Assembly: GCA_023487205.1 (NCBI GenBank)
Contig: JAMDBT010000044.1
Coordinates: 1 to 44,875, forward strand
Direction of reading: 5' to 3'
DNA length: 44,875 bases
Origin: Thermoplasmatota archaeon
GTDB taxonomy: Archaea > Thermoplasmatota > Thermoplasmata > Thermoplasmatales > Thermoplasmataceae
Shown: positions 1-44,875 of the stretch, one piece after another
Numbering within the stretch: position 1 is the first letter of the stretch
How the letters are laid out: each line of letters opens with the position of its first letter
Translations under genes and position numbers: made by a program
The notes under the pieces: model-generated
Databases searched by the model: none
What the model saw: only the letters and a program-made list of their open reading frames with translations
What the model was told of the DNA's origin: nothing

Positions 1-46
1 CAACAGATTCCTAAATCGGTAAATAACCGATAAATATCAGGGGTGA

Positions 47-730
47 TTGGTCAACTACGGTTTTCTGAAAAAACTTCTGGTTATCGGGGAAAAGCATCTG
101 TTGCAGGAACTTACTGCCTATGTTGACCTGGCTCTCAAGTCGAATGCCATGCTGAAAGATTCCCTGGAAGCAGGGGGAGACAAGATCAAATCAGGTTACG
201 AAGCAATCAAGCAGTATGAGAAGGAGGCTGACGGCCTGACAATGCGTTACAGACACGAGATCTCAAACGGCGCCATTAGCAGCACTATGCTCGGTTCATT
301 CAGCGATCTTGTTGAGAAATGCGACAGCATTCTCGATGACTCATACTTCATCATCAGGGAACTGAAGAGGATGCTGCTCGCCTCTGCATCCCTTTCTGTC
401 AATGAAAAACCCATCATGACCGAATCTTACCGAAACTTCGTAAAGATGCTCGATCATGAAAACACTGCCCTGACATATGTGAACACAATGCTTACCGCAA
501 GCAGTATCGAAACGATGAGGGAGGAACTTCGCAAGATAGAGGATCTGGAGGAGAAGGTAGACGACCTCAAGGATTCAGTCATTGACTCCCTGTATGCAAA
601 AAGTTCAACGCTTTCTTATGTGTCTTTCTCCCACCTTCTGGACATGGCACACAAGATCGATGACCTCCTGGATCATTGCGAAGATATCGCGGATCTCATA
701 CTTACAATAACGACCGCAGTCACAAAGTGA
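47..730 (+). CDS. DUF47/PhoU-like phosphate transport accessory protein
   Basis: A 227-residue, almost entirely helical, charged protein of the DUF47 family (PhoU-like, TIGR00153 type), which accompanies PiT phosphate permeases and is thought to tune their activity at the cytoplasmic face. Seen: Glu/Asp/Lys-rich helices throughout, acidic clusters such as EKEADG (about residues 58-63) and EDLEEKVDDLKD (about 165-176), where PhoU-like proteins bind metal, and length normal for the family. The start is TTG directly after an in-frame TGA, so no longer form is possible in this frame. The PiT permease begins 4 bases after its stop, which fits the usual DUF47-PiT operon. The family call is firm; a regulatory rather than structural role is known only by analogy. 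Confidence 0.9.
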   Translation: MVNYGFLKKLLVIGEKHLLQELTAYVDLALKSNAMLKDSLEAGGDKIKSGYEAIKQYEKEADGLTMRYRHEISNGAISSTMLGSFSDLVEKCDSILDDSYFIIRELKRMLLASASLSVNEKPIMTESYRNFVKMLDHENTALTYVNTMLTASSIETMREELRKIEDLEEKVDDLKDSVIDSLYAKSSTLSYVSFSHLLDMAHKIDDLLDHCEDIADLILTITTAVTK

Positions 731-734
731 TAGT

Positions 735-1637
735 TTGTCCTCTTTCTTTCTTTATGAAATCCTTATGGCTGGCCTTCTCACAGCGTTCGTGGCGGGCAAC
801 AACCAGTCAGCGGCCGTGGGAACAATAATTGGGTCCCGCACCGTTTCGGTGAGGTTCGGAACGATCATATCAATATTCGGGTTTGCGGGGGGGCTCCTGG
901 TCCAGGGTGCCCTGCTTGCAAGAGTGTCGGGCGCCCTGATGCCGCATTCCCAGTACCTGGCTATGCTTGCATTTTTTGCTTCATTCGTCATATTTCTTGC
1001 AGCCACGATACTGCGTACGCCGCTCTCCCTGACCATGGCACTCGTAGGAGTGGCAACCGGAATCTCGATCAGGGTATCTTATCCCATTTACTACCCTTAC
1101 CTTGAATCTCTGGTCATCGTCTGGATATTTGCCCCGGTGCTGGTAATAGGTTTCTCCATGATTGCGTCCAGGGGGATTGACCGCATTCAGGTGAGGGATA
1201 CTTGGCGCGCGGCTTCTTTCAGCAAGATTTCCTTGATTATAGTCTCATTCTTCACTGCCTTCACATTGGGGGCAAACACCCTCGGGCTCATACTCGCAAT
1301 TGCCGGACCGTCCCTGCTTGCCTATGCATCCATGATCGTTGGAATTGTGCTTGGCTGCCTCTTCATTGGCAGCGGGACCATAAAGCGGGTGGGGGAAGAT
1401 ATCTACTCATTAAGGTATTCCTCTGCGCTGGTCTCACAGCTAGTATCCTCCATAGGGGTGGAGGTCGCAACTCTGCTGGGAATTCCCCTGTCCAATACTC
1501 AGACCCTGACTTCCAGCGTAGTGGGCACCGGACTCTCCAGAAGATACAAGTTCATTCACATGCGTCCATTCTTCGTCGTAGTGGCCATGTGGATAATATC
1601 GCCCCTGACCGGTCTGGCACTGGGCTACGCTATCTGA
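735..1637 (+). CDS. PiT-family inorganic phosphate permease
   Basis: Inner-membrane phosphate:cation symporter of the PiT family. The protein is almost wholly hydrophobic with about nine or ten membrane segments. It carries the duplicated PiT signature near both ends: AGNNQSAAVGT at about residues 20-30, and GIPLSNTQTLTSSVVGTGL at about 249-267. At 300 residues it is on the short side for the family but spans both halves. The annotated start is TTG; an ATG at 765 would remove ten residues and leave the first helix intact. It is translated with the DUF47 gene 4 bases upstream. Sulfate instead of phosphate as substrate is possible, but the DUF47 partner favours phosphate. Confidence 0.9.
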   Translation: MSSFFLYEILMAGLLTAFVAGNNQSAAVGTIIGSRTVSVRFGTIISIFGFAGGLLVQGALLARVSGALMPHSQYLAMLAFFASFVIFLAATILRTPLSLTMALVGVATGISIRVSYPIYYPYLESLVIVWIFAPVLVIGFSMIASRGIDRIQVRDTWRAASFSKISLIIVSFFTAFTLGANTLGLILAIAGPSLLAYASMIVGIVLGCLFIGSGTIKRVGEDIYSLRYSSALVSQLVSSIGVEVATLLGIPLSNTQTLTSSVVGTGLSRRYKFIHMRPFFVVVAMWIISPLTGLALGYAI

Positions 1638-1983
1638 GATGCTTCCTGGTTTTCTTGCTGATTCCTGAACGCCTGATCTTCAACCGCAATTGGTCCATGA
1701 ACCGGTGTTCCATGAACATCTTCATAATCAACAGGTACACTAAGTTAGAAGCTAGGGCGAGGAGAGCAATCAGGAACATCAGGAACTCTAGCCCGAAATA
1801 AACGCCTGCAAGGATGATAATTGTGATAGGGACCAACTCGCTGATAAGAACCAGAGCGATCCTCCTTTTGGCTGCCCTGCTCGTTCTGGTGCGATCGATT
1901 GGGATTCTCTTGGAATCATGCGCCAGCTTCAGCATAGCTGATAGATCGGATTTATCCTCCTGATCCTGCTGATCGCCATCCAT
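1630..1983 (-). CDS. Small two-helix membrane protein, unknown function
   Basis: A 117-residue protein I do not recognise. The first 40 residues are polar and acidic, then basic (RTRTSRAAKRR). Two hydrophobic segments follow, at about 43-62 and 65-87 (ending LASNLVYLLIM), and then a basic tail (RLKIRRSGISKKTRKHLR). This suggests a membrane hairpin with both ends cytoplasmic. It is convergent with the PiT permease and overlaps its last 8 bases. A TATA-like TTTAAT lies about 27 bases before the ATG, which supports expression from its own leaderless promoter. No functional assignment is offered. Confidence 0.65.
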   Translation of the reverse strand: MDGDQQDQEDKSDLSAMLKLAHDSKRIPIDRTRTSRAAKRRIALVLISELVPITIIILAGVYFGLEFLMFLIALLALASNLVYLLIMKMFMEHRFMDQLRLKIRRSGISKKTRKHLR

Positions 1984-2007
1984 ACGTAATGTACACGGGT
2001 TCTGGCT

Positions 2008-2013
2008 ATTAAA
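2008..2013 (-). promoter_or_regulatory. TATA-like box of the 1630-1983 gene
   Basis: Read on the minus strand it is TTTAAT, centred about 27 bases before the ATG at 1983, matching the spacing seen before other leaderless genes here. Confidence 0.45.
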
Positions 2014-2144
2014 CGGTTAGCGTAGTTTGTTGGATAGAGCACATCCGCCTTTCCGAACCTGACCACTGCAATCCGGGATAGAGGCATTCGGGAATTCCAT
2101 CACTCGATGACACAACAGGAGGAACCTGGAGGTACCCATGAAGA

Positions 2145-2150
2145 TTTTAT
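2145..2150 (+). promoter_or_regulatory. TATA-like box of tRNA-Thr(TGT)
   Basis: TTTTAT centred about 29 bases before the first base of the tRNA, in a locally AT-rich stretch. Position is right for an archaeal TBP site; no other promoter is visible. Confidence 0.45.
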
Positions 2151-2176
2151 CAATTTGTTTCTACTTACCTCGAAGC

Positions 2177-2249
2177 GCCACTGTAGCTCAGCTGGCAGAG
2201 CAACTGATTTGTAATCAGTAGGTCGGGGGATCGAAACCCTCCAGTGGCT
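2177..2249 (+). tRNA. tRNA-Thr (anticodon TGT)
   Basis: Full cloverleaf: acceptor GCCACTG pairs with CAGTGGC; D-stem GCTC/GAGC; anticodon stem ACTGA/TCAGT with loop TTTGTAA (anticodon TGT); five-base variable loop AGGTC; T-stem GGGGG/CCCTC with one G-T pair; T-loop ATCGAAA. The discriminator is T, as usual for archaeal tRNA-Thr. CCA is not encoded and there is no intron. The T-loop has A at 54 and A at 60 instead of the common T/T. It decodes ACA and, by wobble, other ACN codons. A second threonine tRNA with CGT lies at 14837-14909 and shares the same acceptor and T arm. Confidence 0.97.
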
Positions 2250-2340
2250 TCCTTTGTGCGTACTGATTCTTATCAGTACCCCAAGAGACTTATCCCATAC
2301 ACATATCAGCAGTCACTCTTCGCTCCTGTCATGGGACCTG

Positions 2341-2346
2341 GGGGGG
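2341..2346 (+). promoter_or_regulatory. Strong ribosome binding site before trxB
   Basis: GGGGGGA lies 6 bases before the GTG at 2352. It decides in favour of GTG, and marks trxB as a gene with a leader, unlike most first genes in this window. Confidence 0.6.
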
Positions 2347-2351
2347 ATTAA

Positions 2352-3281
2352 GTGGTAGAGGATCTGATCATTATTGGGTCTGGGCCGGCAGGTTTGACTG
2401 CAGCCCTGTATACAGCCAGAGAAAACTACAATCCACTGGTGATCGCAGGCCAGAGCTACGGGGGACAGCTTCAGCTTACTACGTCAGTGGAGAATTTTCC
2501 TGCTTTCCCTGAAGGAATACTTGGGCCGGAGCTTGTGGACAGAATGCGACAGCAGGCTGAGAAGTTCGGCGCAAGGTTCATCAACGAGGACGTCACGGAA
2601 GTGGATTTCAGTTCCAGACCATTCAAGGTCTTTCTGGATTCATCCACGTACGAGTCTAATTGCATCATCGTTGCCACAGGCGCTTCTGCCAGATGGCTGG
2701 GGATTCCTTCGGAACAACGGTTTATTGGAAGAGGCGTCAGCAGCTGTGCGACCTGCGATGCGCCGTTATTCAGGGGACGCAGAGTTGTGGTCGTTGGTGG
2801 GGGGGATTCCGCCATGGAGGACTCCCTGTTCCTGACCAAGTTTGTGGAGGGCGTAACCATTGTTCACCGGAACGATAAGTTCAGGGCAAGCAAGATAATG
2901 CGAGAACGTGTCCTGTCGAATCCCAGGATAAGCGTTCTGTGGAACTCCATCGTTCAAGAAGTCAAGGGCGACAAGGCCGTATCGTCCGTCTCGGTCAGAA
3001 ATATTCAGACCGGAGAAACCAGCGAGATTAAAACGGACGGTCTATTCGTCGCCATAGGTCACTCGCCGAACACTTCCTTCCTCAAGGGGCAACTGGACCT
3101 TGACGATAAAGGGTACGTGGTTACGCAGGAAGAGGTACTCACAGCAATCAAGGGCATATTTGTTGCGGGGGACGTATCGGACCGAAAATACAGGCAGGCC
3201 ATTACTGCTGCAGGGAGCGGGTCAAAGGCGGCCCTTGAGGCAAGAGCGTACCTTCTGGAACTGAATGGAGCACGTAGCTGA
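2352..3281 (+). CDS. trxB: Thioredoxin-disulfide reductase (FAD)
   Basis: A 309-residue low-molecular-weight thioredoxin reductase, which passes electrons through FAD to a CxxC pair and on to thioredoxin. Seen: FAD motif GSGPAG (9-14); redox pair C132-A-T-C135; second nucleotide-fold motif GGGDSA (149-154); C-terminal FAD motif with FVAGD (near 272). The start is GTG with a strong GGGGGGA ribosome site 6 bases upstream. Odd: the usual HRRDxxRA loop that holds the 2'-phosphate of NADPH reads HRNDKFRA (172-179), losing the second arginine. A thioredoxin reductase of Thermoplasma acidophilum is reported not to use NADPH or NADH, so the donor here may also be unusual. It is convergent with ppdK. 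Confidence 0.93.
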   Translation: MVEDLIIIGSGPAGLTAALYTARENYNPLVIAGQSYGGQLQLTTSVENFPAFPEGILGPELVDRMRQQAEKFGARFINEDVTEVDFSSRPFKVFLDSSTYESNCIIVATGASARWLGIPSEQRFIGRGVSSCATCDAPLFRGRRVVVVGGGDSAMEDSLFLTKFVEGVTIVHRNDKFRASKIMRERVLSNPRISVLWNSIVQEVKGDKAVSSVSVRNIQTGETSEIKTDGLFVAIGHSPNTSFLKGQLDLDDKGYVVTQEEVLTAIKGIFVAGDVSDRKYRQAITAAGSGSKAALEARAYLLELNGARS

Positions 3282-3364
3282 TCCGGCATTCTGTGATCCT
3301 GCACGGCAAGTCGCCGGAATCATTCAGAATTCGCCTGATCCACTCAATTCCGTTAAGCTCAATT

Positions 3365-6046
3365 TCACGAATTTACTAGGACGAATTCTCCCTTCTGTTC
3401 CAGGGCGGCCTGCGCAGCGGACAACCGGGCCACAGGAATTCTGAACGGTGAAGCTGAGACGTAGTCCAGGCCAATGCTGTGGCAGAACTTGATTGTGTAG
3501 GGATCGCCTCCCTGCTCACCACAGATGCCGATGCTCATGCCCGGCCTTGAGTTTCTACCCCGTTCCACTGCCATGAGCATAAGCTGGCCCACGCCTTCCG
3601 CATCCACGGACGCGAAAGGATCCGCCTGTAACACCCCATGCTCCAGGTAGCTGGCAAGGAACTTGCCTTCTGCATCGTCCCTGCTGTAGCCGAAAGTCAT
3701 CTGTGTCAGATCGTTAGTGCCGAACGAGAAGAAATCTGCGTACTTTGCAATCCTGTCTGCAACCAGACAGGCTCTAGGTATTTCTATCATTGTGCCGAAC
3801 TCATACTTGACTTCTGTTTGACCCATCGCATCTTTTGCAACGGGCTCCAGCCTTTCCCTGATTATCTTCAATTCATTCTCGTGCCCTATTAACGGGATCA
3901 TTATTTCCGGGTAGATCTCCTTCCCTTCATTCTTCACCTTCACCGCAGCATCGATGATTGCCCGGACCTGCATCTCGTATATCTCAGGATAGACTATCCC
4001 GACTCTGCAACCCCTGAACCCCAGCATGGGATTGAATTCCGCCATGTTGCGGACTGCCGTCAGGAGGCTTCTAAGATCTGTAAGTTTAGCCTTCTCCCCT
4101 TCCTGGAGCTCACTGCCTGACGCTTCCTTCCTCTCCAGGTCGTTTATCAGGGAGATCACTTCTTCCCTGTCCGGGAGAAATTCATGCAGCGGCGGGTCCA
4201 GAAGCCTTATGATGACCGGGAAACCCTCCATAGTCCTAAAGAATTCCACAAAATCCTGCGTCTGCAGAGGGCGCAAAAGTTCCAGTTGAGCCTTCCTTTC
4301 CTCCGGGCTCTCGCTCATGATCATTTTTCTGACAATCTTGATTCTCTCTGTCCCAAGGAACATCCTCTCAGTTCTGGCAAGCCCGATTCCCTGTGCACCA
4401 TTCTTCCTGGCGAGGACAGCCTCTTCGGGCGTGTTCGCGTTGGCTCTAACGCCCAGCTTCCGGAATTTGTCTGCCCAGGACAGAAGCGTTCCAGTTTCTT
4501 CCGTCGCAACTGACTCCTCCAGGGGGATCTCGCCCTCGTAGAATTCTCCAGAGGTGCCGTCAACCGTTAGAATATCGCCCTCTCTAAACGAGCGATCCCC
4601 GATTGTAAGGGTTCCCTTGATTGGATCGACCGAAATGATCTCAGCACCCACAACTGCGGGTTTCCCCATTGCCCTCGCAACGACCGCAGCATGGCTGGTC
4701 ATCCCTCCCTTCTGTGTGAGGAAACCCTTGGAAACGGCCATCCCTCTTACGTCGTCTGCAGTTGTTTCGGGTCTCACCAGGATGAGCGGCTTCTTTTCCT
4801 TCGACAGTTCGATAGCCCTCTGCGAAGAGAATACGAGGCTTCCAACCGCGGCTCCGGGAGAAGCGGCGAGGCCTTTTCCCAATGATTTGATTGCCTGCGA
4901 CTTCTTTACCTGTGGATACATGGTTACCGTCAGCGTTTCAGGGGTGATCCTCAGAACAGCGTCTTCCCTGGTTATGATACCCTCGCTGGACAGATCAACA
5001 ACAATCCTGATTGCTGCGCGAGCAGTCCTCTTTCCGATCCTGGTCTGGAGCATGTAAAGTTTCCCCTTCTCCACGGTGAATTCGATGTCCATCATGTCCC
5101 TGTAATGCTTTTCTAATTTCTCCACCGCGTCAACAAGTGCATTGTATGCAGCAGGAAGTTCCGTCCTCATGTCATCTATGGATTTTGGGGTCCTTGCGCC
5201 GGAAACCACGTCCTCACCCTGTGCATTGACCAGGTATTCGGCGAAGAGTCTGTGCTCTCCAGTATTTGGGTCACGGGTGAAAGCAACTCCCGTAGCAGAA
5301 TCTGACCCCATGTTGCCGAATATCATGGATACGACATTGACTGCAGTGCCCATTGTTCCGGGAATTCCGTTAATTTCCCTGTAAGCTTTTGCTCTGTCGG
5401 AATTCCATGACCTGAAGACCGCTTCCATTGCGCCAATCAATTGATCTCTTGGATTGGCTGGAAATGATTTTCCGTTTCTTGTGTAAACCTCCTTGAATTT
5501 CACAACCAGCGTCTGCAGGTCTTCAGCCGTGAGGTCGGTATCCGATCTGTATCCCTTCCCAGTCTTGGCAGAGTCCATCTCATGCTCGAACTCCTCCTTC
5601 TTGATTCCAAGAACGACGTTTCCATACATTTGGAGCAACCGGCGATACGAATCCCAGGCAAACCTGGGGTTTGCGGTAAGCGTGCCCAGGGTTGAAGCTG
5701 TTTCATCGTTCAGCCCCACATTCAGGATGGTATCCATCATTCCGGGCATACTCACAGGCGCACCTGATCTGACGGAAACCAGGAGTGGATTCTTGATATC
5801 TCCAAACTTCTTGCCTGCTTGCTCCTCTATCTTCTGAAGTGCAACGAGCGTCTGGTCAAGCATACCTTCAGGAAAAGTTCCGGTCTTCAGGAAATCGCCG
5901 CAGGCTTCGGTAGAAATCGTGAATCCCGGGGGAACCTCAAGCCCGATCTTCTTCATCTCAGAAAGACCTGCACCCTTCCCTCCAAGAAGGTTGACCATCT
6001 TCTGTGAACCCTCTTCAAAAAGGTATACATAGTTCTTGACTGTCAT
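3365..6046 (-). CDS. ppdK: Pyruvate, phosphate dikinase
   Basis: Interconverts pyruvate + ATP + Pi and PEP + AMP + PPi, linking glycolysis and gluconeogenesis. With the ATG at 6046 (protein beginning MTVKNYVYLF) the product is 893 residues, the usual family length. Domains in order: N-terminal ATP-grasp (GGKGAGLSEM near 24; SVRSGAPVSMPGMMDT near 90), swivelling phosphohistidine domain with GGMTSHAAVVARAMGKP (catalytic His), and C-terminal PEP/pyruvate barrel with GICGEQGGDP (catalytic Cys). An upstream in-frame ATG at 6163 would add 39 basic residues that do not look like the family, so I reject it. The loop has CGEQGG where many relatives have CGEHGG. It stands alone, convergent with trxB. 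Confidence 0.94.
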   Translation of the reverse strand: MTVKNYVYLFEEGSQKMVNLLGGKGAGLSEMKKIGLEVPPGFTISTEACGDFLKTGTFPEGMLDQTLVALQKIEEQAGKKFGDIKNPLLVSVRSGAPVSMPGMMDTILNVGLNDETASTLGTLTANPRFAWDSYRRLLQMYGNVVLGIKKEEFEHEMDSAKTGKGYRSDTDLTAEDLQTLVVKFKEVYTRNGKSFPANPRDQLIGAMEAVFRSWNSDRAKAYREINGIPGTMGTAVNVVSMIFGNMGSDSATGVAFTRDPNTGEHRLFAEYLVNAQGEDVVSGARTPKSIDDMRTELPAAYNALVDAVEKLEKHYRDMMDIEFTVEKGKLYMLQTRIGKRTARAAIRIVVDLSSEGIITREDAVLRITPETLTVTMYPQVKKSQAIKSLGKGLAASPGAAVGSLVFSSQRAIELSKEKKPLILVRPETTADDVRGMAVSKGFLTQKGGMTSHAAVVARAMGKPAVVGAEIISVDPIKGTLTIGDRSFREGDILTVDGTSGEFYEGEIPLEESVATEETGTLLSWADKFRKLGVRANANTPEEAVLARKNGAQGIGLARTERMFLGTERIKIVRKMIMSESPEERKAQLELLRPLQTQDFVEFFRTMEGFPVIIRLLDPPLHEFLPDREEVISLINDLERKEASGSELQEGEKAKLTDLRSLLTAVRNMAEFNPMLGFRGCRVGIVYPEIYEMQVRAIIDAAVKVKNEGKEIYPEIMIPLIGHENELKIIRERLEPVAKDAMGQTEVKYEFGTMIEIPRACLVADRIAKYADFFSFGTNDLTQMTFGYSRDDAEGKFLASYLEHGVLQADPFASVDAEGVGQLMLMAVERGRNSRPGMSIGICGEQGGDPYTIKFCHSIGLDYVSASPFRIPVARLSAAQAALEQKGEFVLVNS

Positions 6047-6249
6047 CAGAGGATTATTTCTTAACTCGTATCTAACTTTACGATTGGAAAGAATCTCCCA
6101 TTTTAGCAGTTTTCTGGAAGTTACCAATCGTTTACCGAAGTTTGAGACGGAAGCACATTGCACACGGAATCCGATGAAGAGGAATTGGTCTAATACTTTT
6201 CAAGCCGGTGTATTGCCAGACTAAAGTCCCTGGAAGATTTCATTGCGTA

Positions 6250-6711
6250 TCCGACGGAAGGCTCCAGTTGAAACAACTATGAGGATGGATTCTCAGCGCA
6301 CAAGGGAACGGGCCGTGGATCAAAACGCATGGTTTCTGCAAGGGGCCACTCTGCTGCGTGACGTTCTTGAAGGACGGGGATGTTATTTCCAGAAATCGTG
6401 TCTCTTCTTCAATTCAAAGACGACAATCGCAATTAATGCAGATCCTGACCAAATCCCGCAGATCATCCCGTGAATCAAAACTCTGCGAATTGACCTCATT
6501 GAGCCATGTTGCTTCCTTCTTAATGCCGGTTAGCATTTTCATGGTATCAAATACAGTTAGACCTTTCTTCCTTGCATTCTTATTCTCAGCGTAGTACTTT
6601 GTTCTTGCATCAAGAAAATGATCACATGTCCGTCTGCAAGCCATGAAGTGCTTCCCCAACGGAACCATTTGCTCTTTGCCAGGATTCAACGTACTCTCAG
6701 GGTTTAATCAT
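6250..6711 (-). pseudogene. Decayed TnpB (IS200/IS605 family), N-terminal part
   Basis: On the minus strand, reading down from 6711, the start reads MIK followed by a stop, then in another frame LNPGKEQMVPLGKHFMACR, then a 70-residue stretch with CDHFLDARTKYYAENK, GLTVFDTMKMLTGIKKE and WLNEVNSQSFDSRDDLRDL. This is the order and spacing of the TnpB N-terminal domain. The frame breaks after LRDL and a third frame gives PSFKNVT, like the P-x-FK segment of TnpB. At least two frameshifts and stops are present and no RuvC catalytic region is visible, so it is inactive. The family call rests on several motifs in order; exact ends are uncertain. Confidence 0.7.
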
Positions 6712-6732
6712 TGCTTACATAATCCTTTCAAT

Positions 6733-6777
6733 CCCCATACATATTCTACAATTCATCTCCTGCCTGAAGGTATGGGG
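6733..6777 (-). repeat. Hairpin resembling an IS200/IS605 end
   Basis: CCCCATAC (6733-6740) is mirrored by GTATGGGG (6770-6777), a perfect 8-base inverted repeat. Read on the minus strand the outer arm gives GCCCCATACCTTCAGGC followed by AGGAGATGAATTG. This resembles the subterminal hairpin that follows tnpB genes in IS200/IS605 elements. Here it lies on the 5' side of the TnpB N-terminal remnant, so it more likely closes a second, neighbouring remnant. Confidence 0.5.
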
Positions 6778-7001
6778 CTTACATGCTCAAAAAAATTGTA
6801 AGTCATCATTGGAGGCCCAGGCGAATATAAGGTTGAAGCATGGTTTCCAGGATAGATTTCGTTGTTGAGGAGGGACAGGGCCATTTCTGGGTAATAATAC
6901 CAATTCGAAGCATATTGACCGGTGTGTATTTCTGTAGGGTGAGCCCGCGTTCCCGTCATCAGCCTGAACCTTGACATTTCCGACGAAGTGAAGGTGGTCA
7001 C
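6753..7001 (-). mobile_element. Possible C-terminal tail of a second TnpB remnant
   Basis: An 82-codon open stretch on the minus strand runs into the hairpin at 6733-6777. Its phrase HTGQYAS resembles the NACGEYAS-type phrase near the C-terminus of archaeal TnpB proteins, and it ends SPIPSGRR inside the hairpin. The zinc-ribbon cysteines expected just upstream are not visible. If correct, this would be the end of one element lying directly before the start of another. The call is weak and could be chance. Confidence 0.3.
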
Positions 7002-7109
7002 AATGGAGACTCAAAGAAATAAAGATTGAAATAAGGAGTGCAAATTGATGCTTTCGTATTATCGTGCGGACTTTGGATCAAGTAATCCTCATAAGCAAAT
7101 GGAACCCAT

Positions 7110-7862
7110 TTAATGTGATTTCCCGCTTTCTCCGAAAACCTTTGCCATTTCCTGGAATTCTGCAGCCTTGAGTTCCCTCTGGCTTGCCTCCATGCTGTCG
7201 TTCACAAAGTTGCGTACCTGCACAGGGTCCTGTAATGCTCTCCATGAGATCGCTCCGGCCCTCATCAACCCCCTTAAAGAAATGTTCCGCGCAATGGCTC
7301 CAGAGGTGAATGCGAGTGTCCCATACCCAAAGATCCTTTCGGAAAGAGGTTGCAGCATCATCGTACTGTTCACCTTCCCTACAGGTATGTCGCTGACTGA
7401 TCTTGAGAATATTCCCCTGGTCTGAACCACCCTCTTATTAGTCAGTGCATACGAAGTGTGTTGCCACCTCAACCAGCCAAAGAAGAATGGAAGAATTACA
7501 AGCAATATTATCAATATAAAAGCCAGACCCGCAGTGGCATTCGCATCGCCAGTCAATCCGTATATCAGTGATGCCAGGAAAGCAGTATATATGATCCCCA
7601 ATATGACCGGCCACACGATTAATGGCACAGGGCTAGGACGGCTTTCGTACATCACCGTTTCCCCTTTGTTGAGATACATGGCAGGAAAGGATCCTCTAAC
7701 GTTCGATCGCAGATTGGATGTAGAATCATGGCTTAAGCGGTCATCACCCGTTTCTTCCGTTGTTTGATTGGCAGTTTGAGAAACCGGACTAATCGGCGTT
7801 CCACACTTATGACAGAATGATGCGTCGCCTGAGACCTCCACCCCACATTTTGGGCAATTCAT
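7110..7862 (-). CDS. Zinc-ribbon membrane protein with PH-like (DUF304/bPH2) domain
   Basis: A 250-residue protein of unknown role. Residues 1-22 form a zinc ribbon (C3-x2-C6 and C17-x2-C20). A polar linker to about 65 follows, then a short beta region with the phrase NKGETVMYESRPSP, two membrane segments (about 82-105 and 110-135), and a bacterial PH-like domain (YALTNKRVVQTRGIFSRSV, with DIPVGKVNSTMM after it). This order is common in YdbS/DUF304-type proteins of archaea. I chose the ATG at 7862 because it opens directly on the zinc ribbon with GAAGGT a few bases before. A GTG at 7889 is possible, since a TATAAA-like box at 7921-7926 would start transcripts near 7898. Confidence 0.75.
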   Translation of the reverse strand: MNCPKCGVEVSGDASFCHKCGTPISPVSQTANQTTEETGDDRLSHDSTSNLRSNVRGSFPAMYLNKGETVMYESRPSPVPLIVWPVILGIIYTAFLASLIYGLTGDANATAGLAFILIILLVILPFFFGWLRWQHTSYALTNKRVVQTRGIFSRSVSDIPVGKVNSTMMLQPLSERIFGYGTLAFTSGAIARNISLRGLMRAGAISWRALQDPVQVRNFVNDSMEASQRELKAAEFQEMAKVFGESGKSH

Positions 7863-7997
7863 GCGGATACCTTCATCAACTGATATCACAGTGCCTTGGG
7901 AACTGTACGAACGCTGTCAGTATAAATCTTGCCTTCCAGTAATCCTGAAATCCGGGAAAGGAATAAAACTGCCCACTCATACCGTAGCTGTTTCAAG

Positions 7998-8708
7998 ATG
8001 CTGGACCGTATCTCTATAGAAACTTCACTGGGTTCAATTTCGACGTTATGGAGGAAAGGGAACCCTTATGCGGTTTTCCTGCATGGAATGGGTGGATCCG
8101 GCAACAACTGGCTGAGGATAGCGACCAATCTTCCCGATCATTTCGGTCTCATATTGCCCGATCTGCTTGGCCACGGAAGATCCGACAAGCCTAACATTCC
8201 ATATGAAATAAACCAGCAATGCACCGCGATTAACGAGGTGCTCCAAGCACTATCCGTGAAGAGATCTCTATTGCTGGGTCACTCGTATGGAGGCTGGATT
8301 GCCACAAGGCTCCAATTAAGGCACAACATTGCCCCAAGGACTGTGCTGGTGGATAGCGCAGGGCTGAACCCCGCAATTGGCGAATTCTCGAATTATCTTG
8401 AAGGCTTCCTTGATTCTGCCATGAGAATGAACGCGATGAATTCCAGGGACATATTGAGGAGAATACTCCAGAACAACTCAAGGCCGGAAGAGAAATTGAA
8501 GGAAGTTGACCTGAAGGCGCTCAAAGGAGAATACCTCCTTATCTGGGGTTCGGTGGACAGCATGATTCCGGTCTCATATGGCAGGGAGTTGAACAGGCTG
8601 ATTCCACGCTCGAGACTGGAAATAATAGAAAACGCGGGCCACCTTCCTCACGTCGATAATCCCGAGAGGGTGGCCGAACTGGTCAGTTCATTTTTCGCCG
8701 TTAAGTGA
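7998..8708 (+). CDS. Alpha/beta-fold hydrolase
   Basis: A 236-residue single-domain serine hydrolase. Seen: oxyanion loop HGMGGSG (29-35); DLLGHGRSDKP (55-65); nucleophile elbow GHSYGG with Ser96; acid GSVD with Asp187; and His215 in NAGHLPH. All catalytic residues are in the canonical order, so the enzyme should be active on an ester, lactone or similar bond; the substrate cannot be told. The ATG at 7998 is preferred over upstream in-frame starts because the first beta strand begins right after it. It is convergent with the nitrilase-family gene and overlaps it by 21 bases. Confidence 0.88.
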   Translation: MLDRISIETSLGSISTLWRKGNPYAVFLHGMGGSGNNWLRIATNLPDHFGLILPDLLGHGRSDKPNIPYEINQQCTAINEVLQALSVKRSLLLGHSYGGWIATRLQLRHNIAPRTVLVDSAGLNPAIGEFSNYLEGFLDSAMRMNAMNSRDILRRILQNNSRPEEKLKEVDLKALKGEYLLIWGSVDSMIPVSYGRELNRLIPRSRLEIIENAGHLPHVDNPERVAELVSSFFAVK

Positions 8709-9464
8709 ATAGACCCCGGGATCTTCCGCTTCCCGCTTTCGAGCAAGTTCTGAAACTTCCCCGACATTGATGGTTGCTTCCAGGATACCGCCCGAGGAGC
8801 GATAGGTCCTGAGCTTTACCCCCCACTCGTGCAGGTAGGGAACCACCGCAATCGAATCCCCGGCAAAATCCGGGGAGGACGAGTTGATCGAAATGACAGG
8901 CACACGATTTTCAAGCGATCTCGAAGTCACGTAGAGATGCCACATATCGTGGAAGTCCCTGTGAATCAGGGACGGATTCACCACCACGGATGCACCCCTT
9001 CTTACCGCAACCTTGGTAAAGTACGGGAAATCAATGTCATAGCAGATTTCAACGGCAAGAGTGGTGCCAAGCGCTGAGAATGTTTCTATCCTTGTACCCG
9101 GAGATAGGCTATTCCTCTCGTGCATGAACAGGGACACTTTGGCCTGGGTTCCCAGTACATGTCCCCTGTCTATGACCGGACTAATGTTTTTCCATTTGCC
9201 TGGATCTGTTTCAACGGCGAAGCTCCCCGGGACTATGGTGCTTCCATACGCAGAAGATATATCGGAAAACCTCGAGACGATGTGGTCATACTCGTCCCCA
9301 GAAATGTTTTCCGCGACCCACTTTTCCGGCAGAACAAGAAGGTTGTGATCATGATTATCGAGAACACCAGCCCTAAGGAAATCAATGTATCCTTCGGCAT
9401 CTTCCTTTGCCAGTCTTCCGGACTCCACGCCGAGAACCCTGATTTCCCGGTCCCGGGAGTTCAC
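8688..9464 (-). CDS. Carbon-nitrogen hydrolase (nitrilase superfamily)
   Basis: A 258-residue amidase-type enzyme. The Glu-Lys-Cys triad is complete: E47 (LPEKW), K109 (TQAKVSLF) and C141 (EICYDIDFP); the usual E in FxxxER also appears (MHERN). It should cleave a C-N bond in a small amide. It is the last gene of a minus-strand operon: its ATG overlaps the stop of CoaBC by 4 bases, and the hotdog protein lies before that. The CoA-synthesis neighbour hints at pantothenate or amide salvage, but that is inference; the exact substrate class (omega-amidase, carbamoylputrescine amidase and others) is not decidable by eye. Confidence 0.85.
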   Translation of the reverse strand: MNSRDREIRVLGVESGRLAKEDAEGYIDFLRAGVLDNHDHNLLVLPEKWVAENISGDEYDHIVSRFSDISSAYGSTIVPGSFAVETDPGKWKNISPVIDRGHVLGTQAKVSLFMHERNSLSPGTRIETFSALGTTLAVEICYDIDFPYFTKVAVRRGASVVVNPSLIHRDFHDMWHLYVTSRSLENRVPVISINSSSPDFAGDSIAVVPYLHEWGVKLRTYRSSGGILEATINVGEVSELARKREAEDPGVYSLNGEK

Positions 9465-10639
9465 TGAACCATGCCCGCCATCTCTTCCGCTATCCTGGAA
9501 CAGGCTTCTTCCTTGTTGATTCCAGAGATTTCCTTTCTTCGCTTCTTCGTTTCGAACACAAACGATCCATTCGAGTCCCCAAAAGGCTGGCCGGCCTGAT
9601 CATAAAAGTTGACCACAACACCGTCCGGCCTGGATTTCTCAAAATGTGCCAGGCCATTCTTTTCACTGGTCACGGTCAGCCTGAAGGGAATCAATATGCC
9701 GGAATGCATCTTCCTGATAAGATCCACGATCTTGGGGGCAGGGGTCAATTCGAGTTTCACGTGCCCGTCGCTCTTGAGTTTTTCTTCCGACATTGCAGGA
9801 ACGAAATCCGGAATCGCAGCAGGAACGGTGACAAGATCAAATTCTTCCTTGAGCACGCCGGATACCTTCTCCACGAATTCATCGACGTATTCTGCGTGGA
9901 TAAACCGAATCTGCTGGGGCAAATCCCTTGGGCTGTTTCCGATAACGGTCACGTCGAAGCCGATCCTGTATAAGGCCCTTGAGAGCCAGTAACCGGTTTC
10001 GCCAGAGGATCTGTTGGCAATTATCCGGACCGGATCTATTGAACCCTGTCCCCTGCCCGTGATCACGAGCGCGCGTTTCCCCCTAACGGTGGAAGATGTC
10101 CTTATAATCTCGTCAATAACGGGCACACTTGGGTTAAACTTTGCCTTGCCCTCCTCAACAATGGGATCAAGTATCCTGACACCAAATTCCCTGAGCATTT
10201 TCATGTTCCTCTGGAGGACGGGATTGGAATACATGGAGAGGTGCATTGCAGGTACAACTACCATGGGATTCCCGTTTCCCAGGGCATTGCTCGCCAGAGA
10301 GGTGGTGACAGAATCAGCAACGCCGGAAGCAATCTTTCCAATCGTGTTGTAGGATGCCGGTGCAATGAGGAGAATGGCGTTTTTATCCCTCAGCAGAGCG
10401 ATGTGCTCAACCTCGCCGCTCAATTCTGTGACCACTTCCCTGCCGGATGCCCACCTCATCATTTCCGGAGATACCAGCCTGGCTGAATCATGGCTCATGG
10501 CAACCCAGACCTCTGCACCCTCTCTCCTCAAATCCCGGACAAGGTCCGGGACCCTGTAAATCGAAACGCTTGCCGTTGTCGCCAGAATAACGTTCTTCCC
10601 CCTTAGCGGCTGGAACTCCTTCAGCGCGAAATCAATCAT
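9461..10639 (-). CDS. coaBC: Bifunctional phosphopantothenoylcysteine decarboxylase / phosphopantothenate-cysteine ligase
   Basis: Carries out two steps of coenzyme A synthesis: ligation of cysteine to 4'-phosphopantothenate and FMN-dependent decarboxylation to 4'-phosphopantetheine. The N-terminal CoaC half (to about 180) has the HI active-site histidine (79), a PASYNT flavin loop (94-99) and PAMHLSMY (130-137). The C-terminal CoaB half shows a Rossmann-like start (RALVITGRGQGSIDPVR), a SSGETGYWLSRAL loop and KLELTPAPKIV. At 392 residues it is a normal fused CoaBC. The loop reads PAMH where bacterial enzymes have PAMN, so the Asn that assists decarboxylation is a His here. It sits mid-operon, 9 bases after the hotdog gene. 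Confidence 0.93.
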   Translation of the reverse strand: MIDFALKEFQPLRGKNVILATTASVSIYRVPDLVRDLRREGAEVWVAMSHDSARLVSPEMMRWASGREVVTELSGEVEHIALLRDKNAILLIAPASYNTIGKIASGVADSVTTSLASNALGNGNPMVVVPAMHLSMYSNPVLQRNMKMLREFGVRILDPIVEEGKAKFNPSVPVIDEIIRTSSTVRGKRALVITGRGQGSIDPVRIIANRSSGETGYWLSRALYRIGFDVTVIGNSPRDLPQQIRFIHAEYVDEFVEKVSGVLKEEFDLVTVPAAIPDFVPAMSEEKLKSDGHVKLELTPAPKIVDLIRKMHSGILIPFRLTVTSEKNGLAHFEKSRPDGVVVNFYDQAGQPFGDSNGSFVFETKKRRKEISGINKEEACSRIAEEMAGMVQ

Positions 10640-10648
10640 CTTCCGAAC

Positions 10649-11050
10649 CTACCTGAAAAGGAACCATGTACCCATGGCGCTTGCTGCCAGTTTACCATCG
10701 CCGTCCATCACTTCAATTTGTGTGTAAGCAAGGTTCCTGCCTCCCTTTATCAACTTTCCCCTTGTCCTTACCGGTCCCTTGGAAATCGGCCTCAAGAAAT
10801 TTATTGACAAAGACGACGTAACCTGGTTCAGCACGTCTTCCTTTGTCAGAATGCATAGGCCACCAGCTGCATCCAGGAGTGACATAATCGCCCCCCCGTT
10901 CATGGTTCCCCCGATTCTCAATAGATGATCCCGAAGGTCGCATTCCAACACAACTTCTCCTATTCGGGAACTGACGACCCTGAAGTCAAAGAGCTTCAGG
11001 AAAGGATCTAGCTTTACAACCTCTTTCATCTCTTCAAACGTGACTGCCAT
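10649..11050 (-). CDS. PaaI-like hotdog-fold thioesterase
   Basis: A 133-residue single hotdog domain of the PaaI/YdiI type, which hydrolyses acyl-CoA thioesters. Seen: HLLRIGGTMNGGAIMSLLDAAGG (about 43-65), in which the usual HGG-type signature reads MNGGAIMSLLD with the catalytic acidic Asp retained; strands SLSINFLRPISKGPVRTRGKLIKGGRNLAYTQIEV follow. Length and strand pattern fit. It is the first gene of the operon with coaBC and the nitrilase-family gene, and has a TATATC box about 24 bases before its ATG. The link to CoA metabolism through coaBC is suggestive. Confidence 0.85.
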   Translation of the reverse strand: MAVTFEEMKEVVKLDPFLKLFDFRVVSSRIGEVVLECDLRDHLLRIGGTMNGGAIMSLLDAAGGLCILTKEDVLNQVTSSLSINFLRPISKGPVRTRGKLIKGGRNLAYTQIEVMDGDGKLAASAMGTWFLFR

Positions 11051-11070
11051 CGATGACTATAGGTTCGTGT

Positions 11071-11076
11071 GATATA
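11071..11076 (-). promoter_or_regulatory. TATA box of the hotdog-coaBC-nitrilase operon
   Basis: TATATC on the minus strand, centred about 24 bases before the ATG at 11050. It predicts a leaderless transcript for the three-gene operon. Confidence 0.55.
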
Positions 11077-11137
11077 GGTACTTTTTTTCAAACGGGGTTG
11101 AGAATCTTGTTGAAGGGCAGGATTCGTCTGAAAAAAG

Positions 11138-11143
11138 AATATA
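11138..11143 (+). promoter_or_regulatory. TATA box of the TrmB-like regulator
   Basis: AATATA centred about 25 bases before the GTG at 11166, which supports GTG as the leaderless start. Confidence 0.5.
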
Positions 11144-11165
11144 CCAAAACAGATTACCATTCACA

Positions 11166-11876
11166 GTGGAAATAAATTCGGACCAGATGCAAAGAGTACT
11201 GGAATCGCTCAAGCTCCTTGGTCTTTCTTCGTACGAAGCACAGGGATTCGCTGCTCTTGTATATCATGGCGTTGCGAACGCTGACACAATTGCCGAAAGT
11301 GCGAGAATTCCGCGGACGTCTGCTTATAAGGTCATGGAATCGCTTGTGGACAAGGGTCTCGCCAGGGAAACTGACGGGAGGCCGAAGATGTTCAAGCCCG
11401 AGGACCTGAACGTCGTCAAGAACCAGACAGAAGCAAAAATCAGGACGCTGTTTGACGACCTCAGGTTTATCCAGGAAGTCGTGACCTCCAAGGGCGAACC
11501 GCAGCTTGTTTACACCATATATGGCACTGAAAGAGTTATGCTGAAGCTTCAGGAGATGATCAACCTGACCGAGCGGGAGATATTCATATGCACTCCCAGG
11601 GTCAGGGAGATTCGGACGGAGATGAAAAAGAGCATCGATAACGCCGTTAAGAGGGGTGTAAAGGTGATCTTTGTGACTCCGCCGAACAAGAGAATCCCGG
11701 AGAATGCCGAGTCTTTCGTGGTGGACGGAATAATGACCACGGACGTGGTGAGTGATGGTTCAAGGGCGCTCCTTGCTGGCCCGGACATGGACGCGTGTGG
11801 CTATACGGACAACCCGGGTCTAGCCGTGCACGTCTACCAGTTCGTGCAGATGCTGATAGAAAAGAGAAGCGTGTAA
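11166..11876 (+). CDS. TrmB-family transcriptional regulator
   Basis: A 236-residue DNA-binding protein. Residues about 10-75 form a winged helix of TrmB type (LKLLGLSSYEAQGFAALV, then the recognition helix RIPRTSAYKVMESLVDKGL). A short coiled stretch follows, then a phospholipase-D-like C-terminal domain (about 110-235; EIFICTPRVREI, GVKVIFVTPPNKR) that in related regulators binds a small effector. It lacks the long sugar-binding domain of sugar-sensing TrmB. It is divergent from the hotdog-coaBC-nitrilase operon with a 115-base gap holding both TATA boxes, so control of that operon is a reasonable guess. The GTG start is favoured by the TATA spacing; an ATG at 11187 is the alternative. Confidence 0.85.
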   Translation: MEINSDQMQRVLESLKLLGLSSYEAQGFAALVYHGVANADTIAESARIPRTSAYKVMESLVDKGLARETDGRPKMFKPEDLNVVKNQTEAKIRTLFDDLRFIQEVVTSKGEPQLVYTIYGTERVMLKLQEMINLTEREIFICTPRVREIRTEMKKSIDNAVKRGVKVIFVTPPNKRIPENAESFVVDGIMTTDVVSDGSRALLAGPDMDACGYTDNPGLAVHVYQFVQMLIEKRSV

Positions 11877-12119
11877 ATACAAGTCAGGAAAGCGTTATCG
11901 AGGTGGCCGAGAATCCGGCTGTAGAGATGAACGCTGCCGTGTACAGGCTAAGATAGCTCCAGTTGCTCAGCAGGGTCCTGCTCCTACGTGACGAGTTTTC
12001 CATTCTTAGATTGAAGCAGTACACATAGGCAAACATAATGATTTTTTCTCTTTCCCGCTGAGTGATCGTAGGCATAGCCAAGTAAAAAGTTACTAATAAC
12101 CGACTGAAGTTCCTATCAT

Positions 12120-12584
12120 ATGAAGTGGGTAACAAGGGAGAAAGCAAAAGTGGACAGGATCGCGTGTCCCTGGGTGATCAGCAGGTTTGTGGACAAGAAT
12201 GCAGAATTCTTCTTCGTCCCCAAAGAACAGGTCCTGAATTTTGCCAGGGATAATAACGCAACCGCTTTTGACACTCCCGGAGCAGAACTAATGCATTACG
12301 AGGAAAACGGTTACGAGTACGTGAGCTTTGATGCGGTAATAAAGAAATACAAACTTACTGATCCTGCACTGCTTCAACTTGCGAAAATCGTAAGATCTGC
12401 CGATGCGGAACCTCCTGATGCCAGGAAAGAAGGAGCAGGGTTGGAGGCTGCTGCAATGGGATTCAGGCGCATTGCCAAGGACGATCACGAGAACATGAGG
12501 CTTCAGTTCCCCCTTTACGACGCACTTTACGAATACTGCAAGTGGCAGTTGGATGAAGGCGGCAAACTGGAACACTCAACATAG
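12120..12584 (+). CDS. ChrB-like (chromate resistance family) protein
   Basis: A 154-residue protein matching the ChrB C-terminal domain family (PF09828 type). It opens WVTREKAKVDRIACPWVISRFVDKNAEFFFVP, the strongest family signature, and has the later FDTPGAELMHYEENG segment. In bacteria the domain is found in chromate-sensing or chromate-resistance proteins and also in stand-alone forms of unknown function. No chromate transporter is nearby, so a role in chromate is not supported by context. The ATG at 12120 fits the family N-terminus. A TATA-like TACTAATAA lies just over 20 bases upstream. Confidence 0.8.
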   Translation: MKWVTREKAKVDRIACPWVISRFVDKNAEFFFVPKEQVLNFARDNNATAFDTPGAELMHYEENGYEYVSFDAVIKKYKLTDPALLQLAKIVRSADAEPPDARKEGAGLEAAAMGFRRIAKDDHENMRLQFPLYDALYEYCKWQLDEGGKLEHST

Positions 12585-12760
12585 CTTGAGGGTCAACTGG
12601 AAAGAGCAAGTCGAGGGTCGGAACGGGCTCTAGATTATCCAGACAGCCTATCTTCGGAATATTTGCTTCCAGGAATACTGGCATCCCGATGCACGATCAA
12701 CGTCAGGCTATCAGGAAAAACAGGCCTGGCAGGACTTCCCATCAAGAACCAGTACGTTCC

Positions 12761-12768
12761 CTTTATAT
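12761..12768 (+). promoter_or_regulatory. TATA box of nfo
   Basis: CTTTATAT, centred about 29 bases before the ATG at 12794. It argues against the longer in-frame starts at 12689 and 12767, which would lie upstream of or inside the box. Confidence 0.6.
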
Positions 12769-12793
12769 GGGGATCGGCGATGCAAATATTCCC

Positions 12794-13654
12794 ATGAAGT
12801 ACGAAGACTTGACCCTTGGGGGACACATGTCCACTGCAGGGGGAGTGTGGAACGCATCCACGCGGGCTAAGGAGTTCGGATTCAAGACATTCCAGATATT
12901 TTCAAAGAATCAGATGCAGTGGAAAGCACGACCTATACCAGATGGAGAGGCAAAGAAGTTCAGGGAAGAGGTGTCCGGAGCTAAACAAAGCAAGCTGATG
13001 GCACACGCCTCCTACCTCTTAAACCTGGGATCCGCAAAGAGCGAACTGAGGGACAAGTCCAGGGATGGTCTTTTCGAGGAGCTTCGCAGGTGCGATCTTC
13101 TTGCCATTGAAAATCTGGTGCTTCATCCAGGATCTGCTTCCGGAACTACCGAGAAGGCCGCTATCGCCGGAATTGCATCGGGGATAAGCGAGGGTCTCTC
13201 AAGGACCAGTAATGCGTCAGTGCTGATCGAGACCGCAGCGGGACAGGGAAGTGCGGTCGGCGCAAATTTCGAAAGCCTGGCGGAAATTCTTGATGGAATA
13301 GGAGACAAAGGCCGCACGGGGATCTGTTTTGACACCTGCCACGTTTATGCCTCAGGATACGACATCAAGGACCCGGGACACTATGCAGAGACCATGGACC
13401 GTTTTAAGTCGATCGTAGGATTAGACAGGCTAAGGGCATTCCACCTGAACGATACAAAGAAGGGGCTTGGAAGCAGGGTCGACAGGCACGAACAGATAGG
13501 AAAAGGAATGATCGGGATCGACGGAATCCTCAATCTACTCACGGATGAAAGGCTGGGAGGAACTCCGTTTGTCCTTGAGACCCCACTGGGCGAGGAAGGG
13601 TATAGAATGGACCTGGAAGAAATAAAGAAGGGATTGAATGGTGATCCGAATTGA
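12794..13654 (+). CDS. nfo: Endonuclease IV (AP endonuclease)
   Basis: A 286-residue TIM-barrel zinc enzyme that cuts DNA 5' to abasic sites in base-excision repair. Metal and active-site motifs are in order: GGHMST (His11), MAHASYLLNLGS, LVLHPGSA, VLIETAAGQG, GICFDTCHVYASGYD, FHLNDTK, RVDRHEQIGKG and the last Glu in FVLETP. All nine usual ligand positions appear occupied. The start was set by the TATA box at 12761-12768 and because the first strand begins just after it. The stop overlaps the TTG start of the DUF1015 gene by 4 bases, so the two are co-translated. Confidence 0.94.
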   Translation: MKYEDLTLGGHMSTAGGVWNASTRAKEFGFKTFQIFSKNQMQWKARPIPDGEAKKFREEVSGAKQSKLMAHASYLLNLGSAKSELRDKSRDGLFEELRRCDLLAIENLVLHPGSASGTTEKAAIAGIASGISEGLSRTSNASVLIETAAGQGSAVGANFESLAEILDGIGDKGRTGICFDTCHVYASGYDIKDPGHYAETMDRFKSIVGLDRLRAFHLNDTKKGLGSRVDRHEQIGKGMIGIDGILNLLTDERLGGTPFVLETPLGEEGYRMDLEEIKKGLNGDPN

Positions 13655-14835
13655 TTTTCAAGCCTTTTCGTCCATACGTTTATTCAGATGACAGTTCGAA
13701 ATCGCTCTCGAAGGTCGTATCGCCGCCTTTCGACACCATCAGCCCCAAGAGGGCGGAAGAACTCAGGAAATCACCAACGAACATAGTGCATCTAACTCTG
13801 CCCGAGCCGGGATCTGAGAAGCCAGATCAGCAATTCAGAAAGTGGGTCCAGGAAGGAGTGCTTGCACGTCTTGAAAAGGATTCATTCCTAGCTGTAGTTC
13901 AGGAGTTCAGAAAAGGAGACGTATCCCTGCAGAGAACTGGCATTATAGGTCTCGTGGGCGTTTTCCCAGACGATGGCACAGTGAGGCCTCACGAGATGAC
14001 TTTTGAGAAACCGGTTTCTGAGAGAGTGGACGTTATGCGAGACCTCGGGGGACAGCCTGAACCTATATTCCTTCTTATCTCCTCTGCCAGGTTTGAGAAG
14101 TCCCTTTCAAAGGCGATATCCTCGGGAACTCTTCTCCTAGACTTTGAAGAACCGATCGGTGTTGTGAACCGAGTATTCCTTGTGGAATCTCCGGAAGTCA
14201 TTTCTGAGGTTACAAAGTCCCTGGAGACCGAGTCTGCGATTGTTGCGGACGGGCACCACAGGTTGGAAGCCACCAGAAGGCTTGCATCCCTCCATCCCAG
14301 CGACCATTTCTGGAGCTCGTGCATGTCTTACGTGACTTCAGTCCATGATGCCGGGCTGCTCATTGGTGGAATTCACAGGGTGGTGAAGAGGAAAGTCAAC
14401 CTTGACGATTTCATGGGGAAGATTTCGGAGTACTTCGACATGGAGTCCATCACTTCAATCAACGGACAGGACTCAATGGTAATTTACCGGCCCCAGGGAA
14501 ATTATGCAAGACTGATTCCAAAATCGATACCCCCGGACATTTCCGCAAGGTTCCATAGAAGCATTCCTCCGGAAACTTACGTGCTGAATGAACTGCTGTT
14601 CAAGACCTGCCTGGGATTTTCTGACCAGGTGCTTTCCGACGAGGTGGTTTACCAGCATGACCTGTCTCAGGCGCTGGAATCAGTCGACAAAGGCGAAGCA
14701 TCTTTTGCAGTACTGATGCCTTATTGGAACAAGAATACCTTCATCCAGCTCATCATGGGAGGAGATCGGTTGCCGCAGAAGTCAACTTATTTTTATCCGA
14801 AGATTCCTTCCGGCATTGCGATCAACATGCCGTAG
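13651..14835 (+). CDS. DUF1015 family protein
   Basis: A 394-residue member of the DUF1015 family (PF06245). Family features: opening FKPFRPYVY, VVSPPFDTISPKR (near 22-34), LGGQPEPIFLLIS, and the family motif IVADGHHRLEA (about 192-202). The DGHHR phrase resembles the nucleotide-binding GHHR of ParB/sulfiredoxin-fold proteins, which include small-molecule kinases such as archaeal SerK; a kinase activity here is inference only. The TTG start overlaps the nfo stop by 4 bases. The TAG stop is followed after one base by tRNA-Thr(CGT), suggesting a shared transcript. In other genomes DUF1015 genes often sit beside serine or one-carbon genes, which is not the case here. Confidence 0.85.
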   Translation: MIFKPFRPYVYSDDSSKSLSKVVSPPFDTISPKRAEELRKSPTNIVHLTLPEPGSEKPDQQFRKWVQEGVLARLEKDSFLAVVQEFRKGDVSLQRTGIIGLVGVFPDDGTVRPHEMTFEKPVSERVDVMRDLGGQPEPIFLLISSARFEKSLSKAISSGTLLLDFEEPIGVVNRVFLVESPEVISEVTKSLETESAIVADGHHRLEATRRLASLHPSDHFWSSCMSYVTSVHDAGLLIGGIHRVVKRKVNLDDFMGKISEYFDMESITSINGQDSMVIYRPQGNYARLIPKSIPPDISARFHRSIPPETYVLNELLFKTCLGFSDQVLSDEVVYQHDLSQALESVDKGEASFAVLMPYWNKNTFIQLIMGGDRLPQKSTYFYPKIPSGIAINMP

Positions 14836-14836
14836 T

Positions 14837-14909
14837 GCCACTGTAGCTCAGATGGAAGAGCAGCTGATTCGTAATCAGCAGGTCGGGGGATCGAAACCCT
14901 CCAGTGGCT
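14837..14909 (+). tRNA. tRNA-Thr (anticodon CGT)
   Basis: Complete cloverleaf: acceptor GCCACTG/CAGTGGC; D-stem GCTC/GAGC; anticodon stem GCTGA/TCAGC with loop TTCGTAA (anticodon CGT); variable loop AGGTC; T-arm GGGGG-ATCGAAA-CCCTC; discriminator T; no encoded CCA; no intron. It reads ACG. Outside the anticodon arm and D-loop it is the same as the tRNA at 2177-2249. It starts one base after the stop of the DUF1015 gene and has no promoter of its own, so it is probably cut from the mRNA by RNase P and tRNase Z. Confidence 0.97.
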
Positions 14910-14993
14910 TCTCGCTTGCAATTCCATGGGCTTTGACAGCCAGAACCCCGTGACATTTCCAATGGCTTCAACTTCCCTTAGAGAGAGTTTCGG

Positions 14994-14999
14994 TTAAAT
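14994..14999 (+). promoter_or_regulatory. TATA box of the 15021-16457 operon
   Basis: TTAAAT centred about 25 bases before the ATG at 15021; the transcript would be leaderless. Confidence 0.5.
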
Positions 15000-15020
15000 C
15001 TGGAAAGAGAATCCTCAAGG

Positions 15021-15524
15021 ATGAAACCAAGGATTTGGAAGGTTATGGTGTTGACCCTCTCTCTTTTCATCCTGTTCACTTTTGGGATCAATGAGACTTT
15101 CCATTACTACGGCCAGAGTTTTTACACGGCCCCAAGCGGTGCAAATGGAACTGTTGTTGTTATCGGTGTGGGAAAGAACATTGAGGCTAACGGCAGGATA
15201 ATCATCAACCCAGTACTGGCAAATGGATCGGAAGAGATAGCTTTTCAGAATGGGACCAAATTGACCATTTCATCCCCCCTGACTTTGTCTTTTCATTTTC
15301 CCGCAAGAATTCCCTCTGGAGGGGCTTCCGGAACCTTTGGAGGGGCTGCAAATCTATCCCTCACGCCCAATAGTCCAATAGATGCAGGTATTGTCCAAAA
15401 CATTCCTCCGGACACCTGGATGAACCGGTTTTCCTCTTACGGCCAATCCTCCTATTTTAATTATTACGTATTTTACGTAAGCAGCTACGCCACGGTACAG
15501 GTGAATGTGGTAGGTGGACTATGA
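15021..15524 (+). CDS. Exported or membrane-anchored protein, unknown function
   Basis: A 167-residue protein that I do not recognise. Residues 1-6 are basic, about 7-24 form one hydrophobic segment (VMVLTLSLFILFTFGI), and the rest is a Thr/Ser/Asn/Gly-rich beta-type ectodomain with several N-glycosylation sequons (NGT, NLS). It has no cysteine and no obvious lipobox. The predicted topology is a short cytoplasmic N-terminus with the bulk outside. It is the first gene of a three-gene operon: its stop overlaps the start of the next gene by 4 bases (ATGA). The function is unknown; a surface sensor or sheath component would fit. Confidence 0.65.
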   Translation: MKPRIWKVMVLTLSLFILFTFGINETFHYYGQSFYTAPSGANGTVVVIGVGKNIEANGRIIINPVLANGSEEIAFQNGTKLTISSPLTLSFHFPARIPSGGASGTFGGAANLSLTPNSPIDAGIVQNIPPDTWMNRFSSYGQSSYFNYYVFYVSSYATVQVNVVGGL

Positions 15525-16204
15525 CGGAGGAAAATAGGGCCGTGGAAATAATAAGAGACTTGCAGAAATCCCTGGAAACATCATACAGATATTCCAGTGC
15601 AGGCACGAAGTTTCCACAGGTTTTCCTCATGATACTTTACGGAATCCTTGGAGTGGGCGTGATCTCACTTGCTGCGAATTATTATAATTATGTTGTGGTA
15701 TCAGCTTTCCCGGGAGGGGTTGAGATAGCCACAGGGTCCTATATCAACCTCGATGTCATATGGACACTTTATCTTGCGGTTGTCTCAATCCTGGTCTATA
15801 GAATGCTCAAGAAAGCGTTTCTGGAAGGCAAAGGAGCCAATTGGGAGGAATTCCTGAAAGAAGGAGCAGTAGGCATATTGAGGATAGTGGAGAACACTGA
15901 CTGGGAGGATGTCCTGACAATATTAAGAAAGGCAAAGGTTGTCTTTGTTGTGTTGAGTGTACTGGAGTTCACTGTCGCACTTGGTCTTGCCTACGTAATC
16001 CTGTTCTTTGTGGGAGATCTCCTTATGGGTGAAATTTTCAGCACCCCAATGAGCCTGTATACCATACTGGGTGTATCCCTGACAGTAATCATTGGACTCG
16101 GCGACAAGGCCATATCGCGGAGCTATTCCGAGTTATGGCACATGGACAGCCTTGTTGCCGAACTGAGGTGGTTTTATCTCGAATTCCGGGGAACGCAGTT
16201 TTAA
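15521..16204 (+). CDS. Four-helix membrane protein, unknown function
   Basis: A 227-residue protein with a helical, charged N-terminus (about 1-30). Hydrophobic segments lie at about 32-54 (VFLMILYGILGVGVISLAA), 76-93 (VIWTLYLAVVSILVYRML), 137-165 and 176-195. Between the second and third is a soluble helical loop of about 40 residues (KAFLEGKGANWEEFLKEG, NTDWEDVLTIL). The ending is polar (ELWHMDSLVAELRWFYLEFR). No family is recognised. The ATG overlaps the preceding stop by 4 bases, and the winged-helix gene follows 13 bases after its stop, so all three should be made together. Confidence 0.65.
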   Translation: MTEENRAVEIIRDLQKSLETSYRYSSAGTKFPQVFLMILYGILGVGVISLAANYYNYVVVSAFPGGVEIATGSYINLDVIWTLYLAVVSILVYRMLKKAFLEGKGANWEEFLKEGAVGILRIVENTDWEDVLTILRKAKVVFVVLSVLEFTVALGLAYVILFFVGDLLMGEIFSTPMSLYTILGVSLTVIIGLGDKAISRSYSELWHMDSLVAELRWFYLEFRGTQF

Positions 16205-16217
16205 GCCAGATCTTTAC

Positions 16218-16457
16218 GTGGTGGCCAGAATCATACGGAACCTGATGAATGATGGTCCCACGAACAAGACCAGGCTGGCGACGAATTCCGAGTTGTCATA
16301 TGACAAGCTCCTGAACTACCTTGAGTGGATGACATCCAAGAATCTCGTACGGGAAGATGATGGCAGGGTGGGAGTACTGGAAAACGGGATAGGGACCTAC
16401 AACCAACTTGTGGACTGGATCCTGAAATATGTCGGGAAGCTGAAGTTCTCTAGATAG
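16218..16457 (+). CDS. Small winged-helix DNA-binding protein
   Basis: A 79-residue protein that is a single winged helix of the archaeal HTH_45-like type: ARIIRNLMNDG (helix 1), TNKTRLATNSELSYDKLLNYLEWMTSKNLV (helices 2-3), a wing REDDGRVGVLENG, then a last helix. Such mini-regulators are common in euryarchaea and often act on the operon that encodes them. The start is GTG (a second GTG follows directly). It lies 13 bases after the membrane protein and ends the operon. The fold call is good; the target is unknown. Confidence 0.75.
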   Translation: MVARIIRNLMNDGPTNKTRLATNSELSYDKLLNYLEWMTSKNLVREDDGRVGVLENGIGTYNQLVDWILKYVGKLKFSR

Positions 16458-16518
16458 TGTCACGGCATGTCCTCTTGTTTGGATCTGGCATTGCCTTACT
16501 AACCTGAGAAATAGGCAC

Positions 16519-17064
16519 TCACCAGATGTCTATCTTCCGGTCACCCTGGTGCATGGAATAGAAGAATCAGGAAATGTTGACTCTGACTCCGGGTGATTGT
16601 ATGCCGGCACTGTAGCGCTGAACTTGGCCGGAGAATGCAGATCCACGGTGATCCTCATCTTCAGTTCCTCGTCCCTGATGTTTTCCCTCCACACTTGAGC
16701 CCACGAAATGAAGAAACGCAGTTCTGGAGTAAAGCCGTCAATGGACTTTCCTCATTTCCGGATTCCGTTCCAGGTGCCGTTGCAACGCTTCGGAAGCAAT
16801 GCTTACTCCCAAGAAGTCCACGATGTTCTCTCCCAGAGTCAGCTCCCCGTTAACGCGAAGACCCGGAAGAGGCTCGAGGGAACTGTACAATTCCACAACC
16901 TTCCCTTCATCATCATCGCTCCACCAGTTATGGAGGCTTTCGTTCAGGTCGTATCTCCTCCCATGCTCGTCGTAACCGTGGGTAATCTCGTGGGATATGG
17001 CGCCTCCAATGGCACCACAGTTTATCGCGTCATCTATCCTAACGTCGAAGAATGGAGGGCTTAA
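16519..17064 (-). pseudogene. M13 (neprilysin/PepO-like) metallopeptidase, decayed C-terminal part
   Basis: Reading the minus strand from 17064 down, one frame gives PPFFDVRIDDAINCGAIGGAISHEITHGYDEHG, with the HExxH zinc site HEITH at 16978-16992, then LHNWWSDDD and LRVNGELTLGENIVDFLG, the second zinc motif of M13 peptidases. The frame ends at a TGA (16738-16740), and a shifted frame continues DGFTPELRFFISWAQVWR and DLHSPAKF; a third gives GDRKIDIW with a stop at 16519. These are the C-terminal landmarks of the family in the right order, broken by at least two frameshifts. The N-terminal two thirds are absent. It is a dead gene; the protein would have been an extracellular or periplasm-facing oligopeptidase. 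Confidence 0.9.
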
Positions 17065-17377
17065 TGTCTACTATGAAGGAAGTTTTTTTTGACCGATTCG
17101 CAGCATAATGGCGTTCTTGAATCACTGGAATTGCAGGAGAATAGTTTGGCGGTTATTTCTGCGTGACAAATCTCCTCCCATCTCAGCTTCTTGCAGGGGA
17201 TTGCCCTCTGGAACTGCCTGATATTCCGGAAGCAGTGCTTACGAACTTCAGAAACAGAATCGCTTGAAGAGCCGGTTAGAAAGCTACCGCCCTGTGAATT
17301 ACCTTACACGTTCGGCACGTACAGATACGGCAGATGTAGTAAGTATTACACAAAGATAACAATTCGGTGACCCTAAA
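17065..17377 (+). other. Non-coding gap before the DUF981 gene
   Basis: I found no gene, tRNA or convincing repeat here. The expected upstream part of the M13 peptidase is not readable in any minus-strand frame, so the remnant seems truncated near 17064. At the right end, TATTAC (17344-17349) and GGTGA (17366-17370) look like the TATA box and ribosome site of the next gene. Confidence 0.4.
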
Positions 17378-18007
17378 ATGGCATTCATCGACGATTTAGG
17401 TTTGGAATTGTTTACCCTTGTGCTGGCTACGATACTTCCAGCGTACATGATTACCGCGGCCTATTTCTACCACAGAAAGGTTCCAATGGAACAGGTTTCG
17501 GAATTGATACGCGGGAGCGGATTTCCCTTGCTCGTGTTGGGAATTTTCATGCTGATAATGGGCATATGGGGAGAGCTCACATGGCCATTCCCTGGAACTA
17601 TGGCCGCCTATAACATACTGTTCACCGATCCGTACGTTATTTTCTCACTTCTGATAGTAGGGGTTTCCCTTTCGCTTGTGTTCCATCAGAAGCTCCAGTT
17701 TGTTGGTGTCCTGGGATTCTTTGCAGGGATAATGGCAATATTCTATGGATATCAAGCATACGCCGATAACTTTACGAAGAGCCCCTTTGAGGCGTTCCTC
17801 CTCTACCTCGCTTTTGGAGTGGTAGGCTTATTTTCGCTTCCTTCCACGATAATCTTCGACTTCATCGAGGACAAGAAGAAGACCAAGAGCAGCCCAATCG
17901 AGACTCTTGTGCTTGCCATCTTCTGGCTCGCATTAATCGCCTCGGCCATCGCTGCCGGGTATCTCGCCGCTTCGGCTGTTCAGGGACACTTGATCGCTAC
18001 CCCGTGA
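17378..18007 (+). CDS. DUF981 family membrane protein
   Basis: A 209-residue polytopic membrane protein of the archaeal DUF981 family (PF06168). About five or six hydrophobic segments are seen (about 9-28, 48-66, 82-100, 104-122, 138-160, 176-197). Family-like features are FPLLVLGIFMLIMGIWGELTWP (about 49-70), with conserved Gly/Trp/Pro, and FTDPYVIFSL. A short polar loop DFIEDKKKTKSS precedes the last helix. The ATG is preceded by GGTGA at a spacing of 7. The function of the family is unknown. It stands alone, followed by a T-rich stretch (about 18026-18055) that may end transcription. Confidence 0.8.
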   Translation: MAFIDDLGLELFTLVLATILPAYMITAAYFYHRKVPMEQVSELIRGSGFPLLVLGIFMLIMGIWGELTWPFPGTMAAYNILFTDPYVIFSLLIVGVSLSLVFHQKLQFVGVLGFFAGIMAIFYGYQAYADNFTKSPFEAFLLYLAFGVVGLFSLPSTIIFDFIEDKKKTKSSPIETLVLAIFWLALIASAIAAGYLAASAVQGHLIATP

Positions 18008-18218
18008 TCAAGCGTTCTCTCCATACTTTTTCATTTTATTCCGATTTTTCCGCGCAACCGCATGGGCACTGAACAGATCGCAATTATTGTTGATTATCAC
18101 GTTCGATTGTCGAATAAGATTAATGAAATCGAGATGCACTTTCATTCGGGGTCATTGCGCCAGCGCTGTTCAACCGACTCCAGGAATAGGTGACCTGCAC
18201 CTTCCCACGAAGGAAATG

Positions 18219-18225
18219 TTTATTT
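18219..18225 (+). promoter_or_regulatory. TATA box of the transsulfuration operon
   Basis: TTTATTT with an upstream purine-rich GGAAA. Its centre is 25 bases before the GTG at 18247, which fixes that GTG as the likely leaderless start and rules out the longer in-frame start at 18190. Confidence 0.6.
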
Positions 18226-18246
18226 CGACTGGCACCACTCAGGTTC

Positions 18247-19227
18247 GTGACAGTAAGACCCAGGTGCAATACCGTTGTGGATTGCATCGGCAATACTCCA
18301 ATGGTCAGGTTGAACAGAATCACAAACGATCTGTCGTTTAACGTATGGGCTAAACTGGAATTCATGAACCCGTCTGGGAGCATAAAGGACAGGATGGCCA
18401 GGTACATTATTGAGGACGCTGAAAAGACCGGCAAACTGAAGCCCGGAGGCACGGTAATTGAGAATTCGTCCGGCAACACAGGAGCTGGACTTTCGATGAT
18501 CTCTGCTGCGCGGGGTTACGGATGCATAATCACCATTCCCGACAAGATGAGCGAGGAGAAGAGGAATTTCGTGAAGGCACTGGGGTCGAAGGTCGTGGTG
18601 ACTCCAACCGAGGTGCCTGCGGATTCTCCTGAGAGTTATTACAGCACGGCAAGAAGGCTAGCGCAGGAAACGGAAGGCAGCTTTTATCCGGATCAATACA
18701 ACAATCCTCTCAACGCGGAATCCCATTATGCGACAACAGGTCCGGAGATTTGGGAGCAGATGGAAGGGAAGATAGACGCGCTGGTCGCCGGTATTGGTAC
18801 CGGAGGGACGATAAGCGGCATTGGCAAATTTCTCAGGGAAAATTCCCCCGGAATAAAGATAATAGGCGTTGATCCCGAGGGGTCGGTTTTTTACGACTAC
18901 TTCAAGACCGGCAGGCTAGGAAAATTCCACCTGTATCAGGTCGAGGGAATAGGCGAGGACTACCTGGTGAAAGCCATAGACTTCTCCGTGATGGATGACA
19001 TCATTCAGGTTGACGACAGGGAATCGTTCAGGATGGCAAGGAGAATTGCCGCGGAGGAAGGTATTTTCGCAGGAGGGTCGAGTGGATCCGCCCTTGCTGC
19101 TATCATGAAGGGGAAGGACCTTTTCAGCCCCGGCGACGACGTTGTCGTGATATTCCCAGACTCCGGGGACAGGTATCTATCGAAGATTTACAACGATGAC
19201 TGGATGACGAGCAGGGGATTCTTGTGA
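18247..19227 (+). CDS. Cystathionine beta-synthase / cysteine synthase-like PLP enzyme
   Basis: A 326-residue fold-type II PLP enzyme. Seen: IGNTPMVRLN; PLP lysine in NPSGSIKDRM (Lys47); substrate loop SSGNTGAGL; phosphate-binding GIGTGGTISGIG; and C-terminal PDSGDRYLSK. There are no C-terminal CBS domains and no N-terminal heme region. Sequence alone does not separate cysteine synthase, O-phosphoserine sulfhydrylase and cystathionine beta-synthase. The partner gene directly after it, a cystathionine gamma-type enzyme, makes cystathionine beta-synthase the likeliest role: homocysteine + serine to cystathionine. The GTG start fits the TATA spacing. The following gene begins within or just after its stop. 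Confidence 0.88.
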   Translation: MTVRPRCNTVVDCIGNTPMVRLNRITNDLSFNVWAKLEFMNPSGSIKDRMARYIIEDAEKTGKLKPGGTVIENSSGNTGAGLSMISAARGYGCIITIPDKMSEEKRNFVKALGSKVVVTPTEVPADSPESYYSTARRLAQETEGSFYPDQYNNPLNAESHYATTGPEIWEQMEGKIDALVAGIGTGGTISGIGKFLRENSPGIKIIGVDPEGSVFYDYFKTGRLGKFHLYQVEGIGEDYLVKAIDFSVMDDIIQVDDRESFRMARRIAAEEGIFAGGSSGSALAAIMKGKDLFSPGDDVVVIFPDSGDRYLSKIYNDDWMTSRGFL

Positions 19228-19238
19228 TCGGTGGCAAA

Positions 19239-20402
19239 ATGAAGTTTGAGACTGCGGCTGTTCATGCGGGGGAGGAGCCACTCACGCAAACCGGGAAGTT
19301 CGGCGACGTTGCGATGCCCATACACCTTTCCAGCACTTTCGCCAGGAAGGTCCCTACGGAACCCACGGAAGGGTTTGAGTACAGCAGGACCGGTAATCCA
19401 ACCAGGCTTGCGCTGGAAAGGAAACTTGCCGCAATTGAATCGGCAAAGTTTGCGCTCGCCTTTTCCTCAGGGTCGGCAGCAGAAACCACAATACTGCTTT
19501 CGCTTCTTAGGACCGGAGATACTATCCTTGCATCCGACGATCTCTATGGCGGCTCCCGACGGCTGCTCGTCAACATGTCCAGCAATTTCGGACTGAGGCT
19601 GCTGTTTTCGGATTTCACAAGCCCGGATAAAGTGAAAGGAGCAATGCGAGAAAAGCCGAAAATGGTGTGGTACGAAACTCCGTCGAACCCTCTCATGAAG
19701 ATAATTGACATCGCTCTGATTTCAGAGATGTGTTCGGAAGCAGGAGCCCTCTCGGTGGTGGATAACACCTTTGCTACGCCTTACTTCCAGATGCCTCTCG
19801 GAATGGGTGCAGACATTGTCCTTCACAGCACAACCAAATACCTGAATGGCCACAGCGATTCTGTGGGCGGTGCCCTCATTACAGACAATGACGATCTCCA
19901 CGAGAAGCTGAAGTTTTACCAGAACGCAGGAGGTGCAATCCTATCGCCTTTCGACTCCTACCTCACGCTGCGGGGAATAAAGACACTCCACGCGAGAATG
20001 CCAATCCACGAGAGAAATGCCTCCTCGATCGCTTCGTTCCTGTCCGGGCACAGGATGGTTAAAAAAATGTACTATCCCGGACTGGATAGCCATCCGGGGC
20101 ACGCCATAGCAAAGAAACAGATGCGGGGATTCGGTGGTATGCTGTCCTTTGTCATGGATTCCGACCAAGCTGCAGTTTCGAGGTTCCTCGGGTCACTTAA
20201 GGTCTTTTACCTGGCCGAAAGCCTTGGCGGGGTCGAGTCGCTGATAGAGGTTCCCGCGCTGATGACCCACGCATCGGTACCGGAAAACGAGAGAAACAAA
20301 CTCGGCATTTCCAATTCCCTGATACGTGTTTCAGCCGGAATTGAGAGCGAAACTGATCTCATATCTGATCTGAAAGATGCGCTGGAATCAGTAGCAGATT
20401 AG
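19239..20402 (+). CDS. Cystathionine gamma-lyase / gamma-synthase (Cys/Met metabolism PLP enzyme)
   Basis: A 387-residue fold-type I PLP enzyme of the Cys/Met metabolism family. Seen: TAAVHAGEEP, the N-terminal family phrase; YSRTGNPTR; SSGSAAE; DDLYGGSRRL; YETPSNPLMKI; VVDNTFATP; PLP lysine in HSTTKYLNGHSD (Lys200); and SLGGVESLIEVPALMTHAS. Length is normal. The ATG at 19239 has GGTGG a few bases upstream, and is preferred to the GTG at 19224 that would overlap the previous gene by 4 bases. With the beta-synthase-like gene it would complete reverse transsulfuration, homocysteine to cysteine; gamma-synthase activity in the other direction cannot be excluded. Confidence 0.9.
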   Translation: MKFETAAVHAGEEPLTQTGKFGDVAMPIHLSSTFARKVPTEPTEGFEYSRTGNPTRLALERKLAAIESAKFALAFSSGSAAETTILLSLLRTGDTILASDDLYGGSRRLLVNMSSNFGLRLLFSDFTSPDKVKGAMREKPKMVWYETPSNPLMKIIDIALISEMCSEAGALSVVDNTFATPYFQMPLGMGADIVLHSTTKYLNGHSDSVGGALITDNDDLHEKLKFYQNAGGAILSPFDSYLTLRGIKTLHARMPIHERNASSIASFLSGHRMVKKMYYPGLDSHPGHAIAKKQMRGFGGMLSFVMDSDQAAVSRFLGSLKVFYLAESLGGVESLIEVPALMTHASVPENERNKLGISNSLIRVSAGIESETDLISDLKDALESVAD

Positions 20403-20494
20403 GGGAGGAGCCGGGGATCATCGCTCTTTCAAGCATCTGTTCGATCGGGATAGGTGGCGCGAGTCGCGTTTTGTAGTGTTGCGCTGATCAATAC

Positions 20495-20502
20495 CTTTAT
20501 AT
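20495..20502 (+). promoter_or_regulatory. TATA box of the secreted protein gene
   Basis: CTTTATAT, a strong archaeal TATA match. Transcription should begin near 20522-20526, which leaves a leader of about 15 bases before the ATG at 20540 and coincides with an out-of-frame ATG at 20526. Confidence 0.6.
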
Positions 20503-20539
20503 GCAAAAACCTTAAATCTGTGGAAATGGATATCTCCAG

Positions 20540-21835
20540 ATGGCAAAAGCAGGTACTATAGCCATTGGTGCAGTAGTAATAGTGATTATCGTTGTGGCTG
20601 CCGCTCTCTTTGCGTCGGGGGTAATAAGTTTCCAGAGTTCCTCGTCCAATTCAGTGGGGGCCTCGAACGTCGTAGGTGAGAGCGCCGTAAACTCGGCATT
20701 GGGTGGAAACTGGGGCCAGGGTGGCGGCTCTACTGGAACAGTGAGCAACTCAGCGGGACTTGATGCTCTGTTTGGTGCTCATTCCGGTTCGCTCCCGACA
20801 ACACTCGCAGGACCGGCGATGGCCGCTCAGACGAGTGTGAATAATCCGGTTCTGAAACAGGTACAGACATCCGGTTATCAGCTATCTCTCGCAGGGTCTC
20901 CCTCGTCTCCCTTCTACGGGCTTATTTCCTTCGAGTTCAGCATATTTGGTCAGAACACCAGCGGCCCTCAGTTCCTCACTGTAGGCTATCTGCAGTATAA
21001 TGTATCAGCGAGCCCCCTATTTAACGACATATGGGTGAATGCGACAAACACGTCATTCTCCAATTCTTCCGAGTCAGCGTTCATGTATAAGGGAACTACA
21101 CAAGGTTATGAATTCGTCATGGTGTCTGCTCACACCTTCACGTCTAAATTCAATATTTCTTTGCTCGTGGGATACACGGGTGACTTCTTTATCTTCATGG
21201 CCTACGCAGGATACGCTAACCAGACGCTGGCACATTTCGAAAGCCTCTATGTAAATGAAGCGAAACTCGTTGCCTCAATTTCCCAATCTTTCAGGTCGAC
21301 ATTCGTTAGCGCCAGCAATCTGACCACGGATACGGGCATTACATGGACACAGGACATTACCACTGGAATAGGCATCCACAACGCCAAGGAACTCATTTAC
21401 AGCGCTGCTTACGTCATGAACATGACTATCCCCAACAAATACAAGGCAGACATAAACAACACCATCGGTAGCATTACAGAAATCGGAATTGGAGTCTATA
21501 CCAACGGATCAATGAGCAACCCCAGCAATGCGGCAATTTTGGGATACGTGACCTTCAGTTCTTCCAGTAGTGCAAACTCGTCATACACGGTGCTTACTCT
21601 GGCCCTGTCAGGCTCTCCGATCGTAGGCGGGGGAACGTTTGCCAGTGGACCTATGAGTGGTGACGAATACACGAATATTACACTTCCTCCCAGCATGACT
21701 GGAGGGTCAATCTATGACACCATAATGATAGTGGACGCCGGGACCCACCTTGTTTACCTGGAGTTCGGCACTACCAGCGCTCTCAGCTTTAGTGCCCTGA
21801 CAGCCTCTGCAGCCGCAGAAGTGGCTGTTGCCTAA
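20540..21835 (+). CDS. Secreted/surface protein, Ser/Thr/Asn-rich, unknown function
   Basis: A 431-residue protein with one N-terminal hydrophobic segment (about 5-26, AIGAVVIVIIVVAAALFASG) right after MAKAGT, typical of archaeal signal anchors. The ectodomain is rich in Ser, Thr, Asn, Gly and aromatic residues and has many N-glycosylation sequons (NTS, NAT, NMT, NYT-like). The C-terminus, ATSAAAEVAVA-like, is mildly hydrophobic. No domain is recognised; S-layer-associated or adhesin-like proteins look like this. It has its own strong TATA box and a hairpin/T-tract end, so it is a single, probably well expressed unit. Codon use and base composition match neighbours. Confidence 0.75.
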   Translation: MAKAGTIAIGAVVIVIIVVAAALFASGVISFQSSSSNSVGASNVVGESAVNSALGGNWGQGGGSTGTVSNSAGLDALFGAHSGSLPTTLAGPAMAAQTSVNNPVLKQVQTSGYQLSLAGSPSSPFYGLISFEFSIFGQNTSGPQFLTVGYLQYNVSASPLFNDIWVNATNTSFSNSSESAFMYKGTTQGYEFVMVSAHTFTSKFNISLLVGYTGDFFIFMAYAGYANQTLAHFESLYVNEAKLVASISQSFRSTFVSASNLTTDTGITWTQDITTGIGIHNAKELIYSAAYVMNMTIPNKYKADINNTIGSITEIGIGVYTNGSMSNPSNAAILGYVTFSSSSSANSSYTVLTLALSGSPIVGGGTFASGPMSGDEYTNITLPPSMTGGSIYDTIMIVDAGTHLVYLEFGTTSALSFSALTASAAAEVAVA

Positions 21836-21838
21836 TCT

Positions 21839-21879
21839 GGTGTGGGAATAAGTCCCGCACCATTTTCTTTTTTTTTTTG
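21839..21879 (+). terminator. Hairpin plus T-tract terminator
   Basis: GGTGTGGGA (21839-21847) pairs with TCCCGCACC (21853-21861) around a five-base loop, with one T-G pair. ATTTTC and a run of about 12 T follow. It lies 3 bases after the stop of the secreted-protein gene. Archaeal RNA polymerase mainly needs the T run; a stem this regular is less usual and could also stabilise the 3' end. Confidence 0.8.
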
Positions 21880-22202
21880 AAAATTAATCGATGTTTCCAA
21901 GAACTGTAGATCATCTCCATTGCAACACAATTCTCGGCTCGTTTAGCTTCAGTGTGAAGGACTCTATAGAGTAGTGGTTACCATTCGCACATTTTTGTTC
22001 TGCAGGGACTGTCAACCAATTTCCGTGATTGCAGCACGAAGAACGCTGTTTCAACTTTAATTGATCAGTTCAGGCTTATCTCCCCCGACCGGGAAGTACC
22101 TCATTTCCACCCGATCTGGAAATCAAGTTGAATTCCGGTTTCTCGGCATTCGGTCACCTCAGAATACAATGAGATTGTCGCACTCAGGGGATCAGTTTTT
22201 CA
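21880..22202. other. Non-coding gap between two convergent units
   Basis: No open frame with credible coding character, tRNA or C/D-box guide pattern could be found on either strand. It contains only short imperfect inverted repeats. It serves as the 3' flank of the secreted-protein gene and of the ABC operon. Confidence 0.4.
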
Positions 22203-23144
22203 CTACTTTTCATTGGAGACTCTCGAGATGTATGCCTTCTCAAGACTCTCTACCTCACTGACCTCCCTAATTTTGAGCCCTGACTTGAGAAGTTCTGATA
22301 TCACAGTTGAATTGCTAACTCCGTCCTTGGGCTTCAATATCAGTACGTCACCGTTTGCCTGGACCTCGGAGACTCCCTTGATTTTCTCAGGCAAGGACTC
22401 GGGAGTTGATTCCAACCTTATTGAAAGATACTTTTCCAATGCATCCCTGCTTGAATCGAACACAATTCTTCCTGCATTGATTATCAGAATCCTGTTCCCG
22501 AATGATCTGACCTCGCTCAAAATGTGGGAGCTGATCAGAACCAGCTTCTCCCTGGCTTTAAGGTCCTCAATAATGGATCTGAACTCGACCACTCCAGCAG
22601 GGTCAAGGTTCGCGGTTGGCTCGTCAAACGATATTATCGGCGAATCCGGAACAAGTGCGCTGGCATTTGCGAATTTCTGCTTCATGCCTGATGAATATGT
22701 TCCATACAAGTTATCCAGGAAAGGGCTTATGCCGGTTCTTGACGAAACCTCTTCAATCCTCTTTTCAATTGCATCCCCATTGATCCCCCTTAGACTTGCC
22801 ACAAACCTGAGAATTTCCCTGCCAGATAGATAGGGATGGAACCTCGTCTCATCCACCTGTGAAGCCATCATGCCCAGCACCTTTGCTGCGTTCTTGTCTA
22901 TACTTAAACCGTTCACCGTGATCTCGCCGCTGCTTGGAAATGAGAGCCTGTTCAAGAGCTTCAGGAAGGTAGTTTTGCCCGCTCCGTTGGGACCCAGCAA
23001 GGCAACCACTCCCGGGCCAGACACGTCAATGCTGACTTTATCAAGCGCGGTAGTCTTGCCGTATCGTTTGGTTACTTCTCTGAACGAAATCTGCGCTGGC
23101 ATTCCTCGTGTGCCATTGGAATGTGCCGGATCCGGTGCTGCCAT
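22203..23144 (-). CDS. ABC transporter ATP-binding protein (ABC-2 type exporter)
   Basis: A 313-residue ATPase that powers the permease encoded just upstream. Seen: Walker A GPNGAGKT; Q-loop region MASQVDETRFHPYLSGRE; signature variant YSSGMKQKF; Walker B PIISFDEPTANLDP; switch histidine ISSHILSE. A C-terminal extension of about 90 residues is typical of CcmA/NatA-type exporters. The ATG at 23144 lies 8 bases after the permease stop; the ATG at 23102 opens directly on the nucleotide-binding domain and is a fair alternative. An in-frame start at 23249 lies inside the permease gene and is rejected. It ends the minus-strand run that begins with glyA. Confidence 0.9.
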   Translation of the reverse strand: MAAPDPAHSNGTRGMPAQISFREVTKRYGKTTALDKVSIDVSGPGVVALLGPNGAGKTTFLKLLNRLSFPSSGEITVNGLSIDKNAAKVLGMMASQVDETRFHPYLSGREILRFVASLRGINGDAIEKRIEEVSSRTGISPFLDNLYGTYSSGMKQKFANASALVPDSPIISFDEPTANLDPAGVVEFRSIIEDLKAREKLVLISSHILSEVRSFGNRILIINAGRIVFDSSRDALEKYLSIRLESTPESLPEKIKGVSEVQANGDVLILKPKDGVSNSTVISELLKSGLKIREVSEVESLEKAYISRVSNEK

Positions 23145-23152
23145 TCGTTTGG

Positions 23153-23983
23153 TCAACTGGACTCCCTCCACTCGAACAGGAGGGCAGCAGGCACTACGGT
23201 TCCGATCGCGTAACAGAGCATTATGAGGATAGAGTGTACTACCGGCCAAAAACCCGAAGGCTGAAGTGTTCCTCCAAGTCCCGTAAACTGAAAAGATATT
23301 CCAACGTATACGGTGTAGACCACAGACACGGTGTTATTGATAAGAAACTCGGGCGCAGATCTGTAAAGTATTTCCCAGATTAGAGTCAGCGAGTTGAACA
23401 TAATAAAGTAAAGAACCAGGACAGCGATGTTCACGTACGTTGTTCTCCGGAAAACGGCAGAAAGGAGGAAAACCACAGAAAGCATTGCGAGGACGAAAAC
23501 AAGCAGAAGACCATAGGAAAGCAAGACTGCCAGATTTGGGAGGGAACGTATCACTACGAGATATGAAATGAAACCTGCAAGGTAGTAAATTGCGCAAATT
23601 ATCGACGCACCCGCATATGCAGCAAGGAACTTGCCTGCGAAAACGTGGCGCCTGTCCACGGGGAGGGTAAACGTGAAATTTGCCGTCCCTTCCTCCAACT
23701 CCCCTGCGATTGCACTGGAACCGAAGAACAGCGCAGCAAAGAAACCCACGGTCGGAGCGAAGAACCCCCAGAAGTACTCCAGAAGGTTTCCCCTGAGCAA
23801 TTGCGCGACGCCGGACCCTCCTACAATGTATCGGCCTATGCTCCCAAAATACATCAGGGACGCATATGTCATCAGGGACGATATGATCAGAACGAGGAAC
23901 AAAAGGAAATAGAAACTTCTGGACCTGAAATAATTGATGAAGAAATACCGGAAAATAATCAATCTTCTACTTAGAGGGTACAT
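23153..23983 (-). CDS. ABC-2 type permease
   Basis: A 276-residue integral membrane protein with six hydrophobic segments (about 20-42, 65-88, 110-135, 147-172, 183-203 and 246-268). It has the ABC-2 hallmark of an acidic loop before helix 3: AGELEEGTANFTFTLPVDRRHVFAGKFL. It forms the channel for the ATPase that follows. Its ATG comes immediately after the TAA of the preceding anchored protein (TAAATG). The substrate is unknown; small proteins of this class export drugs, lipids, polysaccharide or heme-type compounds. Confidence 0.85.
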   Translation of the reverse strand: MYPLSRRLIIFRYFFINYFRSRSFYFLLFLVLIISSLMTYASLMYFGSIGRYIVGGSGVAQLLRGNLLEYFWGFFAPTVGFFAALFFGSSAIAGELEEGTANFTFTLPVDRRHVFAGKFLAAYAGASIICAIYYLAGFISYLVVIRSLPNLAVLLSYGLLLVFVLAMLSVVFLLSAVFRRTTYVNIAVLVLYFIMFNSLTLIWEILYRSAPEFLINNTVSVVYTVYVGISFQFTGLGGTLQPSGFWPVVHSILIMLCYAIGTVVPAALLFEWRESS

Positions 23984-24772
23984 TTAAGCTCCCCGCAAAA
24001 GGAGTGAGAACACCCTAGCTAATCCAATGTCTGTGACAAACTCCAGTGATCCGCCAAAAACCGCATATGGCCTTACTCCCGTAAGGATTGTTAGCAGACT
24101 GGAAGCTTCTCCTGCGGTTGAATTTGATACCATGTGAACGGTCAAGAATGTCTGAAACGCGGTCACGTTGACCCAGATCCAATCAAAGATCGGGATTCCG
24201 CTATACAAAATGATGGAGACAGGATACTGGCCAGATCCGTTAAACTCCACATGATGCCACGTCCCTAACGACGCGGCTGCGATGGCATCCTCGATTCCGC
24301 CCATGGTTCCCAGGAGAACTACTTCGGTGCCGGAAACCAGGCACATGGTCAAGTTCACGCTGGTTGAGTTTGACCCAACCAGATATTGCAGTAACTGGGA
24401 AATTACGTTGCCGTTGCTTACGTTTATGTCGGAAATCTCCAGGTTCTCGATAGACTCCCCCAGGTAGAAGCCAATTCCTGAGATGGCATAGTGGTTCGAA
24501 TTGAAAGCTGTGGAGGAGAAATTGATCAAGGTGCCCTCAGGCGAGACCCCGGAATTAAGGGCGATGCCAAATTCGCTGCCAAGGGAAAAGCCATACATCG
24601 GCACTCCCGGGTAGTCTAAGCTGAATAACAAAGCAGAATTTCCGGGAAGATAGTCTTGCGGAGAATTCGAAAGCGTTTGCGACGCATTTATTGTGGAGGC
24701 GTAAAGGTACATGGATGTGACGGAAATTATTGCTGCGACCAAGGCAACGATTTTTCCCGATGTCCAATACAT
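23984..24772 (-). CDS. Membrane-anchored extracytoplasmic protein linked to the ABC exporter
   Basis: A 262-residue protein that I do not recognise. Residues about 6-27 are one hydrophobic segment (IVALVAAIISVTSMYLYA). The rest is a Ser/Asn-rich beta-type ectodomain with many sequons (NAS, NFS, NVS, NLT, NGS, NST), and a mildly hydrophobic end (LARVFSLLLRGA). It has no lipobox cysteine. The ATG at 24772 is taken because a longer start at 24835 would overlap glyA by 38 bases and add a polar tail before the anchor. Its stop touches the start of the permease, so it is probably an accessory subunit facing outward. Confidence 0.65.
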   Translation of the reverse strand: MYWTSGKIVALVAAIISVTSMYLYASTINASQTLSNSPQDYLPGNSALLFSLDYPGVPMYGFSLGSEFGIALNSGVSPEGTLINFSSTAFNSNHYAISGIGFYLGESIENLEISDINVSNGNVISQLLQYLVGSNSTSVNLTMCLVSGTEVVLLGTMGGIEDAIAAASLGTWHHVEFNGSGQYPVSIILYSGIPIFDWIWVNVTAFQTFLTVHMVSNSTAGEASSLLTILTGVRPYAVFGGSLEFVTDIGLARVFSLLLRGA

Positions 24773-24797
24773 TACGGATTCCAATCCCCGCTGTTGC

Positions 24798-26093
24798 CTA
24801 GATCCCTTTGGCAAATTCAGGGTATTCGTATGCATGCAACTTGCCGAAACAGTATCTGACCTCTGGGAACTGTCTCTTTAATCCTGCAGCGCTTTCCGAT
24901 ATCTCCCTGTCCGTGACATTCTTCGTGATCGCTCTATGTATCAGGGATGCTATTTCTTTCATCTCACTCTTGCCCATTCCCAGTCTCGTTATTTCCTGCA
25001 CACCAATCCGGATCCCGCTGGGATCCTGGGATTTCTTTCCCTGGTCGCCAGGCAGAAGATTCTTGTTGAGTATTATCCCGCACCTCTCAAGTTTCTCAGC
25101 AACTTCCTTGCCTCCTCCCATTTCGGATACGTCTGCGGCAATAGTGTGTGACTCGGTGAATCCCCTCTTCTCTCCGAGCACCCTGAAACCAAGCGAGTGG
25201 AGTTCCTCCGCAAGCGCTTGGGCATTGTCCACAATGTCAGATGCGTACTTCCTGCCAAATTCCATTTCCTCTGCAGTCGTCACAGCAAGTGCAGCCATGG
25301 TATTCAGGTGATGGTTGCTGAGAACGCCAGGAAAGAGGCCTCTCTGGACGTGTTTCCAGACCGTTTCGTCAGACTGGCCCAGGACAACACCGTGCTGCGG
25401 ACCAGGGAATGTCTTGTGAGTGCTGCCGGATACTATTTCTGCGCCCTCCCTCAACGGGTCCTGGAATTTTCCTCCTGCTATGAGACCCAGGACGTGGGCT
25501 GCATCGTACCAAACCCTGCAGCCGACCTCCTGAAAAGTATCCGATAGCTCTTTCAGGGGAGCGGGAAACAGGAACACGGACTGGCCGAAGAGTGCTACTT
25601 TGGGCTTTTTCTCAAGAATCAACTTTCTGGCACCGTCGGGATCAATGGACATCGTATCCGGATCGAACGGATAGGGAGATGCGTCAAGTCCGCGAAAACC
25701 GACGGCACCGAACTTTGCAGCGCTTATGTGTCCGCCCCCGGACAAGTCCGGAACAGTAATGGGATCGCCAACCTTGGTTAGCCCGTAAATTACCCCCATG
25801 TTAGCAACGGTACCGGAAATGGGTCTGGGATCAGCAAACCTGCTCCCGAATAGTCTTCTTAGTAGTTCTGTAGCGTATTCCTCCATTTCGTCAACGATCT
25901 GGTTTCCCTGATAGTAACGCTGGTGTGGAAGTCCTTCAGCGTATCTTGACCCGAAGTCTGTGAGAAGCATCTCCATGGCCAGTGGGCTCATAATGTTCTC
26001 AGAGGCAATGAGGGGAATGCTATCCCCAAATAGCCTGTTGTGCCGCCGTGCCATATCTCTGATCTTGAGCGCGCTTTCACGGGGGTTTCCCAT
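24798..26093 (-). CDS. glyA: Serine hydroxymethyltransferase (archaeal type)
   Basis: A 431-residue PLP enzyme that interconverts serine and glycine with transfer of a one-carbon unit to a folate or archaeal pterin carrier. Seen: PLIASENIMSP (about 27-37); YAEGLPHQRYYQGN, a variant of the usual YAEGYPxxRYY; YDAAHVLGL (aspartate and histidine to the cofactor); and SGSTHKTFPGPQHG with PLP Lys227. Length is normal for the archaeal branch. A TATA-like run lies about 26 bases before the ATG, so transcription starts here. The anchored protein and ABC exporter follow on the same strand after 25 bases; whether they share its mRNA is unclear. Confidence 0.94.
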   Translation of the reverse strand: MGNPRESALKIRDMARRHNRLFGDSIPLIASENIMSPLAMEMLLTDFGSRYAEGLPHQRYYQGNQIVDEMEEYATELLRRLFGSRFADPRPISGTVANMGVIYGLTKVGDPITVPDLSGGGHISAAKFGAVGFRGLDASPYPFDPDTMSIDPDGARKLILEKKPKVALFGQSVFLFPAPLKELSDTFQEVGCRVWYDAAHVLGLIAGGKFQDPLREGAEIVSGSTHKTFPGPQHGVVLGQSDETVWKHVQRGLFPGVLSNHHLNTMAALAVTTAEEMEFGRKYASDIVDNAQALAEELHSLGFRVLGEKRGFTESHTIAADVSEMGGGKEVAEKLERCGIILNKNLLPGDQGKKSQDPSGIRIGVQEITRLGMGKSEMKEIASLIHRAITKNVTDREISESAAGLKRQFPEVRYCFGKLHAYEYPEFAKGI

Positions 26094-26114
26094 TTTCTCT
26101 AATCATCAAGGATT

Positions 26115-26124
26115 ATTTTAATAG
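26115..26124 (-). promoter_or_regulatory. TATA box of glyA
   Basis: CTATTAAAAT on the minus strand, centred 26 bases before the ATG at 26093. Confidence 0.55.
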
Positions 26125-26247
26125 TCGTGGCACGTTTTTCAACTCCTTTCGACGGGGCATAACCCCATGCTTTGCAATAACCCACGATAATCGCGAATGA
26201 CAGGGGCAATTACTGGGAATACCTCCGTAAACCCCCCATGACAGAGG

Positions 26248-26258
26248 TTTTATTATAT
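26248..26258 (+). promoter_or_regulatory. TATA box of the flavin oxidoreductase gene
   Basis: TTTTATTATAT, centred about 22 bases before the ATG at 26275. It overlaps an earlier in-frame ATG at 26257, so the later ATG is the likely leaderless start. Confidence 0.6.
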
Positions 26259-26274
26259 GGGGAATACCCGACCA

Positions 26275-27933
26275 ATGAAGGCCTTTACACCGATCGCAAT
26301 CGGTAACTTGACACTAAAAAACAGGATAGTCATGGCTCCGATGGTTTCTAATCTTGGATCGCCGGAGGGCTGGGTGACCGACCAGCATATCCGGTATATG
26401 GCAGAGCGCGCGAAAGGCGGAACCGCGCTGCTTATCACTGAATATACCTACGTAGACAAATTGAACAGCCGTGGTTCCCCGAACGAACTCGGCGCATACA
26501 GTTATGAACTTGCTCCCAAGTTATCAAGGCTCACGGAGAAGGTGAAGGAGAATGGAGCAAGGATATTCATGCAACTCGTCCATTCCGGGGGAAAGGCATA
26601 CGACGCCATAAATCCGCAGAGTAACATAGCCCCCTCATCCATCAATTATCGAGGTACCACTCCAAGGGAGATGTCCGCGGAGGACATCAACCGCGTAAAG
26701 AACAGTTTTCTGGAAGCGGCTATGTTGGCAGAAAGATGCGGGTTTGACGGCGTGGAAATACACGGAGCGCACGGATATCTGATCCACGAATTCATTTCGC
26801 CAGCCCTCAACCTGAGGACTGATGCTTACGGCGGATCGCTTGAAAACAGGGTTCGCTTTGCAAACGAAATCGTCGCCAACATACGAAGGGAAACAGACCT
26901 TGCCGTTGGAATAAGACTGAGCCTCATGGAATTCGAGCAGGACGGATATGGCCCGGACTACGGTTTCAGTGCGGCTCAACAAGTCAGGAAAGTGGATTAC
27001 GTCCACTTCTCAGCTGGCAGGAATGCTCCTCCCGGATCGTCCGGTTCATTCTATATTCCCCACATTCCGATTGTGGCTAAAATTCCAGGCCGATTGGGCG
27101 TTCCCATCATGGCAGTGGGATCAATAGCCAATGAGAACGACATAGAGACGGCACTACAAAAGGTAGATCTTGTTTCAATTGCCAGGGGACTGCTTGCTGA
27201 CCCGTACCTTCCGCTAAAGATGCAGAAGGGATCGGGAATGCCCAGGCCATGCATCAGGTGCAACCAGGCTTGCCGGAGGTTGGGTTTCGGTGAGGTCAGG
27301 TGTACAGTGAACCCGGATACCGGTTACGAGGGTCTATACCCCAGGATTCCGCCTGTTTATCACGGAGACCTGGCTGTGATTGGTGGAGGCATAAAGGGTA
27401 TGGAGGCATCCCTGTTTGCAGCCAAGCTTGGATTCTCTGTGGCACTGTATGAAAAGGAAGAGGTCCTGGGCGGCCAGTTGAATGCAATATCCGAGCCTGC
27501 ACAAAGGAGTGAATTCTCTCAACTGATCCGGTATTATGAAGATAGCCTGCGGAAGGCGAAGGTTGTCATAACCTTGAGCCAGGAACACAAAGGAAAGGGG
27601 CTCTTATGCCTTCCAGATCTCGTGTATCCCAAGCTTCCAGATCGTGATAGCATTTCCGTCGACACAAATGTGTATCAGTACCTGGATTCGATTCTGCCCC
27701 TCTCTGCCACGAGGAAAATCACATTGAGCGAAAGATCCCTGAGATCACTGGACTCCGGCAGGGCTTTTGAATACAGAAAGGCAGCGGAAATGAGGGGGAT
27801 CCGCATTGTTGATCAGGAAGAGTACGATTTTATTCTTTTCGACAGGAATCAGTATGACATCAGATCAGCCATGGTGTCAGGCAGAAATGCAGTCCTTTCC
27901 TTCATCTCCGAGAATGGAAACGAATATCTGTGA
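26275..27933 (+). CDS. Old-yellow-enzyme / 2,4-dienoyl-CoA-reductase-like flavoprotein, shortened
   Basis: A 552-residue FMN/iron-sulfur enzyme. The barrel (1 to about 320) has NRIVMAPM, YGGSLENRVRF and HGAHGYLIHEFISP (substrate His and Tyr region). A four-cysteine cluster site follows: C326-x2-C329-x3-C333-x9-C343 (CIRCNQAC...RC). The next domain begins with the FAD-type motif VIGGGIKGMEASLFAAKLGF. Relatives such as FadH are about 640-670 residues; here the NAD(P)-binding part is cut to a poorly conserved 130-residue tail with no second GxGxxG. The protein may take electrons from a separate donor. It is a single gene, divergent from glyA, with a leaderless promoter. Confidence 0.85.
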   Translation: MKAFTPIAIGNLTLKNRIVMAPMVSNLGSPEGWVTDQHIRYMAERAKGGTALLITEYTYVDKLNSRGSPNELGAYSYELAPKLSRLTEKVKENGARIFMQLVHSGGKAYDAINPQSNIAPSSINYRGTTPREMSAEDINRVKNSFLEAAMLAERCGFDGVEIHGAHGYLIHEFISPALNLRTDAYGGSLENRVRFANEIVANIRRETDLAVGIRLSLMEFEQDGYGPDYGFSAAQQVRKVDYVHFSAGRNAPPGSSGSFYIPHIPIVAKIPGRLGVPIMAVGSIANENDIETALQKVDLVSIARGLLADPYLPLKMQKGSGMPRPCIRCNQACRRLGFGEVRCTVNPDTGYEGLYPRIPPVYHGDLAVIGGGIKGMEASLFAAKLGFSVALYEKEEVLGGQLNAISEPAQRSEFSQLIRYYEDSLRKAKVVITLSQEHKGKGLLCLPDLVYPKLPDRDSISVDTNVYQYLDSILPLSATRKITLSERSLRSLDSGRAFEYRKAAEMRGIRIVDQEEYDFILFDRNQYDIRSAMVSGRNAVLSFISENGNEYL

Positions 27934-27975
27934 CGTGAGCAGATACTGGTCCTGGGACTTTTCCGGATGCAACGA

Positions 27976-28725
27976 TCAATAGGAGTCGAAACCGGACTGC
28001 CGGTCCTTCCTCTGTTCTCTCTTTTCCTTGACTATTGATATCATCTCCTTTTCCTCATCCGAAAGGACAATTTCCTCCTTCTCTGGAGTGAAGAGGAATT
28101 CTCCCGGCACGGATGCGACCAGGTAAATGTCATCCGTCGCCCTGTAAACAGGCATCCCGGACTCAACAAGTTGCGGAACCCTTACTCCTATTATCTTTGG
28201 TTCCTCAACATGAAACAGTCCAGAAAAGTAAGCCTTCCTGTAGGTGCCCGACAGGTGAATCCACGTCTTGTCCGAGGGGCTTATTCCGGATTCCTGTATG
28301 AATTCATCTTCCTCCGGAGTAGTCTGGTAGTACAGGGAATCTGGTATATTGTCAGTCGGCAGGTCATCCATGTTCACCGGGATGGTATGGCCATATCGCG
28401 CTCGTACGCGTCCGGTGTCATCCAGCTGGTACCGGTCACGCTCTTCGGTCTTAATCATTGTCTCCACGTGTTCCGGGGTAAGCCACCTAAAGCCGTTAAT
28501 GTTCATCCTAATTGGTGGTACGATGTCTGCTATTCTTACCCATCCATGTTCGTCCAGCCTGACTCCATAACGCTCAGGGAAGTGCCTGAGCATCCCAGCC
28601 AGAATCTTGGAAAGCTTGTCAACCTCGCGTTCGCCCATCAGTAGCCTTGCGTTCATTCCGCAAACTGGGCATACTGTTCCACGAAACGGCCCGTGGACAT
28701 GGCACTCCCTCAAATCCATGTTCAT
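27976..28725 (-). CDS. kptA: RNA 2'-phosphotransferase (Tpt1/KptA) with N-terminal zinc ribbon
   Basis: Removes a 2'-phosphate from RNA by transfer to NAD+, giving ADP-ribose cyclic phosphate. Residues 8-22 form a probable metal site (C8, H11, C19, C22). The catalytic domain then shows SKILAGMLRHFPERYGVRLDEHGWV (about 39-63), the winged-helix landmark; RARYGHTIPV with the conserved Gly-His; YYQTT in place of the more usual YHGT; and the ADP-ribosyl fold ending VASVPGEFLF. Length and order fit archaeal KptA. The start overlaps the prs stop by 4 bases, with GGGGGAGG just upstream; a second ATG two codons later is also possible. Confidence 0.88.
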   Translation of the reverse strand: MNMDLRECHVHGPFRGTVCPVCGMNARLLMGEREVDKLSKILAGMLRHFPERYGVRLDEHGWVRIADIVPPIRMNINGFRWLTPEHVETMIKTEERDRYQLDDTGRVRARYGHTIPVNMDDLPTDNIPDSLYYQTTPEEDEFIQESGISPSDKTWIHLSGTYRKAYFSGLFHVEEPKIIGVRVPQLVESGMPVYRATDDIYLVASVPGEFLFTPEKEEIVLSDEEKEMISIVKEKREQRKDRQSGFDSY

Positions 28726-29579
28726 TTTCCTCCCCCAATGATCTGATCGTATATCTCAGCCGAAATGTCAATCTTGCTATAGGGAGTATCAATTGTATTC
28801 GTGACGGTAATACTGTCGGCGAATTCCATAATCTTTCCGTAGGAGTTGTTCACGAACAGGCCGTGTATTGCCACCACGTCAATCTTTGATGCGCCCTTTT
28901 CTTTCAATACCGAGCATGCCTTTGCAACAGTGCCTCCAGTGGAAATTATGTCGTCAATGATTACCACAGATTTTCCGGATATGTTCTGCTCGGGCACTTC
29001 CATTTCCACGGTTCTGGAGTCGATCCTCTTCTTTTCCATCGCGAACGAGGAGCAGCCTAATGCCCTTGCCAGAACACCTGCTCTCTCCCGGCCCCCGTCG
29101 TCAGGGGAAACAACGAAATCAGGAGTGTTGGCGATGCTCTTTGCGATGGATGTTTCCACCTTTAGGTTCCTCACTTTCCCGTTGAAGACACCAATTGCCT
29201 CCAGGTCATGTACCTCCACGACAAATGCTCTATCTGCTAGCGAAAAGGCTGCCTGCCCTATTGCATAGGACGATACAGCCTCACCGTCCCTGTATCTCAT
29301 GTGCTGGCGGGCATATCCGAAGTAAGGAATGAGCAGCGTAATATTCCCGCATTTCCGGCCCCGGCAGGCATCAAGCAGGAGGAGGAGATCGATTATCTCC
29401 TCGTCCCTCCTCGTGCTGGACACCAGCAGTATCTCTTCGCCCTCCAGGCTGTCATCGATTCTCACGTACATTTCCCCATCAGGAAACCTCGACCGAGTAA
29501 CCTGGACAATGTCTGCGGACGTTGCCTTGCATAATGCGCTGGAGACAGCAACAGAATAAATTCCAGGAACAATTTTCAT
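28722..29579 (-). CDS. prs: Ribose-phosphate pyrophosphokinase (PRPP synthetase)
   Basis: A 285-residue enzyme making PRPP from ribose 5-phosphate and ATP, for nucleotides, His, Trp and NAD. Seen: RFPDGEMYVRI; PYFGYARQHMRYRDGEAVSSY (flexible loop and ATP site); VEVHDLEAIGVFNG; SPDDGGRERAGVLA; and the PRPP loop VVIIDDIISTGGT. It is a short archaeal-type enzyme. The ATG at 29579 is favoured over a TTG two codons earlier because a TTTATA box lies about 28 bases upstream. kptA overlaps its stop by 4 bases, so a phosphate-removing NAD consumer and the PRPP/NAD-precursor maker are co-expressed. Confidence 0.94.
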   Translation of the reverse strand: MKIVPGIYSVAVSSALCKATSADIVQVTRSRFPDGEMYVRIDDSLEGEEILLVSSTRRDEEIIDLLLLLDACRGRKCGNITLLIPYFGYARQHMRYRDGEAVSSYAIGQAAFSLADRAFVVEVHDLEAIGVFNGKVRNLKVETSIAKSIANTPDFVVSPDDGGRERAGVLARALGCSSFAMEKKRIDSRTVEMEVPEQNISGKSVVIIDDIISTGGTVAKACSVLKEKGASKIDVVAIHGLFVNNSYGKIMEFADSITVTNTIDTPYSKIDISAEIYDQIIGGGK

Positions 29580-29604
29580 GTTCAAAGCCTTATCAGCAGG
29601 AGCG

Positions 29605-29610
29605 TATAAA
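29605..29610 (-). promoter_or_regulatory. TATA box of the prs-kptA operon
   Basis: TTTATA on the minus strand, about 28 bases before the ATG at 29579. Confidence 0.6.
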
Positions 29611-29785
29611 TGATTTCAGATTACAGACGTCTGACCGAAGAGAGTAAAATTGTGAAGACGGACCCAAGAATGACACCAACAATGATAAGATATAACGAGA
29701 ATTCGAATGGCAAAGCACCTGAAAACGAGAAGCAGTTGAACGTTAAACGCAAGTTTCGCTCGGGAACCATTGGTCGCAAAGGAGT

Positions 29786-29800
29786 GTGCAAACTTTGCAC
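29786..29800 (+). promoter_or_regulatory. Perfect 7-1-7 palindrome upstream of the AhpD-like gene
   Basis: GTGCAAA-C-TTTGCAC is a perfect inverted repeat of 7 bases with a one-base centre. It ends 12 bases before a TATA-like TATTAA (29813-29818) that itself lies about 33 bases before the ATG at 29848. The form and place suit an operator for a dimeric winged-helix regulator. Confidence 0.55.
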
Positions 29801-29847
29801 GAACCTAAACGGTATTAACTCGAACGTGAATAGAAGGCCGATAAAAA

Positions 29848-30192
29848 ATGGAAACTGGAGTTGGGCAAAAGGAAAAACTTGAGGAAATACAGAATCTCTT
29901 TTCCGAGCTCGAGGCAGAGAAGCCTGCAGAGGCGGGAGCATACCTGCAATTTGTGCAGACCGTGCTCAAGGATGGATCAGTCTCCCTGAAGAACAAGGAG
30001 CTTATTGCCATTGCATTGTCCATCGACGCACAGTGCAGTTGGTGCATTCCATATCACGTGAAAATGGCGATCCAGGCGGGGGCCACAAAGGGTGAGATCC
30101 TTGAAGCGGCTACAGTGGCAGTACTGATGAAGGGTTCGCCTGCGCTCATGCATATGATCCCGCTGGTGAAGGCGCTCAAGGAATTCACGTAG
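29848..30192 (+). CDS. Carboxymuconolactone decarboxylase / AhpD-like protein
   Basis: A 114-residue all-helical CMD-family protein. It has the AhpD-type redox motif C63-S-W-C66 with His70 (CSWCIPYH), followed by AGATKGEILEAATVAVLMKGSPALMH, the standard second half. Such proteins reduce peroxiredoxins or act as stand-alone peroxidases; a lactone-decarboxylase role is unlikely given the CxxC. The ATG is preceded by an A-rich stretch without a ribosome site. A perfect palindrome upstream suggests it is regulated, possibly by redox stress. It is convergent with the DUF302 gene, 6 bases apart. Confidence 0.88.
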   Translation: METGVGQKEKLEEIQNLFSELEAEKPAEAGAYLQFVQTVLKDGSVSLKNKELIAIALSIDAQCSWCIPYHVKMAIQAGATKGEILEAATVAVLMKGSPALMHMIPLVKALKEFT

Positions 30193-30198
30193 CTGTGA

Positions 30199-30582
30199 TC
30201 AGTTAATTTCCGCAATTACGGAAATCAATTCGTCTTCATACTTGGCGGCTGCTGAATTCTCGATGTGGAGGTAGTCCCTGGCGAGGACAGATATCCTTAA
30301 CACCTCGATCGTGGAACCCCCGTCCACCGGCGAAATAAGAATCTTGCATGGAAGGAACATGCCCATTTCCGGGTTTTCATCCATTAGTTCCTTAGCCGCA
30401 TCCGGGCGGCAAACGTTCAGAATAAGGTAGTTCTTGAAAGGGATCTTGAGTTTCTGCTCCACTATCTCTTTCATGTCAATGTATGACAATACGGTAAAAT
30501 TCTTCACCTTGAGTGCGGACATCAGCATTGCGTAGGTCTTGTCCGGATCGTATGGAAGTTTTTTGGAAAAACTGAAAGTCAT
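30199..30582 (-). CDS. DUF302 family protein
   Basis: A 127-residue DUF302 domain: FSFSKKLPYDP at the start, LMSALKVKNFTVLSYIDMKEIVEQKL, then ILNVCRPDAAKELMDENPEMGMFLPCKILIS with the conserved acidic/Pro-Cys segment and EVLRISVLARDYLHIE at the end. Its cellular role is unknown; the fold binds small ligands or heme-like groups in some relatives. The ATG at 30582 was chosen because a TATA-like box (30608-30613) lies about 28 bases upstream and the domain begins exactly there. A longer in-frame start at 30762 would run through the end of the enoyl-CoA hydratase gene. Confidence 0.82.
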   Translation of the reverse strand: MTFSFSKKLPYDPDKTYAMLMSALKVKNFTVLSYIDMKEIVEQKLKIPFKNYLILNVCRPDAAKELMDENPEMGMFLPCKILISPVDGGSTIEVLRISVLARDYLHIENSAAAKYEDELISVIAEIN

Positions 30583-30607
30583 CCCTGATCGGAGCGTGCA
30601 TTTGACC

Positions 30608-30613
30608 AATAAA
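30608..30613 (-). promoter_or_regulatory. TATA box of the DUF302 gene
   Basis: TTTATT on the minus strand inside a T-rich run, about 28 bases before the ATG at 30582. Confidence 0.55.
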
Positions 30614-30715
30614 TAAAAACTCTGAGGGTTCGGAAATCCATGTGACTTTTCAAGCAACCCTGCATTTCCATTTGAAACTGGCAACCGCACAATAGCATTT
30701 ATGACCTTGAACTCA

Positions 30716-31480
30716 TCACTTCTTCCCGTTGAGGAACTTTTGGATTCGCTTTTTTGTTTCATCAGTTGAGAAAAGCAAGGAGAATGCTGCAGCCTCGAAA
30801 TCCAGTGCAGAATTTACCGACATGTCTTCGGAGTTGTTAACGAGCATCTTTGCCAACCTCACTGTGGCGGGAGGCTTGGATGCTATTTCAAGCGCGATAT
30901 TCCGGACTTCCTTCCACACGCTGCCTGCAGGGAATGAGAAGTCAACGAGACCAAATTCCACAGCTTCCTTTGCACTAAGTTTTCTGCCGGTGAGAATCAT
31001 GTAAAGTGCCCTTCCCCTGCCCACCAGTTTAGGAAGAACAACGTTGCCGCCGGCGCCTGCGTTTATCCCAATGTTTATTTCCGGCTGGCCTATCTTTGCA
31101 TCCTCCGATGCAATTCGCATATCGCAGGATTCTGCTATCTCCAGCCCACCACCCAGCGAATATCCTTCCAGCACAGCAATCACCGGTTTCGCGCATGACC
31201 TTATTGCGCGGACAACCTCATTGAGGAGCGCGTGAAAGGCGAGCGCGCCTTCGGGTCCCCGGCCACTGAACCCCTCAATATCTGCCCCAGATGAGAAATT
31301 GCCCCCATCTCCGCCAATAATGATGGCCATACAGGAAGAATCCTGGTCACACTCCTTAATGAGCGAGATGAGTTCTCGAGCCATTTCCTCGTTGATTGCA
31401 TTTATCTTTCCAGGGTTCCTCAGCTTCAATATTGCAAGTGGCTTCTCGTCTGTCGCAAGAATGTGGGGAGTGGATTTCAT
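30716..31480 (-). CDS. Enoyl-CoA hydratase/isomerase (crotonase family)
   Basis: A 254-residue crotonase. Seen: RNPGKINAIN; oxyanion-hole segments GGNFSSGADIEGF (the FSSGADI motif near 62-68) and GYSLGGGLEIAESCD; and GQPEINIGINAGAGGN. Both acid residues of true hydratases are present: Glu114 (GGGLE) and Glu134 (QPE), so water addition to enoyl-CoA is expected. Length is normal. No other beta-oxidation gene is adjacent; the shortened dienoyl-CoA-reductase-like gene at 26275 is the nearest possible partner. The DUF302 gene downstream has its own promoter. Confidence 0.9.
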   Translation of the reverse strand: MKSTPHILATDEKPLAILKLRNPGKINAINEEMARELISLIKECDQDSSCMAIIIGGDGGNFSSGADIEGFSGRGPEGALAFHALLNEVVRAIRSCAKPVIAVLEGYSLGGGLEIAESCDMRIASEDAKIGQPEINIGINAGAGGNVVLPKLVGRGRALYMILTGRKLSAKEAVEFGLVDFSFPAGSVWKEVRNIALEIASKPPATVRLAKMLVNNSEDMSVNSALDFEAAAFSLLFSTDETKKRIQKFLNGKK

Positions 31481-31590
31481 GAGGAGTAATGCCGCGTTTG
31501 TTTATAATGAAAGTCAACCCTGAACTGCAGGTCTCGCGGTTCCAGGAGGCTACTCGACAGAAGTTTGTCCAGGCATTTCCCTCGATCACA

Positions 31591-31596
31591 TTTATG
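31591..31596 (+). promoter_or_regulatory. TATA box of xerA
   Basis: TTTATG centred about 27 bases before the TTG at 31621; it supports TTG as the leaderless start. Confidence 0.5.
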
Positions 31597-31620
31597 TAGG
31601 CCAAATCCCTCTTTTAGCCA

Positions 31621-32472
31621 TTGGAATCTGTATCCAAGTCTGTGGCGGAGTTCAGGGACTGGTTAGAGGGCGAAAGAAAGAGCAGACACACCGTAAAGGA
31701 GTACACTTTTGCGGTGTCGAAATTCCTTTCGTACCTCGGAAAGGATCTGAAAGACTCGACTGATGAGGACATAGCACGCTACAAACATTACATGGCGGTG
31801 CAGAAGAGATATTCAAAGAGCACCCAGTACCTGTTCCTGAAGGCAATCAAGCTGTATTACAAATTTCGTGATTTGACGCCGCTCGAGTCCCTGAAACCTC
31901 CAGTCAGGTCGAAAAAGCTCCCCGTATATCTCAGCGATTCCGAAACAGCCAGGCTATTCCAGACCGCTTCCCGGAGCAAGAGGGATCTCGCCATTGTAAT
32001 GGTTCTTGCTTACACCGGCATAAGGGTAAGCGAACTGTGCAGCCTGGAAATGAGTGACCTCGATCTGGCCGAAAGGACCATGAGGGTAAGGAGCGGCAAG
32101 GGGGACAAGGACAGGATTGTGATACTTAGCCAGGCTTCCGCGGACAAGCTTGGGGATTATCTGGCTGAGAAATCGGCAAACCTGGATTATTCGGACGCGG
32201 TATTTCACAGCTCCAGGGGAAATGGCAGATTTGATACCTCTACCATAGAGAGACTGGTGAGGAAATTGGCCGTGGAGGCAGGCATAAGGAAGAAGGTGAC
32301 TCCTCACGTGCTGCGGCATACCTTCGCCACCTCGGTGCTCAGAAACGGGGGAGACATAAGGTTCATTCAGCAGATCCTCGGGCACTCGTCGGTTGCAACT
32401 ACGCAGATTTACACGCATATAGACGACAATCTCCTCAAGAAGATGTATGAGGATCACAGTCCCAACTACTGA
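31621..32472 (+). CDS. xerA: Tyrosine recombinase XerA
   Basis: A 283-residue site-specific recombinase that should resolve chromosome dimers at an archaeal dif site. The SAM-like core-binding domain (about 1-90) has EYTFAVSKFLSYLG. The catalytic domain holds all six residues: Arg135 (TGIRVSEL), Lys160 (SGKGDKDR), His229 and Arg232 (HVLRHTFAT), His255 (LGHSS) and the nucleophile Tyr264 (TQIYTHI). The C-terminal helix KKMYEDHSPNY is typical of archaeal XerA. It stands alone, with no integrase-like neighbours, tRNA or repeats that would indicate a mobile element, so the housekeeping role is preferred. The start is TTG. Confidence 0.92.
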   Translation: MESVSKSVAEFRDWLEGERKSRHTVKEYTFAVSKFLSYLGKDLKDSTDEDIARYKHYMAVQKRYSKSTQYLFLKAIKLYYKFRDLTPLESLKPPVRSKKLPVYLSDSETARLFQTASRSKRDLAIVMVLAYTGIRVSELCSLEMSDLDLAERTMRVRSGKGDKDRIVILSQASADKLGDYLAEKSANLDYSDAVFHSSRGNGRFDTSTIERLVRKLAVEAGIRKKVTPHVLRHTFATSVLRNGGDIRFIQQILGHSSVATTQIYTHIDDNLLKKMYEDHSPNY

Positions 32473-32489
32473 GGCCTTTTACCAGCCTG

Positions 32490-33470
32490 TCATGGTACGC
32501 TTATGTTCAGGAAAGTGTGGAACGCAAAGCCTACGCCATAGGTTGCTCCTGCAGCCAGCAATGCAAGCAGCCCGGCTCTCAGGGCGAGTCTGAGTGCAGG
32601 CACTCCCAATGTGACGGCAACGACCGCATTTGTAAGTCCCTCGGTGATTGCAACCAGCACGATGGCAATGACAAGTGCAAGATCCACGGGAAAGAAAAGG
32701 AATGGCAGGATTGGTATCCACGCGCCCACGAAGTAGTAAAAACCCACATTATAGGCAGACTCCCGGCTCTCAGCCCTTATCCTCTCGGTCTCCTCAACGT
32801 CCAGATCTATGTTGTGGAAAAGTGCCTTCTTCCGCAATCCTACGACCTTGTGTTCCGACTCGCTTGACTTGGCCAGATAGGCCCCCACGCTCATGCTGAT
32901 TGTTCCACCGACCGCAACCACGGCGCCGCCAAGTGCGATTAGCAATCCGCTGTATATGATTGCAGACAAGCCAGCGATTGCGGCGAGAACCTCAACGAGG
33001 CTGTCGCTGATTCCGTAGATTACATCCCTTCCCTTCTGGATGTTTGTTTCGCTTTCCGTTAGCTTTCTCTGGAATACGCCCTCGTGCTCGATCTCATCCG
33101 TGAGAATTGACTGGACCCTGTTTGCGGTTTCAGCATCCATTCCAACTGAGGGGAGGTAGTTGCTGTACTTTTCCACCGAACTAACTTCGCCGTACTCCAT
33201 GAGTCTTATGGTTAACCCTTTTCCCAGGATACGGGAAAGAAAAAGCATGGACAGGATTTTCCATCTCCTTGGTTTGCACTTGTCCAGATCAATATTCTTT
33301 CTGGAGCACATTTCGCCCCAGAACTCCGAATGGACTTTCTCCACGGAAGCAAGATGTTCGAGTTCCCTGGAGAATTCTTTGTCCCTGCTCCTTCTGGCAA
33401 GACGTGAATAGAACTCCCTGTCGGTTATTTCGTCCCTGTAAAACTCGAGTTCTTGCGGTTCTCGTGCCAT
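32490..33470 (-). CDS. Ferritin-like / VIT1 fusion membrane protein (probable iron transporter)
   Basis: A 326-residue two-part protein. Residues 1 to about 145 form a ferritin-like four-helix domain with paired acidic/His motifs (EFYSRLARRSRDKEF, HLASVEKVHSEFW, ILTDEIEHEGVFQ). The C-terminal half is a VIT1/CCC1-type iron and manganese transporter with ISDSLVEVLAAIAGLSA (about 154-170), SVGAYLAKSSESEH and further helices (five in all). The same order occurs in membrane-bound ferritin-type iron exporters. It probably moves Fe2+ out of the cytoplasm, useful in acidic, iron-rich water. A TATA-like TTATTTA lies about 28 bases before the ATG. Confidence 0.88.
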   Translation of the reverse strand: MAREPQELEFYRDEITDREFYSRLARRSRDKEFSRELEHLASVEKVHSEFWGEMCSRKNIDLDKCKPRRWKILSMLFLSRILGKGLTIRLMEYGEVSSVEKYSNYLPSVGMDAETANRVQSILTDEIEHEGVFQRKLTESETNIQKGRDVIYGISDSLVEVLAAIAGLSAIIYSGLLIALGGAVVAVGGTISMSVGAYLAKSSESEHKVVGLRKKALFHNIDLDVEETERIRAESRESAYNVGFYYFVGAWIPILPFLFFPVDLALVIAIVLVAITEGLTNAVVAVTLGVPALRLALRAGLLALLAAGATYGVGFAFHTFLNISVP

Positions 33471-33587
33471 TTCCAGTGGCTAAGGAACTGATGGTAAATA
33501 ACCTATTCCAATGAATCGCTGAGCCAGGAATCCTAACTGGGTTCATGTGCCTTGACCTGGGAACACGGGTTCAATCCCTTGTTTTCC

Positions 33588-33595
33588 TTAAGTAT
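33588..33595 (+). promoter_or_regulatory. TATA box of the MarC gene
   Basis: TTAAGTAT centred about 25 bases before the TTG at 33616. Confidence 0.45.
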
Positions 33596-33615
33596 GGATT
33601 GCACATGCTTCTCTG

Positions 33616-34242
33616 TTGTCTGTTCTCGCAATTATCTCCGAGTATCTGATGCAATTTCTAAAGGTCTTCATCCCGATTTTCGTAGTGGTGGACCCCTTTG
33701 GTGCACTCGTGATCTATATTTCCCTGACGTCCGGTATGAACACTTCAGAAAGGCTGACCGTCACCAAGGATGCCGTGATTTACGGTTTCCTGATCCTGTT
33801 GCTGTTCGCGCTTCTAGGCGGCACCATGCTCTATTTCTTTGGTATATCCATAGAAGCACTGGAAATAGCTGGTGGAATAATACTTCTGGTGATGGGCATC
33901 AGCATGGTGAGGGAGGGAGACAGGCCAAGGGCAGCCGGAGGGAATGTTGAGAAGGATGTTGGTATAGTGCCGCTCGCCACGCCTCTGCTCGCGGGACCGG
34001 GTGCCATATCGCTGGTGATTATACTCATGAACGGGGGAATATTGCAGGGTATTTTCGCAATAGTTTCACTTCTCTTTGTATTTGGAATGATATATGTGTT
34101 TTTCCGCAGATCTTCTTCAATATTCCGAATGCTGGGCGAAAGGAACCTGAAGGCCCTCACCAGAATACTCGGCCTGCTGGTAGCCGGGTTCGCGATGCAA
34201 TACATCATTGACGCTGTCACTGCAATTGTACACGGTTTTTGA
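33616..34242 (+). CDS. MarC-family integral membrane protein
   Basis: A 208-residue protein with six hydrophobic segments and the family landmarks FVVVDPFGALVIYISLT (about 22-38), GGIILLVMGISM, VPLATPLLAGPGAIS (about 117-131) and the C-terminal GLLVAGFAMQYIIDAV. MarC proteins are widespread and were once wrongly linked to antibiotic resistance; the transported compound is unknown. The TTG start is supported by TATA spacing. It lies alone between the iron transporter and herA. Confidence 0.88.
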   Translation: MSVLAIISEYLMQFLKVFIPIFVVVDPFGALVIYISLTSGMNTSERLTVTKDAVIYGFLILLLFALLGGTMLYFFGISIEALEIAGGIILLVMGISMVREGDRPRAAGGNVEKDVGIVPLATPLLAGPGAISLVIILMNGGILQGIFAIVSLLFVFGMIYVFFRRSSSIFRMLGERNLKALTRILGLLVAGFAMQYIIDAVTAIVHGF

Positions 34243-34280
34243 TCCTGTTTTCTGGCATACGGCATCGACAAGCTACATGA

Positions 34281-34286
34281 TTTAAT
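34281..34286 (+). promoter_or_regulatory. TATA box of the herA-mre11-rad50 operon
   Basis: TTTAAT centred about 26 bases before the ATG at 34310. Confidence 0.55.
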
Positions 34287-34309
34287 CACCACAGAATTAT
34301 TGGGGAATC

Positions 34310-35749
34310 ATGGAACCCGTCGGAGTGGGTGTTGTGGTAGGCGGGAGCTATGAATCAATCCTGATCAGGGAAAACAAGGACAGGAGAATCGAGATCGGCG
34401 ACCTGCTGGTTGCGAAGGAAAACGACCGGAAGATACTGCTGAAGGTTTCCTCTCTCAGGTTTGGGGAAGGGGAAGAAAACCATTCATTGCCGATAAATTA
34501 TGCAGAGATACCTACTGTTGCGACTGCAAGACCGGTGATAGTAATGTCGCCAGGCGGGATAGTGCCTGCTAAAATTATCCCCCGGTTAGGAAGTGAGGTT
34601 GTTTACGCCTCCAGGGACGATCTCGAACCCCTCACCGGCAGTGACGGGAAAGGAATATATCTCGGAAAACTGAGGAGCGGATCAAAGGTTATCGATCTCG
34701 ACCTCTTCCTCAACGGTGAGGACCTGTTCACGCAGCACGTGCTTGTGGCAGCCACCACTGGAAGAGGAAAAAGCAACTTGCTGAAGACAATGATCTGGAG
34801 CGCTCTTTCCCGCGGTGGGTATGGGATTCTTGTTCTTGATTCCCACGACGAATACTATGGAAGAAGCGGAAAGGGTGTAAAGGATCATGAGTCATGGAAA
34901 CAGGGAAATATGTACTTCTCCACAAACCCTCCTCCTGGTGCATCGTCTCTGGTATTCAACCTTTCCACGATTGAGCCGGACCACTTCTTCGGAATAATGA
35001 GCCTGACCGACGCACAGAAACAGGCCATGATCGTTTACAACAGGGAATACGGAGACAAGTGGCTGGAGAAGATCGTGATTGGCCAGGATCAGGAGCTGGT
35101 GGACTCCCGGACGGCAAGGGTGTTGAGAAGAAAGTTTCGACTTTCCCTGGGAATCTATGCGAGAAACGGCAGGATAGTGAGCGAGACCAACGCCTTCTCC
35201 CAGACCGCTGGATCGAGCACGATCAAGTCAATTGTGTCTGCGCTGGAGTCAGGAAAAGTGGTAATTCTTGATACATCCAGGATCGGTGATGAGGCGGAAC
35301 TCCTCATTGGAAGCATCGTTGCCACTGAAGTTTTCTCAATATACAGGGATCGCAAGGGAGATGGAACCCTGGATGGAAAGGCTCCCGTGTCAATACTTAT
35401 AGAGGAAGCGCCCAGGGTACTGTCTGAAGAGAAGATAGAGGAGGAAAGCAATATCTTTGCCTCCATCGCCAGGGAAGGCAGGAAATTCAGGGTTGGGCTT
35501 ATTGCGGTAACGCAGATCGTCAGCCTCATACCCAAGTCCATACTGACAAACCTGAACACAAAGATCATCCTGGGGAATGAAATGTCACTGGAAAGGAAGG
35601 TACTTCTGGAGAGCTGCTCCAATGACCTGTCCTTCGAGGATACCGCTGTGGCCAGTTTGGACAGGGGGGAGGCTATCGTCAGCAGTATCCTGACCAAGTT
35701 CGGGATCCCAATCTACACCCCGCTCTTTGGGTCCTCCGGAGGAAGTTGA
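34310..35749 (+). CDS. herA: HerA DNA translocase ATPase
   Basis: A 479-residue hexameric FtsK/HerA-type ATPase that works in DNA end resection with NurA, Mre11 and Rad50. The N-terminal HAS-barrel domain (about 1-110) includes VGVVVGGSY and EIGDLLVAKE. The ATPase core follows: Walker A TTGRGKS (149-155), where most HerA proteins have TTGSGKS; ILVLDSHDEY, the HerA-specific acid/His motif (near 174-183); Walker B region ILIEEAPRVL; and ASIAREGRKFRVGLIAVTQ (sensor/arginine finger). The operon order herA-mre11-rad50 is tight: the stop overlaps the Mre11 ATG by one base. The usual fourth gene, nurA, is absent from this locus. Confidence 0.93.
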   Translation: MEPVGVGVVVGGSYESILIRENKDRRIEIGDLLVAKENDRKILLKVSSLRFGEGEENHSLPINYAEIPTVATARPVIVMSPGGIVPAKIIPRLGSEVVYASRDDLEPLTGSDGKGIYLGKLRSGSKVIDLDLFLNGEDLFTQHVLVAATTGRGKSNLLKTMIWSALSRGGYGILVLDSHDEYYGRSGKGVKDHESWKQGNMYFSTNPPPGASSLVFNLSTIEPDHFFGIMSLTDAQKQAMIVYNREYGDKWLEKIVIGQDQELVDSRTARVLRRKFRLSLGIYARNGRIVSETNAFSQTAGSSTIKSIVSALESGKVVILDTSRIGDEAELLIGSIVATEVFSIYRDRKGDGTLDGKAPVSILIEEAPRVLSEEKIEEESNIFASIAREGRKFRVGLIAVTQIVSLIPKSILTNLNTKIILGNEMSLERKVLLESCSNDLSFEDTAVASLDRGEAIVSSILTKFGIPIYTPLFGSSGGS

Positions 35750-36993
35750 TGCACAGATTTGCTCATATTTCAGATGTGCACCTGGGATCGCAGCGGGAAA
35801 AGTTCATGCGTGACCTGGAGGTTGAAAAATTCCGGCTTGCAATTGATATGTGCATCGAGGAGAAAGTGGACTTTGTCGTTATTGCAGGAGACCTGTTTCA
35901 CAACAATGTTCCTCCTATGCAGATACTGAACGAAGCAATTGCCACTCTCACGAAGCTCACCAAGCGGGGAATTCCTATCTATATGGTCTACGGAAGCCAT
36001 GACTTTTCCCACGATACGGTGGGTGCGGTAGACATTTTGGAAACCGCTGGAATAATAAGGAATGTCTCCGCATCTCAGGAAAGAGTATTTACCTCCGATC
36101 CAGGGACGGGAGCGTTGCTTGCGGGGATCTCGGGAAGGAAGATCGGGCTTGAGAAAGCCGAGTTCGAAAACCTTGCAAGGGAGGAAATGCAATCTGCAAC
36201 TGGATTCAGGATATTTGTGTTCCACTCCGCGATATCCGAGTTCAAGCCTCCGGATTTGGCCGATATGGAGAGCATTGAGATTTCCTACTTTCCCAGGGGT
36301 TTTTCATACTACGCGGGAGGGCATGTCCACAGGCGCGGTGAGTACGATTTTCCCGGTTACGACAAGATAGTGTTTCCCGGTTCGCTTTACCTGGGATGGC
36401 AGAGCGAAGATATTTCAAGGATATTCAAGGGGGAGAGGAGAGGTTTCTACGTAGTGGATTTTGACTCAGAGGTCAGGAATGTTCGATTTGTGCCGTTGCC
36501 TGAGTTTGCCGGAATCCAGATAGAGGTGAACCTGCAGGGCTTTAATTCCGCGGAAGCTTCGCGCGAACTTCAGGACAGAATATTGCAGGCCAGGTTTTCC
36601 CAGAAGGCGGTACTTGTCAGGGTCTACGGAACCCTTTCGGGGGGAAAGACGTCCGACATTAATTTTGGCGAGATCAGGAAAATCTGCCTGCAGAAAGGCG
36701 CAACGCACTTCATGCTGGACAGGTTCGGGTTGCGCACTGAAGAGATGGTTCGCTTCACTGCGGCAGGGAACACAGTTCAGGAAATAGAGCAAAATGTCCT
36801 GAGGGAAAATCTTGGTAATTTCAAGACCAATTTGGAGGATATTTCAGGCGAACGCGGGATAAAACTGGCTACCGCATTGCTCCAGATCTTCCGGGCGGAA
36901 AAGCTGGAGGATGAGAAGGAAAATTCCTACTCTCTCAGGATAGTGGAAGAATCCTTGAAAACGCTTGGCCTGAACCAAGGTGGGGAAAAGTGA
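35749..36993 (+). CDS. mre11: Mre11 nuclease
   Basis: A 414-residue Mn-dependent nuclease of the break-processing complex with Rad50. Phosphoesterase motifs in order: HISDVHLGS (Asp9, His11), AGDLFHNN (Asp48), YGSHD (82-85 with His84), VFHSAISEF and GGHVHRRGEYD. The metal-binding Asn of the usual GNHD motif is Ser83 here. The C-terminal 100 residues form the Rad50-binding helices. The ATG overlaps the herA stop (TGATG) and is preferred to the TTG one codon earlier. The last codons overlap the GTG of rad50. Confidence 0.93.
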   Translation: MHRFAHISDVHLGSQREKFMRDLEVEKFRLAIDMCIEEKVDFVVIAGDLFHNNVPPMQILNEAIATLTKLTKRGIPIYMVYGSHDFSHDTVGAVDILETAGIIRNVSASQERVFTSDPGTGALLAGISGRKIGLEKAEFENLAREEMQSATGFRIFVFHSAISEFKPPDLADMESIEISYFPRGFSYYAGGHVHRRGEYDFPGYDKIVFPGSLYLGWQSEDISRIFKGERRGFYVVDFDSEVRNVRFVPLPEFAGIQIEVNLQGFNSAEASRELQDRILQARFSQKAVLVRVYGTLSGGKTSDINFGEIRKICLQKGATHFMLDRFGLRTEEMVRFTAAGNTVQEIEQNVLRENLGNFKTNLEDISGERGIKLATALLQIFRAEKLEDEKENSYSLRIVEESLKTLGLNQGGEK

Positions 36994-39008
36994 GGTTCAG
37001 ATCTATCGAACTGCACAACATCAGGAGCCATCAACATTCAAGGATCGATTTTCCCGACGGGATTACGCTCATTGAAGGTGATGTGGGATCCGGGAAATCG
37101 TCCATACTGATGGCCATGGAGTTCTCGCTTTTCGCCTCCTCCGATGTCGAGTACGTGGACTTACTGAGGATTGGAGAGGACGCGGGAAGCGTTTCCCTGG
37201 AATTCGAATCGGGTGATGGGAAATACTCGATTTCACGAAGCATAGAGAGAAAGGGTGATTCCCTGAAGCAGAAGAACATGTTTTTGGACCACGGGGGGAA
37301 GACCCAAAAGTTATCCGCTTTCGAGTTGAAGAAGGAAATACTGCGGATACTGGGCTTCAGGGAGGATGCAACTTCCCGATCCAAGAACTGGATTTACCGT
37401 GCAGCCATATTCAGCGCCCAGGACGCCATGAAGGACGTGCTCTCCGACAACTCAGAAGCCAGGCTGAAGATCCTCAGGCGGATTCTTGGGACTGATGACT
37501 ATTCAAGGGCCGCAGCCAATGCGCGCATGATAGTGTCCATGCTTGGCAATGAGGTCTCAAGGCTCGAAGGTATAACTGCCGCGCTTCCGGAGAGGATCAG
37601 GGGAATCGCTGATCTGGAGGAGAAACTGAAAGATTTCGGTTCGAGAATAGCGGAAGCAGAGATGGAGACAGAAAAGCTCCGGAACGCATTTTCGTCCCAG
37701 GAAAAAGTGGTGGAAGAGATCAGAAAGAGAAGGGATTCCATGGCAGAAGCTGAGAGAGAACTTTCCAGAATGGAAGGGGAATACAGGAGGACCCAGTTCC
37801 TCCTCAAGGATGAAGAGTCCACAATAATCCGCAAAACAGGGGACCTAAGGAAGTCAAAGGAGAAACTGGACCGCCTTATGGGTCTCAGGAAACCAGAGGT
37901 AGCCGACATGGAAACAATCCGGGCCAATCTGAAGAGGCTCGGTGATCAAAAGTCAGGGATAATCGCAGAACAGAGATCGCTCTCCGAGAAGATCAGGGAT
38001 TACAGAATAGCCGTGCAGAAAGGAGTATGCCCATTCTGCGATCGTCCAGTGACTGGCACGGATTTTGAGTCGCACCTATTGGAAAAGGAGTCAAGATCGG
38101 AGGATCTGAAGTCAAAGCTTGCCGCGGTGGTCGAAGAGATCGGAAAATATGAGGCGGCTGAGAGGGAATTTTATGCCTACCAAAAGGAGACAGCCGGCTT
38201 TGAAGAACTTCAGTATTCCGTTTCTTCGCTGGAGCGCGACATCGAAGAACTGGGAAAGAAGAAAGAGTCTCTCGATTCTGTCCTGAACGCAGCAGATATG
38301 GAAATCAAGAATTCCAGGGGTAGACTTGGTGATTTCGGGAAGGTGGAAAAAGACCTGAACGAATCGGATAGCCGGCGCAAAGCCATCCGTTTGAAACTCG
38401 ACGACTCGATCTCCCGATCCTCGGACCTCAAGGGCCAGAAATCCCGCGGGCAGGAAGAACTTGACGCAATGAAGGCAGAAGTCGATCGCCTGAAGGGTAT
38501 TGTGAAAAGTGCGTCATTGCTAAGGGAAAAATCATCCTGGGTGAGCACGTTCCTCATTCCTGCCTTCATGGAAATGGAACGATCCATACTTGCCCACCAG
38601 CGCGCAGAGTTTGAAAAATACTTCACTTCCTGGTTCTCCAGGCTGGTATCTGATCCGGAAATAAGCGCAACGGTTGATGAGTCATTCTCCCCACTGATAA
38701 ACTACGGTCAGTTCAACCAGGAAGTGTCATCGCTCAGCGGCGGCGAGAAAACCAGCGTGGCCATTGCATACAGGCTCGCGCTGAACATGCTTCTGCAAAG
38801 CATGGTTGGTTCGCCGGGGGATCTGCTCATTCTGGACGAGCCCACGGACGGATTCAGCTCTGAACAGGTGAGCAAGATGGGGGAGATCCTCCGGGAGTTG
38901 AAGCTGGGGCAGATCATACTCGTTTCTCATGAGGCCGAGATGGAGGTCTTTGCGGATCACGTGATAAGGATCACAAAGGAAAATTCCGTGACCTCTGTGC
39001 TCAACTAG
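36990..39008 (+). CDS. rad50: Rad50 ATPase with short coiled coil
   Basis: A 672-residue SMC-like ATPase that bridges DNA ends with Mre11. Walker A GDVGSGKS (30-37) and the N-terminal lobe are followed by a coiled coil (about 165-345), the zinc-hook CPFC at 347-350, a returning coil (about 360-520), signature LSGGEK (582-587) and Walker B ILDEP with Asp616/Glu617. The hook is at the exact middle, so the protein is complete, but arms of about 170 residues are shorter than in Pyrococcus Rad50 (about 880 residues in all). The start is GTG, overlapping the Mre11 stop by 4 bases. It is convergent with the HTH_10 gene, with a 4-base overlap. Confidence 0.93.
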   Translation: MRFRSIELHNIRSHQHSRIDFPDGITLIEGDVGSGKSSILMAMEFSLFASSDVEYVDLLRIGEDAGSVSLEFESGDGKYSISRSIERKGDSLKQKNMFLDHGGKTQKLSAFELKKEILRILGFREDATSRSKNWIYRAAIFSAQDAMKDVLSDNSEARLKILRRILGTDDYSRAAANARMIVSMLGNEVSRLEGITAALPERIRGIADLEEKLKDFGSRIAEAEMETEKLRNAFSSQEKVVEEIRKRRDSMAEAERELSRMEGEYRRTQFLLKDEESTIIRKTGDLRKSKEKLDRLMGLRKPEVADMETIRANLKRLGDQKSGIIAEQRSLSEKIRDYRIAVQKGVCPFCDRPVTGTDFESHLLEKESRSEDLKSKLAAVVEEIGKYEAAEREFYAYQKETAGFEELQYSVSSLERDIEELGKKKESLDSVLNAADMEIKNSRGRLGDFGKVEKDLNESDSRRKAIRLKLDDSISRSSDLKGQKSRGQEELDAMKAEVDRLKGIVKSASLLREKSSWVSTFLIPAFMEMERSILAHQRAEFEKYFTSWFSRLVSDPEISATVDESFSPLINYGQFNQEVSSLSGGEKTSVAIAYRLALNMLLQSMVGSPGDLLILDEPTDGFSSEQVSKMGEILRELKLGQIILVSHEAEMEVFADHVIRITKENSVTSVLN

Positions 39009-39604
39009 GGCTTGCGGTCCATGTAGAAGGAGACAGACTTCTTCAGGCTCCTCCTCAGGATCTCGGAGAGCGAAGAAGGAGAAATATCCAGTTCCCTTGC
39101 GAGTTTGGTAAGGGATATCCTCCCGGAGTCCTCAAAGTAGCCCTTATCCATTGCCATCCTGAGTATTTCCCTTTCCCTGTCCGTAAGCTCGTGGTGATTG
39201 TAGGAAATAACACTGATTATGTCGTAAGATAAGCCGGCCGCTTTCAGTTGTTTTTCAAGAGATCTTAGATCTCCCGGCGAAGGAAGAAGGACCCTGTACT
39301 GTACCCTGTATCTTCCTGCTGACCTCGTACCCATAATGTTGGAGAAGGTCTTTGAGAAAAAGGAACACGAGGAGCAACTTGCCGACTCGACCCAGAGGGA
39401 GCTGTTTCCGGCCCTCTTGGCCCTGAATCCGGCAGTGTTCAGGACCCTGATTGCTTCCTCATTGTCGTGTCCGGAGACCCTGTGTATTGTTCGCCTGGTA
39501 CCTATAGAAAGGCGTTCAATCTGGAACCCGTCCATGGGGAGAGTATTGGTAATGAGGCAATCGTTGCGCTCAACTTCCAGGATAACCTCAATCTGCCCCT
39601 TCAT
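39005..39604 (-). CDS. HTH_10 (bacterio-opsin activator-like) transcriptional regulator
   Basis: A 199-residue regulator. Residues 1 to about 130 resemble the N-terminal sensory domain of Bat-like proteins (GQIEVILEVERNDC; CSSCSFFSKTF, a cysteine pair that could hold metal or sense redox; YRVQYRVLLPSPGDL). The C-terminal HTH_10 domain reads LTDREREILRMAMDKGYF, then ISLTKLARELDISPSSLSEILRRSLKK. The ATG at 39604 is preferred because the family begins here and a TTTAAAA box (39634-39640) lies about 33 bases upstream; a GTG at 39631 is possible. It is divergent from the cupredoxin gene, with a perfect palindrome between. Confidence 0.85.
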   Translation of the reverse strand: MKGQIEVILEVERNDCLITNTLPMDGFQIERLSIGTRRTIHRVSGHDNEEAIRVLNTAGFRAKRAGNSSLWVESASCSSCSFFSKTFSNIMGTRSAGRYRVQYRVLLPSPGDLRSLEKQLKAAGLSYDIISVISYNHHELTDREREILRMAMDKGYFEDSGRISLTKLARELDISPSSLSEILRRSLKKSVSFYMDRKP

Positions 39605-39633
39605 GAGAGTCCTGATATTAATTGCCTTCACCC

Positions 39634-39640
39634 TTTTAAA
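39634..39640 (-). promoter_or_regulatory. TATA box of the HTH_10 regulator
   Basis: TTTAAAA on the minus strand, about 33 bases before the ATG at 39604. A second box-like CTTTTAAG lies at 39647-39654. Confidence 0.45.
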
Positions 39641-39665
39641 TGTGTACTTAAAAGAAAAGAGAAAG

Positions 39666-39681
39666 ACCTTACCTGTAAGGT
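39666..39681 (+). promoter_or_regulatory. Perfect 7-2-7 palindrome, candidate operator
   Basis: ACCTTAC-CT-GTAAGGT is a perfect inverted repeat between the divergent HTH_10 and cupredoxin genes. It ends 7 bases before the TATA-like TTAATT (39689-39694) of the cupredoxin gene, where archaeal activators and BRE-blocking repressors act. The HTH_10 protein is the natural candidate to bind it. Confidence 0.65.
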
Positions 39682-39688
39682 TAGTTGC

Positions 39689-39694
39689 TTAATT
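39689..39694 (+). promoter_or_regulatory. TATA box of the cupredoxin gene
   Basis: TTAATT centred about 25 bases before the ATG at 39717; leaderless. Confidence 0.5.
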
Positions 39695-39716
39695 TTGACA
39701 TGTCACTACCAAATAT

Positions 39717-40370
39717 ATGGACAAAGATAATTGGCTCTTTCCAGTAATAGCAACCTTGCTTGTGATCATCGTTGGCGCGGGGGTGGGCTATGTGCTGGAA
39801 AATATAGGTCATTCCCAGGCCTCAGGATCAAACGAGTATCATCTTAACCTTGTCATTACGACGAACAATTATTACAACGCCTCTGTCGGATACCAGCCTG
39901 CCTACTTCGTACTTTCCGGGGGCAAACTTGTCTCAAGCGAGAATATTACCCTGCCTTCGAACACCCTGATCATGGTGACCATATTCTGTTTTGATGCCGG
40001 GAACGGAACTCCGGCCCCGCAGTTCCTTAAGGTCGCAGGCACAATTGGAAACCAGGAATTCATAATTAACAACACAAATGTCAATTCCACCGGAACCGGA
40101 TCCGGAATCAACGTGGTTGGCGGAAAGGAAGTTTCAAGCGTCAACCAGTCTGTTGTTGCTCACACCTTCACAATAATCAACTTCTTCGGGTCGGGCAGCG
40201 ACCTTAACATTCCCGTTCCTGAGTCATCCGTAGTGCAGGCTTCCTTCAACACCGGATCGTCCGGAACCTTCGCATGGCAGTGCGAGGTGCCCTGCGGAAC
40301 CGGATCAAGTGGATGGGACGGGTCCATGGCGTCCGCGGGCTGGATGCAGGGAAACGTAATAGTTTCCTAG
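39717..40370 (+). CDS. Membrane-anchored cupredoxin-domain protein
   Basis: A 217-residue protein with an N-terminal membrane helix (about 8-28) and an outside beta-rich domain that ends in a copper-site-like region: HTFTI with His149, then WQCEVPCG with Cys189 and Cys193, then GWDGSM (Met204) and GWMQG (Met210). C-x3-C is the spacing of the CuA site of oxidase subunit II, but the following HxxM is missing, so a single type-1-like copper or an altered site is more likely. The sulfocyanin pattern does not match. It probably carries electrons on the outer membrane face. It is divergent from the HTH_10 regulator and followed by a T-run (40376-40383). Confidence 0.75.
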   Translation: MDKDNWLFPVIATLLVIIVGAGVGYVLENIGHSQASGSNEYHLNLVITTNNYYNASVGYQPAYFVLSGGKLVSSENITLPSNTLIMVTIFCFDAGNGTPAPQFLKVAGTIGNQEFIINNTNVNSTGTGSGINVVGGKEVSSVNQSVVAHTFTIINFFGSGSDLNIPVPESSVVQASFNTGSSGTFAWQCEVPCGTGSSGWDGSMASAGWMQGNVIVS

Positions 40371-40537
40371 TCACTCTTTTTTTCCACCAATTTCAATTTT
40401 CTGGACGCCAGGTGCTGTTTTGCGATGTAAAGAAGAAAGATCAGCCCTGCAATAAACAGAAACACAGTATTTTTCCGGCCGGGTTTCTCGAATTCCCCCG
40501 AAACTTTGCCCGGCTCTATTCCGCATCTAATGTTCAT
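40367..40537 (-). CDS. Small single-helix membrane protein (56 aa), next to the radical SAM gene
   Basis: A short gene on the minus strand, read directly from the sequence. The product opens MNIRCGIEPGK, has a polar linker (SGEFEKPGRKN), one strong membrane helix (TVFLFIAGLIFLLYIA, about 24-39) and a basic tail (SRKLKLVEKKSD). Its ATG lies 11 bases inside the end of the radical SAM gene, and its stop is offset by one base from the cupredoxin stop on the other strand. The overlap and hydrophobic profile make a real gene likely. Cys5 is its only cysteine. It has no known family and could be a subunit, anchor or substrate for a neighbour. Confidence 0.65.
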   Translation of the reverse strand: MNIRCGIEPGKVSGEFEKPGRKNTVFLFIAGLIFLLYIAKQHLASRKLKLVEKKSD

Positions 40538-41657
40538 ATTCCACCGCGCGCCCGTTGTGCAGCGACTGCTTTATCACAGGGAACTCTGAGCACATAATGC
40601 ATCCGGGATCAGACGAAAGATGGGATCCTGTATATGCAAGAGCCCTCGCACGCGATCCTCCGCACAAATCGAAGAAAGGGCAGAGGGAACATTCTGGGCC
40701 TATGGACTCTCTCGGGAAAGAGAAGTCGTTCCGCATGTACTCTTTCAACGCCGGTGGAAGGCCCTTTCCATCAACCGAGCCAAGTGAGACAGGAAGAAAC
40801 CCACTGGGAAATACGTTCCCGTCGGATGCGAGGAATATGGTTTTTCCTCTGTGAAGACCCGTGGGAGGATGATGATCTTCAGGGTTTGCTGGAGTCTGGC
40901 TCATCCCGTGCAGGTACTTGTACAGGTTTCCGTACCGTATGGTTTCGCACGGGGAGACAAGAACCCTGTTGTAGAACGGTGCTTCCACAGTGCGTATCCT
41001 GATATTCCTGGAGAGATGAACCAGCCAGTGGATCACGTCCTCCATTTCCTGTGGCCTGAGATCCTGCATGCTGTCCCCTCTTCCGGTGTTTATCAGGAAG
41101 AACAATTCCCACACGGGAACCTGCATCTCAACCAGTTTTCCATAAATCTTGGGAAGCTCCGAGACGGTTTCTCCAGCAACCAGCGTGTTGACCTGCACTG
41201 GCAGCCTCATTGCCTTTGCCTGGTCAAGGATGCGTATTGCGTGATGGAATGAACCGGAAACGCCTCTGATCCGATCGTGTGTGGACTCCACACCGTCAAT
41301 GCTTACGGACATGGAAGAAGCGCCATTATCCTTAGCCGCCTTTAGGAAATCAGTGTTGACCAGGGAGGAGGGAGAGGGACTCAGGGAAAAAGTCATACCC
41401 AGCGATCTAGAGAGCTTCATGAAATCCACGATATCGCTCCGCAGCGCTATGTTGCCTCCGGTGTAAATCACGTGAATGTTTCTGTTTGACTCGGATTTCA
41501 GCGCACCAAGGAATTCAGCTACCCGGGAGAGTGCCAGTTCCGGAGCGTTCGAATCCATCCCGGCAGACGCCCTGCAGTGCATGCAAAGCAAATCGCATTT
41601 CCTGGTCAGCTCAATGAATGCAAGGACAGGCGGCATTCTGCTGTTTGCGCTCTCCAC
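40527..41657 (-). CDS. Radical SAM/SPASM protein (TIGR04053-like)
   Basis: A 376-residue radical SAM enzyme. The 4Fe-4S SAM site is C21-x3-C25-x2-C28 (KCDLLCMHCRAS). The second SAM motif reads YTGGNIAL instead of TGGEPL. The C-terminal SPASM-type region holds NVFPSGFLPVSLG, C323-x2-C326, C332 in CGGSRARALAYTG, and C353-x2-C356, enough for one or two auxiliary clusters. FPSGFLP plus CGGSRARA is the pattern of a family related to heme d1/heme-pathway NirJ and AhbD enzymes (TIGR04053); the product is unknown. The GTG start is supported by a TATA-like box about 25 bases upstream. The 56-aa gene overlaps its end. Confidence 0.85.
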   Translation of the reverse strand: MESANSRMPPVLAFIELTRKCDLLCMHCRASAGMDSNAPELALSRVAEFLGALKSESNRNIHVIYTGGNIALRSDIVDFMKLSRSLGMTFSLSPSPSSLVNTDFLKAAKDNGASSMSVSIDGVESTHDRIRGVSGSFHHAIRILDQAKAMRLPVQVNTLVAGETVSELPKIYGKLVEMQVPVWELFFLINTGRGDSMQDLRPQEMEDVIHWLVHLSRNIRIRTVEAPFYNRVLVSPCETIRYGNLYKYLHGMSQTPANPEDHHPPTGLHRGKTIFLASDGNVFPSGFLPVSLGSVDGKGLPPALKEYMRNDFSFPRESIGPECSLCPFFDLCGGSRARALAYTGSHLSSDPGCIMCSEFPVIKQSLHNGRAVEYEH

Positions 41658-41678
41658 CCCCTGAATACCGGGCTCCGC

Positions 41679-41685
41679 TTAATAT
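41679..41685 (-). promoter_or_regulatory. TATA box of the radical SAM gene
   Basis: ATATTAA on the minus strand, centred about 25 bases before the GTG at 41657. Confidence 0.5.
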
Positions 41686-41721
41686 GGAGGACCCCTCATC
41701 CATGAGGTATGCCATTGAGTA

Positions 41722-41729
41722 TTATTATT
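41722..41729 (+). promoter_or_regulatory. TATA box of the iorAB operon
   Basis: TTATTATT centred about 25 bases before the GTG at 41750, supporting that start. Confidence 0.5.
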
Positions 41730-41749
41730 GAGATTACATACTGATATTT

Positions 41750-43621
41750 GTGGGATTTCTGGACAAGATCCTTGCGGGAGAACAGGGAGAAAACATGCTT
41801 ATGCTCGGAAACGAGGCGGTCGCCCGGGGGGTCATCGAAGCCGGAGTGGGCGTCGCTGCCACTTATCCCGGCACCCCATCAAGCGAGGTCGGAGACGTCC
41901 TGTCCAGGGTGGCAGAGAAGGCAGGAATCTATTTCGAGCTGTCAGTAAACGAAAAAGTCGCTGTGGAAGTTGCCTATGCGGCTGCGATTACTGGCGTCAG
42001 GTCGTTCGCATTCATGAAACATGTTGGCGTGAATGTGGCTTCCGACGTGATTATGTCGGCAGCATATACCGGTGTCAGGGCAGGCATGGTCATAATGACC
42101 GCAGACGACCCATCCATGTTTTCGTCGCAGAACGAGCAGGACAATAGGCACTATGCAGACCTGGCCCATCTGCCCATGGTAGAACCGTCCAATCCGCAGG
42201 AGGCGCTACAGTTCCTGGTATCTGCGTTCGGGATATCCGAGACCCTGGGCATTCCCGTCATTTTCAGGACCACCACTCGCGTTAGCCACCAGAGGGCACG
42301 GGTTTCGCTGGGAGCAAAGATTCCCATAACCCACGCAGATCGTGGCCATCCAGGGGTCGGGTCATACACCACCCTGCCCTCCGTAGCCAGGAAATTGCGG
42401 GCTGTTCTTTCAGAAAAGATGGAAAAAGCGATGGAAATATCCGAAAGTACTGACCTGACCAGGATCGAGAAACACGGAGATTGCAGGGTTGGATTCATTA
42501 CCGCTGGAGAAGGCTATAATTGCCTGTATGACGTCCTTATGGATCATTCCATCGGAAGTGAAGTGTTGAAGCTGGGGATGACTTCTCCGCTTCCAACTGC
42601 GAAAATCGCGTCATTTCTGGCGAGGCACGAAGAAGTGTTTGTGGTGGAGGAGCTTGACCCGTATCTTGAAGGCAAGGTCAGGGGAATCGCACAGCTGAAG
42701 TCCATTCCGGCCAGGATATATGGAAAGATGGACGGAATTTTCCCGAAGGAATTCGAATACTCCCCTGATATTGTTGAGGCATCGCTGTCAAAAGTACTGT
42801 CCATGAAACTCGACAAGACCGGTGAACCCCCGAATTTGGAGACGCTTCCTCCGAGGCCGCCTGTGCTATGCCCGGGATGTCCGCACAGATCCACATATTA
42901 TGCAGTGAAGAGGGCAGTCAGGATGAGCGGGCTCAAGGAGGTCGTGTATTCATCCGACATCGGCTGCTACACCCTGGGTGCGTACGAGCCGTTCAACACG
43001 GCGGACGTGGTCCTTGAAATGGGTTCTTCCATAGGAATCGGGGCTGGACTTGGAAAGGTCACTGACAGGAAGGTAATCTCATTCATCGGTGACTCCACAT
43101 TCTTTCACTCAGGGATACCGCCTCTCATTAACGCAGTGCGGAACGGTTCAAGAATGACGGTCGTGATAATGGATAATTCCACCACGGCCATGACGGGCCA
43201 GCAGACCAACCCCGGGCTGAACCTGGATGGCATGGGCATTCCTTCCGATCCGGTTTCGATTGAGTCCATTGTGCGTTCCGCTGGAGTGAAGGACATCTTC
43301 GTGGCAGATCCGTATGATCTGAAGAACTTCCTGGGCGTGATGCTTCAGTCGCTGAAAATCGACAGGGTATCTGTGGTTATTGCGAGAAGGGAATGTGCTA
43401 TCCTGAGAGACAGGGAGATGAGAAAGAACGGCAAGTTGGCCGTATATGCCGTGGAACAGGAAAAATGCGGACTGTGCATGAACTGTGTCGAGAATTTCTC
43501 ATGCCCGGCTATTTCCATTGTTGAAGGAAGAATAACAATCGACCCTGAACTGTGCGATGGCTGCGGGGTATGTGCGGAACCAATGGTTTGCCCCTTCAGG
43601 GCAATAAGGGTGGCTGAATGA
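41750..43621 (+). CDS. iorA: Indolepyruvate:ferredoxin oxidoreductase, alpha subunit
   Basis: A 623-residue thiamine-diphosphate enzyme that oxidatively decarboxylates aryl pyruvates (from Trp, Phe, Tyr) to aryl-acetyl-CoA, reducing ferredoxin. The N-terminal pyrimidine-binding domain shows GNEAVARG and ATYPGTPSSEV. The middle has a transketolase-C-like domain. The TPP domain holds CPGCPHRSTYY and IGDSTFFHSG with the downstream Asn motif MDNSTTAMTG. The C-terminal ferredoxin domain has two 4Fe-4S sites (CGLCMNC...C and CDGCGVC...C). Length is normal. The start is GTG. iorB follows after one base, giving the usual two-subunit enzyme. Confidence 0.94.
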   Translation: MGFLDKILAGEQGENMLMLGNEAVARGVIEAGVGVAATYPGTPSSEVGDVLSRVAEKAGIYFELSVNEKVAVEVAYAAAITGVRSFAFMKHVGVNVASDVIMSAAYTGVRAGMVIMTADDPSMFSSQNEQDNRHYADLAHLPMVEPSNPQEALQFLVSAFGISETLGIPVIFRTTTRVSHQRARVSLGAKIPITHADRGHPGVGSYTTLPSVARKLRAVLSEKMEKAMEISESTDLTRIEKHGDCRVGFITAGEGYNCLYDVLMDHSIGSEVLKLGMTSPLPTAKIASFLARHEEVFVVEELDPYLEGKVRGIAQLKSIPARIYGKMDGIFPKEFEYSPDIVEASLSKVLSMKLDKTGEPPNLETLPPRPPVLCPGCPHRSTYYAVKRAVRMSGLKEVVYSSDIGCYTLGAYEPFNTADVVLEMGSSIGIGAGLGKVTDRKVISFIGDSTFFHSGIPPLINAVRNGSRMTVVIMDNSTTAMTGQQTNPGLNLDGMGIPSDPVSIESIVRSAGVKDIFVADPYDLKNFLGVMLQSLKIDRVSVVIARRECAILRDREMRKNGKLAVYAVEQEKCGLCMNCVENFSCPAISIVEGRITIDPELCDGCGVCAEPMVCPFRAIRVAE

Positions 43622-43622
43622 G

Positions 43623-44219
43623 ATGAACATAATCCTTTCGGGCATTGGTGGGCAGGGTGTCGTAACAGCGGGAATCATTATCTCCGAAGCATCGTCTGCA
43701 GCTGGAGTAGAAGTCGTTATGTCCGAAATTCATGGGATGTCCCAGAGAGGAGGATCAGTGATGGTAGAAGTGAGAACGGGCAACGTCAGGAGCCCTGTGG
43801 TTCCCAACGGGAAGGCTGACCTTATCCTCGGAATTGAAGAAATCGAGGGAATCAGGGTCATTGGCAAGGCCAGGCGTGATGCCCTGGTGCTGATAAACAG
43901 GGAAACCAGATCCCCTGTCTATCTGGGCATACGAAGAAGTGAATACCCGGAAGAATCAGAACTCTTGAAGATCGGGCAGAATTTTTCCAGATTGCAATTC
44001 GTGGATGCCTATGAAATGGCCCGGAAAGCAGGGGACGGCAAGGCTGCGGGCACCGCGCTGATCGGTTATGCTATTGCGGAAAGGGCGCTGCCTTTCGGAA
44101 GATCGGAAACAGAACGCGCTTTGAAGATTGTACTTCCCTCAAAGGCGCTTCAAACTAACATCAATGCGCTTCACATGGGAATGGAAGCCAGTAATGGTAC
44201 CAAGACTCTGGTTTCATAG
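43623..44219 (+). CDS. iorB: Indolepyruvate:ferredoxin oxidoreductase, beta subunit
   Basis: A 198-residue gamma-type domain of 2-oxoacid:ferredoxin oxidoreductases: GIGGQGVVTAG (7-17), EIHGMSQRGGSV (35-46) and VRSPVVPNGKADLILGIE. It pairs with IorA to form the complete enzyme for aromatic amino acid breakdown or, in reverse, synthesis. Length fits. The ATG starts one base after the iorA stop, with overlapping ribosome-site bases in the end of iorA. Confidence 0.93.
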   Translation: MNIILSGIGGQGVVTAGIIISEASSAAGVEVVMSEIHGMSQRGGSVMVEVRTGNVRSPVVPNGKADLILGIEEIEGIRVIGKARRDALVLINRETRSPVYLGIRRSEYPEESELLKIGQNFSRLQFVDAYEMARKAGDGKAAGTALIGYAIAERALPFGRSETERALKIVLPSKALQTNINALHMGMEASNGTKTLVS

Positions 44220-44315
44220 GATCTGGATCTTCCAGGCAGGCTGAAATACGGGTTCTTCGTCTCAGGCAAGCCTTTAGAAAATAGCGTCTGATCTTTAAAA
44301 ATAAACCGAAAACGA

Positions 44316-44321
44316 TTTAAG
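44316..44321 (+). promoter_or_regulatory. TATA box of the terminal membrane protein gene
   Basis: TTTAAG centred about 25 bases before the GTG at 44343; together with the open frame it marks the start of a gene that leaves the window. Confidence 0.5.
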
Positions 44322-44342
44322 TGCCTGTATGTTACAATTCCT

Positions 44343-44875
44343 GTGCCGTCCAAGTTTACGAGCCCGTTTTATCTGTACCTGATTTACCAGTTCCTGGGAA
44401 TAATCTTCATTGTCTCCGTTTTTTTGCCATGGATTTCAGGCAGCTTTTCAACCGTATCTTATAATGGCGTAACACTGCCCTCCGTTCTTGGGTCCTTTTC
44501 GTACAGCCTCTTTTATTCCGAGGGAACCCCGGTGCTCGGCGGATTCGTTGCGGCGGGGGTCATCATCCTGCTTGGGGGGGTGGCGCTAATAGGTGCGTCG
44601 GTGCTGACCGTTATGGAACTTTTGGGAAAGAAGAATCCTTTGCTCAAGTGGAAAGGTTCTGCTGTGCTGGGGGGCGGCTTGATCACCATTCTAGGTGTCC
44701 TGGTCTTTATAGGATCAGCTTATACATCAACCGTTTTCGGCTCAACAGTGGGACTCTACGGAAAATTCTCCAGCGTTGCGGTGAGCGGTTCCTGGGGTGC
44801 CACTTCAGGCTTTTTCACGGCCCTGATTTTTGGCATGCTTACGATTCTCCTGTCCCTTTCCACCATGGAAGAAGT
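44343..44875 (+). CDS. Multi-pass membrane protein, unknown function (3' end outside window)
   Basis: An open frame from GTG at 44343 runs to the window edge without a stop (177 codons seen). After a short polar start (VPSKFTSPFYLY) there are about four hydrophobic segments: near 15-32 (FLGIIFIVSVFLPWI), 68-92 (AAGVIILLGGVALIGASVLTV), 105-126 (VLGGGLITILGVLVFIGSA) and 152-172 (GFFTALIFGMLTILLSL). Between the first two is a small outside loop with NGVTLPSV. I do not recognise the family. The TATA box and leaderless GTG fit the rest of the window, so a true start is likely. Confidence 0.65.
   Translation, partial: MPSKFTSPFYLYLIYQFLGIIFIVSVFLPWISGSFSTVSYNGVTLPSVLGSFSYSLFYSEGTPVLGGFVAAGVIILLGGVALIGASVLTVMELLGKKNPLLKWKGSAVLGGGLITILGVLVFIGSAYTSTVFGSTVGLYGKFSSVAVSGSWGATSGFFTALIFGMLTILLSLSTMEE

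Follow-up and report, generated by a model that had tools for sequence, protein, structure and literature searches.

Decarboxylation of coproheme is carried out by either AhbD or ChdC (PMC7242693). In Haloferax, the ChdC homologue PitA serves aerobic growth and AhbD serves anaerobic growth, and an HTH-type palindrome lies ahead of ahbD (PMC5746218). AhbD enzymes possess an AuxII motif, CX2CX5CX20-38C, and in those of non-methanogenic archaea one glutamate and two serines replace the AuxI cysteines; at the time of that study, none of these AuxII-only enzymes had been assayed (PMC10452713). A survey in 2010 found hemE and hemH in Thermoplasma and Picrophilus but recognised neither ahb genes nor a coproporphyrinogen oxidase, and it called the route unclear (PMC3004389). 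The radical SAM family described here gives a testable candidate for that gap and, together with a small membrane protein, points to how acid-loving archaea may complete heme.

The radical SAM enzyme of the present locus shares with AuxII-only AhbD of non-methanogenic archaea, a group overlapping TIGR04053, the clade, the CX3CX2C and CX2CX5CX20C motifs, the glutamate and two serines and, in its relatives, the hem-gene context. It differs in falling below the family cut-offs, in lying outside any hem cluster of its own genome, in a host with HemE/HemH instead of the siroheme route and in the overlap with a gene for a small membrane protein. ChdC/HemQ has the same predicted reaction, but its fold is unrelated, it depends on peroxide and it is missing from a sister family with the radical SAM gene in the hem operon. 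HemN is likewise a radical SAM enzyme for oxygen-independent propionate decarboxylation, but belongs to another radical SAM family.

Organization of the locus

The window, which is the whole stretch of 44,875 nucleotides analysed, belongs to a genome of 1.56 Mb in 60 contigs (G000). The ORF list and the profile searches showed four genes lying back to back with the overlaps given in the initial annotation. The radical SAM/SPASM gene (40527..41657, minus strand, 376 aa) has a GTG start. Its stop overlaps by 11 bp the ATG start of a gene for a 56-aa membrane protein with one hydrophobic helix and a basic C-terminal tail (40367..40537, minus strand), and this gene in turn overlaps by 4 bp, tail to tail, the end of a cupredoxin gene (39717..40370, plus strand). 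The cupredoxin is a predicted extracytoplasmic protein of 217 aa with one N-terminal helix. An HTH_10 regulator of 208 aa (39005..39631, minus strand; PF04967, 59 bits against a gathering cut-off of 23.1) is divergent from it. The four genes were indeed found in the span of 39605 to 41657 earlier assigned to them, except that its start takes in only the first 27 bases of the HTH_10 gene. The flank on one side consists of repair genes of HerA/Mre11/Rad50 type, of which HerA and Rad50 were identified by Pfam and Mre11 was assigned by reading; on the other side lies an indolepyruvate-oxidoreductase-like pair.

Family and conserved residues of the radical SAM enzyme

Among NCBIfam profiles the enzyme ranked first with TIGR04053 (295 bits), followed by AhbD (171), AhbC (109), NirJ2 (105) and NirJ (102). 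As the first two scores are under the curated cut-offs (395 for TIGR04053 and 500 for the AhbD profile TIGR04545), the enzyme is called AhbD-like and is not filed as AhbD. Relatives encoded in hem operons scored 487-521 bits on TIGR04053. In a tree of 83 rows, constructed by a quick method with long branches flagged, the window enzyme grouped with 74 AhbD-like rows with 99% SH-aLRT, and the same split set these rows apart from AhbC and from a group of 500-aa proteins. It is placed by this computation in the AhbD/TIGR04053 heme-synthase-like clade, and the kinship with heme-modifying NirJ and AhbD suggested earlier is borne out. Named organisms with relatives of the enzyme include Thermoplasma, Acidiplasma and I-plasma, which makes it very probable that the host belongs to the Thermoplasmatales.

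The enzyme is divergent, with a stem branch of 0.9 changes per site. It keeps 40 of the 42 near-invariant residues, defined as columns with one residue in at least 95% of 100 other sequences. The invariant C21, C25 and C28 form the radical SAM CX3CX2C motif, and C323-X2-C326-X5-C332-X20-C353 fits the AuxII motif. E225, S285 and S335, one glutamate and two serines, stand where the AuxI cysteines would be, their match to the M. barkeri positions being made by motif without aligning that protein. The nearest folds to its AlphaFold model (pLDDT 88.8) were SkfB, BlsE, anSME and SuiB.

Heme biosynthesis genes in the host genome and its relatives

The host genome was found to contain HemA, HemL, HemB, HemC, HemE, HemH and a CopD-like protein, with HemD beside HemC. 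These genes are scattered on other contigs and unlinked to the radical SAM gene of the window. HemN (TIGR00538) had no match in the host genome. Neither HemN nor HemF exceeded the cut-off in any of 61 genomes, host included. The genome encodes a single ChdC, a near relative of T. acidophilum TA0507 (3DTZ). A route in family f1 with the radical SAM enzyme as the sole coproheme enzyme was rejected, as ChdC was found in f1 genomes.

Hem genes lie within about 6 kb of the radical SAM gene in about 26 of the 80 loci, and 12 of these represent the operon of family f3, which reads HemH-HemE / rSAM-CopD-like-HemL-HemC-HemD-HemA-HemB. Searches for ChdC, HemN and HemF gave no match over the cut-off in f3 genomes, which leaves the radical SAM enzyme as the evident candidate in that family. 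Other arrangements are HemB-HemL-HemE-HemH-rSAM-protoporphyrinogen-oxidase-like (L138), rSAM-FAD-oxidoreductase-HemH in a Chloroflexi MAG (L180), HemL-rSAM in Pyrobaculum (L170) and a radical SAM gene adjoining HemA/C/B/L in a Thaumarchaeota MAG (L133). The hem-operon relatives are spread over several archaeal and bacterial phyla and are about 35% identical to the window enzyme. Among genomes at least 90% complete, all 26 that encode HemE carry the short radical SAM gene as well, and eight f5 genomes possess neither HemE nor the short radical SAM gene. Heme synthesis as a whole seems absent from f5.

Within the order, an apparent siroheme-type Ahb cluster was seen in f4 (L119, L120 and L121), while f1 and f3 use HemE/HemH. 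In L119 and L120 a relative of the radical SAM enzyme is part of an apparently full Ahb cluster with an AhbC-like gene, in which AhbA/B are two short Lrp-like genes assigned by reading and not by profile. One archaeal order would thus hold two coexisting heme routes with a related last enzyme.

A CopD/DUF2269-like membrane protein of 160-170 aa adjoins the heme-type radical SAM gene in several phyla (L072:5908-6414, L133:5407-5901 and L205:7126-7608). It could supply the missing oxidase for coproporphyrinogen or protoporphyrinogen. In two further loci (L063:9911-11588 in genome G016, and L149:5983-7655) the radical SAM gene lies between cupredoxin, Rieske and cytochrome b genes upstream and the gene of a Fur-family regulator downstream, a hint that heme synthesis may be controlled by iron.

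Proposed role of the enzyme

The window enzyme is probably an oxygen-independent coproheme decarboxylase of AhbD type, with the overlapping membrane protein as its partner and a separate respiratory module beside it. That it acts on a cofactor, as proposed earlier, is strongly indicated, and this cofactor is very probably heme, in view of the AhbD-like clade, the residues and the relatives in hem operons. The reading as a heme b decarboxylase rests on the 99% SH-aLRT placement, the 40/42 residues and the AuxII-only signature, on the relatives in hem operons and a host with the other Hem genes and without HemN/HemF, and on the way in which the short radical SAM gene tracks HemE across genomes. 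The substrate would be Fe-coproporphyrin III, two propionates of which would be turned into the vinyls of heme b as the last step of the HemE/HemH route. The enzyme may serve under anaerobic or low-oxygen conditions, with the ChdC of the same genome as its aerobic backup, and the division of PitA and AhbD in Haloferax provides a precedent. On the other side, ChdC alone could do the step. The window genome's own hem genes being scattered, the hem linkage is drawn from relatives of about 35% identity, and the proposal is weakened by the divergence of the window enzyme, its scores under the cut-offs and the position of the small protein away from the radical SAM gene in several genera.

A different timing, as in HemN, is unlikely. 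Metal-free coproporphyrinogen III would then be converted to protoporphyrinogen IX, followed by a CopD- or PPO-like oxidase and by HemH as a protoporphyrin ferrochelatase. The lack of HemN or HemF over the cut-off in all 61 genomes agrees with this, and the protoporphyrinogen-oxidase-like gene and HemH that adjoin the radical SAM gene in several relatives fit either order of steps. AhbD, the closest characterised family, however acts on coproheme, the f4 relative lies within an apparently complete Ahb cluster, the route of which runs through coproheme, and f1 genomes also retain ChdC, a coproheme enzyme.

It is less likely still that the enzyme was re-purposed in genus g1 for another change in heme side chains or cofactor, with ChdC making heme b and the small protein marking the new role. 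The long branch, the low profile scores, the isolation from hem genes and the ChdC of the genome would suit such a change, but every cluster ligand and the 40 near-invariant residues are kept, and the small protein also accompanies far less divergent enzymes in other genera.

Two conserved modules

In a second species of genus g1 (G002) all four genes occur in identical order, with a different flank on the radical SAM side. The complete arrangement was found in g1 only; elsewhere the neighbours split into two conserved modules. The first is the HTH_10 gene divergent from the cupredoxin gene, a pair conserved in g1, g7 and g17 (two genomes each). The second is the radical SAM gene followed by a small one-helix protein gene, which mostly overlaps or touches its stop, in g1, g3, g5, g7, g11, g13 and g17 and in L132. 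In g7 and g17 the two modules are on separate contigs or far apart.

The initial annotation had tentatively joined all four genes in one copper/radical-SAM unit, and this is not supported outside g1, where the cupredoxin/HTH_10 and radical SAM/small-protein pairs are usually apart. One unit for copper or respiration is a weak reading and very improbable: the order is conserved in two species of g1, HTH_10 relatives are convergent with the radical SAM/small-protein pair in g5 and a cupredoxin gene is near the radical SAM gene in G016, L149 and L161, but the separation in g7 and g17 speaks against it. The best explanation is that HTH_10 and cupredoxin form a second module, for respiratory electron transfer, which has come to adjoin the heme module in g1. 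The two modules may be under joint regulation there.

The small membrane protein

The 56-aa frame was found at the equivalent position in seven or more genera, where the cysteine motif is kept, and since this neighbourhood recurs across genera it is not a chance ORF. In every pair of frames compared, changes in the third codon position exceeded those in the first and second, as for a coding frame. The consensus is start-P-x-[IL]-x-C-[SAG]-[ILM]-x-P, followed by a short polar stretch, one helix and a basic tail; the only invariant residues are the cysteine and Met1, or the counterpart of Met1 at a non-ATG start. Net charge is higher at the C-terminal side in 16/17 members; under the positive-inside rule this would point to an N-out/C-in topology. 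Comparison with Pfam gave only matches below the cut-off to FtsL_2, YabQ and DUF2973, differing between homologues, and no NCBIfam profile matched. Homologues were found in 20 of the 300 genomes of the class sampled, all within the host family. The protein represents a new, previously unrecognised family limited to the host family among these genomes.

Start codons are ATG and TTG, and ACG at the homologous position in five genomes of g11 and g13. In L071 (G012), L075 (G028), L074 (G014), L146 and L155 an AGGTG-type ribosome-binding site precedes this ACG by 5 nt, and in G014 the open frame holds no ATG, GTG or TTG ahead of it. Judged from these sequences, ACG is the only plausible start in the two genera, and such starts would hide the protein from ordinary gene callers. 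A programmed frameshift fusing the enzyme and the small protein was rejected, as the relative frame differs between genera.

Both the conservation and the overlap of the frame are evident from the computation, and the protein may be translated from the radical SAM mRNA by translational coupling. Our best guess is a membrane-anchored partner, which at the membrane would dock the enzyme or hand on the enzyme's substrate or product. In g9, g12 and g16 the gene lies away from the radical SAM gene. In g16 (L235:553-5562, L236 and L239) a homologue follows ETF beta/alpha genes, and L235 and L236 also have a CydA-like gene upstream.

The small peptide had also been put forward as a possible target of the enzyme. 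Its frame is conserved and tied to the enzyme as that idea implies, but its modification is not favoured. A RiPP-like pair in which the enzyme matures the cysteine-bearing peptide is highly improbable, for although a SPASM enzyme overlaps a small frame with an invariant cysteine and the nearest solved folds include the maturases SkfB, SuiB and anSME, the SPASM fold is common to AhbD, for which SuiB is the top structural match too (PMC10452713), the heme-operon enzymes have the same near-invariant residues and no such peptide, and the peptide lacks an adjacent radical SAM gene in the three genera above, and many radical SAM genes lack the peptide, at odds with a precursor beside its maturase.

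A more elaborate role as a heme or coproheme relay is doubtful. The N-terminal cysteine motif would take the product of the membrane-docked AhbD-like enzyme, weak starts including ACG would set the dose, and a Cys-His-CxxC sensor in the HTH_10 regulator would switch heme synthesis between ChdC and the radical SAM enzyme with oxygen.

Cupredoxin and HTH_10 regulator

H149, C189, C193, M204 and M210 of the cupredoxin are invariant in 40/40 family members, so that the CX3C cysteine pair of CuA (C189/C193) is present throughout. H149 is the sole invariant histidine, and no second CuA histidine is conserved after the CX3C loop in these 40 members; for this reason the protein is called CuA-like and not CuA. 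The incomplete CuA-like site recognised earlier is confirmed. The CX3CG loop and the position of the methionine ligand resemble the CuA domain of cytochrome oxidase subunit II, and cupredoxin paralogues adjoin Rieske and cytochrome b genes. The family often has such neighbours, including at a paralogue locus of the host genome (L082). Unlike that domain, the window protein lacks the second histidine and has extra residues ahead of the methionine, and it had no match to Pfam COX2. An AlphaFold model from five sequences (pLDDT 32) was set aside.

NarO is a Cys-bearing regulator of the HTH_10 class. In the window regulator the cysteine pair noted earlier belongs to a larger group of residues conserved across its family in the sensor region, with an RxDC cysteine, a T[IL]H histidine and SCxxC, and this Cys-His-CxxC set is a possible metal or Fe-S site. 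No DNA site common to NarO-type regulation of ahbD in Haloferax and the window was found. The divergent intergenic region (39632..39716) contains two perfect inverted repeats, CTTTTAA-N8-TTAAAAG at 39633-39654 and the palindrome ACCTTACCTGTAAGGT (ACCTTAC-CT-GTAAGGT) at 39666-39681, which are possible promoter or operator elements. A conserved HTH_10/cupredoxin operator was rejected, the window palindromes being absent in G002, G018 and G034. A second short radical SAM protein (328 aa, TIGR04053 170 bits) is encoded in G014 (L124:4414-6709) and G030 (L123:1495-3792), in a trio with a 152-aa membrane protein and an HTH_10 regulator that parallels the arrangement of the window.
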